A stretch of DNA of 45,197 nucleotides from a virus: positions 1 through 45,197 of IMG/VR virus record IMGVR_UViG_3300020580_000027, one strand, 5' to 3'. A program made the position numbers and the translations under genes. The notes beneath the pieces were generated by a model. The model was not told the DNA's origin. It did no database searches and saw nothing but the letters and a program-made list of their open reading frames with translations. Positions 1 to 45,197 of this stretch are shown in pieces (positions within the stretch are counted from its first letter, which is position 1; every line of letters begins with the position of its first letter).

Positions 1-2
1 AC

Positions 3-479
3 GGCGACGCCTGCGGCTCCGGCAACGGCTCCGGCTCCGGCTACGGCTCCGGCGACGGCTCCGGCTACGGCTCCGGCGACGGCTCCGGCTACGGCTCCGG
101 CTACGGCTACGGCTACGGCTACGGCTTGAAAGAAGCCACTGTTAGTTTCATTGCTATGTTGCCGGATGCTCGACGTGCGCACGTAAATGAATTATTGTGC
201 ACTGGAGCGAAGATTGCCTATTGGCGCTCCGGCAAAGATGCCAAGCCTTCCAATGGCGGGAAGTCCGAGCCAGTGGATATTGGCACCATTCAAAAAATAG
301 ACGGCCCGCTGGAAATCTGTACAAGGCGAGCACTCCACGCAACCTACAGACTCGATAAATGGAAAGGCGACCGTATTTGGCTTGTCGCGCTCAAAGGACA
401 GATTGTTGAGCAAGAGGATAAGCTTGGCGCTCTTGAGCGAGAAATACTGGCAGAGCTTACAGGCGGGGTGCTGCGCTAA
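3..479 (+). CDS. Gly-Tyr/Ser repeat protein with DUF7666-like domain (3' part, wraps from the window end)
   Basis: This is the downstream part of a gene that starts at GTG 44935 and crosses the contig ends; joined, it gives about 200 residues. The frame is open from base 3 and encodes G-S-G-Y-type repeats up to base 125, then a folded-looking domain of 117 residues. That domain contains AYWRSGKDAKPSNGG, then GPLEIC..ALHAT, WKGDRIWLVALKG and EQEDKLGALEREIL. The order of these blocks matches the phage family I know as DUF7666-like; its function is unknown. The TTG at 126 could be called as a start, but it has no ribosome site and lies inside the continuous frame. The following gene starts in the overlapping TAATG. 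Confidence 0.85.
   Translation, partial: GDACGSGNGSGSGYGSGDGSGYGSGDGSGYGSGYGYGYGYGLKEATVSFIAMLPDARRAHVNELLCTGAKIAYWRSGKDAKPSNGGKSEPVDIGTIQKIDGPLEICTRRALHATYRLDKWKGDRIWLVALKGQIVEQEDKLGALEREILAELTGGVLR
14..139. repeat. Left copy of 126-bp terminal direct repeat
   Basis: These 126 bases are identical to 45072-45197. Most of the copy is a GGC-NNC hexamer array, but the last 14 bases (from TTGAAAG) are unique sequence, so the match is not merely low complexity. Bases 1-13 differ from the corresponding right-hand bases at positions 6, 10 and 13. This fits a circular or terminally redundant molecule, with the contig opened inside a repeat the assembler could not cross. The exact overlap is also about the length of a common assembly k-mer, so it need not be a physical terminal repeat. 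Confidence 0.9.
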
Positions 480-634
480 TGGGAGCACTCAAATCTTTGC
501 GGTGTTCGCGTGGCCATCTCCTGAAAGGAAAGAATCTGTATCATCGCAGCGATGGAACACGCGAATGTCGCAAGTGTTCTTTGGCTCGGTCAAAGGCTTG
601 GCTCAAAAAACGGCTTGACTTTCAGGAGAAATGA
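479..634 (+). CDS. Small zinc-finger protein, HNH C-terminal-like
   Basis: A 51-residue protein whose ATG overlaps the stop of the previous gene (TAATG), with the purine-rich AGGCGGGG upstream. Cys9-x3-His13 and Cys30-x2-Cys33 form a probable zinc site of the RC.RGH...NLY.R.DG.R.CRKC type. The same finger is found at the C-terminus of the HNH endonuclease encoded just downstream, so this looks like that finger without a catalytic domain, ending in a basic helix (RSKAWLKKRL). Nucleic-acid binding is an inference. Confidence 0.75.
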   Translation: MGALKSLRCSRGHLLKGKNLYHRSDGTRECRKCSLARSKAWLKKRLDFQEK

Positions 635-726
635 TTTATGCTTTGCTCAGGACTAACACGGCCCGCTGGTAGACGTTCTGCCAAGAGCCGCCAGCACCGT
701 GTTAGTCCGATGAAAGGCTCTTGGCC

Positions 727-1113
727 ATGTTCCCCGATGAACATTTTTGGAAACGTATCCGCAGGGCTGGAACCTGTTGGATTTGGATTGGCCGCAAAGA
801 CAACCACGGATACGGACGCATTTTCAAGCACAAGCTTGTCCACAGACATCTTTACGAAACATTGCATGGGATTGAGCTTCCCCCGAAGGTCCATCTCCAC
901 CATGAATGCAATACGCCAGCTTGCGTGCATCCCTTGCACATGCTGCGAGTCTCTCCACAAGAGCATCTACTTTTGGGAGACACGATTAACAAAAGATTTG
1001 CCGCTAGAACGCGCTGTAATCGCGGCCATGAGTTCTCAGCAGAAAATACCTACCTCCGAAAGGATAAAGGAGGACGCCGTTGCAGACAATGCAGGCGCGA
1101 AGGTTTCCGCTGA
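727..1113 (+). CDS. HNH endonuclease with C-terminal zinc finger
   Basis: A 128-residue protein from ATG 727; a TTG six bases earlier is the alternative start. The N-terminus reads FW.RI....CW.W.G......YG, typical of phage HNH (HNH_3-type) nucleases. The core has His58-His59, Cys61, Cys66, His68 and His71 in the arrangement LHHECNTPACVHPLHM. Residues 97-122 carry a second zinc site (Cys97, His101, Cys119, Cys122), closely resembling the whole protein encoded at 479-634. Enzymes of this family nick or cut DNA and are often free-standing homing or packaging-associated nucleases. A longer frame from 638 overlaps it and is taken as a shadow. Confidence 0.88.
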   Translation: MFPDEHFWKRIRRAGTCWIWIGRKDNHGYGRIFKHKLVHRHLYETLHGIELPPKVHLHHECNTPACVHPLHMLRVSPQEHLLLGDTINKRFAARTRCNRGHEFSAENTYLRKDKGGRRCRQCRREGFR

Positions 1114-1713
1114 GAACAGGTCTGAAGCCATCAACCCCTGGCCGCTTTCGAGCGGGAATGAAGGGCTATCTTTGCCAGCTAATCATGGGCTGGCTTTCCA
1201 ATGCAGTGCTCGACAAAGTAAGGCTGACACCTTTCCGAATGGTCGGTTCGATTCCGGCAAAGCACAGAGTACTCGCATATGTCAGTGGCGAAGAAATTCC
1301 TGCTTATGGCTTCGGGCGAGCATTGCACTGGGAGGCCAGCGACCGCCAGCGATGGGCTGGAGCACTACCATCCTCAGCTATTCCCAAATCCAGGCAATGC
1401 CTGACCGCGCAACCTGGTCCGTCTTGTCGCTGTGGGTGTGCGCATGTAGCCGGTGCGCGAAGTGGGAGCGGTATCCCGCTACAAGGCTACTTTGCTGGGC
1501 TGTACGGAGCAGCGACCGCAAAGAGGCTCGATTTCTACCGTTAGGCTGGAGCAGTCAAGACTCAGACTCTAAACACGACTTTGTGATTTTGCTTAGAACC
1601 TTAGAACCAACGGCAAAGTCAAAAGCGGGGAAAGAGACGGAGAAGCGGTCCTATGGAGCAACGGTGTCTCATTATGAGATTTGCACAGGGCTGAAAATAG
1701 TTGAAAATAATGC
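1114..1713. other. 600 bp without a convincing gene
   Basis: This stretch, between the HNH gene and the promoter at 1714, is the only long part of the genome without a clear gene. It holds one modest open frame (1158-1544, listed separately), a tRNA T-arm-like hairpin at 1242-1258, a perfect 5-bp hairpin near 1390 (CAGGC/GCCTG), another near 1468 (AGCGG/CCGCT), and the direct repeat GGCTGGAGCA at about 1355 and 1544. The last 150 bases are A-rich and lead into the promoter. I cannot assign a function. Confidence 0.6.
1158..1544 (+). CDS. Doubtful ORF, 128 residues
   Basis: The frame is open from ATG 1158, preceded by GAGCGGGA, a possible weak ribosome site, and it extends upstream to 1080. 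The first 60 residues look protein-like and include AYGFGRALHWEASDRQRW. The second half has a Cys cluster (CRCGC) and a Gly/Ala-rich stretch. No family is recognised. Unlike its neighbours it is not tightly coupled to another gene, and two other frames are open across much of the same DNA. It may be a decayed gene or chance. Confidence 0.3.
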   Translation: MKGYLCQLIMGWLSNAVLDKVRLTPFRMVGSIPAKHRVLAYVSGEEIPAYGFGRALHWEASDRQRWAGALPSSAIPKSRQCLTAQPGPSCRCGCAHVAGARSGSGIPLQGYFAGLYGAATAKRLDFYR

Positions 1714-1742
1714 TTGACAAACCGAAGCGCTTGAGTTATTCT
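1714..1742 (+). promoter_or_regulatory. Sigma70-type early promoter
   Basis: TTGACA (1714-1719), a 17-bp spacer and TATTCT (1737-1742) place transcription start near 1749, 16 bases before ATG 1765. The same -35, spacer length and -10 occur at 40953-40981, and in both cases the distance from -35 to ATG is identical. It should drive the small-gene operon that begins at 1765. Confidence 0.8.
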
Positions 1743-1764
1743 GTTTATAGAAAGTGAGGCTGCC

Positions 1765-1995
1765 ATGACAAACAATTTCGGTAAGGACATCGCAATCAGC
1801 CAGATTCAAGACAAGGTCTACATCACGCCAGTATCCGCGAAGGGCCATTTCTTCATGCAGAATGAAACCGCCAAGAATGGGCGCGAAGCCGACCGCTACA
1901 TCGGCACTGACACCTACGTTTTCAATACCTACGCCAAAGCCGATTACTTCGTACAGCTCGCCACCGCAAAAAGACTGGAGGTGATAGCCCGATGA
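1765..1995 (+). CDS. Small hypothetical early protein
   Basis: First gene after the promoter at 1714: 76 residues, with GTGAGG five bases before ATG. It has mixed polar composition, including ISQIQDKVYITPVS and TDTYVFNTYAKADYFVQLATAKR, and no cysteine or membrane segment. I recognise no family. Its first position under the strongest early promoter suggests high early expression, as in phage host-takeover or regulatory peptides, but nothing in the sequence shows its role. The stop overlaps the ATG of the next gene. Confidence 0.75.
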   Translation: MTNNFGKDIAISQIQDKVYITPVSAKGHFFMQNETAKNGREADRYIGTDTYVFNTYAKADYFVQLATAKRLEVIAR

Positions 1996-2219
1996 GTAGG
2001 GGTTCTCCGACCTGCGCGGTCTGCGCCGAGATACCTGAGTTCGGTCGCAGGCGGCGCTGTAGATGGTGCAAGGAATTAGTCTGTAGTTTGTGCATAACTA
2101 CAACGGCCCCAGATTTGGGAGGGCCAAGTTGCCGGACATGCGACTGGCCAGACCGACAGTGTGGGTATAAGCCATACACCAGCAATAATCCACTGAAAGA
2201 TAGGTCGAGATTAAAGTGA
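1992..2219 (+). CDS. Treble-clef/RING-like zinc protein
   Basis: A 75-residue protein with four CxxC pairs (CAVC, CRWC, CSLC, CRTC) over the first 50 residues, enough for two zinc ions in a cross-brace like FYVE or RING domains. The basic stretch RRRRCRWCK lies between the first two pairs. Its ATGA overlap with the upstream stop implies coupled translation. The partner (protein or nucleic acid) is unknown; the zinc fold is inferred from Cys spacing only. Confidence 0.72.
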   Translation: MSRGSPTCAVCAEIPEFGRRRRCRWCKELVCSLCITTTAPDLGGPSCRTCDWPDRQCGYKPYTSNNPLKDRSRLK

Positions 2220-2347
2220 GCGAACTTTGCGACAAATCAAACTGCCCCGCCTGTGGAGCGCCATGCGACCGCAAGCAAGACCATACAGGCGACTGCCACT
2301 GTATTAACTGCGGGTGTCGTTGGAAAGATGACGAGGATGAGGAATGA
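2216..2347 (+). CDS. Tiny Cys-rich zinc protein
   Basis: A 43-residue protein starting at GTG in the overlap GTGA. Nine cysteines occur in CPAC, CDR and CHCINCGC-type clusters, followed by an acidic tail (KDDEDEE). This is a probable zinc ribbon or knuckle. It is too short for other function prediction; it belongs to a run of four consecutive Cys-rich products. Confidence 0.65.
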   Translation: MSELCDKSNCPACGAPCDRKQDHTGDCHCINCGCRWKDDEDEE

Positions 2348-2520
2348 CGGTTTGCGCCGAATGCGATGCGGGATTCCATAGTCAGTGCGCCAGCCCAAAC
2401 GGGTGCGATTGCGACTGCAATTATGAGTCGTTCTTCTCAGAAGATTTGACCGATATAGCATGGCAAGAGTTGGACGTAGACGATTTTGATGCGAATGAGG
2501 AGCAAGAGAATGTACGGTAG
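2344..2520 (+). CDS. Tiny acidic Cys-rich protein
   Basis: A 58-residue protein whose ATG overlaps the previous stop (ATGA). The first half has seven cysteines (CAEC, then CASPNGCDCDC), resembling short bacterial zinc motifs of the C.C..G.HS.C..P.GC.C type. The second half is strongly acidic (LDVDDFDANEEQE). Metal binding is inferred; its partner is unknown. Confidence 0.65.
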   Translation: MTVCAECDAGFHSQCASPNGCDCDCNYESFFSEDLTDIAWQELDVDDFDANEEQENVR

Positions 2521-2794
2521 GGAAACTTACTTTTCCGCTCGCGGCCAAGATGAGCCTTCCGTCTCTAAGAGCCATTGCCAAGTGTGCACCAAATACGTTA
2601 AGGTCTTGAAATCTGGACGTTTGGCAGCTCATCTAATCGCCGGAGTTCCCTGTCACGGGCCAAATATAATCAGCAAAAATCCTCATGCTAAAGCCCTCGG
2701 CAAGCTCGGCGGCAAGGTCAAGAGCGAGCGCAAAGCGGCAGCGTCGCGCAAGAACGGCAAACTAGGTGGGCGGCCAAAGCAAGCACGAAGTTAG
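2510..2794 (+). CDS. Zinc ribbon protein with KGG-like tail
   Basis: A 94-residue protein. ATG 2510 is chosen over an upstream in-frame ATG because GAGCAAGAG precedes it and the family N-terminus fits. The motif CQVCTKYVKVLKSGRLAAH...PCHG is a phage zinc ribbon. The C-terminus, ALGKLGGKVKSERKAAASRKNGKLGGRP, has two K/R-x-GG repeats of the KGG type seen in bacterial stress and phage small proteins. Nucleic-acid binding is likely from the basic, glycine-rich tail but is not shown. Confidence 0.75.
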   Translation: MYGRETYFSARGQDEPSVSKSHCQVCTKYVKVLKSGRLAAHLIAGVPCHGPNIISKNPHAKALGKLGGKVKSERKAAASRKNGKLGGRPKQARS

Positions 2795-2933
2795 CATTGA
2801 GTTTGACGAGCGATTCTGCGCAAGGCCTTACGGCATCGTTTGTAGCTGTGGGTTCCGAGGCTGTGCAGCGGATGAAGTCGAGGCCCAGCAAGTGAAAGCA
2901 GCGCATGAAGGGCGCGAGAAGAGTTTGGGATAG
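2766..2933 (+). CDS. Small Cys-containing early protein
   Basis: A 55-residue protein from GTG 2766, overlapping the previous gene by 29 bases in another frame. Cys18 and the pair Cys26/Cys28 (VCSCGF), with Cys33, resemble the phage pattern in which a CSCGF segment precedes an Ala/Glu-rich helix (here ADEVEAQQVKAAHEG). It is probably a zinc-binding mini-domain. The weak start codon and overlap lower certainty. Confidence 0.55.
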   Translation: MGGQSKHEVSIEFDERFCARPYGIVCSCGFRGCAADEVEAQQVKAAHEGREKSLG

Positions 2934-2946
2934 TGAGCGAGGGATT

Positions 2947-3204
2947 ATGAAATCTTACAAAAATGCGGTAGTAGAATGCGGGGATTTTAGTTGGCGAGGT
3001 AAAGCACAGAACCTTGATGATGCAATTATTGGGGCACTGGCGAAGCATCTCCCAAAAAATCCATCTTTGTTGCTTAGGGCCAAAGTCGCTGGGCATAAAG
3101 CCAAAGAGGGAGGTTGGCACTACATAGCATTTGAATCAGCGTTGCGCATCGCCGGTTATGGAATTAGAAAGACTAAAGAAGGATTTGTGGTGGAGCGGCC
3201 ATGA
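2947..3204 (+). CDS. Hypothetical early protein
   Basis: An 85-residue protein from ATG 2947, with GCGAGGG upstream. It is mixed alpha/beta-looking, with WRGKAQNLDDAIIGALAKHLP and a basic C-terminal half; no cysteine cluster and no recognised family. An upstream in-frame ATG at 2905 would add 14 residues without a better ribosome site. The stop overlaps the ATG of the next gene. Confidence 0.7.
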   Translation: MKSYKNAVVECGDFSWRGKAQNLDDAIIGALAKHLPKNPSLLLRAKVAGHKAKEGGWHYIAFESALRIAGYGIRKTKEGFVVERP

Positions 3205-3356
3205 GCAAAGCCCAAGGGATGCAGCGCGACTTATTGCCTATAGCGGCTGGCTGGCAGCCCATCGTGGTGGATGGCAATCGGGGCTACCGGCTGGGCAACT
3301 GGCTGACGTGGATGGACCCGCAAAGGGGATGGCTGTGGATGTGGAGCAAGCCGTGA
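3201..3356 (+). CDS. Tryptophan-rich mini-protein
   Basis: A 51-residue protein coupled by ATGA to the upstream gene. It has eight tryptophans, most in the second half (LGNWLTWMDPQRGWLWMWSKP). It is not a clean transmembrane helix, since charged and proline residues interrupt it, but membrane-surface or aromatic packing is plausible. No family is recognised. Confidence 0.6.
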   Translation: MSKAQGMQRDLLPIAAGWQPIVVDGNRGYRLGNWLTWMDPQRGWLWMWSKP

Positions 3357-3601
3357 GGATAAGCCTAGGTCTAGTACCTGAGCTACATCGCTGCAAGTTC
3401 CATCATTGCCGGATGCGGTCGAGAGTCGAGCCAGCACCCTTGTTCTTGGCCCCTGGGAGCCGCGTAGAGCGATTAAAGCGGGTGGTATGGCGTTGCCCTA
3501 GGCAAAACTGTCATTTCGTCATCTGTGGGGAGCAGAACTACATTCGCAACGTAGAGGAGCGAAAGACTATCTCAGCCCTTGGACGGTACTATGCCGATTA
3601 A
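3353..3601 (+). CDS. Zinc-binding early protein
   Basis: An 82-residue protein starting at GTG in a GTGA overlap. Cys14 and Cys19 in an N-terminal segment, and Cys48, Cys54 and Cys59 in CPRQNCHFVIC, suggest a zinc ribbon. The C-terminus (QNYIRNVEERKTI) is helical and basic. No family name is assigned. Confidence 0.65.
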   Translation: MRISLGLVPELHRCKFHHCRMRSRVEPAPLFLAPGSRVERLKRVVWRCPRQNCHFVICGEQNYIRNVEERKTISALGRYYAD

Positions 3602-3887
3602 CCAAGGGCAAATCTTGCTGGCCAAACACTTGAAAGAGCTTGGTGTGTTGTTTCGCCAGCAAGAGCCTGTCTGTCCAGAGCGCAAGTGGAGGCTAGATTT
3701 CTACTTGCAGGATTACAGAATAGGGATAGAAGTGGATGGCTATTTCGCCGGCAAGCACGGCGCAGGCTACGGCTCAGACAATGAGAAGTCCAACACCGCG
3801 ACCATGTTAGGCATTCGGATGCTGCGATTCAGCACCAATGACGTGAAGCGCGGCAAGGCCAAGGAATTCATTGAGCACTGGCTGTGA
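3591..3887 (+). CDS. PD-(D/E)XK nuclease, DUF559/Vsr-like
   Basis: A 98-residue protein from ATG 3591. The core WRLDFYL...YRIGIEVDG gives Asp36, Glu47 and Asp49; the later segment GIRMLRFSTNDV matches the strand that follows the active site in DUF559/Vsr-type and phage endonuclease folds. Expected function: a small DNA endonuclease for repair, resolution or host-DNA attack. Catalysis rests on motif spacing only; the usual final Lys or Gln is not unambiguous. The start overlaps the preceding stop by 11 bases. Confidence 0.78.
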   Translation: MPINQGQILLAKHLKELGVLFRQQEPVCPERKWRLDFYLQDYRIGIEVDGYFAGKHGAGYGSDNEKSNTATMLGIRMLRFSTNDVKRGKAKEFIEHWL

Positions 3888-4174
3888 GCGCACCTGCTAC
3901 CAGCAGCGAGGGACTTTTTGTAGACCCGTGCGCTGAAGTTGCTGGCATTCATGGCTACCGCACGGATGAGTTTTTAGGGTGGAGAAGAAAGAGAGGCGAA
4001 ATGGGCAAGCCCCTATATAATATTTTTGTTCTTCAGTGTGTGTCCTGCAAGGCTATCGACCAGCGCGAGACGAAGAATGTAACAGAGCAGCCATTTTGCG
4101 AAAAGTGCTATTCGCCAATGGTGACGAAGAGCGTGATTCTCAATTCCAAGGTTTTCCCTGTGAGGCAACCATAA
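3884..4174 (+). CDS. Zinc ribbon protein, start uncertain
   Basis: From GTG 3884 (overlapping TGA) the product is 96 residues. A second in-frame start, ATG 4001, has a better ribosome site (GAGAGGCGAA) and would give 57 residues. The conserved part is the C-terminal ribbon CVSCKAIDQRE...FCEKC, two CxxC knuckles about 20 residues apart. The N-terminal 39 residues look poorly structured. Both forms could be made. Partner unknown. Confidence 0.65.
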   Translation: MSAPATSSEGLFVDPCAEVAGIHGYRTDEFLGWRRKRGEMGKPLYNIFVLQCVSCKAIDQRETKNVTEQPFCEKCYSPMVTKSVILNSKVFPVRQP

Positions 4175-4650
4175 TGAGCGACAATCAAGCAGCCTGCGCA
4201 CATAGCCGCGTGAAGTATGTTCGAGTTGAAGAAAACGGAATCTGCCATGATACATGGAGATGTGAATCGGAGTGTGGTGTTTACTTTTGGCCGACACTCT
4301 CAGCTTTTGGGCCTGGAACACAACAAGAGATAGAGCATCTATCCGGTCAAGTTGATGCATTGTTGGCAAAACAGCTAATCACTTGGGAAATGGTGCGCAA
4401 GGCCGATAAATCCACAGGGTCTCTTCACATGATTGACCAAAAAGCATGGGCCAAAGTTATGGCGGAACAATTGAATACTGTCCTTAGCCTGCGGGCTAAA
4501 AACGATGATTTAACTGTAGCAGTTCTTGAAGTTGCCCAAGTCGATGAACTCAACGATAAGAGCGGTATGGTTTACCTTCCCAGCGAAGAAGAATGGGGAG
4601 AAATAGTAGGCATTGCAAGGAAATTAGCCAGCACGACCAAGGCGAAATGA
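4174..4650 (+). CDS. Hypothetical early protein, 158 residues
   Basis: ATG 4174 overlaps the upstream stop (TAATG). The N-terminal 40 residues have a His/Cys segment (CAHSRVKYVRV...CHDTWRCESECGVYF), likely a zinc ribbon like the phage 'C.H....W.C..C...F' pattern. The rest is helical and charged with no recognised fold. This is one of the larger early genes. Role unknown. Confidence 0.7.
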   Translation: MSDNQAACAHSRVKYVRVEENGICHDTWRCESECGVYFWPTLSAFGPGTQQEIEHLSGQVDALLAKQLITWEMVRKADKSTGSLHMIDQKAWAKVMAEQLNTVLSLRAKNDDLTVAVLEVAQVDELNDKSGMVYLPSEEEWGEIVGIARKLASTTKAK

Positions 4651-4697
4651 TGCGGCATCGCCGGACGGTAGGTGTAGGAATGAGCAGCGAGGGACAA

Positions 4698-4832
4698 ATG
4701 AGCGAGCACATCGAAGCCATAAAGAAATTAGTAAGTCAGTTTCCGCCAGGGAATCTTAATCGTAAGTTGTGGGCATTGGTGATTGCTGAACTAGAAGAGT
4801 TGCGACGATTGTATGAAAAAGCAGCAAGGTAA
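4698..4832 (+). CDS. Small helical early protein
   Basis: A 44-residue protein from ATG 4698, chosen because GCGAGGG lies at ribosome-site spacing; ATG 4680 in frame would add six residues. It is almost entirely amphipathic helix (IKKLVSQF...LWALVIAELEELRRLYEKAA). No family is recognised. Confidence 0.6.
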   Translation: MSEHIEAIKKLVSQFPPGNLNRKLWALVIAELEELRRLYEKAAR

Positions 4833-4923
4833 AGGCATTCGATGTCCGACTTGTGGCAAACGAATCAGCAAGAAACGATGGTTTAGTCACGCAGAGTTTT
4901 GCGCGCGGGCGAGGAAACTTTAG
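4813..4923 (+). CDS. 36-residue zinc ribbon
   Basis: A very small basic protein overlapping the previous gene by 20 bases. CPTCGK (Cys11/Cys14) and a later Cys30 after HAEF give a half zinc ribbon like those in DnaA/DksA-type fingers (CP.CGK....W...FC...C). Lys/Arg make up about one third of the protein, consistent with nucleic-acid contact. The strong GGAGG for the next gene lies in its stop region. Confidence 0.55.
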   Translation: MKKQQGKGIRCPTCGKRISKKRWFSHAEFCARARKL

Positions 4924-4933
4924 GAGGCTCAAC

Positions 4934-5125
4934 GTGAGGCGACGAAGCGTGTGGGTAGTAGAGTATCAAGATTGGGCTGGCGGCTGGCATCCACAATTCG
5001 TGCGCCCTTGGGCATTCTCCATGCGCCGCGATGCTGTTAAGCAAATGGCAACTATGAAATCGCAGCACAAAGATGCCGAGATGGATATTCCGCTGCGTGT
5101 CGCGCGTTACGATGCCAGCAACTGA
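4934..5125 (+). CDS. Hypothetical early protein
   Basis: A 63-residue protein from GTG 4934, chosen because GGAGG lies six bases upstream; the longer frame from 4853 has no such signal. Sequence: RRRSVWVVEYQD, then GGWHPQFVRPWAFSMRRDAVKQ, the last part resembling small phage proteins that read 'W.P......F.TR.DA...'. Function unknown. Confidence 0.65.
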   Translation: MRRRSVWVVEYQDWAGGWHPQFVRPWAFSMRRDAVKQMATMKSQHKDAEMDIPLRVARYDASN

Positions 5126-5154
5126 GCAGCGAGGCGGGGAAGGGGGGAAGTGAA

Positions 5155-5373
5155 ATGAGCACTAAAATTATGGAGCGGCAGCTTTCAGGGAAAACTATCA
5201 AGGAAGCTACAATTACCGAATCAGATGACCGTCAGCATAGCCTCACGCTTGAATTCACGGACGGGTCAACCTTCTCAATGTCAGCCGAAGCGAATCCCAT
5301 TGCATCGCTTTTCTACTACAAGGACGGGAGAGACGAACATCCATTATGCCAGACTCTAACGGTGCGCCCATAA
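5155..5373 (+). CDS. Hypothetical beta-rich early protein
   Basis: A 72-residue protein with a strong purine ribosome site (GGGGGGAAGTGAA) before ATG. The core TIKEATITESDDRQHSLTLEF and DGSTFSM reads as paired beta strands, like small phage proteins with an 'I..a.......l.l.f.DGt.f' pattern. Soluble, no cysteine motif. Role unknown. Confidence 0.7.
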   Translation: MSTKIMERQLSGKTIKEATITESDDRQHSLTLEFTDGSTFSMSAEANPIASLFYYKDGRDEHPLCQTLTVRP

Positions 5374-5549
5374 AAGCCCATCCCAAGGAGCCAGCGGCCA
5401 ATGACGAGCGATATTTCTTCTGGCCTGACCGAGACAATCCAGGGTATGGCTGGACTTGTACGTGGATATTTGACGCGCAAGGACGAGTGGCAAAGCCTAT
5501 AGATTATATTCGCGCATCGTCTTGGCGCGGAGAGCGAAGGCACCCATGA
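5346..5549 (+). CDS. Hypothetical early protein
   Basis: A 67-residue protein overlapping the previous gene by 28 bases; no clear ribosome site, so expression may depend on coupling. Contains ERYFFWPDRDNPGYGWTCTWIFDAQGRVAKP, aromatic-rich and likely a small beta-sheet. No family recognised. Coupled by ATGA to the next gene. Confidence 0.6.
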   Translation: MPDSNGAPIKAHPKEPAANDERYFFWPDRDNPGYGWTCTWIFDAQGRVAKPIDYIRASSWRGERRHP

Positions 5550-6628
5550 CACCGGAGCGGGAACTGCGGGAGCGACTGAAAGAATTTCTCGATTCTGGCT
5601 TTGTAGCGCTTTGTGTGCCGGAGGAAGAAGTGTTAGACGAACTGGAAAAGCTGCTCGCCACCGCTCCTGCGCCCACGCCAGCGCCGCCCACGGGTCGCCT
5701 GATAGTTTATCCCTATGGCGGCAAATGTAGGCTCTGTGGCGAAGATGTGAGCGCCAATTCAGGTCACTACTGCAAAGCGCCTGCCGAGCCAGCGGTGCCG
5801 GAACGGGAGCCGCAAGCTGGCGATAAGGTTTTGGTGCGAGCGATATTGCTTCGCACTGAATTGGTCGATGGCGTATTGTGGGCCGATGTTGAAGTGAATG
5901 GCGCTCAAGTGGATTTCAAGTTTCGTGACATTCTGCCAGCATCAGCGCTGGCCGCAGCCCCGCGAGAGCATCCACAGCTTGGCGTTCACCTGCAACACTG
6001 TAATTTTGGTGAGTATCCAAATGAATGCAAGTATGGTGACGAGGACTGCCCTGCACTCACAGAATCGTGGTCATGGTTTGGTCGAGCATTGCAACGAAGC
6101 GCAGCCCCGCGAGCAGAAGGAGGGGAGCGCGACAGCTTGGCGAGAGCATTCATTGAAGCGATTCAAGAGCATCCATTTGACGGCTATACACTTTGTAAGT
6201 GTCGCAGCGAAAAGTTCGATATTCCAATGGAAGAGCTTGCAAAGAAACATTCAATAGTGAATCGCTACGTATTTGAAGCCGCGCAACGCAAAGCCTATGC
6301 AGAGCATGTTGCCCAAGTAGCTGAAGGCTTCGCGGTACAGGTGGGCAGCCGCCGAGCCGCAGGTGGAAGGGGGAGAGAAATGAAACTTTCAGAGCCACTT
6401 ACAGATGATGAGCGGAAGCAATGTATTGCTTGGATGAGGTCTGAGTGGTGGAGCGGACCATATCGTAATGGCGAGCGCCGCGAGGGACAGAACGCGCCCG
6501 ACAAGGAAAATCCAGAAGCGTTTCACTCTCTGAGATTGATGTATTTAGTTGCCAATGAATATGAGCAATTACTTGCAGAGCGACGCGCAGCCCCGCCCCC
6601 AGCTTCCTTGCAAGCGGAGGGCAAATGA
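5546..6628 (+). CDS. Composite early protein made of several small modules
   Basis: A 360-residue protein, by far the longest early gene of this half. Segments of 45-135 residues are separated by Ala-Pro/Arg-Gly linkers at about residues 136-140, 185-190, 268-275 and 347-352. Two linkers share the exact 13-mer GCAGCCCCGCGAG (5954, 6101) and a third shares ten of those bases (6587). The first segment has a CRLCGEDV...HYC zinc knuckle; the second has Cys pairs; the third holds CKCRSEKFDIPMEELA. Ribosome-site-like purine runs occur inside the frame, notably GGGGGAGAG before in-frame ATG 6380, which would give the last 82 residues as a separate protein. It looks like several former genes fused in frame. 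Functions unknown. Confidence 0.7.
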   Translation: MTPERELRERLKEFLDSGFVALCVPEEEVLDELEKLLATAPAPTPAPPTGRLIVYPYGGKCRLCGEDVSANSGHYCKAPAEPAVPEREPQAGDKVLVRAILLRTELVDGVLWADVEVNGAQVDFKFRDILPASALAAAPREHPQLGVHLQHCNFGEYPNECKYGDEDCPALTESWSWFGRALQRSAAPRAEGGERDSLARAFIEAIQEHPFDGYTLCKCRSEKFDIPMEELAKKHSIVNRYVFEAAQRKAYAEHVAQVAEGFAVQVGSRRAAGGRGREMKLSEPLTDDERKQCIAWMRSEWWSGPYRNGERREGQNAPDKENPEAFHSLRLMYLVANEYEQLLAERRAAPPPASLQAEGK

Positions 6629-6831
6629 GTCTGCCAATAACGGAACTTACAGAAGAATTACTGATATTGGCGCGTAACTTGCACTTTGCGTTTGAGCGGC
6701 GAGTTACAAAAACTGTGCTTATCGAGGGATTCAAGGCTGAATACGAAGTTATCGAAGTGGACTGGGAGCAGGTAGCCAAAACAATTTTAGAGCGAGAGCG
6801 CCCCTTGCGAGCGGAGGAGGAACAAAAGTGA
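6625..6831 (+). CDS. Hypothetical acidic helical protein
   Basis: A 68-residue protein, ATGA-coupled to the composite gene. It is acidic and helical (TELTEELLILARNLHFAFERR...VDWEQVAKTILERERP) and ends AEEEQK. Many early genes here end in a similar Ala/Glu-rich tail, which doubles at the DNA level as the purine-rich ribosome site for the next gene (GCGGAGGAGGAAC). No function assigned. Confidence 0.65.
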   Translation: MSLPITELTEELLILARNLHFAFERRVTKTVLIEGFKAEYEVIEVDWEQVAKTILERERPLRAEEEQK

Positions 6832-7142
6832 GCGCAGAAGCACAGCGTCGTTGGCGTTCTAATCCAGAAAATAAAGCTAAATACTTACAGGCTTCCCGCG
6901 AATGGAAAAAGCGCAATCGTAAACGCTGTATTCAGCACGAGACGCGCTATGTGCATCGCTACCCAGAGAAGAAAAATGCGTGGAATCTTGTTTACAAGGC
7001 CGTGCGGTCTGGCCGTTTGATTAGACCGACTGGTTGTTCACGTTGCGGAAAACGATGCAAGCCGGAAGCGCATCATCCTGATTACAGCAAGCCGTTAGAA
7101 GTGGTTTGGCTTTGTGAGGTATGCCACAAAAATGAGCGGTAG
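6828..7142 (+). CDS. HNH nuclease-like protein
   Basis: A 104-residue protein from GTG 6828, with GGAGGAGG upstream. The N-terminus is basic and helical (RRWRSNPENKAKYLQASREWKKRNRKR). The C-terminal half, CSRCGKRCKPEAHHPDYSKPLEVVWLCEVCH, is a very common phage HNH-type zinc domain: Cys70, Cys73, the His82-His83-x-Asp85 catalytic motif, then Cys96, Cys99 and His100. Expected to nick or cut DNA. This is the second of three HNH genes here; the other two are at 727 and 43877. Confidence 0.82.
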   Translation: MSAEAQRRWRSNPENKAKYLQASREWKKRNRKRCIQHETRYVHRYPEKKNAWNLVYKAVRSGRLIRPTGCSRCGKRCKPEAHHPDYSKPLEVVWLCEVCHKNER

Positions 7143-7356
7143 TAAGCCAACGCCCAGATATGTGCTCTACGAAACTGCGCGCTATCTTGCTTGGCATCAA
7201 GGACCGCGAATGGGCATTCTCGACAAGAAAGCGGGCGTAACGCTTGCGATTCCATTTGCGGTGTTGGTGCGCATCACGCAAAGAGCAATTCAAATGGGCC
7301 ACGCGCGCCCCACGCCACCCCAAGTTCCAGGCCCAACCGGGGAGCGCGAGAAATAG
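7132..7356 (+). CDS. Hypothetical early protein
   Basis: A 74-residue protein from ATG 7132, overlapping the HNH gene by 11 bases. Positively charged, with a central segment GVTLAIPFAVLVRITQRAIQ that is hydrophobic but too polar for a clear membrane helix. The C-terminus is Pro-rich. No family recognised. Confidence 0.6.
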   Translation: MSGSKPTPRYVLYETARYLAWHQGPRMGILDKKAGVTLAIPFAVLVRITQRAIQMGHARPTPPQVPGPTGEREK

Positions 7357-7359
7357 CGC

Positions 7360-7389
7360 TTGACGCGCACCAGCTCACAGCGCGATACT
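7360..7389 (+). promoter_or_regulatory. Possible promoter, leaderless type
   Basis: TTGACG (7360-7365), 18-bp spacer, GATACT (7384-7389). The predicted start, seven bases on, is 7396, exactly the A of ATG 7396, which has no ribosome site. The -10 is only a four-of-six match. It would give the TerS-like gene its own transcription. Confidence 0.4.
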
Positions 7390-7395
7390 CAGCGC

Positions 7396-7572
7396 ATGGG
7401 CTTAGTGGGCGACTGGTGCGAATATTACTTCCTCGATTCCAAGGGGAATGTGTGGCGTCCCAGCCCAACAGGGCAATTCGTTTGCCTCACTGAGCGCATC
7501 CCCAGCGACACTTTGGACCTGTCAGCGGAAGATGGCGAATGGCTCAAAGGCGCAAAAATCTCACCGCAATGA
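7396..7572 (+). CDS. Hypothetical protein, 58 residues
   Basis: ATG 7396 has no ribosome site, but a possible promoter places transcription start on it; a TTG at 7360 in the same frame is the alternative. Sequence: WCEYYFLDSKGNVWRPSPTGQFVCLTERIPSDTL, beta-rich with two cysteines. Overlaps the next gene by ATGA. Function unknown. Confidence 0.6.
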   Translation: MGLVGDWCEYYFLDSKGNVWRPSPTGQFVCLTERIPSDTLDLSAEDGEWLKGAKISPQ

Positions 7573-8069
7573 GCAACACACCCAAGAGTGCCCTCCAGAG
7601 CGATCCTAAGGCGATTGTAGGCTACAAAACTCGCAAGTCAATCAAAGCGCCCATCGTTAAAGGCCAAGTATTGCTCCGTCGAGCGCAAGGACAGCCTAAA
7701 TCCCGCATAGCTAAAGATTTAGGGATGGCGCATAATACAGTCACTTCCATCCTGAGAGAGGCGGACTTTGACGGGCAAATCGCGCGTGGCCAAGCTCTAT
7801 GCTCAACTTTAGTGACTAAGGCCGTCGACGTGGTGGACCAGAGACTAACGAAAGGCTCTGAAAATGCTGCATTTAAGCTACTCGAAGGAATTGGAGTCCT
7901 AGGCCGAGAAAGTAAGCCGACGCGGCCGCCAGACACCGGGCTAACGCTGGCCATTCAGAATCTCATGGGCAACGTCAGCGTAACCACAACTAATAGCGCT
8001 TTGCCCGATAATCCACAGCCTGAAACTAAGCAGATTCCGCAAGTGATTGATTCCACGCCAGATAAATAA
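7569..8069 (+). CDS. HTH protein, candidate small terminase subunit
   Basis: A 166-residue protein, ATGA-coupled. A helix-turn-helix spans about residues 42-63 (QPKSRIAKDLGMAHNTVTSILRE). A helical segment follows (ARGQALCSTLVTKAVDVVDQRLTKGSENAAFKLLEGIGVLG), matching phage small-terminase proteins in which the HTH is followed by 'AL..L...l..g....A..vL...GVLG'. The C-terminus is polar and Pro/Thr-rich. TerS binds the packaging start site and recruits TerL; here TerL starts 1.2 kb downstream, after the control region. A transcription regulator is the alternative. Confidence 0.65.
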   Translation: MSNTPKSALQSDPKAIVGYKTRKSIKAPIVKGQVLLRRAQGQPKSRIAKDLGMAHNTVTSILREADFDGQIARGQALCSTLVTKAVDVVDQRLTKGSENAAFKLLEGIGVLGRESKPTRPPDTGLTLAIQNLMGNVSVTTTNSALPDNPQPETKQIPQVIDSTPDK

Positions 8070-8260
8070 TCAAGCTAGTTGACATACGATACCTTATAGG
8101 ACGCATCATTACGTATAGGACTGCCTAGTATTTGCCAGGCGTACCCTAGGGATGCAGCCGCAAAGGAGGGTGGGTCGCTTGTAAAATGCATCTTTTCCCA
8201 TATAACTTTTGCCATTTCGGGTCTAGACGATTTCGCTTGACGTGTCTAGACGGGCATGGT
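8070..8260. promoter_or_regulatory. Intergenic control region, CTAG-rich
   Basis: About 190 non-coding bases between the TerS-like gene and the RHH gene. It holds the direct repeat TATAGGAC (8095 and 8114, 19 bp apart), the palindrome CCTAGG (8145-8150), a TTGACA at 8079 without a good -10, and the start of the GTCTAGAC array. CTAG occurs six times between 8075 and 8269, against fewer than one expected. I see no intrinsic terminator. A pac/cos site or replication origin is possible given its position before the packaging genes, but not shown. Confidence 0.55.
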
Positions 8261-8271
8261 ATGTCTAGACG
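8221..8271. promoter_or_regulatory. Three GTCTAGAC operator-like palindromes
   Basis: Identical GTCTAGACG sequences start at 8221, 8244 and 8263; the 8-bp core is a perfect palindrome. Spacings are 23 and 19 bp. The second lies inside the promoter spacer and the third overlaps the -10 and predicted start. The downstream gene encodes a ribbon-helix-helix protein, a class that binds short palindromes cooperatively (MetJ binds tandem 8-bp boxes), so self-repression is the natural reading. Confidence 0.65.
8237..8265 (+). promoter_or_regulatory. Promoter of RHH/packaging operon
   Basis: TTGACG (8237-8242), 17-bp spacer, TATGTC (8260-8265). Predicted start is 8272-8273, on the ATG. The flanking GTCTAGAC boxes would block polymerase when bound. 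Confidence 0.55.
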
Positions 8272-8272
8272 C

Positions 8273-8599
8273 ATGAAACTCCTAACGGTAAAGGCAGAGG
8301 ACGCGGATTACGCGAGTTGGAAGAAGGCGGCAGTGGAAGCGGGGATGGACTTATCGGGATGGATACGGGAACTGGCGAATGCGGCGCGTGACGGTAAAAA
8401 TTTGCGGGGAGCTAGTTCATATGGTGTGGCTGAACGGCGGGTTAGTGCGCCTGAGCGAGTTGCCGAAGCAAAGCCCAAAAGCAAGCGGACAGAGCTTGCC
8501 GAAGCGGTAGCGGGTAGGACGGGGCATCGGGTGGGGTGTGACTGTTTTCAGTGCGTGCAATCGGAGCGGTTTTTCAAGGCCATGCGCAAGGAGGAATAG
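8273..8599 (+). CDS. Ribbon-helix-helix regulator with C-terminal Cys motif
   Basis: A 108-residue protein. ATG 8273 is chosen because upstream ATGs lie within the operator/promoter; ATG 8261 would add four residues. The N-terminus KLLTVKAEDADYASWKKAAVEAGMDLSGWIRELANAA has the strand plus two helices of Arc/CopG-type RHH DNA-binding proteins. A polar linker and a C-terminal GHRVGCDCFQC motif follow, a common zinc knuckle in phage small proteins. It probably binds the GTCTAGAC boxes overlapping its own promoter and so times expression of the packaging/head operon. No ribosome site is visible, suggesting leaderless translation. Confidence 0.75.
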   Translation: MKLLTVKAEDADYASWKKAAVEAGMDLSGWIRELANAARDGKNLRGASSYGVAERRVSAPERVAEAKPKSKRTELAEAVAGRTGHRVGCDCFQCVQSERFFKAMRKEE

Positions 8600-8776
8600 A
8601 TGGAACGGTATGTAGACCCGACGATTGAGTACGAGCCGTTTGAGGCGCACACGGCGGAATCCAAGTGGCAGTTTTGTAATTGCCAGAGCTGCCAGGAGAA
8701 GCGGGTACGGCTAGACCGGATGCCAGGGCCGAAGATTGACTACGCCACATTTCGCAACAAGGACGAGAAATACTAG
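8600..8776 (+). CDS. Small Cys-containing protein
   Basis: A 58-residue protein starting directly after the RHH stop, with AAGGAGG in the preceding codons as ribosome site. FCNCQSCQEKR provides Cys26, Cys28 and Cys31. The remainder is charged. Possibly zinc-binding. Function unknown. Confidence 0.65.
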   Translation: MERYVDPTIEYEPFEAHTAESKWQFCNCQSCQEKRVRLDRMPGPKIDYATFRNKDEKY

Positions 8777-8792
8777 CGGCGGGAGAAGAACG

Positions 8793-8978
8793 ATGATAAG
8801 GGCTAGCTTTGGATATTTGGGTGGGTTCTTGGTGGGCACGGCGCTGGCGTTCGAGGCTCCGAAGGATTGGATTGGGAGCTGGGTAGTATTTGCGCTAGGG
8901 CTTGGTTTTTATGCTAGCGCTTTCTTATGGGAGCGAGAAAATCTGGCGTCTATAACCATTGTGGCGGGAAGGCGATAA
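8793..8978 (+). CDS. Small two-helix membrane protein
   Basis: A 61-residue protein with GGGAGAAG before ATG. Two hydrophobic segments, about residues 6-19 (FGYLGGFLVGTALA) and 27-44 (IGSWVVFALGLGFYASAF), separated by a short charged loop. It could be a holin-like or inner-membrane protein, but it sits far from the lysis genes. Confidence 0.65.
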   Translation: MIRASFGYLGGFLVGTALAFEAPKDWIGSWVVFALGLGFYASAFLWERENLASITIVAGRR

Positions 8979-8982
8979 TCGC

Positions 8983-9063
8983 ATGAGCACTTTGCTGGTG
9001 ATTGGGCTATGCTACCTGTTCTGGCGCTGGCTGGACTACGCCGAGCGGCCCAAGAGCAAATGA
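8983..9063 (+). CDS. 26-residue membrane peptide
   Basis: A tiny frame: one hydrophobic helix (STLLVIGLCYLFWRWL) and a charged tail (DYAERPKSK). Position and operon spacing fit a real gene, but length alone cannot prove it. Confidence 0.4.
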   Translation: MSTLLVIGLCYLFWRWLDYAERPKSK

Positions 9064-9064
9064 C

Positions 9065-9256
9065 ATGAAAGGGAAAATCACAGTAAGCGATGCTTCCAGC
9101 TATCGCCCTGGGCAGTTAGTTGCCTTTTACACCAGCAGCGGTAAATTGCGTGGCCCTTTCTATGTTTCCAAGATTCTTTCCGAGACAACCATGCGTATTA
9201 GACTAGATACTTGGTTCTGGCGTCTATTCTTTAGAATTAGGGCATTTTTCAGCTAA
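9065..9256 (+). CDS. Hypothetical beta-barrel-like small protein
   Basis: A 63-residue protein from ATG 9065. It reads KITVSDASSYRPGQLVAFYTSSGKLRGPFYVSKIL and ends aromatic/basic (WFWRLFFRIRAFF). The P-G-Q-L-V pattern recalls small SH3-like or OB beta-barrels. Its last stop base is the A of the TerL ATG. Confidence 0.6.
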   Translation: MKGKITVSDASSYRPGQLVAFYTSSGKLRGPFYVSKILSETTMRIRLDTWFWRLFFRIRAFFS

Positions 9257-10758
9257 TGGGCTATCGCCAAGGAATCCTTGAGCTAAAAGACGCCATCACC
9301 GGCCTGGAAAAACTCCCCAAGTCCAAACGCTTTGTAACTTCCTCTTTCTTCGGCTCCGCCTACGTTGGCGGGGAAGGTTCGTCTAAGACGGCCTCTCTCT
9401 GTCTCTCCGCTATCTGTAACGCCATTATTGACCCTGGCGGGAAGTCGCTAATTGGCCGTCTTAATATGCCAGCGCTTGAATCCACGACAATGAACGATTT
9501 CCTGAGCATGGTGCCCGAAGATATGGGCGAGTGGAAAGAGCAGCCAAAAACTTGGACATTCAACAACGGCCATACGGTCATTTTCCGGCACTTGGACATT
9601 ACCGACCCCAAGGTGCAAGGGCACATCAAGTCCGAGAATCTTAGCTGCGTGTACATAGACGAAGCCTCGGAAGTCGATGAAAAGGTGTTTTTGCTGGTGG
9701 TTGGGCGCTTGCGGCGCTCAGGAGCCAAACGGCGTCTCCTGCGTCTTTCTTCCAACCCTGCTGGCCACGATTATATGTGGAAGCACTTTTTCGACCCGCA
9801 GCGCAAGCCGGAATGGAAGCAACTATTCGAGGGCATCAGCTCCTCTTCGATGGATAACGTGTTTTTGCCGGAAGATTACGTGTCCATCCGCAAATCGGTC
9901 TATCCGCCCGACTGGGCCGACCGCTTCATCTATGGGCACTTCTCGGATTTTACCGACCTCGTTTACAAGGAGTTTGGAGAAGAGTCACATGGCTGGGACG
10001 ATTCGCCGGGCCGTGAATGGCAGGTGTTCAACGGGCGCTCGACCCCACCGCTCGACTGGCCTGTGTATGTGGGCATGGACATAGGCGGCGGCGAGGAAGG
10101 CGACCCCTGGGCTATTCCTTTAGCGAGTCTTGCTCCAAACGGCTTTCTCTATCAGTTTGGCGAGATTTACGGGTCGGATTTGCGCATCGCTCCGATTGCC
10201 GAGCAGTACCACATGCTCATGCAAGGTCGGATGCTCGAAGGCATGGCCTACGACTACGCACAGAGAGCCGCAGCCATCGAACTTGAGGATTACAACTTCC
10301 CCGGCCAAGCGGCGGTGAAGGATGTGAAGCCCGGACTATTCAAGTGCGCGCAATATTTCCACATTGATTCCACGCTCAGTCATCCATTTAATCCTGCGAT
10401 TGCCGGAAGTCCGCGCTACTTCATCGCCAAATCATGCGAGAACACTATCCGGGAACTGTCAGGCTACAAATGGGCCAAAGACAGGTCCGGCAACGCCAAA
10501 AACGAGCCAGGGCATGAAAATTCGCACTGCCCTGATGGCATCCGCTATCTGATTCACACCTTCCGCCCATTGCCCAGCGAAATAAAAAAGGTGGAGAAGT
10601 GGGAGAATCCCGCGCTCGACTACGCCAGCAAGATGTTCTGGCTGAGGAAGCACGAAGCAGAGCAAAAAGAGGCTAAGATGAAGCGCACTGGATTTCTTTC
10701 TAGACGTTTGCTCGAAGCTAGAGTAAAACAACAAGGCAGGAGCATACCGCCGCAATGA
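9256..10758 (+). CDS. terL: Terminase large subunit
   Basis: A 500-residue DNA-packaging motor and nuclease. Walker A-like GGEGSSKT lies at residues 38-45, Walker B CVYIDE at 131-136, and the coupling motif SSNPAG at 165-170. The C-terminal RNase H-like nuclease has Asp275 in YVGMDIGGG, Asp333 in MAYDYAQRAA and Asp427 in CPDGIRYLIHTF. The protein binds the portal, hydrolyses ATP to pump DNA and makes the cuts that start and end packaging. Length and domain order are complete for the family. It starts in the TAATG overlap with the preceding gene. Confidence 0.95.
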   Translation: MGYRQGILELKDAITGLEKLPKSKRFVTSSFFGSAYVGGEGSSKTASLCLSAICNAIIDPGGKSLIGRLNMPALESTTMNDFLSMVPEDMGEWKEQPKTWTFNNGHTVIFRHLDITDPKVQGHIKSENLSCVYIDEASEVDEKVFLLVVGRLRRSGAKRRLLRLSSNPAGHDYMWKHFFDPQRKPEWKQLFEGISSSSMDNVFLPEDYVSIRKSVYPPDWADRFIYGHFSDFTDLVYKEFGEESHGWDDSPGREWQVFNGRSTPPLDWPVYVGMDIGGGEEGDPWAIPLASLAPNGFLYQFGEIYGSDLRIAPIAEQYHMLMQGRMLEGMAYDYAQRAAAIELEDYNFPGQAAVKDVKPGLFKCAQYFHIDSTLSHPFNPAIAGSPRYFIAKSCENTIRELSGYKWAKDRSGNAKNEPGHENSHCPDGIRYLIHTFRPLPSEIKKVEKWENPALDYASKMFWLRKHEAEQKEAKMKRTGFLSRRLLEARVKQQGRSIPPQ

Positions 10759-11402
10759 GCCGCAGCGACCTGAAAATAATCGAAGGCGGTTTCCCGATTT
10801 ACGGCAACAACCAGAAACGTAAGGTCAACGCCATGCGAATGGCTTTCTCAGCACCAGAATCCGATGCTCCGGTAATCAACACCAAAGGCGAAGCGTTGTT
10901 CACCACCGCCGAGGAAATGGACAACGAGCCGGCCTCCTGCTACAACTGCCAGCAATACAATTTCACAGCGAAAACGTGTATGTATATCGGCAAGCGCATC
11001 GCCATTATGAAATTCATTTGGCCTAGGGAAGCTACTGCCGATGCCAAGCAGATAGAATATTGGCCCTGCTGTAGCTACCAAATGTTTGGCGAACCAAACA
11101 AAGGCGAAGCAATCTATAAAGCGCAGTCTGACCCTGATAATATGGGCCTTCTCTGGATTAACGCTCCGAAACTTGGGCAGGAGTACGGGGGAGCGAATTG
11201 CGGTGGAGTAAACGGCGGGGACGATTGCGACCATTATAAAACTGACGGCGACAAAGCCAAGTGGGAAAGCCCCACGGCGTTTTGCCGCGCATTGCAGATT
11301 AACGTGGCCGCAGGTGACGTGTGCTGTCAGTGGCGCGACGATGATAAACTAGAATGGCAAGACGCGCAAAGGTTAATAAGGGAACTCAATGGGACAAGCT
11401 GA
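10755..11402 (+). CDS. Cys-rich protein, possibly metal-cluster binding
   Basis: A 215-residue protein, ATGA-coupled to terL. It has about 14 cysteines, including CYNCQQYNFTAKTC, PCCSY, ANCGG, DDCDHY and DVCCQW. The layout (CxxC near an aromatic, then late Cys in 'CxxW') recalls phage proteins annotated as high-potential iron-sulfur-like, often found near terminase and portal genes. An Fe-S or zinc site is inferred; I cannot assign the family securely. Confidence 0.7.
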   Translation: MSRSDLKIIEGGFPIYGNNQKRKVNAMRMAFSAPESDAPVINTKGEALFTTAEEMDNEPASCYNCQQYNFTAKTCMYIGKRIAIMKFIWPREATADAKQIEYWPCCSYQMFGEPNKGEAIYKAQSDPDNMGLLWINAPKLGQEYGGANCGGVNGGDDCDHYKTDGDKAKWESPTAFCRALQINVAAGDVCCQWRDDDKLEWQDAQRLIRELNGTS

Positions 11403-11544
11403 CCTATCCTCTTCTGGCAATCTTATGAAGCCCTTAGTGCTAGCAGCAATCAAGCTCGCTAAAGGAAAATCAGGGGACAAATCCAAGAAAAAAGCGGAAA
11501 TTAAGATGAAGCAAAAAGTCGCTATCAAGGTTAAACATGGCTGA
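11389..11544 (+). CDS. 51-residue lysine-rich protein
   Basis: From ATG 11389, overlapping the previous gene by 14 bases. About 15 of 51 residues are Lys (KGKSGDKSKKKAEIKMKQK). The charge suggests DNA or RNA contact. The next gene begins inside its end (ATGGCTGA). GGGAACTC upstream is a weak ribosome site. Confidence 0.5.
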   Translation: MGQADLSSSGNLMKPLVLAAIKLAKGKSGDKSKKKAEIKMKQKVAIKVKHG

Positions 11545-11776
11545 GGATACCGCACGCACGCAACTGGAAGCGCAAATCGCACAGGAAGCCCGCGAACTTA
11601 AAGACGCTCCGATAATCCAACCCATCATCGGTGCGATTGCGCGCTGCCACATCTGTGGAGCCGTGATTCCCGCTAGCGAGATTCAGCCTTTCCGCGAAGG
11701 CTTCCATGAGATACATACCGCATTGCCGCAACGCAAAGCATGTTCGCGCTGCCATCCAGATAGAGGCATAACATGA
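11537..11776 (+). CDS. Zinc ribbon protein in packaging operon
   Basis: A 79-residue protein. N-terminal helix (TQLEAQIAQEARELK), then CHICGAVIPASE and CSRCH, two CxxC knuckles about 33 residues apart forming one zinc site. Similar ribbons are encoded beside and inside the portal gene. Role in assembly or regulation unknown. Confidence 0.7.
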   Translation: MAEDTARTQLEAQIAQEARELKDAPIIQPIIGAIARCHICGAVIPASEIQPFREGFHEIHTALPQRKACSRCHPDRGIT

Positions 11777-11940
11777 ATGACGATTGGGACAGCTATTCGA
11801 GAGAGGAGTTGAAAAATGTGGCAGGTGCCCTACTTGATTTGCGTCGTCGTTTTGGCAGCGCTCCTGTTGGCCAGGGAGAGCCAGCACGCGAGAATCCAGC
11901 GCCACCTAATCGACAAGATTCTGGTGAGAAAGGGGAGTGA
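11773..11940 (+). CDS. Possible 55-residue protein in overlapping frame
   Basis: ATG 11773 overlaps the previous stop (ATGA), and the frame runs to TGA 11940, sharing 125 bases with the gene at 11816 in another frame. It reads EELKNVAGALLDLRRRFGS and a Pro/Glu-rich tail. Its translational coupling supports it; the start signal of the overlapping gene, GAGAGGAG, lies inside it. It may be a short leader for coupling rather than a functional protein. Confidence 0.4.
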   Translation: MNDDWDSYSREELKNVAGALLDLRRRFGSAPVGQGEPARENPAPPNRQDSGEKGE

Positions 11941-12112
11941 GGAGTTGCCCGCTTCGCCGGTCGAGAAGCTGATGGACAATATCGCGGAATCGCGCAAGCC
12001 GTATCCGAAGGACAAAGCATTGGCGGACATAGAAAAGAAAATAGAGCGCAGGAAGAACGCCATTCACTTTAACGTTCCGGGGATGCCAGTGTTTCCAGAA
12101 AAGAGCAAATAA
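11816..12112 (+). CDS. Membrane-anchored small protein
   Basis: A 98-residue protein from ATG 11816 with GAGAGGAG seven bases upstream. An N-terminal hydrophobic helix (VPYLICVVVLAALLLA) is followed by a charged helical region (IQRHLIDKILVRKG, ALADIEKKIERRK). Probably a single-pass inner-membrane protein with its bulk in the cytoplasm or periplasm. It directly precedes the portal gene; function unknown. Confidence 0.7.
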   Translation: MWQVPYLICVVVLAALLLARESQHARIQRHLIDKILVRKGSEELPASPVEKLMDNIAESRKPYPKDKALADIEKKIERRKNAIHFNVPGMPVFPEKSK

Positions 12113-14488
12113 TTGGCCAGCGCACTTACCGGAATGATGGCGCGTGTTACCGACCTGTTCAAAGGCGGCAAGGATGATTTGATACGCGACAAACTGAAAG
12201 AAGCTTGGAAGGGAATGCCGGAATATCCGCGCAGCCGTTCCAAAGCCGAGCGCGTCAAGTGGATGCTCCGGCGATTCTACTACGAGGCCCAATATGAAAA
12301 GCTCCAACTCCACAGAAAATGGTTCCGCAACCACCTCGTCTTTGGCGGCTATCATGACTCTGTACTCTCAGATATTGGATTCACATTCGATTCCCTCGGC
12401 GTTAACAGCGCTGAGTATGGCTTCGCGTCGAACTACTACCGGAGTTACATTCGTTACGGTACGGCAATGTACGTTCAGACTGCCCCTGAGTTTGTCGCCC
12501 AGCCGACATCGCCAGACCCGGAATCCCAAGGAGTAGCTAGCGCCGCGCGAGCTGCGCTGGAAATGATTAAGGAAAACATCGGCTATGACGCGATTCGCGC
12601 CATCGAAGCGCAGAACTTGCGACTATACGGCAACTCCTTCCGCTACGCCTACTACTCCGTTGACCCGCGCTACGGCTTTCAAGACGCTCCAGTGTACGAA
12701 GATGTGGAACAGGTCATAGCCGAAGGGCAGTTCTACTGTCCGCAATGTGGTATGACCGGGCAAGGCAACAGCGACATTTGCCCGCAATGCGGCCCTGACG
12801 CGCAGATGCCGCCTATCAATCTTCCACAGCAAACCGGCCAGGTTCCGGTGCTAAAGGGTAATACTTCCTATCCCAAAGGCCAAGAGATGTGCGAAGTGGT
12901 ATGGCCGTTTGAGGGCTATTGCCGCTCCTCTTCCAAGTCCTTGTCCGTGGCTCCATTCTTCCTGCGCGTGCGCATGGCCGATACCTGCGCGCTTCATGCG
13001 ACATTCCCAAAGGCTGATTTCGGTGCCAATTCATCTCCTGTCGAGGGAATGACCGCTAGCGAGGACATCGGGCTTATCTATCAGGAAGCGGCTGCGGATT
13101 TGCCGAACGACCCGACACAGTATCCCGGCTGGTACGAACGCGCCACCGCGCAATCGAAGTCCTTGCTGATTCAGGGATGGATTCGCCCCAATATGTATTA
13201 CTTCGATAAAGAATTGCGCGAAGAGTTCAAGGACGGACTCTACGGCGCGATGACTGATGATTGCCTGCTTGAAACGCGCAACGAGTCGATGGACGACCAC
13301 TGGACGCATTTCAAGCACATCCACGTGGAAGGGCGTTTCTGGGGCGATGGCGACGACGACTTAATCCCTATCCAGATGCAGAACGATGAATGCGACCGGA
13401 TGCTGATGCGCCATGTGGACTGGAACACCATGCCATGCATGATGGGCGACCCGCAGAAAGTTGATAAAAACAACATCTGGAATGATGCGGGCTACATGGT
13501 GGAAGTGAAGAACCTCGGCCAGCGCAATCTTGACCAAGTGCTGAAATGGTTCCCTGGCGGGCAAATCTCAACCGATGTCTGGACCTGGAAGCAGACACGC
13601 TTGCAGGATATGCAGTTTCATTCCGGCGTCAGTCCCGCAGCTATCGGGCAGCACGAACCGGGGGTGAATACTTTTGGCGGACAGGAAACCGCTGTCTCGC
13701 GTTCTCAAGCCATGCTCGGTCCATTGCAGCTCATGTACAAAGAGCAAAACGAATTATGGGCCGTCCAGATGCTCAAGATTTGCGCGAAGAACTGGCTGGA
13801 CGACCGCGTACAGGCGGCGATGGGCGTAAACGGCCAGTGGGAATACAAGCTCTTGCGTGGGGAACTTCTCAAGATGAATCATGTGCGTATCGTCGCGCGC
13901 ATTATCCCAGAGGATTTCAACAAGCAGCAATCATTGGTGCAGGCCATCTCTGCCGGCGCTTTCAATCCGCAGCTTCCTCCTCCAGTGCGCCGCAAGGTGC
14001 TCGAACTATACCAGATGCCCACCGACCTCGATACCTACAGCGGCGATGAGAAAGTCCAGCAAAAAGAAATAGACGGAGTAAAGCAATCCGGCCAGTTCCC
14101 GAAGCCCGCCATCTGGCAGAACGATGACGCGCACTTGGACGCTCTATCGCATTGGGCTAATTCCGATGAGTTTGACCAACAGCCGCCAGAAGTGAAAGTG
14201 GCAACCAACCAGCACTTCTTAGACCACCTGCAAAACAAGGCGACAAAGCTGGCGATTGCTGGAGCGATGCAAGGCACACATTCGGAAGCTGGCGGTCAAC
14301 CGCAGCAAGGCGGCGGGGCGCAGCAAAATCCAAACGATAATCCGCAGTTCAGGCAGAATCGGGCGCAGCAAGGCGCAGCAGCGAAACCCAACCGTCCTCA
14401 GCCGCCTGGCGGCAACGGCAGTAGAATAGGGCGAAGAGGCATGTCAGAATCAGCCCAACAGAAGAGGCGCAATGGCCGTACTCGCTAG
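12113..14488 (+). CDS. Portal protein, P22-like, with zinc-ribbon insertion
   Basis: A 791-residue protein from TTG 12113, directly after the preceding stop; ATG 12134 is the alternative. It forms the ring at the capsid vertex through which DNA enters and leaves. Supporting features are the large size, a long alpha/beta body with WNTMPCMMGDP and PAAIGQHEPGVNTFGGQETAVSRSQ, and a C-terminal low-complexity Gln/Gly/Asn-rich tail from about residue 725, as in P22-type portals that extend into a barrel. An unusual zinc ribbon, CPQCG...CPQCG (Cys209, 212, 223, 226), is inserted after a beta segment. Position between TerL and scaffold/capsid fits. Confidence 0.85.
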   Translation: MASALTGMMARVTDLFKGGKDDLIRDKLKEAWKGMPEYPRSRSKAERVKWMLRRFYYEAQYEKLQLHRKWFRNHLVFGGYHDSVLSDIGFTFDSLGVNSAEYGFASNYYRSYIRYGTAMYVQTAPEFVAQPTSPDPESQGVASAARAALEMIKENIGYDAIRAIEAQNLRLYGNSFRYAYYSVDPRYGFQDAPVYEDVEQVIAEGQFYCPQCGMTGQGNSDICPQCGPDAQMPPINLPQQTGQVPVLKGNTSYPKGQEMCEVVWPFEGYCRSSSKSLSVAPFFLRVRMADTCALHATFPKADFGANSSPVEGMTASEDIGLIYQEAAADLPNDPTQYPGWYERATAQSKSLLIQGWIRPNMYYFDKELREEFKDGLYGAMTDDCLLETRNESMDDHWTHFKHIHVEGRFWGDGDDDLIPIQMQNDECDRMLMRHVDWNTMPCMMGDPQKVDKNNIWNDAGYMVEVKNLGQRNLDQVLKWFPGGQISTDVWTWKQTRLQDMQFHSGVSPAAIGQHEPGVNTFGGQETAVSRSQAMLGPLQLMYKEQNELWAVQMLKICAKNWLDDRVQAAMGVNGQWEYKLLRGELLKMNHVRIVARIIPEDFNKQQSLVQAISAGAFNPQLPPPVRRKVLELYQMPTDLDTYSGDEKVQQKEIDGVKQSGQFPKPAIWQNDDAHLDALSHWANSDEFDQQPPEVKVATNQHFLDHLQNKATKLAIAGAMQGTHSEAGGQPQQGGGAQQNPNDNPQFRQNRAQQGAAAKPNRPQPPGGNGSRIGRRGMSESAQQKRRNGRTR

Positions 14489-14738
14489 GATATGGCGCTG
14501 GCTAAAGCAACTCTTTGTGCCATCGGTAGCCAAGCGGACTACCATCCCCACGGCGCAAATCAAATGTCCTTGCTGCGGAGCGGACTATACGCTAGCCCTA
14601 AAAGCAATTCCAATCAATGCTTCGCAAGCCACGCTGGTTTGCGCAAATCCTCACTGTAAAGAACAGATGGAACTCTACCCTGATGCTTCCTGGGGTTGGC
14701 TATGTCCCCATGTAACGCTTAGGCCGCGAGCGACCTGA
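14472..14738 (+). CDS. Zinc ribbon protein
   Basis: An 88-residue protein overlapping the portal end by 17 bases. N-terminal amphipathic basic helix (LARIWRWLKQLFVPSVAKR), then CPCCGADYTL and CANPHCKEQMEL, a two-knuckle ribbon. The helix could sit on a membrane or nucleic acid. No family name. Confidence 0.7.
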   Translation: MAVLARIWRWLKQLFVPSVAKRTTIPTAQIKCPCCGADYTLALKAIPINASQATLVCANPHCKEQMELYPDASWGWLCPHVTLRPRAT

Positions 14739-15256
14739 TGGGCGGTCTATTCCCAACAATTCATCCGCCAAGCATCTACAAGCAGGGGAACGCTCCTGAC
14801 CAGCAAAGCGGGCCTATCTCCCCTCTCCCGTGGACGGATGACCTTTGGGTCGATACCGTAAATCACCTGACCAAACGCTGCACGGCCATGAATCCCTACG
14901 TATGGGTATCCATCGAGGGTAGCGGGGCGCTGACGCTGGTATTTACCAAGGGCGCGGTAATGCTCAATCCCATAGCACTAAACATCATCACTTGGCAGGC
15001 TCCAGTGGCTTGCACGGTGACAAATGTTCGCGCCTATCAGGATGTGGGAACAGGAACAACTTTCAATGCGCGCAAGAACGGAGCATCCAATCATCTTGCT
15101 TCCGATGGAACGATTACCTCGGCTGGCGCATGGATAGACGGAGGAGCGGTGCAGAACACCGCCTATATCATTGGCGACAAACTGGAAGTGATGATTACCG
15201 GGGTGTCTGGCTCGCCAAACCAAGTCGCTATTTTGGTTGACTATACGCAGCCATGA
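14738..15256 (+). CDS. Putative virion surface/fiber-associated protein
   Basis: A 172-residue protein. The C-terminal 100 residues are a beta domain (TVTNVRAYQDVGTGTTFNARKNG, then NTAYIIGDKLEVMITGVSGSPNQVAILVDY). I have seen similar sequences in phage structural regions, where a short N-terminal segment is followed by 'Nvr.y..gtG.t.n.rkng' strands. Probable decoration or fiber subunit. Not a known enzyme. Confidence 0.6.
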   Translation: MGGLFPTIHPPSIYKQGNAPDQQSGPISPLPWTDDLWVDTVNHLTKRCTAMNPYVWVSIEGSGALTLVFTKGAVMLNPIALNIITWQAPVACTVTNVRAYQDVGTGTTFNARKNGASNHLASDGTITSAGAWIDGGAVQNTAYIIGDKLEVMITGVSGSPNQVAILVDYTQP

Positions 15257-15307
15257 GCGTTTAATGCATCGTGAGAAAATGTTTTGCTTGTCCGAGAAAG
15301 GCCGAAT

Positions 15308-15697
15308 ATGAGATACGCAAAATTAAGATGTGCCAAGAGCATTACCTGGAAGCGCTGGAGCATTGCGCTGACTTTACTTTTTCTTTCGGCTTTATCTATC
15401 TCGTCCCTTCAAGCGCAATCAACCCACAGTGTATCGTTATCGTGGACCGCCTCAACCGATTTCGTTTCCGGCGATAGCTACAACGTTTATCGCGGCACAG
15501 TTAGCGGAGGCCCGTACACCAAGGTCAACACAGCAGCGATTACCGCCGATACCTTCACAGATTCCAGTGTAAGCGTTGGAACCTACTACTACGTCGCTAC
15601 GCACGTCAGCGGTACGGCGGAATCGGCGTTCAGCAACGAAGCGAAAGCGGTGCTTCTTCCGCGTGCGCCGACGACATTGGTGGCAACTCCGCAATGA
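15308..15697 (+). CDS. Exported FnIII-domain protein
   Basis: A 129-residue protein from ATG 15308. A basic N-terminus and hydrophobic helix (WSIALTLLFLSALSI) lead to SSLQAQS, a signal peptide with likely cleavage after QA. The rest is one fibronectin type III domain: HSVSLSWTAS, DSYNVYRGTVSGGPYTKVN, TDSSVSVGTYYYVATHV, ESAFSNEAKAV. This wording is common in secreted Acidobacteriota proteins. Likely binds sugars or proteins at the cell surface or on the virion. A signal peptide is unusual for a virion protein. Confidence 0.78.
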   Translation: MRYAKLRCAKSITWKRWSIALTLLFLSALSISSLQAQSTHSVSLSWTASTDFVSGDSYNVYRGTVSGGPYTKVNTAAITADTFTDSSVSVGTYYYVATHVSGTAESAFSNEAKAVLLPRAPTTLVATPQ

Positions 15698-15706
15698 AGG
15701 TAGATA

Positions 15707-16051
15707 ATGGCTGACACACTTCCCAACTGTCTTGGCAGGGTTCCCAGAGCAGACCACAACATGCCTGGATACTGGAAAGTGTTCTGCGCGAATTGCGGAG
15801 CGCTCACCTTCTACGCGCAGATGACGGAACTCCCCGCTGAATATGCCTTCTCGCTTTGCAATGACTGTGTTGAGAAGTATGGCGAACCAGCAGGGTTTAC
15901 AAAGACACCCGACGATATTTTCTGGGGCAAATGCCGTGACGCCATGATGGAAGATTACGGAAAGATTCTGAACAACGATGAAATCGCAATAGAATTGGAA
16001 CTGCCATCAAGTCCGATTAGTCTACTTGAGCGGGAAGCGCAAAGGAGATAA
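15707..16051 (+). CDS. Zinc-binding protein
   Basis: A 114-residue protein with GAAGGTAGATA upstream. CANCGA and CNDC form one two-knuckle zinc site (VFCANCGALTFYAQ.....FSLCNDCVEKYG). The C-terminal half is acidic. Similar small proteins occur among phage head genes; function unknown. Confidence 0.7.
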   Translation: MADTLPNCLGRVPRADHNMPGYWKVFCANCGALTFYAQMTELPAEYAFSLCNDCVEKYGEPAGFTKTPDDIFWGKCRDAMMEDYGKILNNDEIAIELELPSSPISLLEREAQRR

Positions 16052-16057
16052 GCAAAA

Positions 16058-16540
16058 ATGCCAGTCTACACATCCTCACTAGCGACAGCGGGCAGTACCA
16101 CAGGCAATGCCGCGAACACGGAATCTCCGGGCACATGGTCGCTAAAGACCGCCTCGCAAGGCCGTAACCTATACCTTGAGCGCATGGATGTGGTTGGCAA
16201 GGCCAATGCCTCTACGACCATCAGCGGTTCGGCCATCCGCATTGTGACTTTTACTACCGCTTCCACTGCCGGCACTGCCTTTACACCCACATCAGCGGAT
16301 GTGACCGCCAACGAAACGGCTACAGGTGTGGGAGCTTCCGGCCAAACTGTCTCCGTCACTGGCCGCAAGCAGCACGCCATTTTTGGATTTGGTATCGCTG
16401 GACCTGGAGCCTACGTTGCCGCAGCTCCCGATAAGCGCGTGGTCATCACGCCGAACGCCACCGCCCCTTCTATCGACGCTGTGCATGTAAGTGCCACAGC
16501 GTCAATAGTTTACGAGTGGAGTTTTCAACATTCCGAGTGA
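16058..16540 (+). CDS. Putative virion decoration protein
   Basis: A 160-residue protein rich in Thr, Ala, Ser and Gly with beta-strand alternation and no cysteine. N-terminus MPVYTSSLATAGSTTGNAANTE, then a domain ending SASIVYEWSFQ-type strands. Composition and position among head genes suggest a capsid decoration or fiber protein. Purine-rich AAAGGAGATAA precedes it. Confidence 0.6.
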   Translation: MPVYTSSLATAGSTTGNAANTESPGTWSLKTASQGRNLYLERMDVVGKANASTTISGSAIRIVTFTTASTAGTAFTPTSADVTANETATGVGASGQTVSVTGRKQHAIFGFGIAGPGAYVAAAPDKRVVITPNATAPSIDAVHVSATASIVYEWSFQHSE

Positions 16541-16546
16541 TAGGTT

Positions 16547-16897
16547 GTGGCGCAAACGCTGACGCTACTATCGCTATCCAGCGTGGCGGTGGGGTTGCAG
16601 GAGAGCACAGTGGCTACGGTGCAATCAGTCGCATCCACTGCGCAACTTTCCGTCACGCTGGGAGCCTTGGACCTTGTTAATTCCTCATCAGGATTTACTG
16701 TGGAACTATGGCGGCTCGATGATGATTCCGTGTGGCGACTGGACCACGGCTTCACCTTTCAAGGCTTGGCTACATTCACCAGCCAGCCTTCCATGCAATG
16801 CACTATCGGCAACCTAGCGGGGCGTCAGATAAAAGCCCGATTTACAAATAACGGCATTCTCTTAGCTAGTGCGATTGTGACTCTCACGGTAAATTAA
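16547..16897 (+). CDS. Putative structural beta-domain protein
   Basis: A 116-residue protein from GTG 16547. A beta-sandwich-like pattern: TVATVQSVASTAQLSVTLGAL, GFTVELWRLDDDSVWRLDHG, QIKARFTNNGILLASAIVTLTVN. This resembles an Ig-like or carbohydrate-binding jelly roll. Probably part of the virion surface. No specific family. Confidence 0.58.
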   Translation: MAQTLTLLSLSSVAVGLQESTVATVQSVASTAQLSVTLGALDLVNSSSGFTVELWRLDDDSVWRLDHGFTFQGLATFTSQPSMQCTIGNLAGRQIKARFTNNGILLASAIVTLTVN

Positions 16898-17608
16898 ATG
16901 GCTGTCGGAGTGGTACAACATCGCAGCAGCTTTGGAACCCATGTAACCAGCCTCGCTCTCGCTTTTTCAACAAACAATACCGCCCAAAATTTACTAAATT
17001 ACCTTACTGGCGGCGGTACGAATGTCACCACGATAACCGCAGCAACGGACAGCAACTCCAACACCATAGCCAATGCCACCAGTGTTTCCAGCAGCACCGC
17101 AGGGGGCGCACGTTCGGATTATGTGGCCAGCGCAAATTCCGGTGCGAATACCGTGACGGCGCATACCACTGGAACGACTGCCGACATACATTTACACATA
17201 TGGGAAATTTCCGGCTGTGTAACCACTTCTCCGGTAAGGGACACTGGCACGGTAGCTAGCAGTGCCACGGCCAGCGTTTCCACGACGGGAAGTTCCACTT
17301 TGGCCGGCGATGCGGTCATAGGGTTTTTCAGCGATGATGCCAACAGTAGAACCTTAGTCGCCGGTTCCGGCTACTCCCCATCCGAGCTAACCAATAATTC
17401 CACAGGTGGAGATGCGGACCTATCGGAATTTGAAGCAGCGCCCGCAAGTGGTACGCAGACAGCTACTTGCACCGGGAATAGCACCGACCTAATGGGTCAA
17501 ATTATTGTCACCTTCAAGCAAGCCGCCAGTGGTCTTGTTTTTCAGGACGATAGCTTGCCGACTTTCATCGCTGCGCAGCTTGAGCCGAACGTGAGTATCT
17601 ACCGATGA
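16898..17608 (+). CDS. Putative structural protein, 236 residues
   Basis: ATG directly follows the previous stop. Sequence is Thr/Ser/Ala-rich with regular beta alternation. Blocks such as ADIHLHIWEISGC, GSSTLAGDAVIGFFSDD and MGQIIVTFKQ are like beta-sandwich domains repeated in phage or metagenomic cell-surface proteins ('w.y.g......d....' type). The C-terminus FQDDSLPTFIAAQLEPN leads into the next gene, whose repeats begin similarly. Role likely structural. Confidence 0.58.
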   Translation: MAVGVVQHRSSFGTHVTSLALAFSTNNTAQNLLNYLTGGGTNVTTITAATDSNSNTIANATSVSSSTAGGARSDYVASANSGANTVTAHTTGTTADIHLHIWEISGCVTTSPVRDTGTVASSATASVSTTGSSTLAGDAVIGFFSDDANSRTLVAGSGYSPSELTNNSTGGDADLSEFEAAPASGTQTATCTGNSTDLMGQIIVTFKQAASGLVFQDDSLPTFIAAQLEPNVSIYR

Positions 17609-18261
17609 GCCAGCATTTTTTCGATGGTAGCAGCGACCTGCCTAATGCAACAGCCAGCTACCTTGACGATGATTCTGGTTGGTGGGCAGGGGTACAGAGC
17701 GCCGCTACCAATTTAATTTTAGCCGCTGCTATTGCTGTCGCCTCTCGGGGAGCGATAGCCCAAGCCGCTGCGGTGCAGCAACAAGACGACACATCGCTGA
17801 CGGCTGGATACCTTGATGAACGGACCTGGCAGAACCCGTCGATTCCCTTTGTTGCTCCAAACGTATTACCAGACCAGAATAACTTCGATGAGCAAGTTCC
17901 GGCGCTTACGGCTGGCTATCTGGATGAACAGACTTACCAGCAGCCCGTAGCGCCAGTATTTTACATCCCCCAGCAGCCACCCTCTGACGACCAATTCATT
18001 GTTCCGCAGCCTACTGCGCTCATCCCCGATGACAACGAGGTTTTCTTTAACCCAGTATTGCCTTATGTCGCTCCAAATGTAGTCCTACCTCCGATTGACG
18101 AACAGACCCCGCTCCTATTCGGCGTGCCAGATGACAATGAAGTATGGCAAAACCCTGTGGTGCCTTATGTGGCTCCGAATGTCGTTCCCTTGGCATGGCT
18201 GCTTGATGACCAGACGCCAACCACGGTTGGGCTGCCTCGCCAGATAATCCTGTTGAATTAA
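17605..18261 (+). CDS. Tandem-repeat protein with PYVAPN motifs
   Basis: A 218-residue protein, ATGA-coupled. Four imperfect repeats of about 36 residues begin near 67, 103, 140 and 174. Each has an acidic (A)GYLDE or PDDNEV head, an aromatic-N-P core (WQNPSIPFVAPNV, FFNPVLPYVAPNV, WQNPVVPYVAPNV) and a DEQ/DDQ spacer. No cysteine; a hydrophobic Ala-rich stretch lies at about 36-57. Proline-rich, acidic and extended, so perhaps a fibrous capsid-surface or docking protein. Not recognised. Confidence 0.65.
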   Translation: MSQHFFDGSSDLPNATASYLDDDSGWWAGVQSAATNLILAAAIAVASRGAIAQAAAVQQQDDTSLTAGYLDERTWQNPSIPFVAPNVLPDQNNFDEQVPALTAGYLDEQTYQQPVAPVFYIPQQPPSDDQFIVPQPTALIPDDNEVFFNPVLPYVAPNVVLPPIDEQTPLLFGVPDDNEVWQNPVVPYVAPNVVPLAWLLDDQTPTTVGLPRQIILLN

Positions 18262-18264
18262 AGC

Positions 18265-18294
18265 TTGACAAGCCTGCTAGCAACCTTGTAGAAC
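18265..18294 (+). promoter_or_regulatory. Possible promoter for scaffold/capsid genes
   Basis: TTGACA (18265-18270), 18-bp spacer, TAGAAC (18289-18294, four of six consensus). Predicted start 18301 coincides with the ATG of the scaffold gene, which lacks a ribosome site. The GCTTGACA context matches the early promoters. It lies in the 39-bp gap between genes. Confidence 0.5.
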
Positions 18295-18300
18295 TTGCAC

Positions 18301-19188
18301 ATGCCCGAATCGGACAACTCAAGAATTTCTTTTGAGGAGCTGGAGACAGCGGCAACTCAGCAGACACCCGTAAAAACTGCCGAGACTGCCGCTGCCACTT
18401 CCACTACTTCCACTACGGTAGAGGAAACTAAACCCCAGTTCACGGAAACTGACGTTGCAGCGTATCGCCAACTGGTCGATATGGGAATCACGGTACAGAA
18501 TGCCGCACAGTTCAAGGAAGCCAAAACTGCCTTGGACAACCTGCCGCTAATCCTCAAGAACAACCCGAACGTGTTGCTGGACGAAATAGCCAAGAACGAC
18601 CCGGCGCTCGCCAACCAGCTTGAGGAAGTGATTTCCGACCGTTGGTTTTCGCGCTATCAGCGTGAGCATCCCGAAGAAAACGGCAAGAATGGTGTGAGCA
18701 GAACCACTCAATCGGCACCAGACCCGCGACTCGATACCCTCATCAACGAAGTGAAGTCGCTGCGCGAGGAACGCAATCAGGAACGCACCGAGAAGGAAAG
18801 CGCCAGAATCAACCAGGGGTATGAAAAGGCGTTTGACGAACTCGAAGCGAAGCTCCCTGAGAACGTGACCTCCCGCGACAAGGAATACATCCGGCTCAAG
18901 GCCCAGAAGATGCTTTGGCAGGATGGTTCCGCCGCAGGGCGAGTCAACAAAGGCGTCTACATCGACGTGCCGAAATACTACGCGGAAGCCACCAAGCGCG
19001 TAACTGCTGAAACCAAAGCCGCTGCCACCAGCGAGCATGAACGGCGCTCCAACGTCCGTGACAATGCCGCAAAAGAAATTGTACCTGCCGCAGAAAACGT
19101 GAACGGTTCCCGCGACTCCCAATCCACCGACATCTGGGATAGCAAGGAAATGGGCCGCGAAGTCGCCGCCCTCTACGGCACGCAGTAG
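18301..19188 (+). CDS. Putative scaffolding protein
   Basis: A 295-residue protein directly upstream of the capsid gene. Acidic, Thr/Glu-rich N-terminus, a predicted coiled coil about residues 142-175 (NEVKSLREERNQERTEKESAR), then helices and a charged C-terminus; no enzyme motif. That composition and location is typical of scaffolds guiding HK97-fold capsid assembly, later expelled or degraded. ATG 18301 has no ribosome site; a TTG two codons earlier is in frame. Confidence 0.75.
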   Translation: MPESDNSRISFEELETAATQQTPVKTAETAAATSTTSTTVEETKPQFTETDVAAYRQLVDMGITVQNAAQFKEAKTALDNLPLILKNNPNVLLDEIAKNDPALANQLEEVISDRWFSRYQREHPEENGKNGVSRTTQSAPDPRLDTLINEVKSLREERNQERTEKESARINQGYEKAFDELEAKLPENVTSRDKEYIRLKAQKMLWQDGSAAGRVNKGVYIDVPKYYAEATKRVTAETKAAATSEHERRSNVRDNAAKEIVPAAENVNGSRDSQSTDIWDSKEMGREVAALYGTQ

Positions 19189-19220
19189 CCTCGCGCAGCG
19201 GCCTGTGAAGCAGGCCATCA

Positions 19221-20513
19221 ATGCCTCAGTTTGATTTAAGTGCCGCAGACCCAATTTTCAAAGTTGTGTTCAATCCCAGGGTCGAGAAGCAATTTAACAG
19301 TGCCGCAGTGCTTTGGAACGATGTCTTTGAAGGTTCCGGCACAATGATTTCCAACCGTGGGTTGGAGATTCCCGTGCACATGGCCCCGAACGGCCAGCAC
19401 GCTTGGTACGGTGATGGCGGCGCGCTGCCTTCCGGCGACTCCGAAAAAGTCAACCGCGCTATCGTGGGCTTCTACTCCTACGTCAAACCAGTGCAGTTTA
19501 CAGGCGCGGCGCTCGACGCAGGCGGCGGAGGCGATGCCACTAGCTACGTTAAAACGCTGGGCTTCAATGTGCGCAATGCCGTAGTTCAGGCGGTTAAGGA
19601 GCTGAACTGGTATTCGTTCCTTGACGGCACCGGCATTCTGGCCAAGGCAGGAGCTTCGGTAACGCTCTCAACGACTGTCAACACCACGGTAGACGTTACA
19701 GGCTTGGGCGATGGCGCGCGTTACTTGCGTCCTGGCCTTACCGTGGACTTCCTGACCGGCGTAACCTCGACGGTCAAGGGCACAGCAACTATCGTTTCCG
19801 TGTCCAACATCCTTGGCGCTGCTGGCACCACTAACCTGACCTCGGCTGGCGGCGCTGTGACCATCGTGGTTGGCCCTGCTTCGGCGGCTGGTTCTATCGT
19901 GTCAGGTGACGGTGTAGTTTCTTCCGGCTCGTTCAACAAGGCGATGGCGGGCCTGAAAGTCATCATAGACAATGGCACCTTCGCGGCCAACTTCCAGAAC
20001 ATCAACCGCGCCAACAATCCTAACTACAACGCTAACGTGATTTCGCTTTCCGGCACCCCGGCGCTTACCCGCGACTTCCTGCGGCGCGGCATCTGGGTCA
20101 TCCAGCAAGCGCGCGGCGCTGTAGACCTCAACAAGCTGCGCATCTGGAGCCACGGCGCGCAACTCCACGCCTATGTGGATATGGGCTGGACCATCAAGCA
20201 ATTCAACGGCAACGCCATGAAGATGGACTTGGGATACACGGCCTATGAATTTGAAGGCATCCCTTGGGTCATCGACACCGACGCGCCACGCGACACGCTG
20301 TACTTCGTCAACAAGGATTCCATGCTGAAAGTCACAGCGCGGAAACTGAGCTTTGACGACCGTACCGGCTCAATCCTCAACCGCGTGCCCACAAGCTCTG
20401 GCGGCTACAACGATGCGTTTGTGGCCTATCTGGAGTTCAGGGGCAACCTCGGAGCGTACTTCCCGAACGCAAACACAGCGATACCGGCGCTCGGAGTGCC
20501 AGCGGGCTACTGA
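19221..20513 (+). CDS. Major capsid protein, HK97 fold
   Basis: A 430-residue protein. The N-terminal arm and E-loop region (HAWYGDGGALPSGDSEKVNR) are followed by a helix-rich P-domain (VRNAVVQAVKELNWYSFLDG). A Gly/Thr/Val-rich insertion of about 90 residues (about 140-235) could be an added beta domain. C-terminal A-domain strands include LRIWSHGAQLHAYVDMGW and YEFEGIPWVIDTDAPRDTLYFVNKDSM. Position after the scaffold and the lack of other candidates support the call. It forms the icosahedral shell. Confidence 0.85.
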   Translation: MPQFDLSAADPIFKVVFNPRVEKQFNSAAVLWNDVFEGSGTMISNRGLEIPVHMAPNGQHAWYGDGGALPSGDSEKVNRAIVGFYSYVKPVQFTGAALDAGGGGDATSYVKTLGFNVRNAVVQAVKELNWYSFLDGTGILAKAGASVTLSTTVNTTVDVTGLGDGARYLRPGLTVDFLTGVTSTVKGTATIVSVSNILGAAGTTNLTSAGGAVTIVVGPASAAGSIVSGDGVVSSGSFNKAMAGLKVIIDNGTFAANFQNINRANNPNYNANVISLSGTPALTRDFLRRGIWVIQQARGAVDLNKLRIWSHGAQLHAYVDMGWTIKQFNGNAMKMDLGYTAYEFEGIPWVIDTDAPRDTLYFVNKDSMLKVTARKLSFDDRTGSILNRVPTSSGGYNDAFVAYLEFRGNLGAYFPNANTAIPALGVPAGY

Positions 20514-20692
20514 TGGCTGACAAGAAAAGCATTTATGGTTGCGACTCTCAGGAAGGGGCATCTGCCGCTATCAAGCAGGTGCTCCGTTCCATCGAAGGCA
20601 TGGGCAAAACAGACGAAGCGGAAAAAGCGACTGGCAAGGAATCATCCAGTTCGCGCGACATCACTGGCAATCTGGGCCAGGCGAAACCATAG
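20513..20692 (+). CDS. Small hydrophilic protein after capsid gene
   Basis: A 59-residue protein starting in the ATG/TGA overlap of the capsid stop. It begins MADKKSIYG and is rich in Ser, Lys and Glu, with no hydrophobic core. The N-terminal K-x-IYG recurs in the next gene, so the two may be diverged duplicates or share an anchoring peptide. A minor capsid component is possible. Confidence 0.6.
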   Translation: MADKKSIYGCDSQEGASAAIKQVLRSIEGMGKTDEAEKATGKESSSSRDITGNLGQAKP

Positions 20693-20701
20693 GAGGGAAA
20701 A

Positions 20702-20857
20702 ATGAGCAGCAAGGACATTTACGGGCAGACGCCGGAAAAGGAAGTCGACAAGGTAACTTCGCAGGCGATGGACAAAGCTGACGATTGTTTCAGCAACACC
20801 ATCAACGGCCCAGTGAAAACGAAGCAGCCGGAATATGACCCGGAGAACGGAAAGTAA
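20702..20857 (+). CDS. Small hydrophilic protein, K-D-IYG start
   Basis: A 51-residue protein with TAGGAGGGAAAA as a strong ribosome site. Begins MSSKDIYGQTPEKE; helical middle (VDKVTSQAMDKADDCF) and a polar tail. Shares its opening motif with the preceding gene. Function unknown. Confidence 0.65.
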   Translation: MSSKDIYGQTPEKEVDKVTSQAMDKADDCFSNTINGPVKTKQPEYDPENGK

Positions 20858-20860
20858 CGA

Positions 20861-21205
20861 ATGGCGCTAACCAGTACACCGCTTTTCAAGTGGAACCTAC
20901 AGCCTTCGGAAGCTATCTCCATCGTCATCCTGACGGGAGACGCCAGCTATCCTACTGGCGGGTATCCGGTGACGCCGGGGCTGTTCTTTTTCAACACCTT
21001 CGCGTCTACCAGCGACTTCCAGCTACAGCAACCTCCAGCATCCCTTTCCTACGTTCTAGGAGCGGACTTCCAGGGCGGAAATTACGCCACTATCAATCCA
21101 GCGAACGGCAATCTGCAACTATTCGTTTCCTCGACTGGCGTGGAAGTGGCCAACACCACTAACGTCTCAACCATCAAGACGCTGTGCGTTGGATTCGGAC
21201 ACTGA
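20861..21205 (+). CDS. Putative structural protein
   Basis: A 114-residue protein just after the previous stop. Beta-rich, aromatic core: FKWNLQPSEAISIVILTGDASYPTGGYPVTPGLFFFNTF. Ends STIKTLCVGFGH. No cysteine motif beyond one Cys. Likely a small virion subunit given its neighbours; no known family. Confidence 0.6.
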   Translation: MALTSTPLFKWNLQPSEAISIVILTGDASYPTGGYPVTPGLFFFNTFASTSDFQLQQPPASLSYVLGADFQGGNYATINPANGNLQLFVSSTGVEVANTTNVSTIKTLCVGFGH

Positions 21206-21210
21206 CCTAA

Positions 21211-21636
21211 ATGCCTATCGCCAACATGCCGTCAGCGAATAGCCCGAACGTAGGTTCGTACACGCTGATTATTGGCGAGGACTTACCGCTGTATTTCACA
21301 GCGGCGGGATACCTCAATACCAATGCGCAGGCCACAGCTATTTTCGGGATGCCGCCGCAATCGTCTATCCCGCGCGGCACGCTTTGGGTAGAAGCTGTTC
21401 CCAATGCTGCCCCTGGCGGGACAGGGGCAATCTCTTTGCAATTGGTAGCGTCGTTTGACGGCGGAACTACATTCCAGGCGACTGGTGCGGCGGTAGCGGC
21501 ATGGACGGCTGGTGCTGGAACGCTGGTTTCTTTCAACGTTTCAGGGCTTGGCGGGAACGGGCAAATGAAAATTGTCCCTTCGGGCATTACTTTGGGTACG
21601 GCAACTGGTTTCAATCTGTACGCCCATCTGGGCTAG
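21211..21636 (+). CDS. Putative structural beta protein
   Basis: A 141-residue protein. It contains PNVGSYTLIIGEDLPLYFTAAGYLN, then GAISLQLVASFDGGTTFQATGAAVAAW and GNGQMKIVPSGITLGTATGFNLYAHLG, a jelly-roll-like pattern also seen in phage head-decoration and fiber proteins. No catalytic motif. Role inferred from position only. Confidence 0.6.
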   Translation: MPIANMPSANSPNVGSYTLIIGEDLPLYFTAAGYLNTNAQATAIFGMPPQSSIPRGTLWVEAVPNAAPGGTGAISLQLVASFDGGTTFQATGAAVAAWTAGAGTLVSFNVSGLGGNGQMKIVPSGITLGTATGFNLYAHLG

Positions 21637-21645
21637 GAGACTACT

Positions 21646-21885
21646 TTGGCTACACTTGTTGCGACACGTCTTGCTTGCATCAATCTCGTAAGTTCTAGCG
21701 GCGCTTGCCGTTTGCAGGTGCTTAGTGGAACGCTGCCCTATCAGACCATCGTAATCGACATGGAGCTGACGGCAGCGCAGAACGCGGCACTGTCAACGGC
21801 GCTGGCGGCTGCCGCTGGCACCACCACGAACTTTGACTTCGTAGCGGCTGAATCACCACTTCCTGGCGTCTACCAAGTCGCATAA
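21646..21885 (+). CDS. Small alanine-rich hypothetical protein
   Basis: A 79-residue protein with TTG start at 21646, preceded by TAGGAGAC. N-terminal beta part (RLACINLVSSSGACRLQVLSG), then an Ala-rich helix (AAQNAALSTALAAAAG). No family recognised. Conserved spacing with the flanking genes supports coding. Confidence 0.6.
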   Translation: MATLVATRLACINLVSSSGACRLQVLSGTLPYQTIVIDMELTAAQNAALSTALAAAAGTTTNFDFVAAESPLPGVYQVA

Positions 21886-21895
21886 GGAGTAGAAG

Positions 21896-22150
21896 ATGAA
21901 AAAGAAAACAAAACCAACGGCAGTTGTGCCAACGCCAGTGGTCGTCATCGTGCCAGCGGCAAAGGAGCAGAGCTTTTCAAATGCTCCGATTACCCACACG
22001 GTATGGCACGCTATCGTGACGTTCACGGCTCCCGTACACGATGCGAATGCAGCCTACCCACCGGCAGCTGGTACGATTTCCTCTTTCCATGCAGGTGGGA
22101 CGGCCGTCAAACCGGCAAAGAGGAAGAAAAAGAATGGCAAGTTTGCCTGA
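21896..22150 (+). CDS. Basic Val/Pro-rich protein
   Basis: An 84-residue protein with AAGGAGTAGAAG before ATG. Lys-rich start (KKKTKPTAVVPTPVVVIVPAAKEQ), beta middle, and basic end (KPAKRKKKNGKF). It overlaps the next start by 17 bases. Possibly nucleic-acid binding or a capsid-internal cement; unknown. Confidence 0.58.
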   Translation: MKKKTKPTAVVPTPVVVIVPAAKEQSFSNAPITHTVWHAIVTFTAPVHDANAAYPPAAGTISSFHAGGTAVKPAKRKKKNGKFA

Positions 22151-22523
22151 CGGATGGCGGCTAAAGACGCGTCGTCGCCAGAAGGATGGGCGCTGCGAAG
22201 TTGTCGGCAAAGACGACACTGGCAAGGAATACGTGGCGCGCACCTGCGAAGGCGAGCATGTCACCGATAGAGACTTGCAGATTCTAGCGGTAGGCAACCG
22301 CGAGACTTCGACAGCGCGCGAAGTCGTGAAGTTCTACGAGAACGAGCGTGACAGCTTCCGCAAGAACTGGGAAACTTCGATGGATGATGAATACATGGCC
22401 GGCGCTGAAAAAGTTGTACACGCTGGGCTACACCTATCTGAATCTAAATGCGGCTACTCTCGCGCCTACGCAGCGAAATGGGCATCAGCCTTCGGAGCGC
22501 AAAATGGGAACAAGCCTAACTAA
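22134..22523 (+). CDS. Hypothetical protein, 129 residues
   Basis: ATG 22134 is chosen because AGAGGAAGAAAAAG precedes it; a longer frame starts at 22041. Sequence: LPDGWRLKTRRRQKDGRCEVVGKDDTGKEYVARTCEGEHVTDRDLQIL (beta), then a charged helical half (SFRKNWETSMDDEYMAGAEK). It lies in the head-to-tail junction genes. No family recognised. Confidence 0.6.
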   Translation: MASLPDGWRLKTRRRQKDGRCEVVGKDDTGKEYVARTCEGEHVTDRDLQILAVGNRETSTAREVVKFYENERDSFRKNWETSMDDEYMAGAEKVVHAGLHLSESKCGYSRAYAAKWASAFGAQNGNKPN

Positions 22524-22797
22524 GCCAGAGACAATCCAGCTTGGCGAGCGCACAACCTTCGCGGTAGAGAGCGACCTGCACAGCCCCTATCGCTACACTT
22601 GGCTCAAGAACCGCATTCCCATCCCCGGCGCAGGCTCACAAAAGACATTCACGACCTTACCGCTCACCAAGGAAGATTTCGGTGTGCCTTTCAGTTGCAT
22701 CGTGTATTCTGTGCAGGGCAGCGAAACCAGCGACGAGATAACGCTGGGAACGGCTGAAACTCCAGTGCTGCCAGCAAAGAAAAAGGAGAAAGCATAA
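22504..22797 (+). CDS. Ig-like domain protein
   Basis: A 97-residue protein from ATG 22504, with GGAGCG upstream, overlapping the previous gene by 20 bases. One immunoglobulin-like sandwich: ETIQLGERTTFAVES, YRYTWLKNRIPIPGAGS, TFTTLPLTKEDFGVPFSCIVYS, matching the I-set 'W.k.g..i.ga.....l....dfg..f.C.v' layout. The C-terminus is Lys-rich. Phage Ig domains usually decorate capsids or tails and weakly bind cell-surface sugars. Confidence 0.72.
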   Translation: MGTSLTKPETIQLGERTTFAVESDLHSPYRYTWLKNRIPIPGAGSQKTFTTLPLTKEDFGVPFSCIVYSVQGSETSDEITLGTAETPVLPAKKKEKA

Positions 22798-23426
22798 TGC
22801 CCTGGGCAATATTTTCACCCGAAGATTTCCCGAAGCGCATGGACGACGGAGCTTTGAGCGACTACGCCATTGCTTACCGCATCCAAGTCATCCTCAAGGC
22901 TGGCGAATGGACCTTCCTTGACCCTGACGGATTCTACCGCGATACCTACGTGCAAAGCTGGGTGGATAAGGAAGCGGATGCCAAGGAAGTAGTGACTTCG
23001 GCCAAGGATGTAGCGGTACGTATCTGCCGAGATAAGGGGCAAGCGTTCCCCATCAACGGCAAGTTTTATCCGACAGGCCTAATGTATTGCAACACCGACC
23101 ATGAAACGCCGGAAACCATCACCAAGCTGGAAGAGGAAGGCAAGCGGCGCAACTTGGAGTTCCGCAAGCAGGTGGTTCGCGCCTACGAGATTCAGTTCCG
23201 CTTGGCCATTCAGGGTAAGCCAGGGCGACTGACACCAACAGGCTACGAGCAGGAGTGCTATGACATCCTGCACCTGACACCGCCCGAAGTAGTGCAGCGC
23301 CAGCAAGAGCCTACGGCACGTGAAGTGAAGGTTATTGAGCCTGACCCGGAAATGATTCAGCAGCTAGTCGCCGCGCAAGTTGAGAAGGAATTAGCCAAGC
23401 TGACGAAGCCTAAGACACATGCATGA
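22797..23426 (+). CDS. Hypothetical protein, head-tail region
   Basis: A 209-residue protein, alpha/beta, beginning MPWAIFSPEDFPKRMDDGALSDYAIAYRI. The C-terminal helix (DPEMIQQLVAAQVEKELAKL) could be an oligomerisation segment. No motif that I can assign. It overlaps the start of the adaptor gene by four bases and may be a connector or minor head protein. Confidence 0.6.
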   Translation: MPWAIFSPEDFPKRMDDGALSDYAIAYRIQVILKAGEWTFLDPDGFYRDTYVQSWVDKEADAKEVVTSAKDVAVRICRDKGQAFPINGKFYPTGLMYCNTDHETPETITKLEEEGKRRNLEFRKQVVRAYEIQFRLAIQGKPGRLTPTGYEQECYDILHLTPPEVVQRQQEPTAREVKVIEPDPEMIQQLVAAQVEKELAKLTKPKTHA

Positions 23427-24388
23427 ACGCACTATCGCTCGTAAAGCGAGTTGCACGTCGCAATCCGTCCTATGATAGCAGCGAATATCTGGATGAGGTC
23501 AACGCTGCTTACAAGGAAACCTGGGACTATATATTACAATTAGAAGATAGTTACTTTACCGACACTAAGGTAGTCACGGTCACAACGCAAGCCGCCGAGT
23601 TCGACTTAATCGCCAACCAAAACGGGTTTCTCAGCGCCGCTATTTCCTTTCGGCTATTCCAAATTGACCGCATCCGCATTCTCCAGCCGAGGGATGTGAA
23701 CTGGACTCCCGCGCATCCGAAGAACTGGAACGAACCGGAATTTGTCGGCCAGCAACAATTAACGCCACAGCCGCCAGCGACCGCTTCGCCTTATGTCTAC
23801 CAGCTATTTTCCAAGGGCAGCATATTGTTTGGTCGTCCCTTGCCCATAGGCGTGCAAATCGAAGTGGTCTATACGTTCATCTTCCTACCGCTGGTCATGC
23901 TGTCGAGCGGAACAGTTGTAACGTCCACGAACACGGTCACAGGCACAAACACCAACTTCACGCAGATAGTTGCTGCTGACTACCAGCTTGGCTTGCCGGG
24001 AAACGACCAGGACACCGATGTTGGCGTGGAGATTGTGCTCGACCCTACTGGCCAGCAGACCTACCGAGTCAAGGCGATTACCAGCGACACGGCACTGACC
24101 ACACTCAATGCCATAGTTCCAGCCATCGGCACAGGAGCGGCCTACACACTGGCATCAGTTCCAGACATCCCTGATGGGCACCATAACGTCATTTCCACGC
24201 TGGCTACGCGCAACATCATGTCCACACCGGGAAACGACCAACGCTTTACAACTTGGGCGGCTTTGGCGGAGAAGGAACTGGACGCTATGCGCGACAGCAT
24301 TATGACTCGCCAGCGTCAGGAGCCTGCACGCAGGCGCAGGTTCCCGCAGTCGATATTGCGTTACACGGTTTTGCCGTCACAGAGGTAG
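23423..24388 (+). CDS. Head-tail adaptor, P22 gp4-like
   Basis: A 321-residue protein. N-terminal helices with NALSLVKRVARRNPSYDSSEYLDEVNAAYKETWDYI match the opening of podoviral tail-accessory/adaptor proteins ('i..a.r.l...d..eile.iN.Ay..i..'). A beta-rich insertion about 160-250 (GTNTNFTQIVAADYQL) is followed by a helical C-terminus with a basic tail (RQEPARRRRFPQ). It would sit between the portal and the tail hub, closing the head after packaging. Confidence 0.72.
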   Translation: MNALSLVKRVARRNPSYDSSEYLDEVNAAYKETWDYILQLEDSYFTDTKVVTVTTQAAEFDLIANQNGFLSAAISFRLFQIDRIRILQPRDVNWTPAHPKNWNEPEFVGQQQLTPQPPATASPYVYQLFSKGSILFGRPLPIGVQIEVVYTFIFLPLVMLSSGTVVTSTNTVTGTNTNFTQIVAADYQLGLPGNDQDTDVGVEIVLDPTGQQTYRVKAITSDTALTTLNAIVPAIGTGAAYTLASVPDIPDGHHNVISTLATRNIMSTPGNDQRFTTWAALAEKELDAMRDSIMTRQRQEPARRRRFPQSILRYTVLPSQR

Positions 24389-24390
24389 GT

Positions 24391-26112
24391 ATGCTTAGGA
24401 AGCTACTGATAACTTTATTGCTGATTGCGCCTCCGGTTTTTGCGCAATCCAATGTGCAAATCAGCTTAGGTGTAGCCTACGCTGGCGGTTCGTTGACAAT
24501 TCAGCGCTTACCAGCCGCAGGGGGATTTGTAGAAACGCGGCATACGTTTTTGGGCGCTAACGGCGACACGTTCATCAACTACCTTGTCCCTGGAAGCATG
24601 TATGGTTTCCGTGCGGTAACTTCCGGCAATACAGGGCAAATATATGCGGAATTGCTGGTTAATGGAGCGCCTCAAGACCTGAGCGCTCTGTTATTGTCCA
24701 GCGCATCAGGGCAGAATATTTTTACCTCGATTAACAATCGTATCTTTGCTGATACGCAAGCTGGCGCGGATGGCTGTGGGCAAATAAACACTGCATGGAC
24801 GAAGGTGACTTGGACAGGCGGAGCCATTGTTGATGGTAACGGCTTCGGTGCTCTAGGAACGCAGAATTGCTCCACTAATCCTTACGCCGGTATTACTAAG
24901 ACCGGGCGTACGGAACTGGCAGGAGTTTTCGCCACTATCGCAGCATGGACGTTGAATCAAGGAATGATAGTCAAGGGCACTGGACGCGGGAACAGCGGCT
25001 CACCTACTTACGGGGGCACTACCATTCGAGCGGTTGCCGGATTCCCGTCAAGCACTCCGGTCGTTACTGCTGGTGGCTATGGTGCTCGCCTCGAAGATTT
25101 AACTATCGACTGCAACAATCAAACTGGCGTTGGTGCGTATGCGAACAGCGCAGGGCAGGAACAGACAGGCTTGAAGAATATCCTTGCGCTGAATTGTCCA
25201 GGCACGACATTTAACCTGACAACTTCTGGTGCGCAGAACTCTGGAGTCTACCAAGACTTAGAAGCCCTGTACCAAATTGCTGGGTCTGCGGCTGCTGGTT
25301 CACTTGCGTTCAACATAAATGGCTTAACTCCGCTAAGAGAAGTAAGTGGCCTTACGGTCAATGCTACAGGACAGGGAACAGCTCCTAGTGTCGGTGTTCA
25401 AATCACTAGCGTCACAAACGGGATAATTAAGAATATTCATTGTGAGGGGGTTACGACCTGCATAAACGTAACTAGTTCAAATCTTATAATCGAGAACGTC
25501 CAGTGTACTGGGGCAACGGTCGTTAACTGTGTGGTCCTTGGCGCTGGTTCGCAAGGCGTCGTGCTGAGAAATATCAGTGGCGGCACAAATACCGTTGTAG
25601 ACAACATGAACTCAATCACATTGACTGCGGCTGGTGGTGATGGGGTAGTCGGCTGGTATCAGGTCGGGTCAAGTGGCGCAGCGCCGGGGCAGTGCTCCTC
25701 ATCGGCTCACGCCCCTTGCAACATCTTCAAGGCTGGTACAGGAGCTACATTTTGGTTCTTCTGCACCGGCACTGCGACGGCTTCCTCGACATTGACCCCT
25801 TTCCCGTTCAACAGCACAGCAGGTACGGGCTGCACCGTTACAACGAACTTGGGGGGCTACTCCCTCTCACAGCCTTGCACCCTTGGAAATCTATCCGTGC
25901 GGGCGGGGACAGGTGGGGTCGCGGGCGATGCCGTGACTGTTTTTAACAATGGTGGGGCCACGTCCATCTCCGCAGTCATCGGTACGGGGACCTCAGCCAG
26001 CGATACAACACACTTTTCAGCTTACACGCCGCCAAATAACATTCGCGTAGTGATTGTCACTGGAGTTGCCACAACGCTTGCGAACGTAACAGGGTCGTTT
26101 CAATGCAACTAA
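24391..26112 (+). CDS. Exported beta-helix protein, candidate tailspike
   Basis: A 573-residue protein from ATG 24391. A clear signal peptide (LRKLLITLLLIAPPVFA, cleavage before QSN) is followed by a beta domain. A right-handed beta-helix, seen as repeated short strands and turns, covers about 130-440 (VTAGGYGARLEDLTIDCNNQTG, NGIIKNIHCEGVTTCINV, SNLIIENVQC, QGVVLRNISGG), and a C-terminal beta domain follows. Such proteins bind and often cleave surface polysaccharide. A Sec signal on a spike is unusual; it may instead be secreted. The same leader recurs at 36020. Confidence 0.75.
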   Translation: MLRKLLITLLLIAPPVFAQSNVQISLGVAYAGGSLTIQRLPAAGGFVETRHTFLGANGDTFINYLVPGSMYGFRAVTSGNTGQIYAELLVNGAPQDLSALLLSSASGQNIFTSINNRIFADTQAGADGCGQINTAWTKVTWTGGAIVDGNGFGALGTQNCSTNPYAGITKTGRTELAGVFATIAAWTLNQGMIVKGTGRGNSGSPTYGGTTIRAVAGFPSSTPVVTAGGYGARLEDLTIDCNNQTGVGAYANSAGQEQTGLKNILALNCPGTTFNLTTSGAQNSGVYQDLEALYQIAGSAAAGSLAFNINGLTPLREVSGLTVNATGQGTAPSVGVQITSVTNGIIKNIHCEGVTTCINVTSSNLIIENVQCTGATVVNCVVLGAGSQGVVLRNISGGTNTVVDNMNSITLTAAGGDGVVGWYQVGSSGAAPGQCSSSAHAPCNIFKAGTGATFWFFCTGTATASSTLTPFPFNSTAGTGCTVTTNLGGYSLSQPCTLGNLSVRAGTGGVAGDAVTVFNNGGATSISAVIGTGTSASDTTHFSAYTPPNNIRVVIVTGVATTLANVTGSFQCN

Positions 26113-26122
26113 GAGATAAATA

Positions 26123-28663
26123 ATGCCAGCACGTCGGCGCCCTACCGCTGAGTTTGAGAGTACGCAGCCGGAACTTGGCCCGCAGACAGAAATTCTTGAT
26201 TCATTGATAGGCGGCGGGAATGATTACACTTCACCGGACTTACTTTCGCCGCAATTCTGGGCAGCTAGTTCCAATGTCTATGCCGGGCAGTTTGGGGCCA
26301 TCCGCCGCGCTCGCTGGGCACCTGTGCTCAACTCTTCCACGCTTTCCTATATCACGCGAGGTAATTTCTTTGCTTCCATGTATTCCTACCTGCCAGTCCT
26401 AAAACCTCCCTACGTGTTTCTCGATTATCCGGTAGGAAGTATTGGCGCTACGTTTGTCCCCGTTTTCATGCTGTTTACTGGCGGTTCTTGGCAGGCGGCA
26501 AACGTGCAATTCAATTACTTCAATTTCAGCCAAGGGTTGTTTGCTGGGCCAATCATGCGCGTAACGTTTCCAGGTTTTGTGTTGCAGGCGAATGGGTTGG
26601 TACGCGCGAAGATTGCGCAAGCTCCGCAGATAGCGCCAAATGCTCTGGCCGCTGAGTTTTGGGGGCTGGACACGCCGGATGTGTCGGCAACGATTACCGT
26701 AAACGCTGGCCTGACAGCGACAATCCAGACGGCCCCCACAGGAGCGGTACGCGCAAACAATGTGGCCACCATCACGACTACGGCGGCGCATGGCCTTACG
26801 ACCGGGCAGTACGTAGGCATCACAGGTGTTACGGACACGACTTTCAACACCGCTACGGGAGTAGCAGTACTCATCACGGTTACGGGCGCTTCGACGTTCA
26901 CCTACGCAAATGTCGGCGCGCCGACTACTAGCGGTTCCGGTACGGTCACGCTAGGTATCACGCAGACCGTTGGCCGCTCTTATCAATGGGCTTGGGAGAA
27001 CGCCAACATACAGAACCTCAGCGCTCCTGCGCCTGCAAGCCAATACGTGAAGTACACCAGCCAAACGGGAACGATTGATTTGGTGGAAACGGGCACGGTA
27101 GCTACCACCTTTGGACAGTTTGGAATAGTAGGTACTGGAACCAGCTTCACTTCCGCATGGTCTGGGCGCTCGATGTGGATTGAAGGCATTGGTGTGGCTG
27201 GGATGATTGGTGCAGTGGCGGACAGCACACATCTGACGCTTTCTACGAATAGCAATCCTTCACTCAGCGGCAAGCGTTACATGGTCTATGACCCGCAAGT
27301 GACCAATATCAAGCTCTACGCTACAGGCGACGGTGGAGCGGTGTATTTCCTGATTGGTCGCAACGCCTTCACCCCGACAGGACTTACACCATTAACCGCT
27401 GGGTTGGAGTTTACCGACACGACCAACTCCGCTCCGCCCAATGCTCCGTTTGGCAGCGAGATAACGCAAATCTATAATGTGCCTCCGCCCATCGGGTCTT
27501 TTGTGGATGTCTACCAGGGACGGCCAATCCTGTATGGAGTAGCGGCGGCACCCACGACATTCTTCTACGGCAACATCGAAGCCACGGTAGTTGGGCAAGG
27601 GCCAGAAAACTTCGCCCCGTTGAATACCGTAACCATGCCTACAGGAGACGCGCAGTTGAATGGCAGCGCGAACCTGCCTACCGGATTCATCCTATGGTCA
27701 AACCATCAGGATATGTTCAAGCTAACCGGCCTTCTATCGGATAACACGGTAGCCAGCGCTGGGCAGCTTGGCGCGACAATCCAGAGACTCCCTTACAAGA
27801 TTGGCGCGGCTTCGCCTTATGCCACGGCAGTTACTCCGCTAGGTGCTATCTGGCTGTCGAGCGACCGCGAAGTGTGGCTATTCACTGACCACTACGCGCC
27901 CAAGAACATCGGCAAGCCAAAACAGACAACACTCAACCGCATCAATGGCGCACGCCTCCAGTTTGCGAAGATGACTTACTACAAGCGCGGGGACCGCTCT
28001 TGGCTCATTCTTGCCGTGGCGCTCGATAGCTCGACATTCAACAACAAACTGTTGATTCTCGACCTTGACCTGCTTGCTTCCAACGGGCAGCCATCGTTCT
28101 TCACTTTCGATATGGCCACCAACCAGCCGACCTGGTTTGAGTATGACATCCCCTGCGAAGCTGTCTGCACGGCCTACGACACAAACTCCATCAATCATCT
28201 ATTCACCGGAGATGTTGACCTTGTAACCGACACAGACTGGCAGGCTGGGTTCTTTACCATTGCCACGGAGCGCAACTCCGTAACTGGGAACTGCCGCCTA
28301 CACGCCTTCGGCAACGAGAATCCGCAAATGGTCAAGACCTTTGAATGGATGCGTGCGCTGACTAACCAGCAGACACAAAACCTGCAAAGCCAGAACTGGA
28401 TTTGGCAAGTGTTCAGCTATGACGACGACAAGTACATTATCGGGGTAAACGACGACAACGGGAACACCGTCACTTTGCGCCCAGGAGTTGATAGCAACTC
28501 GAACATCTTTGGCTTAGAATACTCGCCAGCGTTGTACAAGTTTGGAGCTACACGCACCTCGAAAGGAAGGCGGTTCCAAATCAACACACAATTCCCATCG
28601 GGGCCAGGGCTGTACGAATTGCGCGGCTTTGAAATCCAATACCGCAATGTCGTGAGCAGGTAA
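26123..28663 (+). CDS. Large tail protein, P22 gp10/nozzle-like
   Basis: An 846-residue protein, the largest here, after the adaptor and first spike gene. It is beta-rich throughout. A domain about 200-275 (TTTAAHGLTTGQYVGITGVT, then STFTYANVGAP) is a common phage structural repeat. The C-terminal 350 residues have propeller-like segments (IWLSSDREVWLFTDHYAP, KMTYYKRGDRSWLILAVAL, NWIWQVFSYDDDKYI). In P22-like phages this position encodes the hub/stabilisation protein that plugs the tail. The function is inferred from position and size, not clear homology. Confidence 0.65.
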   Translation: MPARRRPTAEFESTQPELGPQTEILDSLIGGGNDYTSPDLLSPQFWAASSNVYAGQFGAIRRARWAPVLNSSTLSYITRGNFFASMYSYLPVLKPPYVFLDYPVGSIGATFVPVFMLFTGGSWQAANVQFNYFNFSQGLFAGPIMRVTFPGFVLQANGLVRAKIAQAPQIAPNALAAEFWGLDTPDVSATITVNAGLTATIQTAPTGAVRANNVATITTTAAHGLTTGQYVGITGVTDTTFNTATGVAVLITVTGASTFTYANVGAPTTSGSGTVTLGITQTVGRSYQWAWENANIQNLSAPAPASQYVKYTSQTGTIDLVETGTVATTFGQFGIVGTGTSFTSAWSGRSMWIEGIGVAGMIGAVADSTHLTLSTNSNPSLSGKRYMVYDPQVTNIKLYATGDGGAVYFLIGRNAFTPTGLTPLTAGLEFTDTTNSAPPNAPFGSEITQIYNVPPPIGSFVDVYQGRPILYGVAAAPTTFFYGNIEATVVGQGPENFAPLNTVTMPTGDAQLNGSANLPTGFILWSNHQDMFKLTGLLSDNTVASAGQLGATIQRLPYKIGAASPYATAVTPLGAIWLSSDREVWLFTDHYAPKNIGKPKQTTLNRINGARLQFAKMTYYKRGDRSWLILAVALDSSTFNNKLLILDLDLLASNGQPSFFTFDMATNQPTWFEYDIPCEAVCTAYDTNSINHLFTGDVDLVTDTDWQAGFFTIATERNSVTGNCRLHAFGNENPQMVKTFEWMRALTNQQTQNLQSQNWIWQVFSYDDDKYIIGVNDDNGNTVTLRPGVDSNSNIFGLEYSPALYKFGATRTSKGRRFQINTQFPSGPGLYELRGFEIQYRNVVSR

Positions 28664-29139
28664 TGGCCAACGCGCTCTATCTCGGCAATGCAGGCATGAT
28701 GGGCACACCTAACATCAGTCCTACGCCGGCAGGCCCAAGCCCTGTAAAGCCTGGAGTGGAAGCGCAGCCTTCTGGCATTCCTCCAAATCAGGTACAGCCA
28801 ATAGCGACTAGGGCGTCAGGGCCAAGCGCGGGATATGACCCATCGTACTTGCAGAACTTGGCTTCGTTTATTGGTTCGCTGTTTGCTGGTCCGTCGAGCG
28901 GCAACACGACATCGTTCAACCCATTGGGGAATCTTAGCGAAGTTAGTCCTCCAGGCGGGCAGACAGGGAACGCGGCGGGAGCGGGCGCACCGATGACTTG
29001 GCTGCAACAAGCATTGAGCGGCGGAGGATTCGGATTCACGCCGACGCCAGCGCCAGCAACGGCGGGAAGCGGAGTAGGCGTAGGCAGTGGATTTGGCGGC
29101 GGTGGATTCCCGCGAGGACCGAGGCAGCTAACGCTATGA
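28663..29139 (+). CDS. Pro/Gly-rich protein, possible tail needle or plug
   Basis: A 158-residue low-complexity protein: many Pro, Gly, Ser and Ala, one helical segment (YLQNLASFIGSLFAG, MTWLQQALSGGG) and a Gly-rich end (GVGVGSGFGGGGFPRGP). Such disordered proteins occur among ejection or tail-tip genes. Its stop overlaps the next ATG. Unrecognised. Confidence 0.6.
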   Translation: MANALYLGNAGMMGTPNISPTPAGPSPVKPGVEAQPSGIPPNQVQPIATRASGPSAGYDPSYLQNLASFIGSLFAGPSSGNTTSFNPLGNLSEVSPPGGQTGNAAGAGAPMTWLQQALSGGGFGFTPTPAPATAGSGVGVGSGFGGGGFPRGPRQLTL

Positions 29140-29600
29140 CAGATTTGCTCATCCGTGAAGCCACCGACAAAGACGCTCCGCGAATCGTTGCTTTGGGCAT
29201 GGACTTCCTTGCGCTTGGCCCATACAAGGGACAACTGGAAGAGAATCCTATTCAAGCACTCAAATGTGCGACCGACTTTCTAGCGCTGCCAAACATGAAG
29301 ATTCTTGTAGCCGAAGAGAGTAATGCGGTGTGTGGCGTCTTTGCCATGCTGGTATATCCCCATCCATTTTCAGGCCAACTGACCGCTACGGAACTTATCT
29401 GGTATGTTGAGCCAGAACATCGTGGGCGCGCGAGCATGGAATTACTTTGGGCGGCGGAGCGCATGGCTTATGACATGGGCGCGGTGTGGATGCAGTTGAC
29501 CGCACCAAGCCCTGAAACAAGCAAGGTATATGAGCGGCTGAAATATGCTCCTATTGAGACTTCGCACCAAGCTCGCTTGGAGAATCGAGTGAGGCACTAA
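29136..29600 (+). CDS. GNAT-family N-acetyltransferase
   Basis: A 154-residue protein, ATGA-coupled. GNAT layout: N-terminal strand and helices (LIREATDKDAPRIVAL), beta strands MKILVAE and VCGVFAML, then TELIWYVEPEHRGRASMELLWAAERMAYDMG, with motif A (residues 91-104) supplying the acetyl-CoA pyrophosphate loop R-G-R-A-S. The C-terminus SKVYERLKYAP fits motif B. It transfers acetyl groups from acetyl-CoA to an unknown amine. Its position inside the tail/ejection genes is notable and suggests modification of a virion protein. Confidence 0.85.
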   Translation: MTDLLIREATDKDAPRIVALGMDFLALGPYKGQLEENPIQALKCATDFLALPNMKILVAEESNAVCGVFAMLVYPHPFSGQLTATELIWYVEPEHRGRASMELLWAAERMAYDMGAVWMQLTAPSPETSKVYERLKYAPIETSHQARLENRVRH

Positions 29601-29601
29601 C

Positions 29602-30315
29602 ATGCCCATTGCAACCGCATTGCTTACTGCCGCCGCTGTTGCTTCCGCTGGCGCTGGAGTCGGTGGCGTAATCGAAGGGGCACAAGCAGGAAATCGCCAG
29701 CAAAAAGCACTGACACAACAAGAGCAGATTGCCGCCCAGGAACAGACAGACAAGCAGCAGATATTCAAGCAACTCTCGGATTTCTTTACACCATATCTTT
29801 CAACTGGTAGTCCGTTTCTGAAACTCATCCAGCAAGCATCGGCAGGGACGACAGCAACCGGAGCGAACAACGCGGCTGGAGCAATTCGCAACACAGTAGG
29901 GACGAGCGGAGTAGGTTTTGGACCGTCAGGCACGGAAGGCGCGGCTATCGCCAATCTTGGCGGTGAAACTAATGCGACCTCTTCCAGCAACTATTTGCAA
30001 AATTTGCTGAACAATGAGGCGGTGAAGTTCCAAGCGGCGCAGGGATTAAACACCGCAGGTTCGATGGCAGGTTCACCGCAGAATCAGCCGAACGTTTCTA
30101 CACAGCTACCATTCCAGAGTCTTGGCAGTGGGTTAAGTGGACTATCGCAAATCCTAAAAGGATTGATAAATCCAGGGACTTCACCCACTGGCGGCGGGAC
30201 TCCAGCGGTTCCAGGTGGCCCAAATCTTCCAGCCATCTCAGGGAATCTGCCTAACTTGAATATTGGTTTGCCTGGAGTGAGTGGAACACCGACCACACAA
30301 GGATGGGCAGAATGA
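29602..30315 (+). CDS. Internal virion/ejection protein
   Basis: A 237-residue protein. The N-terminus is hydrophobic and Ala/Gly-rich (TALLTAAAVASAGAGVGGVIEGAQAG), typical of podoviral ejection proteins that insert in membranes. A Gln-rich helix (QQKALTQQEQIAAQEQTDKQQIF) and Gly/Asn/Pro-rich remainder follow. The first of three consecutive proteins expected to be packaged with DNA and injected. Function by position and composition. Confidence 0.65.
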   Translation: MPIATALLTAAAVASAGAGVGGVIEGAQAGNRQQKALTQQEQIAAQEQTDKQQIFKQLSDFFTPYLSTGSPFLKLIQQASAGTTATGANNAAGAIRNTVGTSGVGFGPSGTEGAAIANLGGETNATSSSNYLQNLLNNEAVKFQAAQGLNTAGSMAGSPQNQPNVSTQLPFQSLGSGLSGLSQILKGLINPGTSPTGGGTPAVPGGPNLPAISGNLPNLNIGLPGVSGTPTTQGWAE

Positions 30316-31226
30316 ACTCGCCAAATCCTACAGCCCCTCTGATGCAGATGGCGCAACAGACGCTCAGTAATCCTGTGGCTTCGGCGGTTCCTGCCCCACA
30401 GGGCGGTATAGATGCTGGCGTGCACCCGATAGTCGCTGGGCTGGTAAAACTTCTGGCCAATGCCGCAAGTTCCTATGGCTGGACTTCCATGCCGCCACAG
30501 CAACGCCTCGAAGCGCAAGGGCAGGAACAGCAAAAAGCGGAGACGATGGCGCGACTGGCGCAGACCGGAGCCTACCAGCAAGGAGAACTAGAATACCGCA
30601 AGAACATGGCCGATGTAGCTGGGCAACGTGCTGGAGCCTATGAGGAAGATGTACAGAGCAAGAAAGAGTCGCGGGATACGCAGAACGCCATCAAGCAGCA
30701 AGCTCTCGACCTCGCTAAAGAAAAGAACAACTGGCAAAAGGATATGGCACAGGGGCGGCTCGACCAAGCCAAGACGCGCATAAGCAATCAGGCGCAACAG
30801 TTTGAGAAGAGTTTCCAGATTCGCGTCAAGCAAGTAGGGCTAGAGCAGGCCAAAGTCGAGATGATGGAGCAGGGCTTAGGCATCAAGCAGGGATTTTTGG
30901 ACCTTGCCAAGTCCGCGTTGAGCCAGAAAGGGACTACCGAAGGCGTCAACACCATTACAAAGCTGCAAGGCTTAGCGATGGAACATCCCATATTGTCATC
31001 CATCTTCGGGCTGGACGATGTTACAAGCATGGTGGGAGAGTCGCGTGGTGCAGGGATACCGGGTGTCGGTGCTGGCGGTCAACCCCCAACAGTCGGCGCA
31101 ACGCCTGCCACTGCACCACCGGCTAATCCAAAGGCTGCGGCCAAGAATCGTCAAAAGAACCCGCCAGCAGCCGTACAACAGTTCCATTACGACGCACAAG
31201 GGAATAGGGTAGCAGGGCCACAATAA
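30312..31226 (+). CDS. Internal virion/ejection protein with coiled coil
   Basis: A 304-residue protein; start ATG 30312 in the ATGA overlap (ATG 30303 is also in frame). Long Gln/Glu/Lys-rich helices from about 60 to 200 (QRLEAQGQEQQKAETMARL, QQALDLAKEKNNWQKDM), then a Pro/Ala-rich end. Coiled-coil ejection proteins of this kind form the channel that guides DNA across the cell envelope in podoviruses. Inferred. Confidence 0.65.
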   Translation: MNSPNPTAPLMQMAQQTLSNPVASAVPAPQGGIDAGVHPIVAGLVKLLANAASSYGWTSMPPQQRLEAQGQEQQKAETMARLAQTGAYQQGELEYRKNMADVAGQRAGAYEEDVQSKKESRDTQNAIKQQALDLAKEKNNWQKDMAQGRLDQAKTRISNQAQQFEKSFQIRVKQVGLEQAKVEMMEQGLGIKQGFLDLAKSALSQKGTTEGVNTITKLQGLAMEHPILSSIFGLDDVTSMVGESRGAGIPGVGAGGQPPTVGATPATAPPANPKAAAKNRQKNPPAAVQQFHYDAQGNRVAGPQ

Positions 31227-32995
31227 TGGCTGATGGCGACCAAATCATAGCTAACGCCGCAGATGGGACTCAGCATATCTTCCCTTCTGGTACGGACGTG
31301 TCCGTGATTGACGCGGCCATGAAACGCTATGTGACGCGGCCCGAAGCACAGCCGGGAGCCTTCCAGCAACGTCCTAGCGGTCCAGTACTAAACGCCAAAG
31401 ACATGGCCATGCCGGATGCCAGCGCTACACCGGGAAGCGTAGCGCGTTCTGGTGCAGGTGGGTTGACTAGCGCCATCATCCCTGAAAACGAGCAAAGCGC
31501 TGATTGGAAGAAGAATCTTTCCACGATAGGCGCTGGACTCAACCAGCAGGTGAACACCGCCGCAACGACGCCGTGGGGCCAGGGCGGGCCTATCTGGGGA
31601 GTCTTGTCGATGCTGGCCAAAAGCATTATGAGTGGGGCGCATGGAGCGGCTAGTGGAGCAGAGGAATTGGGTAGCGGAGCATTGAATCTTGACCCTAACA
31701 AGGCAGCGCATGGGGGCGGAGCGTTCCTAGGCAATCTAGGCACACTTGGCTTGCTAAAGAAAACACCCGAAGCACTCCCATCTGTGAACCTGCCGGAAAA
31801 AGGGTGGACGCCAGAATTAAGCGCAGGCGACCCGCTAGGCAAGGAATCTGTTCAAAATGTGATGAACCAAGGCCCATCCAAAGCCAAATTCATCAGCCGT
31901 CAAGTCGAGCGCGCCAATGCCACGCAATCAGCGGTCAAGTCCACACTCGATGCCGTGCATGAAGATGGCAAACAACTGATGAGCGGCGTAAGCCAGCATG
32001 TAGACTCCGCCGAACCTAACGGAGCATTCAATCGCGCCGATGTCCATGCGGCGGTAAAAGACGCAATGGGCGTAGTGAAGGCTGACCAGAAAGTTCCAGC
32101 AGCGATTACCAAGGTGCTCGATACCTTCAAGCCCGATGATACTGGCGGCTGGATGCAGAAGGGTGGCAAAGCTCCAAAGGGGCCAACGGTAGGCGGCAAG
32201 ACGCTGGACCTCACCAACCCATCGGACAAGGCAGCATTTGAGAAGTACAAGAATGCTGGAGTGTTCACGCCAGAGGAAGCGGCACGTTATGAAGGTGGGG
32301 GCAGCCCGGAAGGGAAGATGTCGTTTGAGGAGCTAAAGCAGATACACTCAGACATTGGCCGGCAGATAGCGAACACCGAAGGCGCAGTAGAGGCTGGCGT
32401 GAAAGCGGCTTACTCCAAATTAGGCGAGATGTTGCGTAACAAAGCGGAGAGCCACGGAATGCTGAACGAGTGGAGTGAAGGGGCCAGCAAGGTAAAAACC
32501 TTCTACGATACGGCGTATCGCTCACCGCTCAAGGATACCTACTTTGGAAGCAACCACGGCAAGATTATGAAGCCGCTGGTTAGCGACGACCTTGGGCCTA
32601 CGGTGTGGAAGCAACTGGAGAAGGTAGCGCCCTACGGCTTGGATATGGACAAGCTCAAGCAGACCGTGGACGGCTACCGCTACGGCAAGAAGATGGACAT
32701 GCTGAATGAGCCTTCGCGGATGACTCCGATTCTCGCGGCTATCAGTCCGAAGATGGCGGCTCTGCGCATCGCTATCCCACGTGGAATGCGTACGGCGGGA
32801 ATGACGGAGTACCTGTACGGCAAGGGCTTGGAGAACGTGCCGGAAGTCCCCACATCGAAGATTTATCCGTCAGCAAAGGCCGCAGCCAAAGCAAGGTCTG
32901 GATGGGAGACTTCGGACGAAGCGGCACGTCGTAGAGCTTCTGGCGTAGACCCATCGCTTAAGTCGGCGCGCCGACACTACGAGAAAAACCGATGA
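31226..32995 (+). CDS. Large internal virion protein
   Basis: A 589-residue protein starting at the A of the previous stop. The N-terminus has the common phage motif DG..H.FP.GT....D.AMKRYV (residues 13-35). Then a Gly/Ala-rich hydrophobic region (GVLSMLAKSIMSGAHGAASGAEELG) and a long charged helical body to the end. It is likely the largest of the ejected set. No lytic transglycosylase motif is visible. Confidence 0.65.
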   Translation: MADGDQIIANAADGTQHIFPSGTDVSVIDAAMKRYVTRPEAQPGAFQQRPSGPVLNAKDMAMPDASATPGSVARSGAGGLTSAIIPENEQSADWKKNLSTIGAGLNQQVNTAATTPWGQGGPIWGVLSMLAKSIMSGAHGAASGAEELGSGALNLDPNKAAHGGGAFLGNLGTLGLLKKTPEALPSVNLPEKGWTPELSAGDPLGKESVQNVMNQGPSKAKFISRQVERANATQSAVKSTLDAVHEDGKQLMSGVSQHVDSAEPNGAFNRADVHAAVKDAMGVVKADQKVPAAITKVLDTFKPDDTGGWMQKGGKAPKGPTVGGKTLDLTNPSDKAAFEKYKNAGVFTPEEAARYEGGGSPEGKMSFEELKQIHSDIGRQIANTEGAVEAGVKAAYSKLGEMLRNKAESHGMLNEWSEGASKVKTFYDTAYRSPLKDTYFGSNHGKIMKPLVSDDLGPTVWKQLEKVAPYGLDMDKLKQTVDGYRYGKKMDMLNEPSRMTPILAAISPKMAALRIAIPRGMRTAGMTEYLYGKGLENVPEVPTSKIYPSAKAAAKARSGWETSDEAARRRASGVDPSLKSARRHYEKNR

Positions 32996-33558
32996 GCATA
33001 TTTATCGTGCCAACGCCGGAAAACGTGATGGAGCGCAAGCAGCGCGTACCTGGCTGGACGGTTATCAAGCTCGACCGCAAGGCCAAGCGCGAATGGCTTA
33101 CGCTCATAGCGCAGCTCAAGGAGAGGGGAGTCGTTCATGTCTATAGCAGCGATTTGGACACTGAGGCGGGACAGTTGCTTGCGAACGAGTTGCGAGTCCC
33201 TCTCAAGCACGAATTTGAACTCCGAAGGTTTAGAATCGGCAGATTCCACGGCATCAAGTTGGCCGACCTCGGAATGCTCATGGAGCGATTGGAAGGAAAA
33301 TGGAAACGAAACCCAGCAATCCCCGTTCGTGAGGGAGATTCCTTAATTAGCTTCCAGCGACGTTTCGCTAGGCGATTCAATACGCTACTAGGCCAAACCG
33401 AGACTATCGCTTTTGTCACAGACCCGTTGACGATTGCCTATATCCGAGGGGGGATGGACGCGCATTCCTTAATCCCCAACGGCAATCCTATTGACCGGAA
33501 AAAGATTTACAAAGTTTCGGCACGCTCAAATGAGCAAGCCGCTCAAGGAGTAGCGTAA
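32992..33558 (+). CDS. Degenerate histidine-phosphatase-fold protein
   Basis: A 188-residue protein resembling the phosphoglycerate mutase/histidine phosphatase fold: HVYSSDLDTEAGQLLANEL (residues 49-67) equals the SSDL helix, RRFRIGRFHGI (79-88) the 'E..G..EG' strand, PVREGDSLISFQRRF (111-125) the 'GES....R' helix, and IAFVTDPLTIAYIRGG (139-154) the 'VVTHG..IR' strand. But the catalytic RHG becomes PTP (residues 7-9) and the second His becomes Asp144; SSDLxR also lacks its Arg. Likely a binding fold without phosphatase activity. Located between ejection and spike genes. Confidence 0.7.
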   Translation: MSIFIVPTPENVMERKQRVPGWTVIKLDRKAKREWLTLIAQLKERGVVHVYSSDLDTEAGQLLANELRVPLKHEFELRRFRIGRFHGIKLADLGMLMERLEGKWKRNPAIPVREGDSLISFQRRFARRFNTLLGQTETIAFVTDPLTIAYIRGGMDAHSLIPNGNPIDRKKIYKVSARSNEQAAQGVA

Positions 33559-34088
33559 TGCCTGGGCCAGCGCGACCGTGGAACAATGTCCCAGACGATC
33601 CTTTCATCCAAGGGGCCACGCGGGATTTCCTTAATTGGCTGCTCACGGTCGCCATACAAATCCAAGGCAACCTGTTTCCGCCTGCTGCGCCACAAGTCAC
33701 GACCATTTCTCAACCTGGGGCGGTGCAAATAATCTTCAATGAAGTGGCCAACGCCAACCACTACGCGGTATTTGAAAGCGGAGTGGCCAGCGCTCCACCT
33801 GGAGTACCACTCGCTACCATATCAGCGAACCACGGAGCTATCAGCAATTCCTATTTGCGTACAGGACTAAATGACACTGTGACTAGGTACTATTTCGTGC
33901 AGGCATTCGATAATTCAGGGAATCGCGGCACTTTGTCTGGCGGTACTCCCGGCGCAGCACTCTCAACCGCAGCAACCATCGTCCCAATATCGCAGACGCC
34001 AGTAAATCAGGGCGGTGTTGGTGGTGGTGTAGGCGGCGGCGGCGCACTTCCCGGCCGTCCAGGGCCAAGGGGAACACAAGTTGCCTAG
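33558..34088 (+). CDS. FnIII-like tail-associated protein
   Basis: A 176-residue protein. After an N-terminal helix (ATRDFLNWLLTVAIQIQGNL), one beta-sandwich domain: QPGAVQIIFNEVANANHYAVFESG, then TRYYFVQAFDNSGNRG, the Y-x-V-x-A-x-D-x-x-G-N-x-G pattern of fibronectin type III. A Gly-rich tail (GGVGGGVGGGGALPG) ends it, overlapping the spike gene start by eight bases. Possibly the linker or adaptor for the spike encoded next. Confidence 0.72.
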   Translation: MPGPARPWNNVPDDPFIQGATRDFLNWLLTVAIQIQGNLFPPAAPQVTTISQPGAVQIIFNEVANANHYAVFESGVASAPPGVPLATISANHGAISNSYLRTGLNDTVTRYYFVQAFDNSGNRGTLSGGTPGAALSTAATIVPISQTPVNQGGVGGGVGGGGALPGRPGPRGTQVA

Positions 34089-36006
34089 TCCTTGCACGGT
34101 ATCGGGCACGTTAAGTCAACTCAGCAGCGCGCTGATTGGCCAAGGCAAAGTGTTGTTCCAGCTAACAAACATTGGGATAGGCAATCCCATCGGAGTCACT
34201 GGCACAACTATAATCCCATCGCTGACCTACACGGCAGTTACATCGGTCAATGGCACATTCTCAATTTCAATTTGGGGTAACGATAATATTACGCCAGCGA
34301 ACACAGTGTATTCCTGCACTTTCTTTGATTCGCTCGGCAACTCGATGGGGCCGGTGCTCTACAACATTGTAGGGGCCTCGTTCAACCTTAATACAGCTAT
34401 AGCCGTGAGCAATGTTCTGCCGCCTGTGTTTGTCCCCACAGCTATCGTCAGTGCTCCCACCGCACCGCAGGTCATCACTGGCCAGAAACTTACGCTGACC
34501 AACACCGCGCCTTTATTCTTGGCGCAAATGGAAAACATACAATTCGTGGATTCCACTTTGGCGCGAGGGGGAAGCGACATTGGAGATGAAATTAACAAGG
34601 CTTATACCGCACTCCCCGCCACCGGAGGAACGATTGTCATAGCTCCGCAAGCTACCGGAGCGCCTTACAGTTTCAGCACTCCCATCACATTCACTGCCTC
34701 TGGGAAATATGTCCTATTGATGGGCTGGGCAGCGCCAGGGAACCAAAGCGCGGGGATTGGCATTCCTGGCTCAATGGGAGGAGTAACGTTGAATTATGTT
34801 CCGGTGACAGCTACCTCAGCGATTACGATGGATTACGTGCCTTCTATCGGTGGAGGGATTGCGAGCACCCACGGCCTGCGTGACCTAACGCTAGTAAATG
34901 GAACCATCACTAATAACCCTTTCTTGTCCATAGGAGGTACTGGCAGTTCGGCAACCGGAGTGCAGATTGGCGGCACGCTATCGGGAATGCAGAATGGAAT
35001 CATTCAAGGATGCCGAATGGCTGGTTTCGGTATCGGTATCAGTTTTGTGCCGAGCGGAGGCGGCATCTCTTGGGGAGTGCGCATCCGCGATTGCGGGCTA
35101 TTTGCCAATACCACAGGCATCAAGTACGACGGCTCTTTCGAACGGCAGATGATTGAGAATTGCAATTTCCTGTTCAATGCCACCGGCATTCAAGAGGTTA
35201 ACGGCCTAAGTTTGGATATATTCATCGACGGTTGTTCCTTTGACACGAATACGATAAATGGCATAAACCAAGGCAATAACAGCAATATCTTTGTTACCGG
35301 GAGCCATTTCGAGAGCACTGGAGCCACATCCACCCAACTTTCCTATTCCCATCACCATGTGAGTGCTGGTGGCCATATGTATTACAGCCAGTGCTTCATT
35401 CTCGATGACCGTAACGCTGGAGCCGCGCAAGACTTCTATTTCAGCACCACAGGAACGAGCGTTGCATCCTTCATGGATATTTTGTTTTTCCAGGCTTCTG
35501 GCCCCTCTGCGGCAACAACGGTGATTTCCGCTGCTTCTGGAAACATTGTATTTACGAAGTTCAATAATCTTTCGCCCTCGCGGTCCCCGACCTTGGTTTC
35601 TGGAACAGTCAACTGGATTGACCTGAACATAGCTGGCGGTGTAGTCCAGGTAAAGCGCCTGTCCGCGCATAGCGGTACCGCATTAGTAGCGGGGGATTTC
35701 GCTTTGAGTGCTGGGTGGGGTTCCACCGCTACCGTGACGGCGGTGATTGGTACGGACCAAGCATGGCAAATGCTAGTGACATCTCAAGGGGCTGGTATCG
35801 CAGCGGGACCGACCATCACACTTACTTTCCATGACGGGACATGGACAAATTCGCCTATCTGTAACAGCAAAATACAAGGAGGAACAGGCAGTTTGACTGC
35901 TGCATTGACCGATAATCCTTCGGCTACTCAAAATATCATCACTTTTCAAGGTACGCCGGTCAGTGGTTTGACTTATCTTATTTCGAGCGTTGCTATCGGT
36001 AGATAA
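34081..36006 (+). CDS. Tailspike with beta-helix domain
   Basis: A 641-residue protein from TTG 34081. N-terminal beta domain about 1-165 (virion attachment), then SDIGDEINKAYTALPATGGTIVIAPQATG, the signature entry into pectate-lyase-like spikes. Right-handed beta-helix repeats follow (LRDLTLVNG, IIQGCRMAGFGIGIS, IRDCGLFANTTGIKYDG, IENCNFLFNATGIQ, IDGCSFDTNTINGI), and a C-terminal beta domain. It should recognise and perhaps degrade host surface glycan. No signal peptide. Catalytic residues cannot be assigned. Confidence 0.85.
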   Translation: MPSPCTVSGTLSQLSSALIGQGKVLFQLTNIGIGNPIGVTGTTIIPSLTYTAVTSVNGTFSISIWGNDNITPANTVYSCTFFDSLGNSMGPVLYNIVGASFNLNTAIAVSNVLPPVFVPTAIVSAPTAPQVITGQKLTLTNTAPLFLAQMENIQFVDSTLARGGSDIGDEINKAYTALPATGGTIVIAPQATGAPYSFSTPITFTASGKYVLLMGWAAPGNQSAGIGIPGSMGGVTLNYVPVTATSAITMDYVPSIGGGIASTHGLRDLTLVNGTITNNPFLSIGGTGSSATGVQIGGTLSGMQNGIIQGCRMAGFGIGISFVPSGGGISWGVRIRDCGLFANTTGIKYDGSFERQMIENCNFLFNATGIQEVNGLSLDIFIDGCSFDTNTINGINQGNNSNIFVTGSHFESTGATSTQLSYSHHHVSAGGHMYYSQCFILDDRNAGAAQDFYFSTTGTSVASFMDILFFQASGPSAATTVISAASGNIVFTKFNNLSPSRSPTLVSGTVNWIDLNIAGGVVQVKRLSAHSGTALVAGDFALSAGWGSTATVTAVIGTDQAWQMLVTSQGAGIAAGPTITLTFHDGTWTNSPICNSKIQGGTGSLTAALTDNPSATQNIITFQGTPVSGLTYLISSVAIGR

Positions 36007-36019
36007 TGGAAGTAGGGCT

Positions 36020-36106
36020 ATGAAAAGACTTCTAATTTTGCTTCTCTTTGCGATGTCAGTTTTTGCACAATCCAACGTGCAAATTAGTCGGACACAGTTG
36101 ACATGA
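36020..36106 (+). CDS. 28-residue signal-peptide ORF, spike-leader remnant
   Basis: ATG 36020 with AAGTAGGGCT upstream. The product MKRLLILLLFAMSVFAQSNV, then QISRTQLT, repeats the end of the leader and the first mature residues of the gene at 24391 (both ...VFAQSNVQIS), with similar DNA (GTTTTTGC-CAATCCAA-GTGCAAAT). It then ends in an ATGA overlap with the next gene. It may be the remnant of a deleted second copy of that spike gene, or a short secreted peptide. Confidence 0.6.
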   Translation: MKRLLILLLFAMSVFAQSNVQISRTQLT

Positions 36107-36285
36107 CCCCCGCGCAACGCAACCTAGAAGAGATGGAGCGCCATGTGCCAAAGACTCACCGGCTGAACAATTTTGAGCAGCGCTGCCTTCACGCTATACA
36201 GAAGTTGCTGCGCAGCCAGCGGATAATCATCGTGTACGATGAACGTAGCCGCGCTCATCACATATTGAACGTGCCAGATAAATGA
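36103..36285 (+). CDS. Small basic hypothetical protein
   Basis: A 60-residue protein, ATGA-coupled to the 28-residue frame. Helical and basic (TPAQRNLEEMERHVPKTHRL, HAIQKLLRSQRI), ending ILNVPDK. No family recognised. It begins the lysis-region run. Confidence 0.6.
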   Translation: MTPAQRNLEEMERHVPKTHRLNNFEQRCLHAIQKLLRSQRIIIVYDERSRAHHILNVPDK

Positions 36286-36857
36286 TGGCTGAGAACAAAA
36301 ACAGTGAGTATCAGGAAATCATTGCTCGGCTCGACGCTCTCAAGGAACGAGCGCCGCTTATTCCACTCATCGACCCTACCGCTAATGTCAAGGAGCTGGT
36401 GGAGATGGAGCGGCGGCACGCAAATGAAGTGCGTATCCTATCCGAGAAGCGACAGGATGATTTGCGGGAACAGGCTGAGCACTACAACGACAAACTCACA
36501 ACGGAACGCCAACGCGCTGATTCTGAGTCGAGGAAGGCCGAAGCTGGCCGGATTGATTCGCGGTTTCAGGACATCATTTCCAGTGCTGCGCTCTTGGCTG
36601 AAAGAAATCTTGCGACTGCGGCAACGCTTCAAAAAACAGTCGAGACATCGGCAGAAGCCTTACGCGCTCAAGCAATGCAAACGAATGCTGTCACAACCGC
36701 CGCGATTAGAGTTTTAGAGCAAAATCAAAATCTTGCAGGGGGAGCAAAGATACAAAGTACCGAAGGCCAACAACGGAGTCAGTGGACGATGGATAAAATA
36801 ATCATGCTCGCCGTGGCAGCCATTGGATGGGTGCTGTTACTGTGGAGGGCCAAGTGA
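36282..36857 (+). CDS. Coiled-coil protein with C-terminal membrane anchor
   Basis: A 191-residue protein. A long charged coiled coil (about 35-100, ERRHANEVRILSEKRQDDL, NDKLTTERQRADSESRKAEAGR) continues through a second helical part, ending in one hydrophobic helix (IIMLAVAAIGWVLLLW) near the C-terminus. A tail-anchored inner-membrane protein; possible holin, antiholin or envelope scaffold. Overlaps neighbours by ATGA/GTGA. Confidence 0.65.
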   Translation: MMAENKNSEYQEIIARLDALKERAPLIPLIDPTANVKELVEMERRHANEVRILSEKRQDDLREQAEHYNDKLTTERQRADSESRKAEAGRIDSRFQDIISSAALLAERNLATAATLQKTVETSAEALRAQAMQTNAVTTAAIRVLEQNQNLAGGAKIQSTEGQQRSQWTMDKIIMLAVAAIGWVLLLWRAK

Positions 36858-36964
36858 AATACATCGACCTACGCGCTTGGAAGATTGCCCCGTTATGTGG
36901 CGCTGTGCTGATACTGGTTTGGGGCTTTGCTTGGTGGTGGAAAACGATGGTAAAGGAGAGATAA
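36854..36964 (+). CDS. 36-residue membrane protein
   Basis: GTG 36854 overlaps the previous stop (GTGA). One hydrophobic Trp-rich helix (IAPLCGAVLILVWGFAWWW) with basic flanks. Small size, lysis location and tight coupling suggest a holin accessory. Cannot be proven from sequence. Confidence 0.5.
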   Translation: MKYIDLRAWKIAPLCGAVLILVWGFAWWWKTMVKER

Positions 36965-36965
36965 C

Positions 36966-37133
36966 GTGGCAATTTATTTGAGCTTATTGGTCGCGCTTGT
37001 GGGAGTGCTGATGTATGCCCTGTGCGTCAATCCGAAGTTGCAGGAAATCGGCAGGCTTGCGTACTTCGCTGGGTTGCTGGCGTTTCTGTTGAGTGGTGTG
37101 CAGCAGTTGCTTACGGTTATCGGGCATCGCTGA
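36966..37133 (+). CDS. Candidate holin, two membrane helices
   Basis: A 55-residue protein from GTG 36966 with AAGGAGAG upstream. Two hydrophobic segments: YLSLLVALVGVLMYALCV (4-21) and ARLAYFAGLLAFLLSG-like (30-45), separated by NPKLQEIGR. Small podoviral-type proteins with this exact outline (AIYLSLLVA....Y.LC....L.EIGR.A...GLLAFL) are often found next to endolysins and called holins. The most holin-like of the membrane genes here. Confidence 0.65.
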   Translation: MAIYLSLLVALVGVLMYALCVNPKLQEIGRLAYFAGLLAFLLSGVQQLLTVIGHR

Positions 37134-37144
37134 AAGGACACTAG

Positions 37145-37345
37145 ATGACGCTAGCTCATTGGTCGCTCTACTTGCAGCTCCTTGGCTACATTCTATTTGC
37201 GCTTTGGAAACTGTTTTGGAGTGGACGCAAAGAAGATAAGCGTCGATACAATACCCTCATTGCTCGCGTTGAAAAGAATGAACGTGAATATCTGAAATTC
37301 AGGCTCAGGGTTGCAGCTAAATTTGGTTGGAACGGAGATTTATAA
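37145..37345 (+). CDS. Small membrane protein with charged tail
   Basis: A 66-residue protein: one hydrophobic helix (WSLYLQLLGYILFALWKLF), then a basic coiled segment (RKEDKRRYNTLIARVEKNEREYLKFRLRV). Likely single-pass with a cytoplasmic C-terminus. AAAGGACACTAG precedes it. Possible antiholin or inner-membrane spanin-type subunit. Confidence 0.6.
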   Translation: MTLAHWSLYLQLLGYILFALWKLFWSGRKEDKRRYNTLIARVEKNEREYLKFRLRVAAKFGWNGDL

Positions 37346-37551
37346 TGGCCGGACACTCGCCGGGAACTACACTCAAGGCTACATGCGTGAAAGCAGAAGG
37401 CAATGACTTGCAGTTTGTTGCCGATGCTGAGGATGTCAAATACTTCCAAGCAGGCGTAGGATATGTGCTCCATGCCACTCGACTACCTGATGGGGGCGAC
37501 GATAGCGGTGCTGCTCGTGGCGCTGCTAAGAGTCCAAGAGCCAAAACTTAA
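37345..37551 (+). CDS. Hypothetical soluble protein in lysis region
   Basis: A 68-residue protein from ATG 37345, overlapping the previous stop (TAATGG). GTTLKATCVKAEGNDLQFVADAEDVKYFQAGVGYVLHATR is a small beta fold. The C-terminal third (LPDGGDDSGAARGAAKSPRAKT) overlaps the next gene in another frame and looks unstructured. Function unknown. Confidence 0.55.
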   Translation: MAGHSPGTTLKATCVKAEGNDLQFVADAEDVKYFQAGVGYVLHATRLPDGGDDSGAARGAAKSPRAKT

Positions 37552-38029
37552 GCTCTACATCCTCTCAGAACTGGTGGCCACGATGGGCATAGAGGCGGCA
37601 GCATTGACCTGGCCAGATTACAACAGTCGGGAATATGCTGCCGCTTACTGTGTCTGTAGGGCTATCGACCTCTCTGCGGCTATCTGGCTGTCTAGGCCAC
37701 GCGCAGGGACGACTATTAGCGCCCTTTTGCTGACCGCCATAGCGATAATCGGCCTCGGTGGGCATTTGGACCTCAACTCAGGGATTGCACTCGCCCAGGG
37801 GCTTGGTTTTGCCTTGGCGGGCATGAGCATAATCCTCCAGCCTATCTCGCTGCCAAACACAGTACTAGCCGTACTCTGGCTCATGCTTGCAGCATTTTTC
37901 TATGGCTATGGCATGGGCTGGCACCTGCAAATCTGGCAAAATCTTGCCGACTACTGGAACACGATTTGCGTTATAGTGGCGTTCGGTATTCTAGCGATAG
38001 TGGGAGCGAAAGATGCCGAGACTGCTTGA
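37472..38029 (+). CDS. Multi-pass membrane protein
   Basis: A 185-residue protein; GTG 37463 is a possible earlier start, ATG 37490 a later one. About five to six hydrophobic segments: YLMGATIAVLLVALLRV, ILSELVATMGIEAAAL, AISALLLTAIAIIGLGG-type, GLGFALAGMSIILQPISL, VLAVLWLMLAAFFYGYG and ICVIVAFGILAIVG. No transporter motif seen. Located in the lysis region but larger than usual holins; a membrane-remodelling role is possible. Overlaps the previous gene by 80 bases. Confidence 0.65.
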   Translation: MPLDYLMGATIAVLLVALLRVQEPKLKLYILSELVATMGIEAAALTWPDYNSREYAAAYCVCRAIDLSAAIWLSRPRAGTTISALLLTAIAIIGLGGHLDLNSGIALAQGLGFALAGMSIILQPISLPNTVLAVLWLMLAAFFYGYGMGWHLQIWQNLADYWNTICVIVAFGILAIVGAKDAETA

Positions 38030-38684
38030 TCTGTTTTGCGGGCGCTGGGGCTGGTCACGCGCTTTTGCGGCGCGAGGGTGGCGCTGTACTGGCGTGGATT
38101 TGACGGAGCCGTCCGAGATTCCAGTTAACTGCGCTTTCATCAAGCGAGACGTTCTCGACATTGGCGAAGCAGTGCAAGACCCTATCTGGCTAGGCTGCTT
38201 CGACTTCATCGTCGCATCTTCGCCATGCGAAGAATTCTCCATCCACATGATGAAGCACTTCCACAAAAACCCGAAGTACCCAGAGCACGGAATCAAGCTA
38301 TTCAACCACACACGCGAGATTCTGGAAGCCAGTGGCGTTCCGTATGTCATGGAAAATGTGCGCGCGGCGCAACTCTTCGTCGGCAACGCGGTGCATCATT
38401 GCGGCCCATATTTCCTGTGGGGATCAGGTGTCCCACCGCTTGTGCCGAAGGGAAGGGAACTGAAGAAGGGGCTTACCTCGACCGCCAAAGAATACTACGA
38501 AGCCGCGCAACGTGGCCAAGCTGCCATCAACGAATTGCGGAAACGCTACCCGCACAGCTACTCAGGAAAAGGCTCGAAGATGCGAACGGAGCTTACAGCG
38601 AAAGCGGCTACCATCCCACCACTTCTCGCCAACTGTGTAGCCGACTACGCCGAGCGATTGCTGGAGCAACGAGCGTGCGCCTAG
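38013..38684 (+). CDS. DNA (cytosine-5) methyltransferase-like protein
   Basis: A 223-residue protein. Motif I LLDLFCGRWGWSRAF (residues 4-18) binds S-adenosylmethionine; motif IV ASSPCEEFS has the Pro-Cys pair with catalytic Cys72; motif VI is ENV (114-116). ATIPPLLANCVADYAERL near the end equals motif X. The target-recognition region is short compared with usual C5 enzymes of 300-400 residues, as in other compact phage methylases. It likely methylates phage DNA against host restriction. Overlaps the previous gene by 17 bases and interrupts the lysis genes. Confidence 0.82.
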   Translation: MPRLLDLFCGRWGWSRAFAARGWRCTGVDLTEPSEIPVNCAFIKRDVLDIGEAVQDPIWLGCFDFIVASSPCEEFSIHMMKHFHKNPKYPEHGIKLFNHTREILEASGVPYVMENVRAAQLFVGNAVHHCGPYFLWGSGVPPLVPKGRELKKGLTSTAKEYYEAAQRGQAAINELRKRYPHSYSGKGSKMRTELTAKAATIPPLLANCVADYAERLLEQRACA

Positions 38685-38685
38685 C

Positions 38686-38859
38686 ATGGACAAATGGCGC
38701 GCGCTGGTAATCGTGCTGCTGAGCGTTGAGCTTACTGGGTTGGCGGCAATCATCGCGCTGGGCAAGGTGGCAAAAGACTCTAGTTATGGTTTGGAGATTG
38801 TGCTCATGGCGCTTGGGGGAGCATTGGCGGTGGTAATCAGGAGCAATAAGGATGGATAA
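38686..38859 (+). CDS. Small two-helix membrane protein
   Basis: A 57-residue protein with two hydrophobic helices: ALVIVLLSVELTGLAAIIALG and LEIVLMALGGALAVVI, and a short loop KVAKDSSYG. Directly precedes and overlaps the endolysin gene, so a second holin candidate. Confidence 0.62.
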   Translation: MDKWRALVIVLLSVELTGLAAIIALGKVAKDSSYGLEIVLMALGGALAVVIRSNKDG

Positions 38860-39277
38860 GCAGCCATACGAGAGTCTAACCGGGCTTGAACTTTTGGAGC
38901 TTTGCGTATGGCGCGAGGCCCAGAACCAGGGCGCAGATGGGATGCACTGCGTAGCGTGGAGCATCAAGAACCGCGTAGACCATCCTGGCTGGTGGGGGCA
39001 TAACTGGCATGAAGTGATTCTCGAACCCTGGCAGTACTCCGCTTTCAACAAAAATGACCCAAACAGTGAGAAATGGCCGAGCGAGGATGACGAGGCTTTT
39101 GAGACGGCTTGCAAGGTCTGCACGCCCGTCTATCTTAACCAAGAAACGGTAGACCCTACCAATGGAGCTACGCACTACTACGATACCAGCATTGAGTTCC
39201 CCAAGGGTTGGGGCAACCAGAGTTCATGGATTAACACGCTGAACACCGGGAAGCTGAAGTTCTGGAAGCTGGCATGA
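38852..39277 (+). CDS. Endolysin, SleB/CwlJ-type cell wall hydrolase
   Basis: A 141-residue protein matching the Hydrolase_2 domain: LELLELCVWREAQNQG (catalytic Glu22 expected in the WREA motif), then MHCVAWSIKNRV, VILEPWQYSAF and VDPTNGATHYYD. Family members cleave peptidoglycan glycan strands as lytic transglycosylases or glucosaminidases. No signal peptide or anchor, so it should need a holin. It sits among several membrane proteins. Confidence 0.85.
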   Translation: MDKQPYESLTGLELLELCVWREAQNQGADGMHCVAWSIKNRVDHPGWWGHNWHEVILEPWQYSAFNKNDPNSEKWPSEDDEAFETACKVCTPVYLNQETVDPTNGATHYYDTSIEFPKGWGNQSSWINTLNTGKLKFWKLA

Positions 39278-39567
39278 ACAGCCTAAGCGAACTTCTGGCC
39301 AGTCGAATCTTTTGGGAGGTAATCGCCGGCTACTGGATATTCACGGCTGCTGTGGGAGCTTTGCCAACACCGATGGTTGGTGGCCCGCAACTCTATATGT
39401 TTGTTTTTCGCTTCGGCCACATTCTCGCCGGCAATATGAATCGCGCCGCTGTCGCGCTCAAGGTTCCCGGTGCGCAACCGGATGTTACAATCGAGACGAC
39501 CACCGCGCCTAGTCCTAATTTCCAGACCACTACCACGACCGTATCGAAGCCGCCAGGTCAGCCCTGA
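39274..39567 (+). CDS. Membrane-associated hypothetical protein
   Basis: A 97-residue protein, ATGA-coupled to the endolysin. One hydrophobic segment (IFWEVIAGYWIFTAAVGALPTP) and a Thr/Pro-rich C-terminal tail (ETTTAPSPNFQTTTTTVSKPP) that looks disordered. The wording FGHILAGN.NR resembles small phage proteins in lysis cassettes. Function unknown. Confidence 0.62.
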   Translation: MNSLSELLASRIFWEVIAGYWIFTAAVGALPTPMVGGPQLYMFVFRFGHILAGNMNRAAVALKVPGAQPDVTIETTTAPSPNFQTTTTTVSKPPGQP

Positions 39568-40214
39568 TGCTGCCCCTGCTTAAAACGAAACTAGAGGCTG
39601 GCGCAATAGCTGGCGCGCTGGTGATTGGCGGGATAGCTCTGCATGAGCACGATGCGAAGGTTCGTGAGCAGGCCGTAGCCGCTGCGGTCGTAGCTACACA
39701 GAAGCAAGTGCAAGCGGACGCTGACAAGAAAATCAGCGATTTGGCGAAGCAGATGGACGCGCGAGACCTCGCCTATAAGCAGCAATTAGAAACTTTGAAT
39801 AGTAAGTTCCAAACAGCAGCGACACCGCAACAATTAGCGGTACTTGTTTCATCGCTGATGGGCTTAAAGACGCCCATCCAAATAACAACACCGCCAGCGA
39901 CACCGCAAAACCCCAACCCACAACCCGTAGCTGTTCTTCAGGGGTCGGACTTCCCTGCTGCGAAGAGTTATTTTCAGGCATGTGAGCAATGCTCCCTTGA
40001 CAAAGCCAAGCTTACCGCCGATGCCGCAGACAGGCAAGCACAAGCCAACCTCGCCCAGCTACAGATAGAAAGTCTGCGCAAGGAAAATACGGCATTGCTG
40101 GTTGAGGCTCATGGCGGCACTCTTTGGCAACGTACCAAACGCGCACTGGTATATATTGGGATTGGTGCCGCTGGCGGAGCTGCGGCGTTAGGGGCTACGG
40201 GTCATATTCATTGA
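39567..40214 (+). CDS. Spanin-like membrane coiled-coil protein
   Basis: A 215-residue protein. N-terminal hydrophobic helix (LEAGAIAGALVIGGIAL), a long Ala/Gln/Lys coiled coil (QKQVQADADKKISDLAKQMDA), a Pro-rich linker, a second coiled coil with two cysteines (ACEQCSLDKAKL), and a C-terminal hydrophobic segment (ALVYIGIGAAGGAAALGA). Two anchors joined by coiled coils suit a unimolecular spanin or an inner-membrane spanin that bridges the envelope in Gram-negative lysis. Inferred from layout and position. Confidence 0.6.
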   Translation: MLPLLKTKLEAGAIAGALVIGGIALHEHDAKVREQAVAAAVVATQKQVQADADKKISDLAKQMDARDLAYKQQLETLNSKFQTAATPQQLAVLVSSLMGLKTPIQITTPPATPQNPNPQPVAVLQGSDFPAAKSYFQACEQCSLDKAKLTADAADRQAQANLAQLQIESLRKENTALLVEAHGGTLWQRTKRALVYIGIGAAGGAAALGATGHIH

Positions 40215-40226
40215 TAGGAGGAACAC

Positions 40227-40367
40227 ATGATTGGTTACATCGTAGTGGCAGTGATTTGCATCTTGGCTGGTGGTGTTGGCGGCTATATGTGGGGTGCTGC
40301 CGCTGAACGCAAGGCGCAAGCGATTCTCACTGGCGTAGGCTTGGGCAATGTGGCGAAGAAGCTTTAG
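40227..40367 (+). CDS. 46-residue membrane protein
   Basis: ATAGGAGGAACAC is a very strong ribosome site. One glycine-rich helix (YIVVAVICILAGGVGGYMWG) with GxxxG-type spacing, followed by a basic tail. Overlaps the next gene by 20 bases. Possibly a holin subunit or oligomeric membrane peptide. Confidence 0.62.
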   Translation: MIGYIVVAVICILAGGVGGYMWGAAAERKAQAILTGVGLGNVAKKL

Positions 40368-40830
40368 CCTCGTTGCGTTCCTACTGCTGGCCTCTTGCGC
40401 CTACGGGCAGACCGGCTGCGACTCGACTCTCAGCCGACACATCTATCATCCTGCCAGACTGGTAGCCTCAGCGCCATGCGCGACGGTCACAGGCATAATC
40501 ATGGACGCCACACACGGCAAGCGTGTACAAGGCTGTCGCGTGGAAGCAGACGGGGATTACCATTGCTGGCTCAAGCTCGACCCTAGGCAAGAGCAATACA
40601 TCAACGCCGAGAACAAGGCCAAACAGGACGGGAACCTTGTTTGGGAACCTATCTGCCAGCATAAAGTGACCCAAGCAGATGCATTAGCAGCCTGCAAGGG
40701 TTTCCACCAAAACATTAACATCCCGCCCCCAGGTTCCCATGTGCGCATGACGGGCGTGCCAGTGCTGGACAAGCAGCACGGCCACATGGAAATCCATCCT
40801 GTAACGAGCATCGAGGTCTTAGCGCAATAA
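40348..40830 (+). CDS. Exported protein with OB-fold-like domain
   Basis: A 160-residue protein from ATG 40348. The signal sequence SLVAFLLLASCAYGQ allows a lipobox (L-A-S-C, Cys17) or Sec cleavage before Gln. The mature part reads ATVTGIIMDATHGKRV, DGDYHCWLKLDP, VWEPICQHKVTQADALAACKGF, HVRMTGVPVLDKQHGHMEIHPV. It resembles a bacterial OB-like domain with 'DGD.H..L..D' and 'HG..EIHPV' blocks, found in secreted and cell-surface proteins. Role in a phage unknown: o-spanin-like lipoprotein, surface exclusion or moron. It is the last gene before the terminator. Confidence 0.7.
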   Translation: MWRRSFSLVAFLLLASCAYGQTGCDSTLSRHIYHPARLVASAPCATVTGIIMDATHGKRVQGCRVEADGDYHCWLKLDPRQEQYINAENKAKQDGNLVWEPICQHKVTQADALAACKGFHQNINIPPPGSHVRMTGVPVLDKQHGHMEIHPVTSIEVLAQ

Positions 40831-40863
40831 CGGCAAGAGAAAGCCGAGGGAGTACGACCCCAA

Positions 40864-40906
40864 GGGGCTGGCAAGGGCGAGAAGGCTGCCAGCTCCTTTT
40901 TCTTTT
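40864..40906 (+). terminator. Strong intrinsic terminator
   Basis: A 10-bp stem, GGGGCTGGCA (40864-40873) with TGCCAGCTCC (40887-40896), one G-T pair, 13-base loop, followed by TTTTTCTTTT (40897-40906). It closes the late transcription unit and insulates the early promoter 47 bases downstream. Confidence 0.92.
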
Positions 40907-40952
40907 CCACAGTACTGGTAGTAACAATTTAGGCATACACGCACGATTACGC

Positions 40953-40981
40953 TTGACAACGCCATTCCACGCTTGTATTCT
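40953..40981 (+). promoter_or_regulatory. Sigma70-type early promoter, twin of 1714
   Basis: TTGACA (40953-40958), 17-bp spacer, TATTCT (40976-40981). The leader to ATG 41004 (...TAGAAAGTGAGACTGCC) differs from the leader at 1743-1764 mainly in its first bases and at one later base, with equal length. It should drive 41004 to at least 44529. Confidence 0.85.
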
Positions 40982-41003
40982 TAGCGTAGAAAGTGAGACT
41001 GCC

Positions 41004-41177
41004 ATGAAGCACAAGATGCCAACAAGCCACACGCCAAAGAGAATCCTGAATTGCAGTTCGCGGGTTTGCCGTTCCTGCAACAATCTGACCTTGCATTATC
41101 AGTTGGCACGCATCGGCTGGGTTTGCTCGCGAGTTGTCAATGCGTTGCGAGCGCGCGGCGTGCAGGTGGAATACTAG
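41004..41177 (+). CDS. Small Cys-containing early protein
   Basis: A 57-residue protein, first gene after the early promoter; GTGAGAC lies before ATG. It is basic, with CSSRVCRSCNN and a later WVCSRVV giving four cysteines, probably a zinc knuckle. No known family. Promoter-proximal like 1765, so likely abundant early. Confidence 0.68.
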   Translation: MKHKMPTSHTPKRILNCSSRVCRSCNNLTLHYQLARIGWVCSRVVNALRARGVQVEY

Positions 41178-41178
41178 C

Positions 41179-41328
41179 ATGGACAACAAATCAACATCGG
41201 TCAGGATACCCAAAGACCAGTACGCTGCGCTGCGTGAGATAGCTAAGCGGCGCGGGATGCTTATCTCAGCCTTGCTGGGCAGGGTGCTTGACCGCTACAT
41301 CGCGGAAGCCAACGGAGGCAAATCGTGA
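41179..41328 (+). CDS. Ribbon-helix-helix protein, CopG/Arc type
   Basis: A 49-residue protein: strand STSVRIPKDQ, then helices YAALREIAKRRG and ISALLGRVLDRYIAEA, the complete minimal RHH fold. Such dimers bind short operators as repressors. It may control the early promoters at 40953 and 1714. It is a second RHH gene besides 8273 and lacks that protein's C-terminal part. Confidence 0.8.
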   Translation: MDNKSTSVRIPKDQYAALREIAKRRGMLISALLGRVLDRYIAEANGGKS

Positions 41329-41516
41329 GTTGGAAACGCATCGACAGCAAGACAGTGTGGGTGGAAGCTGGGACGCCACTGCCATTCTTTTGCCCTGTTT
41401 GCGGCAAGCTGTCAGAGCCTTCCGAGCAGGAAGTCATCACTTGCGATTTTTGCGACTTCACTGGAAGCGACGAAGATTTCAAAGGTGTTGAGTTTTCGCG
41501 CACAATAGTGCATTAG
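41325..41516 (+). CDS. Zinc ribbon protein
   Basis: A 63-residue protein from GTG 41325 in the GTGA overlap. CPVCGK and CDFCDF, 18 residues apart, form a zinc ribbon (FFCPVCGKLSEPSEQEVITCDFC). Possible nucleic-acid binding; no family name. Confidence 0.7.
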   Translation: MSWKRIDSKTVWVEAGTPLPFFCPVCGKLSEPSEQEVITCDFCDFTGSDEDFKGVEFSRTIVH

Positions 41517-41527
41517 GAGCTAAAACC

Positions 41528-41866
41528 ATGATTACTTGGCAAGACGAACTGAACCATGAATGGCACAGCCCAGAAGAGGTAGACGACATGATAGACAGGG
41601 CCGATGACGCCAAATTGCTTCCGCGTGAATGCCTAATGGACGGCAGTGATTGCGGGTCGAGCCTATGCCCGCCAGTGCAAGACAGGCTGGACGCTGCGCT
41701 AGAACAGGCCCACACGATTCTATCCTGCGGCTGGCGGGTGGTGCTGCGCGCCGAGCGACACGTGATGGCTGACCTTGGCTGGCCGTGGAGGGTAAGGTTT
41801 GAGACTTCGGGCTTTTTGTGGCGGCACGCGCTGGAGCTTTGCAAGGACCGAATCTTAGGAGCCTGA
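41528..41866 (+). CDS. Hypothetical early protein, 112 residues
   Basis: ATG with TTAGGAGCTAAAA upstream. Acidic N-terminus (SPEEVDDMIDRADDAKLLP), a Cys segment (CLMDGSDCGSSLC), and an aromatic C-terminus (WPWRVRFETSGFLWRHALEL). No recognised family. Confidence 0.68.
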   Translation: MITWQDELNHEWHSPEEVDDMIDRADDAKLLPRECLMDGSDCGSSLCPPVQDRLDAALEQAHTILSCGWRVVLRAERHVMADLGWPWRVRFETSGFLWRHALELCKDRILGA

Positions 41867-41867
41867 C

Positions 41868-42095
41868 ATGAAAAGGCAAAAAGCAGATTTGGAAAAAGCA
41901 ATAGCTATACTCGACCGATTCATTGAGCATCCTGAGAAGTGGAATCATCCGGTGAATCTGTGGGGACAGCCTGACATTGAGGGCCAGGGCAAAAGGTGCG
42001 GAGTATCGGGAATGATTTCGCCCGAACTGATTCAGGCCGCTATTGAAGAGCGCGAGCGCCTCACTGTGCTACTAAGCAGAAAAGGCGACCAATGA
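41868..42095 (+). CDS. Hypothetical helical early protein
   Basis: A 75-residue protein, directly after the previous stop, with TTAGGAGCCTG as ribosome site. Helices DLEKAIAILDRFIEHPEKW and ELIQAAIEERERLTVLL frame a Gly-rich middle with one Cys. No known fold. Confidence 0.66.
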   Translation: MKRQKADLEKAIAILDRFIEHPEKWNHPVNLWGQPDIEGQGKRCGVSGMISPELIQAAIEERERLTVLLSRKGDQ

Positions 42096-42274
42096 CCACT
42101 CCCGCCCAACTATACGAGGAACTAGCCAATATAGCCATGTCCGTCATCAAGCCGCCCTACTTTGCCGAGCGGCCAGTGACACGCGAAGAGATGACGGAGA
42201 TAACCTACAGGATTTTGCGGTTCGCGGAGAAATTCGAGGAGGAACAATGCAAGTCATCGAAGAACGCTGGATAA
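42092..42274 (+). CDS. Hypothetical helical early protein
   Basis: A 60-residue protein in ATGA overlap. Two helices: AQLYEELANIAMSVI and REEMTEITYRILRFAEKFEEEQ. Soluble and acidic. Its last 28 bases contain the strong GAGGAGGAACA ribosome site of the following gene. No family. Confidence 0.62.
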   Translation: MTTPAQLYEELANIAMSVIKPPYFAERPVTREEMTEITYRILRFAEKFEEEQCKSSKNAG

Positions 42275-42804
42275 AGCTGCAAGGTCTTTCGCTCAAGGTT
42301 GGCGCTCATTCGCCAGATTCTACTTTTTGCGTGATGGAAGCTGTAGCGTTTGTTGCTGGCGAGCCGTGGACGGATTCACCTGTTTGCGCTTGCCCGGTAA
42401 TCTCGGCGTTCCTGCGCAACTGGAATGATTGCTTGCCCAACGACACGGAGCGCGACCGCTTACTTAAACCCCTTATCCCGCGCTTAGTAAACACGCGCAA
42501 TAAATCGCTGGAGCAAAAGCGGTCACTGATGGCCGCTGATTGGCTAGTTCGCGTTCATACACCCGCTTGGCTTCGCCTCGCTGGACTGGTGAAGCAAGCT
42601 GAATCGCTGGAACAGTTACCCGAAATTATCAGCATGGCGCAGATTCCTTCCATCGAAGGCCCGATAGAAGCGGTCAGACAGGCTGCCAGGGCCGCTGCCA
42701 GGGCCGCTGCCGGGGCCGCTGCCGGGGCTAAGTTGGCTCCTACCGTCGCCAAGCTGCAAAAATCAGCCCTTGCGCTCGTGGAGCGCATGATAGGAGCAAG
42801 CTAA
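42247..42804 (+). CDS. Conserved phage protein of unknown function, Ala-repeat C-terminus
   Basis: A 185-residue protein. Residues 28-85 (FCVMEAVAFVAGEPWTDSPVCACPVISAFLRNWND, then LLKPLIPRLVNTR) match a widespread actinobacterial and phage family of unknown function I recognise from its 'C.MEA.a...GE...D.P.c.cPvi..f....ND' block. The C-terminal part has an Ala helix (144-161) coded by a 12-bp tandem repeat, so its length may vary. Neighbour of the ERF gene; a role in replication or recombination is a guess. Confidence 0.78.
   Translation: MQVIEERWIKLQGLSLKVGAHSPDSTFCVMEAVAFVAGEPWTDSPVCACPVISAFLRNWNDCLPNDTERDRLLKPLIPRLVNTRNKSLEQKRSLMAADWLVRVHTPAWLRLAGLVKQAESLEQLPEIISMAQIPSIEGPIEAVRQAARAAARAAAGAAAGAKLAPTVAKLQKSALALVERMIGAS
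42681..42728 (+). repeat. 12-bp tandem repeat inside coding sequence
   Basis: Four 12-base units of the form GGGCCGCTGCCA/G, adding A-A-A-R or A-A-A-G per unit to the protein encoded at 42247-42804. Repeats of whole codons allow length change without frameshift. Confidence 0.85.
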
Positions 42805-43592
42805 TGAACGAACCACAAGTCAACAAGCCTAATGGCGCAGAGCCAGTGCCGGAAACGCCCAAGGCCAAGAACCTTGTACAGAAACTGTGCGAAGTCATGG
42901 CCACTATCGGCTATATCGCTAAGAAAGGTGAGAACAAATTTCATGGCTACAAGTATGCGAAAGAATCGGACATCGTCGATGCTATTCGTGGGGAGCTTGC
43001 ACAAAGGAACCTATTTATCTTCCCGAGTGTTGTATCTCACGCGCGAACAAGCGAAATCACTGACATCATGGTTCGATGGACTTTCGTTGACGGGGACTCC
43101 GGGGAAACGAGGGATTGCGACATACCTGGCAGTGGTCACGATAAGAGTGATAAAGGCGTCTACAAAGCCTTAACCGGGAGCGAGAAATATTTCTTGATGA
43201 AAAGCTTCCTAATTCCCACAGGGGATGACCCAGAGGCCGACAGCAAAGATGAGCGCGAGAATGCCCGTAGCGAGGCCAAGAAGGTCGGGGAGGCCAAAGT
43301 AGCCAAGCTCAAGGAGAAGATGGGCCAGAGCGCCCCAGAATCGCAGGAACAGCCAGACCCTAAGCCGATAGTGCTCTTTAGCTGCTTTTTGGGCGATAAC
43401 GTGTACGAGGTCAGCGGGGACGGCTACATCCTCCAAAGCAATTCTGACATCCTGCTCAAGAACGGCAAGAAAGTGAAAGGCGAGTCCGGCAAGGCGGTAG
43501 TCCACATGGACGCTCTTGGGCTGGATACGTTCAAGTTTGAGTTTGAAAAGCGCGGGGGATTCCTCAAAGCTCTAAAGCCGGTGACAGCGTGA
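42804..43592 (+). CDS. erf: ERF-family single-strand annealing protein
   Basis: A 262-residue protein. Residues 24-75 (LVQKLCEVMATIGYIAKKGENKFHGYKYAKESDIVDAIRGEL) carry the ERF signature of paired helices with GxNxFxxYKY. Later blocks VRWTFVDGDSGE, GVYKALTGSEKYFLMKSFLIP and DDPEADSKDE fit the family core. A charged linker and a C-terminal beta domain follow. ERF binds single-stranded DNA, pairs complementary strands, and circularises or recombines phage genomes. Joined to its neighbours by overlaps. Confidence 0.9.
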   Translation: MNEPQVNKPNGAEPVPETPKAKNLVQKLCEVMATIGYIAKKGENKFHGYKYAKESDIVDAIRGELAQRNLFIFPSVVSHARTSEITDIMVRWTFVDGDSGETRDCDIPGSGHDKSDKGVYKALTGSEKYFLMKSFLIPTGDDPEADSKDERENARSEAKKVGEAKVAKLKEKMGQSAPESQEQPDPKPIVLFSCFLGDNVYEVSGDGYILQSNSDILLKNGKKVKGESGKAVVHMDALGLDTFKFEFEKRGGFLKALKPVTA

Positions 43593-43876
43593 GCCTACAT
43601 CACGACAGAGAATCGGCCTTACAGGAAATCAGGAACATGCCTGAGCAATGTTTCAGGGATGGTTTGCTGCTGGACGTACCGAAGCGCCGTCGCAGAGAGC
43701 AGGCGCTAGGAACTGGCATGGTGCGCATTCAATGGCCCAAGGAACAGAAGTTACGTTTCGCGCGGCAGTATGACCGCTACGTGCGCATCTTCACCAAAGA
43801 CATTGGCATAGAGATTTTGTTGCGCAAGCTGGAAGCAGCTACGGATGAGGAGTTGAGCAAAGAAGCAGAGGGCTAG
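43589..43876 (+). CDS. Hypothetical protein after erf
   Basis: A 95-residue protein from GTG 43589 in the GTGA overlap. Basic and helical (EIRNMPEQCFRDGLLLDVPKRRRREQALG, LRFARQYDRYVRIF), ending LEAATDEELSKEAEG. A DNA-binding partner of ERF is possible but no family is recognised. Confidence 0.65.
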   Translation: MSLHHDRESALQEIRNMPEQCFRDGLLLDVPKRRRREQALGTGMVRIQWPKEQKLRFARQYDRYVRIFTKDIGIEILLRKLEAATDEELSKEAEG

Positions 43877-44203
43877 ATGCTGAAAGTACCGAAATCACCT
43901 GAGCTGAAGGCTGAACGCGGCTACAGCGACCCGAAGTCCTTTGTGCGCGACGATGGCTCAGAAGTGCTCTATGGCAATGATTGGAAGAAGCGCGTGGATG
44001 TGGAACTTTTCTTGCGGTGCGGCGGCAGGTGTGAGCATCAGCAATACTGGACCGGGCGATGCACAAGCGATGCCGACGACCCGCACCACATAATCCCGCG
44101 CAGCAAGGGGCGCGATGACCGGCTAGAGAACTTACAAGCTTTGTGCCGCTATCACCATAACTTGCTGGACTCGCGCAAGGTGAAATGGAGCAAACATGCC
44201 TGA
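43877..44203 (+). CDS. HNH endonuclease
   Basis: A 108-residue protein directly after the previous stop. Zinc ligands Cys52, Cys62, Cys90 and His93-like residues surround DPHHIIPRSKGRDDRLENLQALC (residues 68-90), the classic HNH core with His70-His71 and Asn85. It may cut DNA at replication or packaging stages; third HNH-type gene here. Basic C-terminus. Confidence 0.88.
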   Translation: MLKVPKSPELKAERGYSDPKSFVRDDGSEVLYGNDWKKRVDVELFLRCGGRCEHQQYWTGRCTSDADDPHHIIPRSKGRDDRLENLQALCRYHHNLLDSRKVKWSKHA

Positions 44204-44381
44204 AATATTGCAAATGGATAGCGAGCATTTGAAGAACCTGATAGACCGCTACATCATCATTTTGGATGGGCTGGAGTCGTGGAATGATAATTGTCCGTGT
44301 GGCTGCCAAGGATGCCAGGATTTGATGGCAGCAATCGACAGAGCGCGAATTATACAACTCTCTGATTTGAGCGAGGCCTAG
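44196..44381 (+). CDS. Small Cys-containing early protein
   Basis: A 61-residue protein overlapping the HNH gene by eight bases. NCPCGCQGC holds four cysteines after a helix (LKNLIDRYIIILDGLESW), and a second helix follows (LMAAIDRARIIQL). Possible zinc site. No family. Confidence 0.62.
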   Translation: MPEILQMDSEHLKNLIDRYIIILDGLESWNDNCPCGCQGCQDLMAAIDRARIIQLSDLSEA

Positions 44382-44382
44382 C

Positions 44383-44529
44383 ATGATGACCTGGAGCGGG
44401 CAAGGCTTGAAGCGCCGAGAGCTGGTGCGCTATGCGCCAAGCTGGTGGGATTGGAAAGGTTTCCTCTTTGGCGCTGCGCTAGGCGTGGTAGGTTCATGGG
44501 CCTTCGAGCATTTTATTTTGCATTGGTAG
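44383..44529 (+). CDS. Small membrane protein
   Basis: A 48-residue protein just after the previous stop. Basic Trp-rich N-terminus (KRRELVRYAPSWWDWK) and one hydrophobic helix (FLFGAALGVVGSWAFEHFIL). Likely single-pass inner membrane. Last gene before the next promoter; followed by a non-coding gap of about 130 bases. Confidence 0.6.
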   Translation: MMTWSGQGLKRRELVRYAPSWWDWKGFLFGAALGVVGSWAFEHFILHW

Positions 44530-44614
44530 CGCCCAGCGGCAAGGAAAGAGGGGGCTGATTGAGCCATGAGCGACGTGCTGATGTATCTGGGGGAGTTCTG
44601 AACGAATTATTCGC

Positions 44615-44644
44615 TTGACAAGCTCAACGCTAATTTCGTAATAT
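44615..44644 (+). promoter_or_regulatory. Promoter of the DUF6948 / repeat-protein pair
   Basis: TTGACA (44615-44620), 18-bp spacer, TAATAT (44639-44644), close to consensus. Start near 44651. AGGAGG (44652-44657) lies just before ATG 44663, so the leader is extremely short. Confidence 0.78.
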
Positions 44645-44662
44645 GCGCGGCAGGAGGTTCCC

Positions 44663-44947
44663 ATGAAGAACCAAGCAGTTCTAGTGACAACGATTCACAA
44701 GGGAGTTTTCTTCGGTTATGCCAGCGAAGGCGTAAAGGCCAAGTCCATCACTATCACCAATGCCCGTAATTGCGTGTATTGGTCTGCTGATGTGAAAGGC
44801 TTTCTGGGCCTTGCTGCAAATGGCCCGACAAGCACTTGCCGCATCGGTCCCAAGGTTCCCGAACTCACGCTTACAGATGTGACCTCAGTATCGAAGGTCA
44901 CGCCAGAAGCTACTGAGAAGTGGGAGAAGAGTCCGTGGGCGCTCTGA
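44663..44947 (+). CDS. DUF6948-like phage protein
   Basis: A 94-residue protein. The blocks VLVTTIHKGVFFGYASEG, ITNARNCVYWSADVKGFLGLAANGPTSTCRIG and ELTLTDVTSVSKVTPEATEKWEKSPW match the family I know as DUF6948, small soluble beta proteins common in phage and bacterial genomes, function unknown. It has its own promoter and perfect AGGAGG. The next gene starts inside its last codons, so the two are translated as a pair. Confidence 0.85.
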   Translation: MKNQAVLVTTIHKGVFFGYASEGVKAKSITITNARNCVYWSADVKGFLGLAANGPTSTCRIGPKVPELTLTDVTSVSKVTPEATEKWEKSPWAL

Positions 44948-45197
44948 AATATGGCAAGTTGCCTAGCTCCGGCTACGGCTCCGGCTACGGCTCCGGCTAC
45001 GGCTCCGGCTCCGGCTACGGCTCCGGCTCCGGCGACGGCTCCGGCAACGGCTACGGCTACGGCTACGGCTACGGCTCCGGCAACGGCTCCGGCTCCGGCT
45101 ACGGCTCCGGCGACGGCTCCGGCTACGGCTCCGGCGACGGCTCCGGCTACGGCTCCGGCTACGGCTACGGCTACGGCTACGGCTTGAAAGAAGCCAC
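44935..45197 (+). CDS. Gly-Tyr/Ser repeat protein, 5' part (continues at window start)
   Basis: GTG 44935 overlaps the DUF6948 gene by 13 bases; GGGAG lies at ribosome-site distance (44922-44926). After MGALKYGKLPS come 72 residues in strict alternation of Gly with Tyr (15), Ser (16), Asp (3) or Asn (2), coded only by GGC and TAC/TCC/GAC/AAC. The frame runs without stop through the right terminal repeat into base 140 on the left and ends at 479, giving 200 residues with a DUF7666-like C-terminal domain. Another frame over the repeat (from ATG 44951, Ala-Pro-Ala-Thr) stops at 45187 and lacks any domain. The repeat could be extended, silk-like, or phase-separating. Confidence 0.85.
   Translation, partial: MGALKYGKLPSSGYGSGYGSGYGSGSGYGSGSGDGSGNGYGYGYGYGSGNGSGSGYGSGDGSGYGSGDGSGYGSGYGYGYGYGLKEA
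44968..45183 (+). repeat. Imperfect GGC-NNC hexamer array
   Basis: 36 hexamer units of form NNC-GGC, where NNC is TCC, TAC, GAC or AAC, over 216 bases. Every change is in the first or second base of one codon, never in Gly, so selection on the protein is likely. Prone to slippage and assembly error; true length may differ. Confidence 0.92.
45072..45197. repeat. Right copy of 126-bp terminal direct repeat
   Basis: Identical to 14-139. Its last 14 bases are unique downstream coding sequence of the repeat gene, which shows the contig end continues into base 140. Confidence 0.9.

Follow-up and report, generated by a model that had tools for sequence, protein, structure and literature searches.

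A phage late-gene protein with a predicted histidine phosphatase fold and no catalytic residues is probably a binding pseudoenzyme

A 188-aa protein encoded in the 45-kb linear virus record IMGVR_UViG_3300020580_000027, which was analysed over its full stretch of 45,197 nucleotides (the window), is probably a phosphatase-dead binding pseudoenzyme on the branch-1 histidine phosphatase fold, made with the late proteins of a group of uncultured tailed phages. We favour this reading because the fold is combined with loss of the catalytic residues in 12 of 12 family members, and because the family is under selection, invariant residues lie in the pocket loops and the gene occupies a fixed late-gene slot. 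According to this proposal, the branch-1 fold would have lost the phosphotransfer chemistry of the superfamily and would show no phosphatase activity; the mouth of the former pocket, re-lined by Arg79, His86, Asp54 and the GDS loop, would bind a ligand or a partner peptide, and the likeliest partner would be encoded by one of the coupled neighbour genes or else be a host molecule encountered in late infection. Few pseudoenzymes of this superfamily have been shown to play a new role, and the literature searched gave one, of animal origin. A phage family that is probably phosphatase-dead throughout, with a fixed slot and absent as a unit in a sister clade, offers a clean system for following an enzyme fold after its chemistry is gone.

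The protein is predicted to adopt a branch-1 histidine phosphatase fold

A histidine phosphatase fold had been proposed for this ORF by the first-pass annotation, and Pfam, a profile search of the PDB, AF2 with Foldseek, and VIA all bore this out. PF00300 (His_Phos_1) was the single Pfam family found on the protein, covering residues 14-151 with 38.3 bits and an E value of 1.4e-9; the gathering score being 21.7 bits, the fold call is not a chance match. Using phmmer against the PDB, the window protein matched the CobC-like phosphatase 3hjg (E 0.0023), and a profile of the 12 family members retrieved PhoE, PspA and CobC-like chains, while a PHROGs search with the window protein gave no match. 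The AF2 model built on the 12-row alignment reached a pLDDT of 87.1 and a pTM of 0.83; pLDDT fell below 50 in the final ten residues only. An earlier AF2 model from three sequences was weak (pLDDT 59) and was replaced; phosphatases were already matched by it. The top PDB matches of the final model in Foldseek were all phosphoglycerate mutases and histidine phosphatases, with E values down to 7e-10, and among viral models the top matches were enzymes of these two kinds from large phages and giant viruses. Structural comparison by VIA gave Z 16.6 to 9mmh (rmsd 3.1, 175 aligned), 16.3 to PhoE 1ebb and 16.3 to 4ij6. Structure prediction and structural comparison thus returned the histidine phosphatase fold, and the Foldseek and VIA matches ruled out a different one. 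By sequence and by predicted fold, the protein is assigned to branch 1 of the histidine phosphatase superfamily.

The branch-1 enzymes compared were PhoE (1h2e/1ebb), PspA (4ij5), the alpha-ribazole phosphatase CobC (3hjg, 6nru) and the riboflavin HFP (9mmh). The phage protein resembles them in its fold over residues 1-180 (VIA Z 15-16.6), in its PF00300 score above the cut-off, in the SDL, LR, GxS and VT...IR landmarks, and in R18 and GW; it differs from them in that the catalytic positions are replaced, the SxxxxR region carries a two-residue gap, the Glu has become the invariant Arg79, and the identity is only 13-20%. Since Pfam scores such phage genes well above its cut-off, caution is needed with their automatic annotation as histidine phosphatases.

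Relatives are confined to related uncultured phages

The family comprises 12 distinct members including the window copy, all from related uncultured phages, and PF00300 matches all 12 with E values of 0.001 or lower. Relatives were reached first through the terminase and an 846-aa late protein, after which whole matched records were searched with the window protein, its profile and PF00300. The window terminase (9256-10758) led to nine loci at 69-100%, and the terminase used as an alignment led to about 40 contigs at 51% or more; many of the matched records end before the slot, and absence of the gene there carries no meaning. Identity of the other members to the window protein ranges from 26 to 75%, with L015 at 75% and L016 at 46%. 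The whole-record search further yielded L097, L098, L099, L100, L101, L102 and L104, and scanning with the family profile brought in L118 and L115, the latter together with the near-identical L116. No relative was found by a pattern scan of IMG/VR viral contigs or by tblastn against phage isolate records, each with the window protein; neither the pseudophosphatase family nor the terminase was found in bacterial genome contigs by pattern-based scans, which distant relatives could escape. One record, G017 (IMGVR_UViG_3300020579_000009, 78747 bases), has both the terminase and the pseudophosphatase twice, in versions of different subgroups; this points either to a chimera assembled from two phages or to a tandem insertion.

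Every catalytic position is replaced in all 12 members

The 2H signature of the superfamily consists of two His and two Arg (PGAM5 paper, PMC5501728). In the window protein, V6-P7-T8-P9 stands in place of V-R-H-G, S52-S53-D54-L55 is present with the 'xR' that should follow it deleted, and V142-T143-D144...I151-R152 replaces VSHG...IR. The alignment thus confirmed three statements made from the letters alone, namely that RHG is PTP, that the second His is Asp144 and that the SSDL Arg is missing. At the RHG columns, the family has PTP, CTP, AAP, ATP, PNV, PIP or LPA, with Arg or His in none of the 12 members, and the nucleophile H9 of PspA (mutated to Ala in 4ij6) aligns with window residue 8. 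The second-His column holds Asp in 9 of 12 members and Pro, Glu and Ala in one each, and never His. Judged against both the intact phage enzyme L103 and the PDB chains, a two-residue gap takes out the SxxxxR arginine, and D56 is followed by T, K, S, R (in one member), E or G. Branch-1 phosphatases also use an acid Glu; all 12 members have Arg79 in place of the catalytic Glu of 'LREIxxG', a loss absent from the first-pass annotation, whose 'GES' landmark also needs correction, as it is actually G115-D116-S117 (GDS), invariant throughout the family. Every catalytic position is therefore replaced in all 12 members. The features are listed in Table 1.

Table 1. Coordinates in the window of the pseudophosphatase gene, its altered positions and its neighbours.
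Feature	Position	Strand	Basis
Upstream neighbour, 589 aa	31226..32995	+	Kept in place; no Pfam over cut-off, no PHROG family
Pseudo-histidine-phosphatase gene, 188 aa	32992..33558	+	ORF (ATG at 32992, stop 33556-33558); PF00300; AF2 model; VIA Z 16.6 to 9mmh
Codons 7-9, Pro-Thr-Pro, RHG position	33010..33018	+	Alignment to PhoE and PspA; Arg/His 0/12
Codons 54-57, DLDT, two-residue gap, SxxxxR arginine gone	33151..33162	+	Comparison with intact L103 and PDB chains
Codon 79, Arg, catalytic Glu position	33226..33228	+	Arg in 12/12
Codon 86, His, invariant and specific to the family, in the loop of codon 79	33247..33249	+	12-member alignment
Codons 115-117, GDS, equivalent of GES loop, invariant	33334..33342	+	12-member alignment
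Codon 144, Asp, second-His column	33421..33423	+	Asp 9/12, His 0/12
Downstream neighbour, 176 aa, glycine-rich tail	33558..34088	+	Kept in place; start overlaps pseudophosphatase stop

The loss is old and the product is maintained

In all tested pairs pN was 0.12-0.39 against a pS of 0.60-0.86, pS being mostly saturated, and the sole unsaturated pair gave a dN/dS of 0.11. The losses are common to members as distant as about 26-32% identity to the window protein. Because 12 of 12 members lack the catalytic residues down to that identity and pN lies far below pS, the loss is old and conserved rather than recent, and the sequences indicate that the product is maintained by purifying selection. 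Supportively, in the alignment with phage relatives the substitutions were conserved and no close relative had an intact RHG; a recent loss was ruled out, all 12 members being without the catalytic residues. That the gene is the decaying remnant of a phosphatase gene would agree with the disappearance of all catalytic residues, but is hardly credible given 12 full-length ORFs without stops, the low pN and the invariant new residues; gene decay was ruled out by pN/pS together with the conservation across the 12 members.

Invariant residues gather in the former active-site loops

Sixteen residues are invariant in the family (R18, L42, D54, L55, P70, R78, R79, F80, H86, W104, P108, G115, D116, S117, S120 and R124), among which R79 and H86 are family-specific. 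The pocket-framing loops, which make up 50 of 178 positions, contain 10 of the 16 (hypergeometric p 0.003), a rough test in which the loops were picked from the topology after the alignment had been seen. The invariant residues of these loops could be structural, and several (R18, R78, G115, S117 and R124) are common in active enzymes too. Alternatively, a new catalytic site could be made up of the invariant Arg79, His86 and Asp54. A re-invented enzyme, in which different chemistry would be carried out through the invariant Arg79, His86, Asp54 or Asp116, with Asp144 in most members, in place of the two His and two Arg, would explain why the invariants specific to the family lie in the loops of the old active site and why polar conservation there exceeds what a scaffold alone needs. 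We nevertheless regard it as rather improbable, since the former His position offers no invariant nucleophile (T, A, N, I or P), Asp144 is not universal and, to our knowledge, no histidine phosphatase has such a residue set. The broader idea that the histidine phosphatase scaffold has gained a new active or ligand site from the invariant Arg79, His86, Asp54 and GDS loop is likewise unlikely in our estimate; if true, this late-made phage protein would have a chemistry or ligand without precedent in the superfamily. Of the initial suggestion that the fold was reused for binding or has a different chemistry, the premise, loss of the known chemistry, is well supported, as the catalytic residues are gone in 12 of 12 members, and the fold may serve either binding or a new chemistry.

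Comparison with another pseudoenzyme and with an intact phage phosphatase

A pseudoenzyme of the acid-phosphatase branch in animal saliva has lost both catalytic His, is without phosphatase activity and reuses the fold for ligand binding (PMC10728186). The phage family has likewise lost both catalytic His; however, the salivary protein belongs to a mixed clade with active relatives and reflects a recent loss, whereas the phage family is uniformly without catalytic residues. A literature search for phage histidine phosphatase pseudoenzymes yielded nothing relevant.

An intact phage phosphatase, L103 of record G046, matches PHROG 12933 and the family model (E 3e-6), and has a relative, L129, at 28%; the G046 terminase stands at 27%. 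L103 and the pseudophosphatases have the same domain and common NPD...xGxS...R features, but L103 keeps RHGQT, an SxxxxR-type region (GDLTRTQQT) and LVTHS, which the pseudophosphatases lack, and it adjoins MazG-like and metallophosphoesterase-like ORFs (identified by eye), unlike the late-gene setting of the pseudophosphatases. Intact relatives came only from distant phages; they are compatible with descent from an active ancestor but are not proof of it.

The gene occupies a fixed but accessory slot among late genes

The start codon of the pseudophosphatase runs into the stop of the 589-aa gene (ATGA) and its stop into the start of the 176-aa gene (TAATG); these overlapping codons suggest translational coupling. 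All members occupy the same slot, between a large gene and a small gene with a glycine-rich tail, often with stop/start overlaps; in L099 an extra 140-aa ORF overlaps the end of the pseudophosphatase and then follows it. Genes for the terminase (phrog_2, E 6e-34) and the major head protein (phrog_14242, E 5e-30) are found further upstream, also on the plus strand, in keeping with the 'virion operon' of the first-pass annotation; the immediate neighbours match no known family, however, and to this extent the placement is one we infer. The 589-aa neighbour is possibly an internal or ejection protein.

Four related phages (G025, G031, G032 and G036) have no phosphatase, and their downstream gene lies within a longer ORF directly after a large ORF, which the upstream-gene profile matched weakly or not at all and which is identified mainly by position. 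In the terminase tree they form one clade (98/100), and presence of the gene is clustered. Since this sister clade lacks the gene at the same place, the gene is accessory, yet it is inherited with the phage lineage. Some exchange of the gene is indicated as well, because the window copy is closest to the G006 copy while the window terminase is closer to that of G009. In G031, a 172-aa HNH/NUMOD-like ORF (L134, 974-1492; read by eye) sits in the pseudophosphatase slot.

The slot bears on two further readings. A purely structural or assembly part, that is, a virion decoration, adaptor or chaperone for the coupled neighbours with no pocket function, is consistent with the fixed position between two late genes, the overlapping start and stop codons and the absence of the gene as a unit in the sister clade. 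We consider it unlikely, because the clade without the gene keeps the downstream gene, in the longer ORF, after the large upstream ORF, so that the gene is not needed for assembly in general, and because conservation favours the pocket loops. Phages are known to make a class of sponge proteins for nucleotide signals (PMC11722364). This precedent, together with the accessory presence or absence in a conserved slot, occupied in one relative by an HNH-like gene, would suit a counter-defence or signal sponge, with the re-lined pocket taking up a phosphorylated host metabolite or a nucleotide signal. Such a function is very unlikely here: the part removed is exactly the positively charged phosphate pocket (two Arg and two His), the PADLOC models, which cover mainly defence proteins, gave no match at E <= 1, and the gene lies among late genes, where anti-defence genes are less expected. 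The preferred reading remains a binding pseudoenzyme.

Two other ORFs of the window were noted. In the same late-gene run, 28998-29600 (+) encodes a GNAT-type acetyltransferase (phrog_1249, E 1.7e-20; PF00583 just over the cut-off), whose true start is probably inside the listed ORF. The ORF at 38013-38684 (+) opens with MPRLLDLFCGRWGWSRAFAARGWRC, which by eye resembles the start of a DNA methyltransferase.

Follow-up and report, generated by a model that had tools for sequence, protein, structure and literature searches.

A glycine-alternating low-complexity protein and its overlapping DUF6948 partner appear to form a widespread two-gene module of phages

The window analyzed here is the whole 45,197-nucleotide stretch of viral DNA. 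The genes and features discussed below, all on the + strand, are as follows, with the basis for each in parentheses.

1 to 139, + strand: terminal overlap, a second copy of the 3' end of the tract (98% identical to 45059-45197)
126 to 479, + strand: 117-residue C-terminal domain with a DUF7666-like predicted fold, and stop codon (AF2, BFVD, 27-member alignment A4)
42804 to 43592, + strand: Erf-like single-stranded DNA annealing protein, the nearest upstream gene of known function (PHROG 155, E 1.3e-34)
44663 to 44947, + strand: DUF6948 (PF22253) gene, 94 amino acids, predicted Sm/LSm-like fold (Pfam E 1.6e-22; AF2; Foldseek)
44922 to 44926, + strand: Shine-Dalgarno-like GGGAG, 8 nt 5' of the GTG (direct sequence reading)
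44935 to 45197, + strand: 5' part of the Gly-x gene, with GTG start, 12-residue leader and tract; the gene resumes at 140 (joined ORF)
44971 to 45183, + strand: Gly-x low-complexity tract, 71 residues, built of hexamers GGC(TAC/TCC/GAC/AAC) (sequence)

The initial annotation had proposed that one gene is divided between the two ends of the contig, and our analysis bore this out. Bases 1-139 repeat bases 45059-45197 except at three positions, none of them beyond base 13 of the contig, and joining 44935-45197 to 140-479 produced a single ORF of 200 amino acids. This ORF consists of the leader VGALKYGKLPSS, the Gly-x tract and the 117-residue domain, and ends with the stop codon at 477-479. The GTG at 44935 and the ribosome site assigned to it were both present. 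The tract comprises 35 Gly-x pairs and a Gly, with 15 Tyr, 15 Ser, 3 Asp and 2 Asn at the x positions, and a 36th counted Gly pair, G-L, leads into the C-terminal domain. The length of 71 residues is a best estimate, the tract being longer than a short read. At the first bases of the contig, G-D-A-C is encoded where the other copy encodes G-Y-G-Y; this mismatch is either a contig-end error or a true variant. The two false frames that had been predicted for gene callers were also found, as an ATG ORF at 44951-45187 and a TTG ORF at 126-479.

Searching with the C-terminal domain turned up homologues on 26 viral contigs and two bacterial genome contigs. In every homologue with intact 5' sequence, a tract in the Gly-x frame, the frame that contains the 15 tyrosines in the window, lay immediately 5' of the domain; a search for relatives that had lost this frame, proposed at the outset as one way to overturn the reading, came out in its favor. 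All 36 Gly codons counted in the window tract are GGC (p ~4e-12 given the phage's own Gly codon usage). Because the Gly codons are uniform and the Gly-x frame is kept in essentially every 5'-intact relative, we conclude that the tract is not a product of chance. Wrong-frame gene calling was seen in deposited genomes as well. In Chlorobiaceae phage CV-1-33 (L279, 2080-2325) the deposited gene 25 is a misframed Gly-x tract, annotated as MAMAMAMALAM..., with Gly-x as the conserved frame, and in Iodobacter phage PhiPLPE the tract was left unannotated. Several contigs begin or finish inside the tract, so assemblies are broken there time and again. One isolate, Rhodopseudomonas infernalis HC1, has DUF6948 and tract at the close of one contig (L162) and tract and domain at the opening of another (L038).

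The earlier reading overlooked the overlapping DUF6948 gene, which is a near-constant partner of the tract. The window protein matched the Pfam family over residues 4-87 with 79.9 bits (cut-off 27; E 1.6e-22), a full-length match above the gathering score, and the Gly-x GTG lies within the 3' end of the DUF6948 gene, giving a 13-nt overlap. Linkage was examined in both directions. In the forward test, viral contigs were scanned with the tract DNA pattern alone, yielding at least 120 stretches; the matches listed included 93 loci with a Tyr-containing tract, 17 of them cut off upstream, leaving 76 evaluable loci. Among these listed matches, a DUF6948-like ORF lay directly upstream on the same strand in 67 of the 76 and was absent from 9, and the 1.05 Mb of tract-found contigs held only one further DUF6948 match. 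The Gly-x start codon overlapped the DUF6948 stop in 63 of the 67 (matches listed), commonly at −13 nt, as in the window. In the reverse test, 112 loci came from two scans with single DUF6948 proteins; the DUF6948 DNA was distinct in 104 of them. A Gly-x tract was present within 500 bp downstream in 101 of the 112; 10 contigs end inside the tract. Four of the remaining contigs end too early, and the other seven loci failed the automatic tract test. Inspected by eye, these seven consisted of three with degenerate Gly-x sequence, one with a short tract (about five pairs), two with the tract slightly farther away, and one without a tract. From the forward and reverse counts, with the failures checked by eye, we conclude that DUF6948 and Gly-x are an almost obligatory pair. 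We made the local DUF6948 model iteratively from the collected loci; Pfam's own model independently confirms the copies in the window, in L046, in L065 and in Rhodopseudomonas. In one record (L284, MW202478.1, 1427-2046) the gene order is reversed, the Gly-x tract ORF lying upstream of DUF6948. The pairing is common in phages and no single oddity, and from the sequences collected it appears to be a widespread, apparently undescribed phage two-gene module.

Structure prediction for DUF6948 (AF2, 46-member alignment) gave a model with a pLDDT of 94. The predicted fold is a five-strand small beta-barrel, as in the Sm/LSm superfamily, and the listed Foldseek matches in the PDB were mostly Sm/LSm proteins (probability 0.96-1.00, E about 0.01-0.08, best 0.015), and the top matches were Sm/LSm without exception, at probability 1.00. 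They included 3by7, which the PDB describes as resembling Sm/LSm-like RNA-binding proteins. The RNA-pocket residues of these families, the Sm1 Asp/Asn and the Sm2 Arg-Gly, were not apparent in the DUF6948 alignment (A5) when examined by eye only. A sequence-profile search of the PDB with DUF6948 and the C-terminal domain returned nothing convincing. DUF6948 is described here as a small protein with a predicted Sm-like fold.

The C-terminal domain of the Gly-x protein had been called DUF7666-like. This assignment held at the level of predicted fold and not at the Pfam threshold. The AF2 model of the domain (27 members; pLDDT 91) matched predicted viral DUF7666 proteins in BFVD with probability 1.00 and a best E of 4.2e-4; a DUF7666 protein of Hyperionvirus gave E 5.3e-4, a TM-score of 0.58 and probability 1.00, and pentapeptide or ankyrin repeat proteins were also among the BFVD matches. 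The window Gly-x protein itself did not match Pfam DUF7666 (PF24703), and the closest relative by sequence, L027, reached only E 0.0046 and 17.9 bits, below the cut-off of 27. Plain Pfam and PHROG searches with the domain found nothing, PHROGs contained no family matching the Gly-x protein, the domain or the DUF6948 protein of the window, and a PDB fold search with the domain gave no match. A DUF7666 search across 200 genomes of a single phylum gave no hits, the controls included. By tblastn, the window domain had no match in the named phage collections, nor did its L019 homologue in the named phage and plasmid collections.

To describe the protein architectures we counted 214 distinct tracts, 23 of them cut by a contig end, leaving 191 uncut. 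A protein was scored as tract-only when no more than 20 residues, or nothing but Gly-rich sequence, came after the tract. This class contained 135 of the 191, which makes the tract, and not the DUF7666-like domain, the conserved core, and implies that the role must reside in the tract itself. The DUF7666-like domain was present on 37, a share inflated by how the loci were gathered; the other ends were a second, HxLTGSC-containing domain (7), a short Trp-containing tail (2), and others (10). On these counts the C-terminal domain is an optional add-on. Two related records were noted. In L160 (Dulem virus 31), a 35.8-kb record yet classified as Microviridae, an HxLTGSC-like C-terminal domain follows SGDYAQLAS-type repeats at 2395-3393, with no Gly-x tract in place. 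In L159 (Tetrasphaera phage TJE1), an HxLTGSC-type domain stands alone at 3522-3920 upstream of an ERF gene, and the stretch read contained no tract or DUF6948.

The composition of the tracts was determined for 123 distinct tracts gathered by protein similarity and not by tract, with 3342 x residues. The x residues were 33.9% Tyr, 32.8% Ser, 22.7% Asp and 4.7% Asn, with only 7 Arg and 1 Gln among them. Mean within-tract diversity (pi) was 0.433 at the first and 0.459 at the second position of x codons, as against 0.083 at the third, and 0.084 at the third position of Gly codons. Within a tract the third bases are uniform, and the variation is almost all nonsynonymous. Between tracts the dominant third base varied (for Gly, C in 91, G in 16, T in 14 and A in 2; for x, C in 87 and T in 36). 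If codon positions 1 and 2 were independent, 269 Ala and 79 Thr codons would be expected; 26 and 34 were observed, and this depletion shows selection on the protein, in the Gly-x frame. Identical six-residue x blocks recurred 217 times within tracts, compared with a mean of 69 (maximum 112) in shuffled tracts, a sign of block copying. A diversity-generating retroelement was considered as the source of the nonsynonymous-only pattern and is not favored, given the narrow residue set. A G-quadruplex was rejected as a general role, ready formation being possible in GGG-type tracts only.

Comparisons between close relatives showed how far the tracts can differ, a difference to which chimeric assembly could contribute. 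Where flanks are 99-100% identical, the tracts are mostly the same if both are fully read, and at about 94-97% flank identity they are largely different between some relatives. L034 and L246 (93.6% upstream) share the upstream half and have largely different tracts and different C-terminal ends; L262 and L263 (94% upstream) have part of the tract in common; and L088 and L262 (97% downstream) have tracts that are unlike throughout. L177 and L178, with identical flanks and different tracts, are an apparent exception. In L262, an upstream half like that of L263 is joined at the tract to a downstream half like that of L088. This swap and the L177/L178 exception could reflect real recombination or chimeric assembly. 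Taken as sequences, these patterns suggest that the array turns over fast, by slippage or recombination, with selection probably preserving the Tyr/Ser/Asp mix.

The module was found in the complete genomes of isolated phages (Pectobacterium phage Taid, Iodobacter phage PhiPLPE, Vibrio phage IKEMa6-1 and Chlorobiaceae phage CV-1-33) and in Monoglobus, Neisseria gonorrhoeae and Rhodopseudomonas genomes. The window DUF6948 had no match among named phages; that of L046 had 16. The module is rare per genome in the class of Rhodopseudomonas: 3 of 289 genomes contained DUF6948, and the two new ones also had Gly-x tracts. The N. gonorrhoeae record (L281, NZ_CP119142.1) is 2.17 Mb long, is filed as a plasmid, and has three DUF6948 places; the one inspected is followed by a Gly-N/D/S/Y tract.

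Genes for recombination functions lay within 2.5 kb upstream at 24 of 89 loci, compared with 7 of 68 downstream, both counts being lower bounds that include close homologues only. Sampled neighbors included Sak4, Erf, a RecE-like exonuclease and SSB; phage Taid has Erf, SSB and exonuclease VIII beside the module, and the PhiPLPE module is near RecE/Bet. This link involves a minority of loci and may merely reflect where phages keep small early genes. Two other features of the surroundings were noted: in the window, a 12-bp tandem repeat, GCTGCCAGGGCC (3.9 copies, 97% matching), at 42682-42728 just 5' of the Erf-like gene, and in L173 (400-1269) a QueC-like queuosine gene that precedes DUF6948 by about 1.2 kb.

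Before this analysis DUF6948 was known as a named family with no assigned function, and individual genes were deposited as hypothetical. The upstream partner belongs to it by Pfam score; the coupling to Gly-x and the Sm-like fold prediction are newly drawn here. A literature search, thin on subscription journals, found no paper that mentions DUF6948, DUF7666 or the tract letters. The DUF7666 proteins are repeat proteins of phages and giant viruses; the window domain is alike in predicted fold and below the cut-off by sequence, its companion here is an N-terminal Gly-x tract, and most Gly-x proteins lack the domain. The tract itself resembles the [G/S]Y[G/S] domains of FUS/TAF15 in its low complexity and in tyrosines spaced by Gly or Ser, all 15 Tyr in its 71 residues being flanked by Gly. 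It differs in its strict two-residue alternation, in having Asp in place of Gln, and in the lack of Arg/RGG. The Gln/Ser-rich context with RGG/RNA-binding regions typical of FUS is missing from the window tract, which contains no Arg or Gln, and we saw no sign of common descent. Sm/LSm proteins and Hfq, among them P-body LSm proteins that have low-complexity tails, share with the module a small beta-barrel (predicted for DUF6948) and a low-complexity chain; however, identity in the listed Foldseek hits is 6-16%, no RNA-pocket motif is obvious by eye, and the low-complexity chain is provided in trans. A bacterial SSB with an intrinsically disordered linker is reported to condense (PMC12143593). 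The likeness is a disordered chain near DNA recombination functions, and the difference is that the Gly-x proteins have neither the OB-fold SSB domain nor the acidic SSB tip.

Our preferred reading, held tentatively and at clearly less than an even chance, is that the tract protein is a disordered, Tyr-rich multivalent scaffold, co-translated with its Sm-fold partner and acting near phage DNA recombination or replication. It draws on the DUF6948/tract linkage, the Sm-like fold prediction, the protein-level selection, the tract-only proteins and the recombination context. The DUF6948 gene would produce a small protein with the predicted Sm-like fold, and the second gene, starting inside its end, a mainly Gly-x (Tyr/Ser/Asp/Asn) chain, sometimes with an add-on domain. 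We infer that this chain is unstructured and multivalent, with tyrosines as stickers and Gly/Ser/Asp as spacers; that it is made in step with the Sm-fold protein and binds it; and that the two together would build an assembly or local condensate, which would bind and collect proteins and nucleic acid of the phage, probably at sites of recombination or replication. The putative droplet-forming role of the tract is plausible; the early expression, FUS-like behavior and recruitment of host or phage factors suggested in the initial annotation are conjectural. Against the scaffold stand the Foldseek E values of only 0.01-0.08, the lack of an obvious Sm1/Sm2 RNA-binding signature by eye, and the lack of Arg in the tract. 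Tyr-Arg pairing strengthens FUS condensation, and an Arg-free tract lacks such pairing. A bolder version, which we regard as doubtful, is a ribonucleoprotein or DNA-protein granule system, in phages of several bacterial phyla, in which translational coupling would link an Sm-fold ring protein to a Tyr/Gly scaffold that is encoded separately and evolves fast, and which would have been hidden by repeat-broken assemblies and wrong-frame calls.

Four other explanations were weighed against the scaffold. The rapid turnover of the tract might be its point, the tract being a hypervariable protein target, or else a decoy, for bacterial factors such as a host defence system or a protease, with DUF6948 delivering or protecting it. 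Relatives with similar flanks and largely different tracts (L034/L246, L262/L263, L088/L262) and the nearly all nonsynonymous variation (pi 0.43/0.46 vs 0.08 at third positions) fit this idea; but turnover of any hexamer array scrambles the order without selection, some of the metagenomic differences may be chimeric assemblies, and phyla share one narrow residue set, which is not what a target evading many recognizers would show. We consider it unlikely. It is less likely still that the tract is an inert spacer that makes no interactions itself and only gives DUF6948 or the C-terminal domain a flexible, soluble linker or bulk tail. Chains rich in Gly, Ser and Asp typically act as linkers, and the wide range in length (about 15-60 pairs) would suit one, but a third of the x residues are Tyr and Ala and Thr are avoided, neither of which a plain linker requires. 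The spacer is disfavored by the tract-only proteins, since 135 of the 191 distinct uncut proteins end with the tract and have nothing to link.

An ordered fiber, in which the alternation sets Gly on one face and Tyr/Ser/Asp on the other to form silk-like or cross-beta sheets, perhaps of a structural fiber, is very unlikely. The alternation is near-unbroken across tens of pairs in most relatives, but period-6 copying would maintain it anyway. Silks usually pair Gly with Ala, which is avoided here, and Asp, at 23% of x, works against the stacking of sheets; Gly, Ser, Asp and Asn all tend to form turns and coil. Equally improbable is a DNA-level element, in which the GG-rich hexamer array would serve as a recombination hotspot or module-swapping joint next to the phage recombinases and the protein would be incidental. 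The composite L262, joining L263-like and L088-like halves, the different C-terminal ends of L034 and L246, and the excess of block repeats (217 vs a shuffled mean of 69) speak for such a joint, although short-read assemblies can jump across repeats and mimic swaps. The codon evidence disfavors it: the bases of the array vary between phages (Gly third position C/G/T/A; x third position C/T) in ways that are silent only in the Gly-x frame, and Ala codons are avoided, a signal at the level of the protein.

With this analysis, what looked like one odd gene becomes a phage module that is widely conserved and open to test. It also exposes a systematic blind spot, as metagenomic phage contigs often break in the tract and gene callers miss or misframe it. 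The tracts are a clean case of fast repeat turnover with selection on amino-acid content. Should the tract condense, it would rank as a very simple low-complexity scaffold from nature, with a two-residue period and four main residue types; a partner would already be at hand, as would many natural variants, among them those of isolated Pectobacterium, Iodobacter and Vibrio phages.
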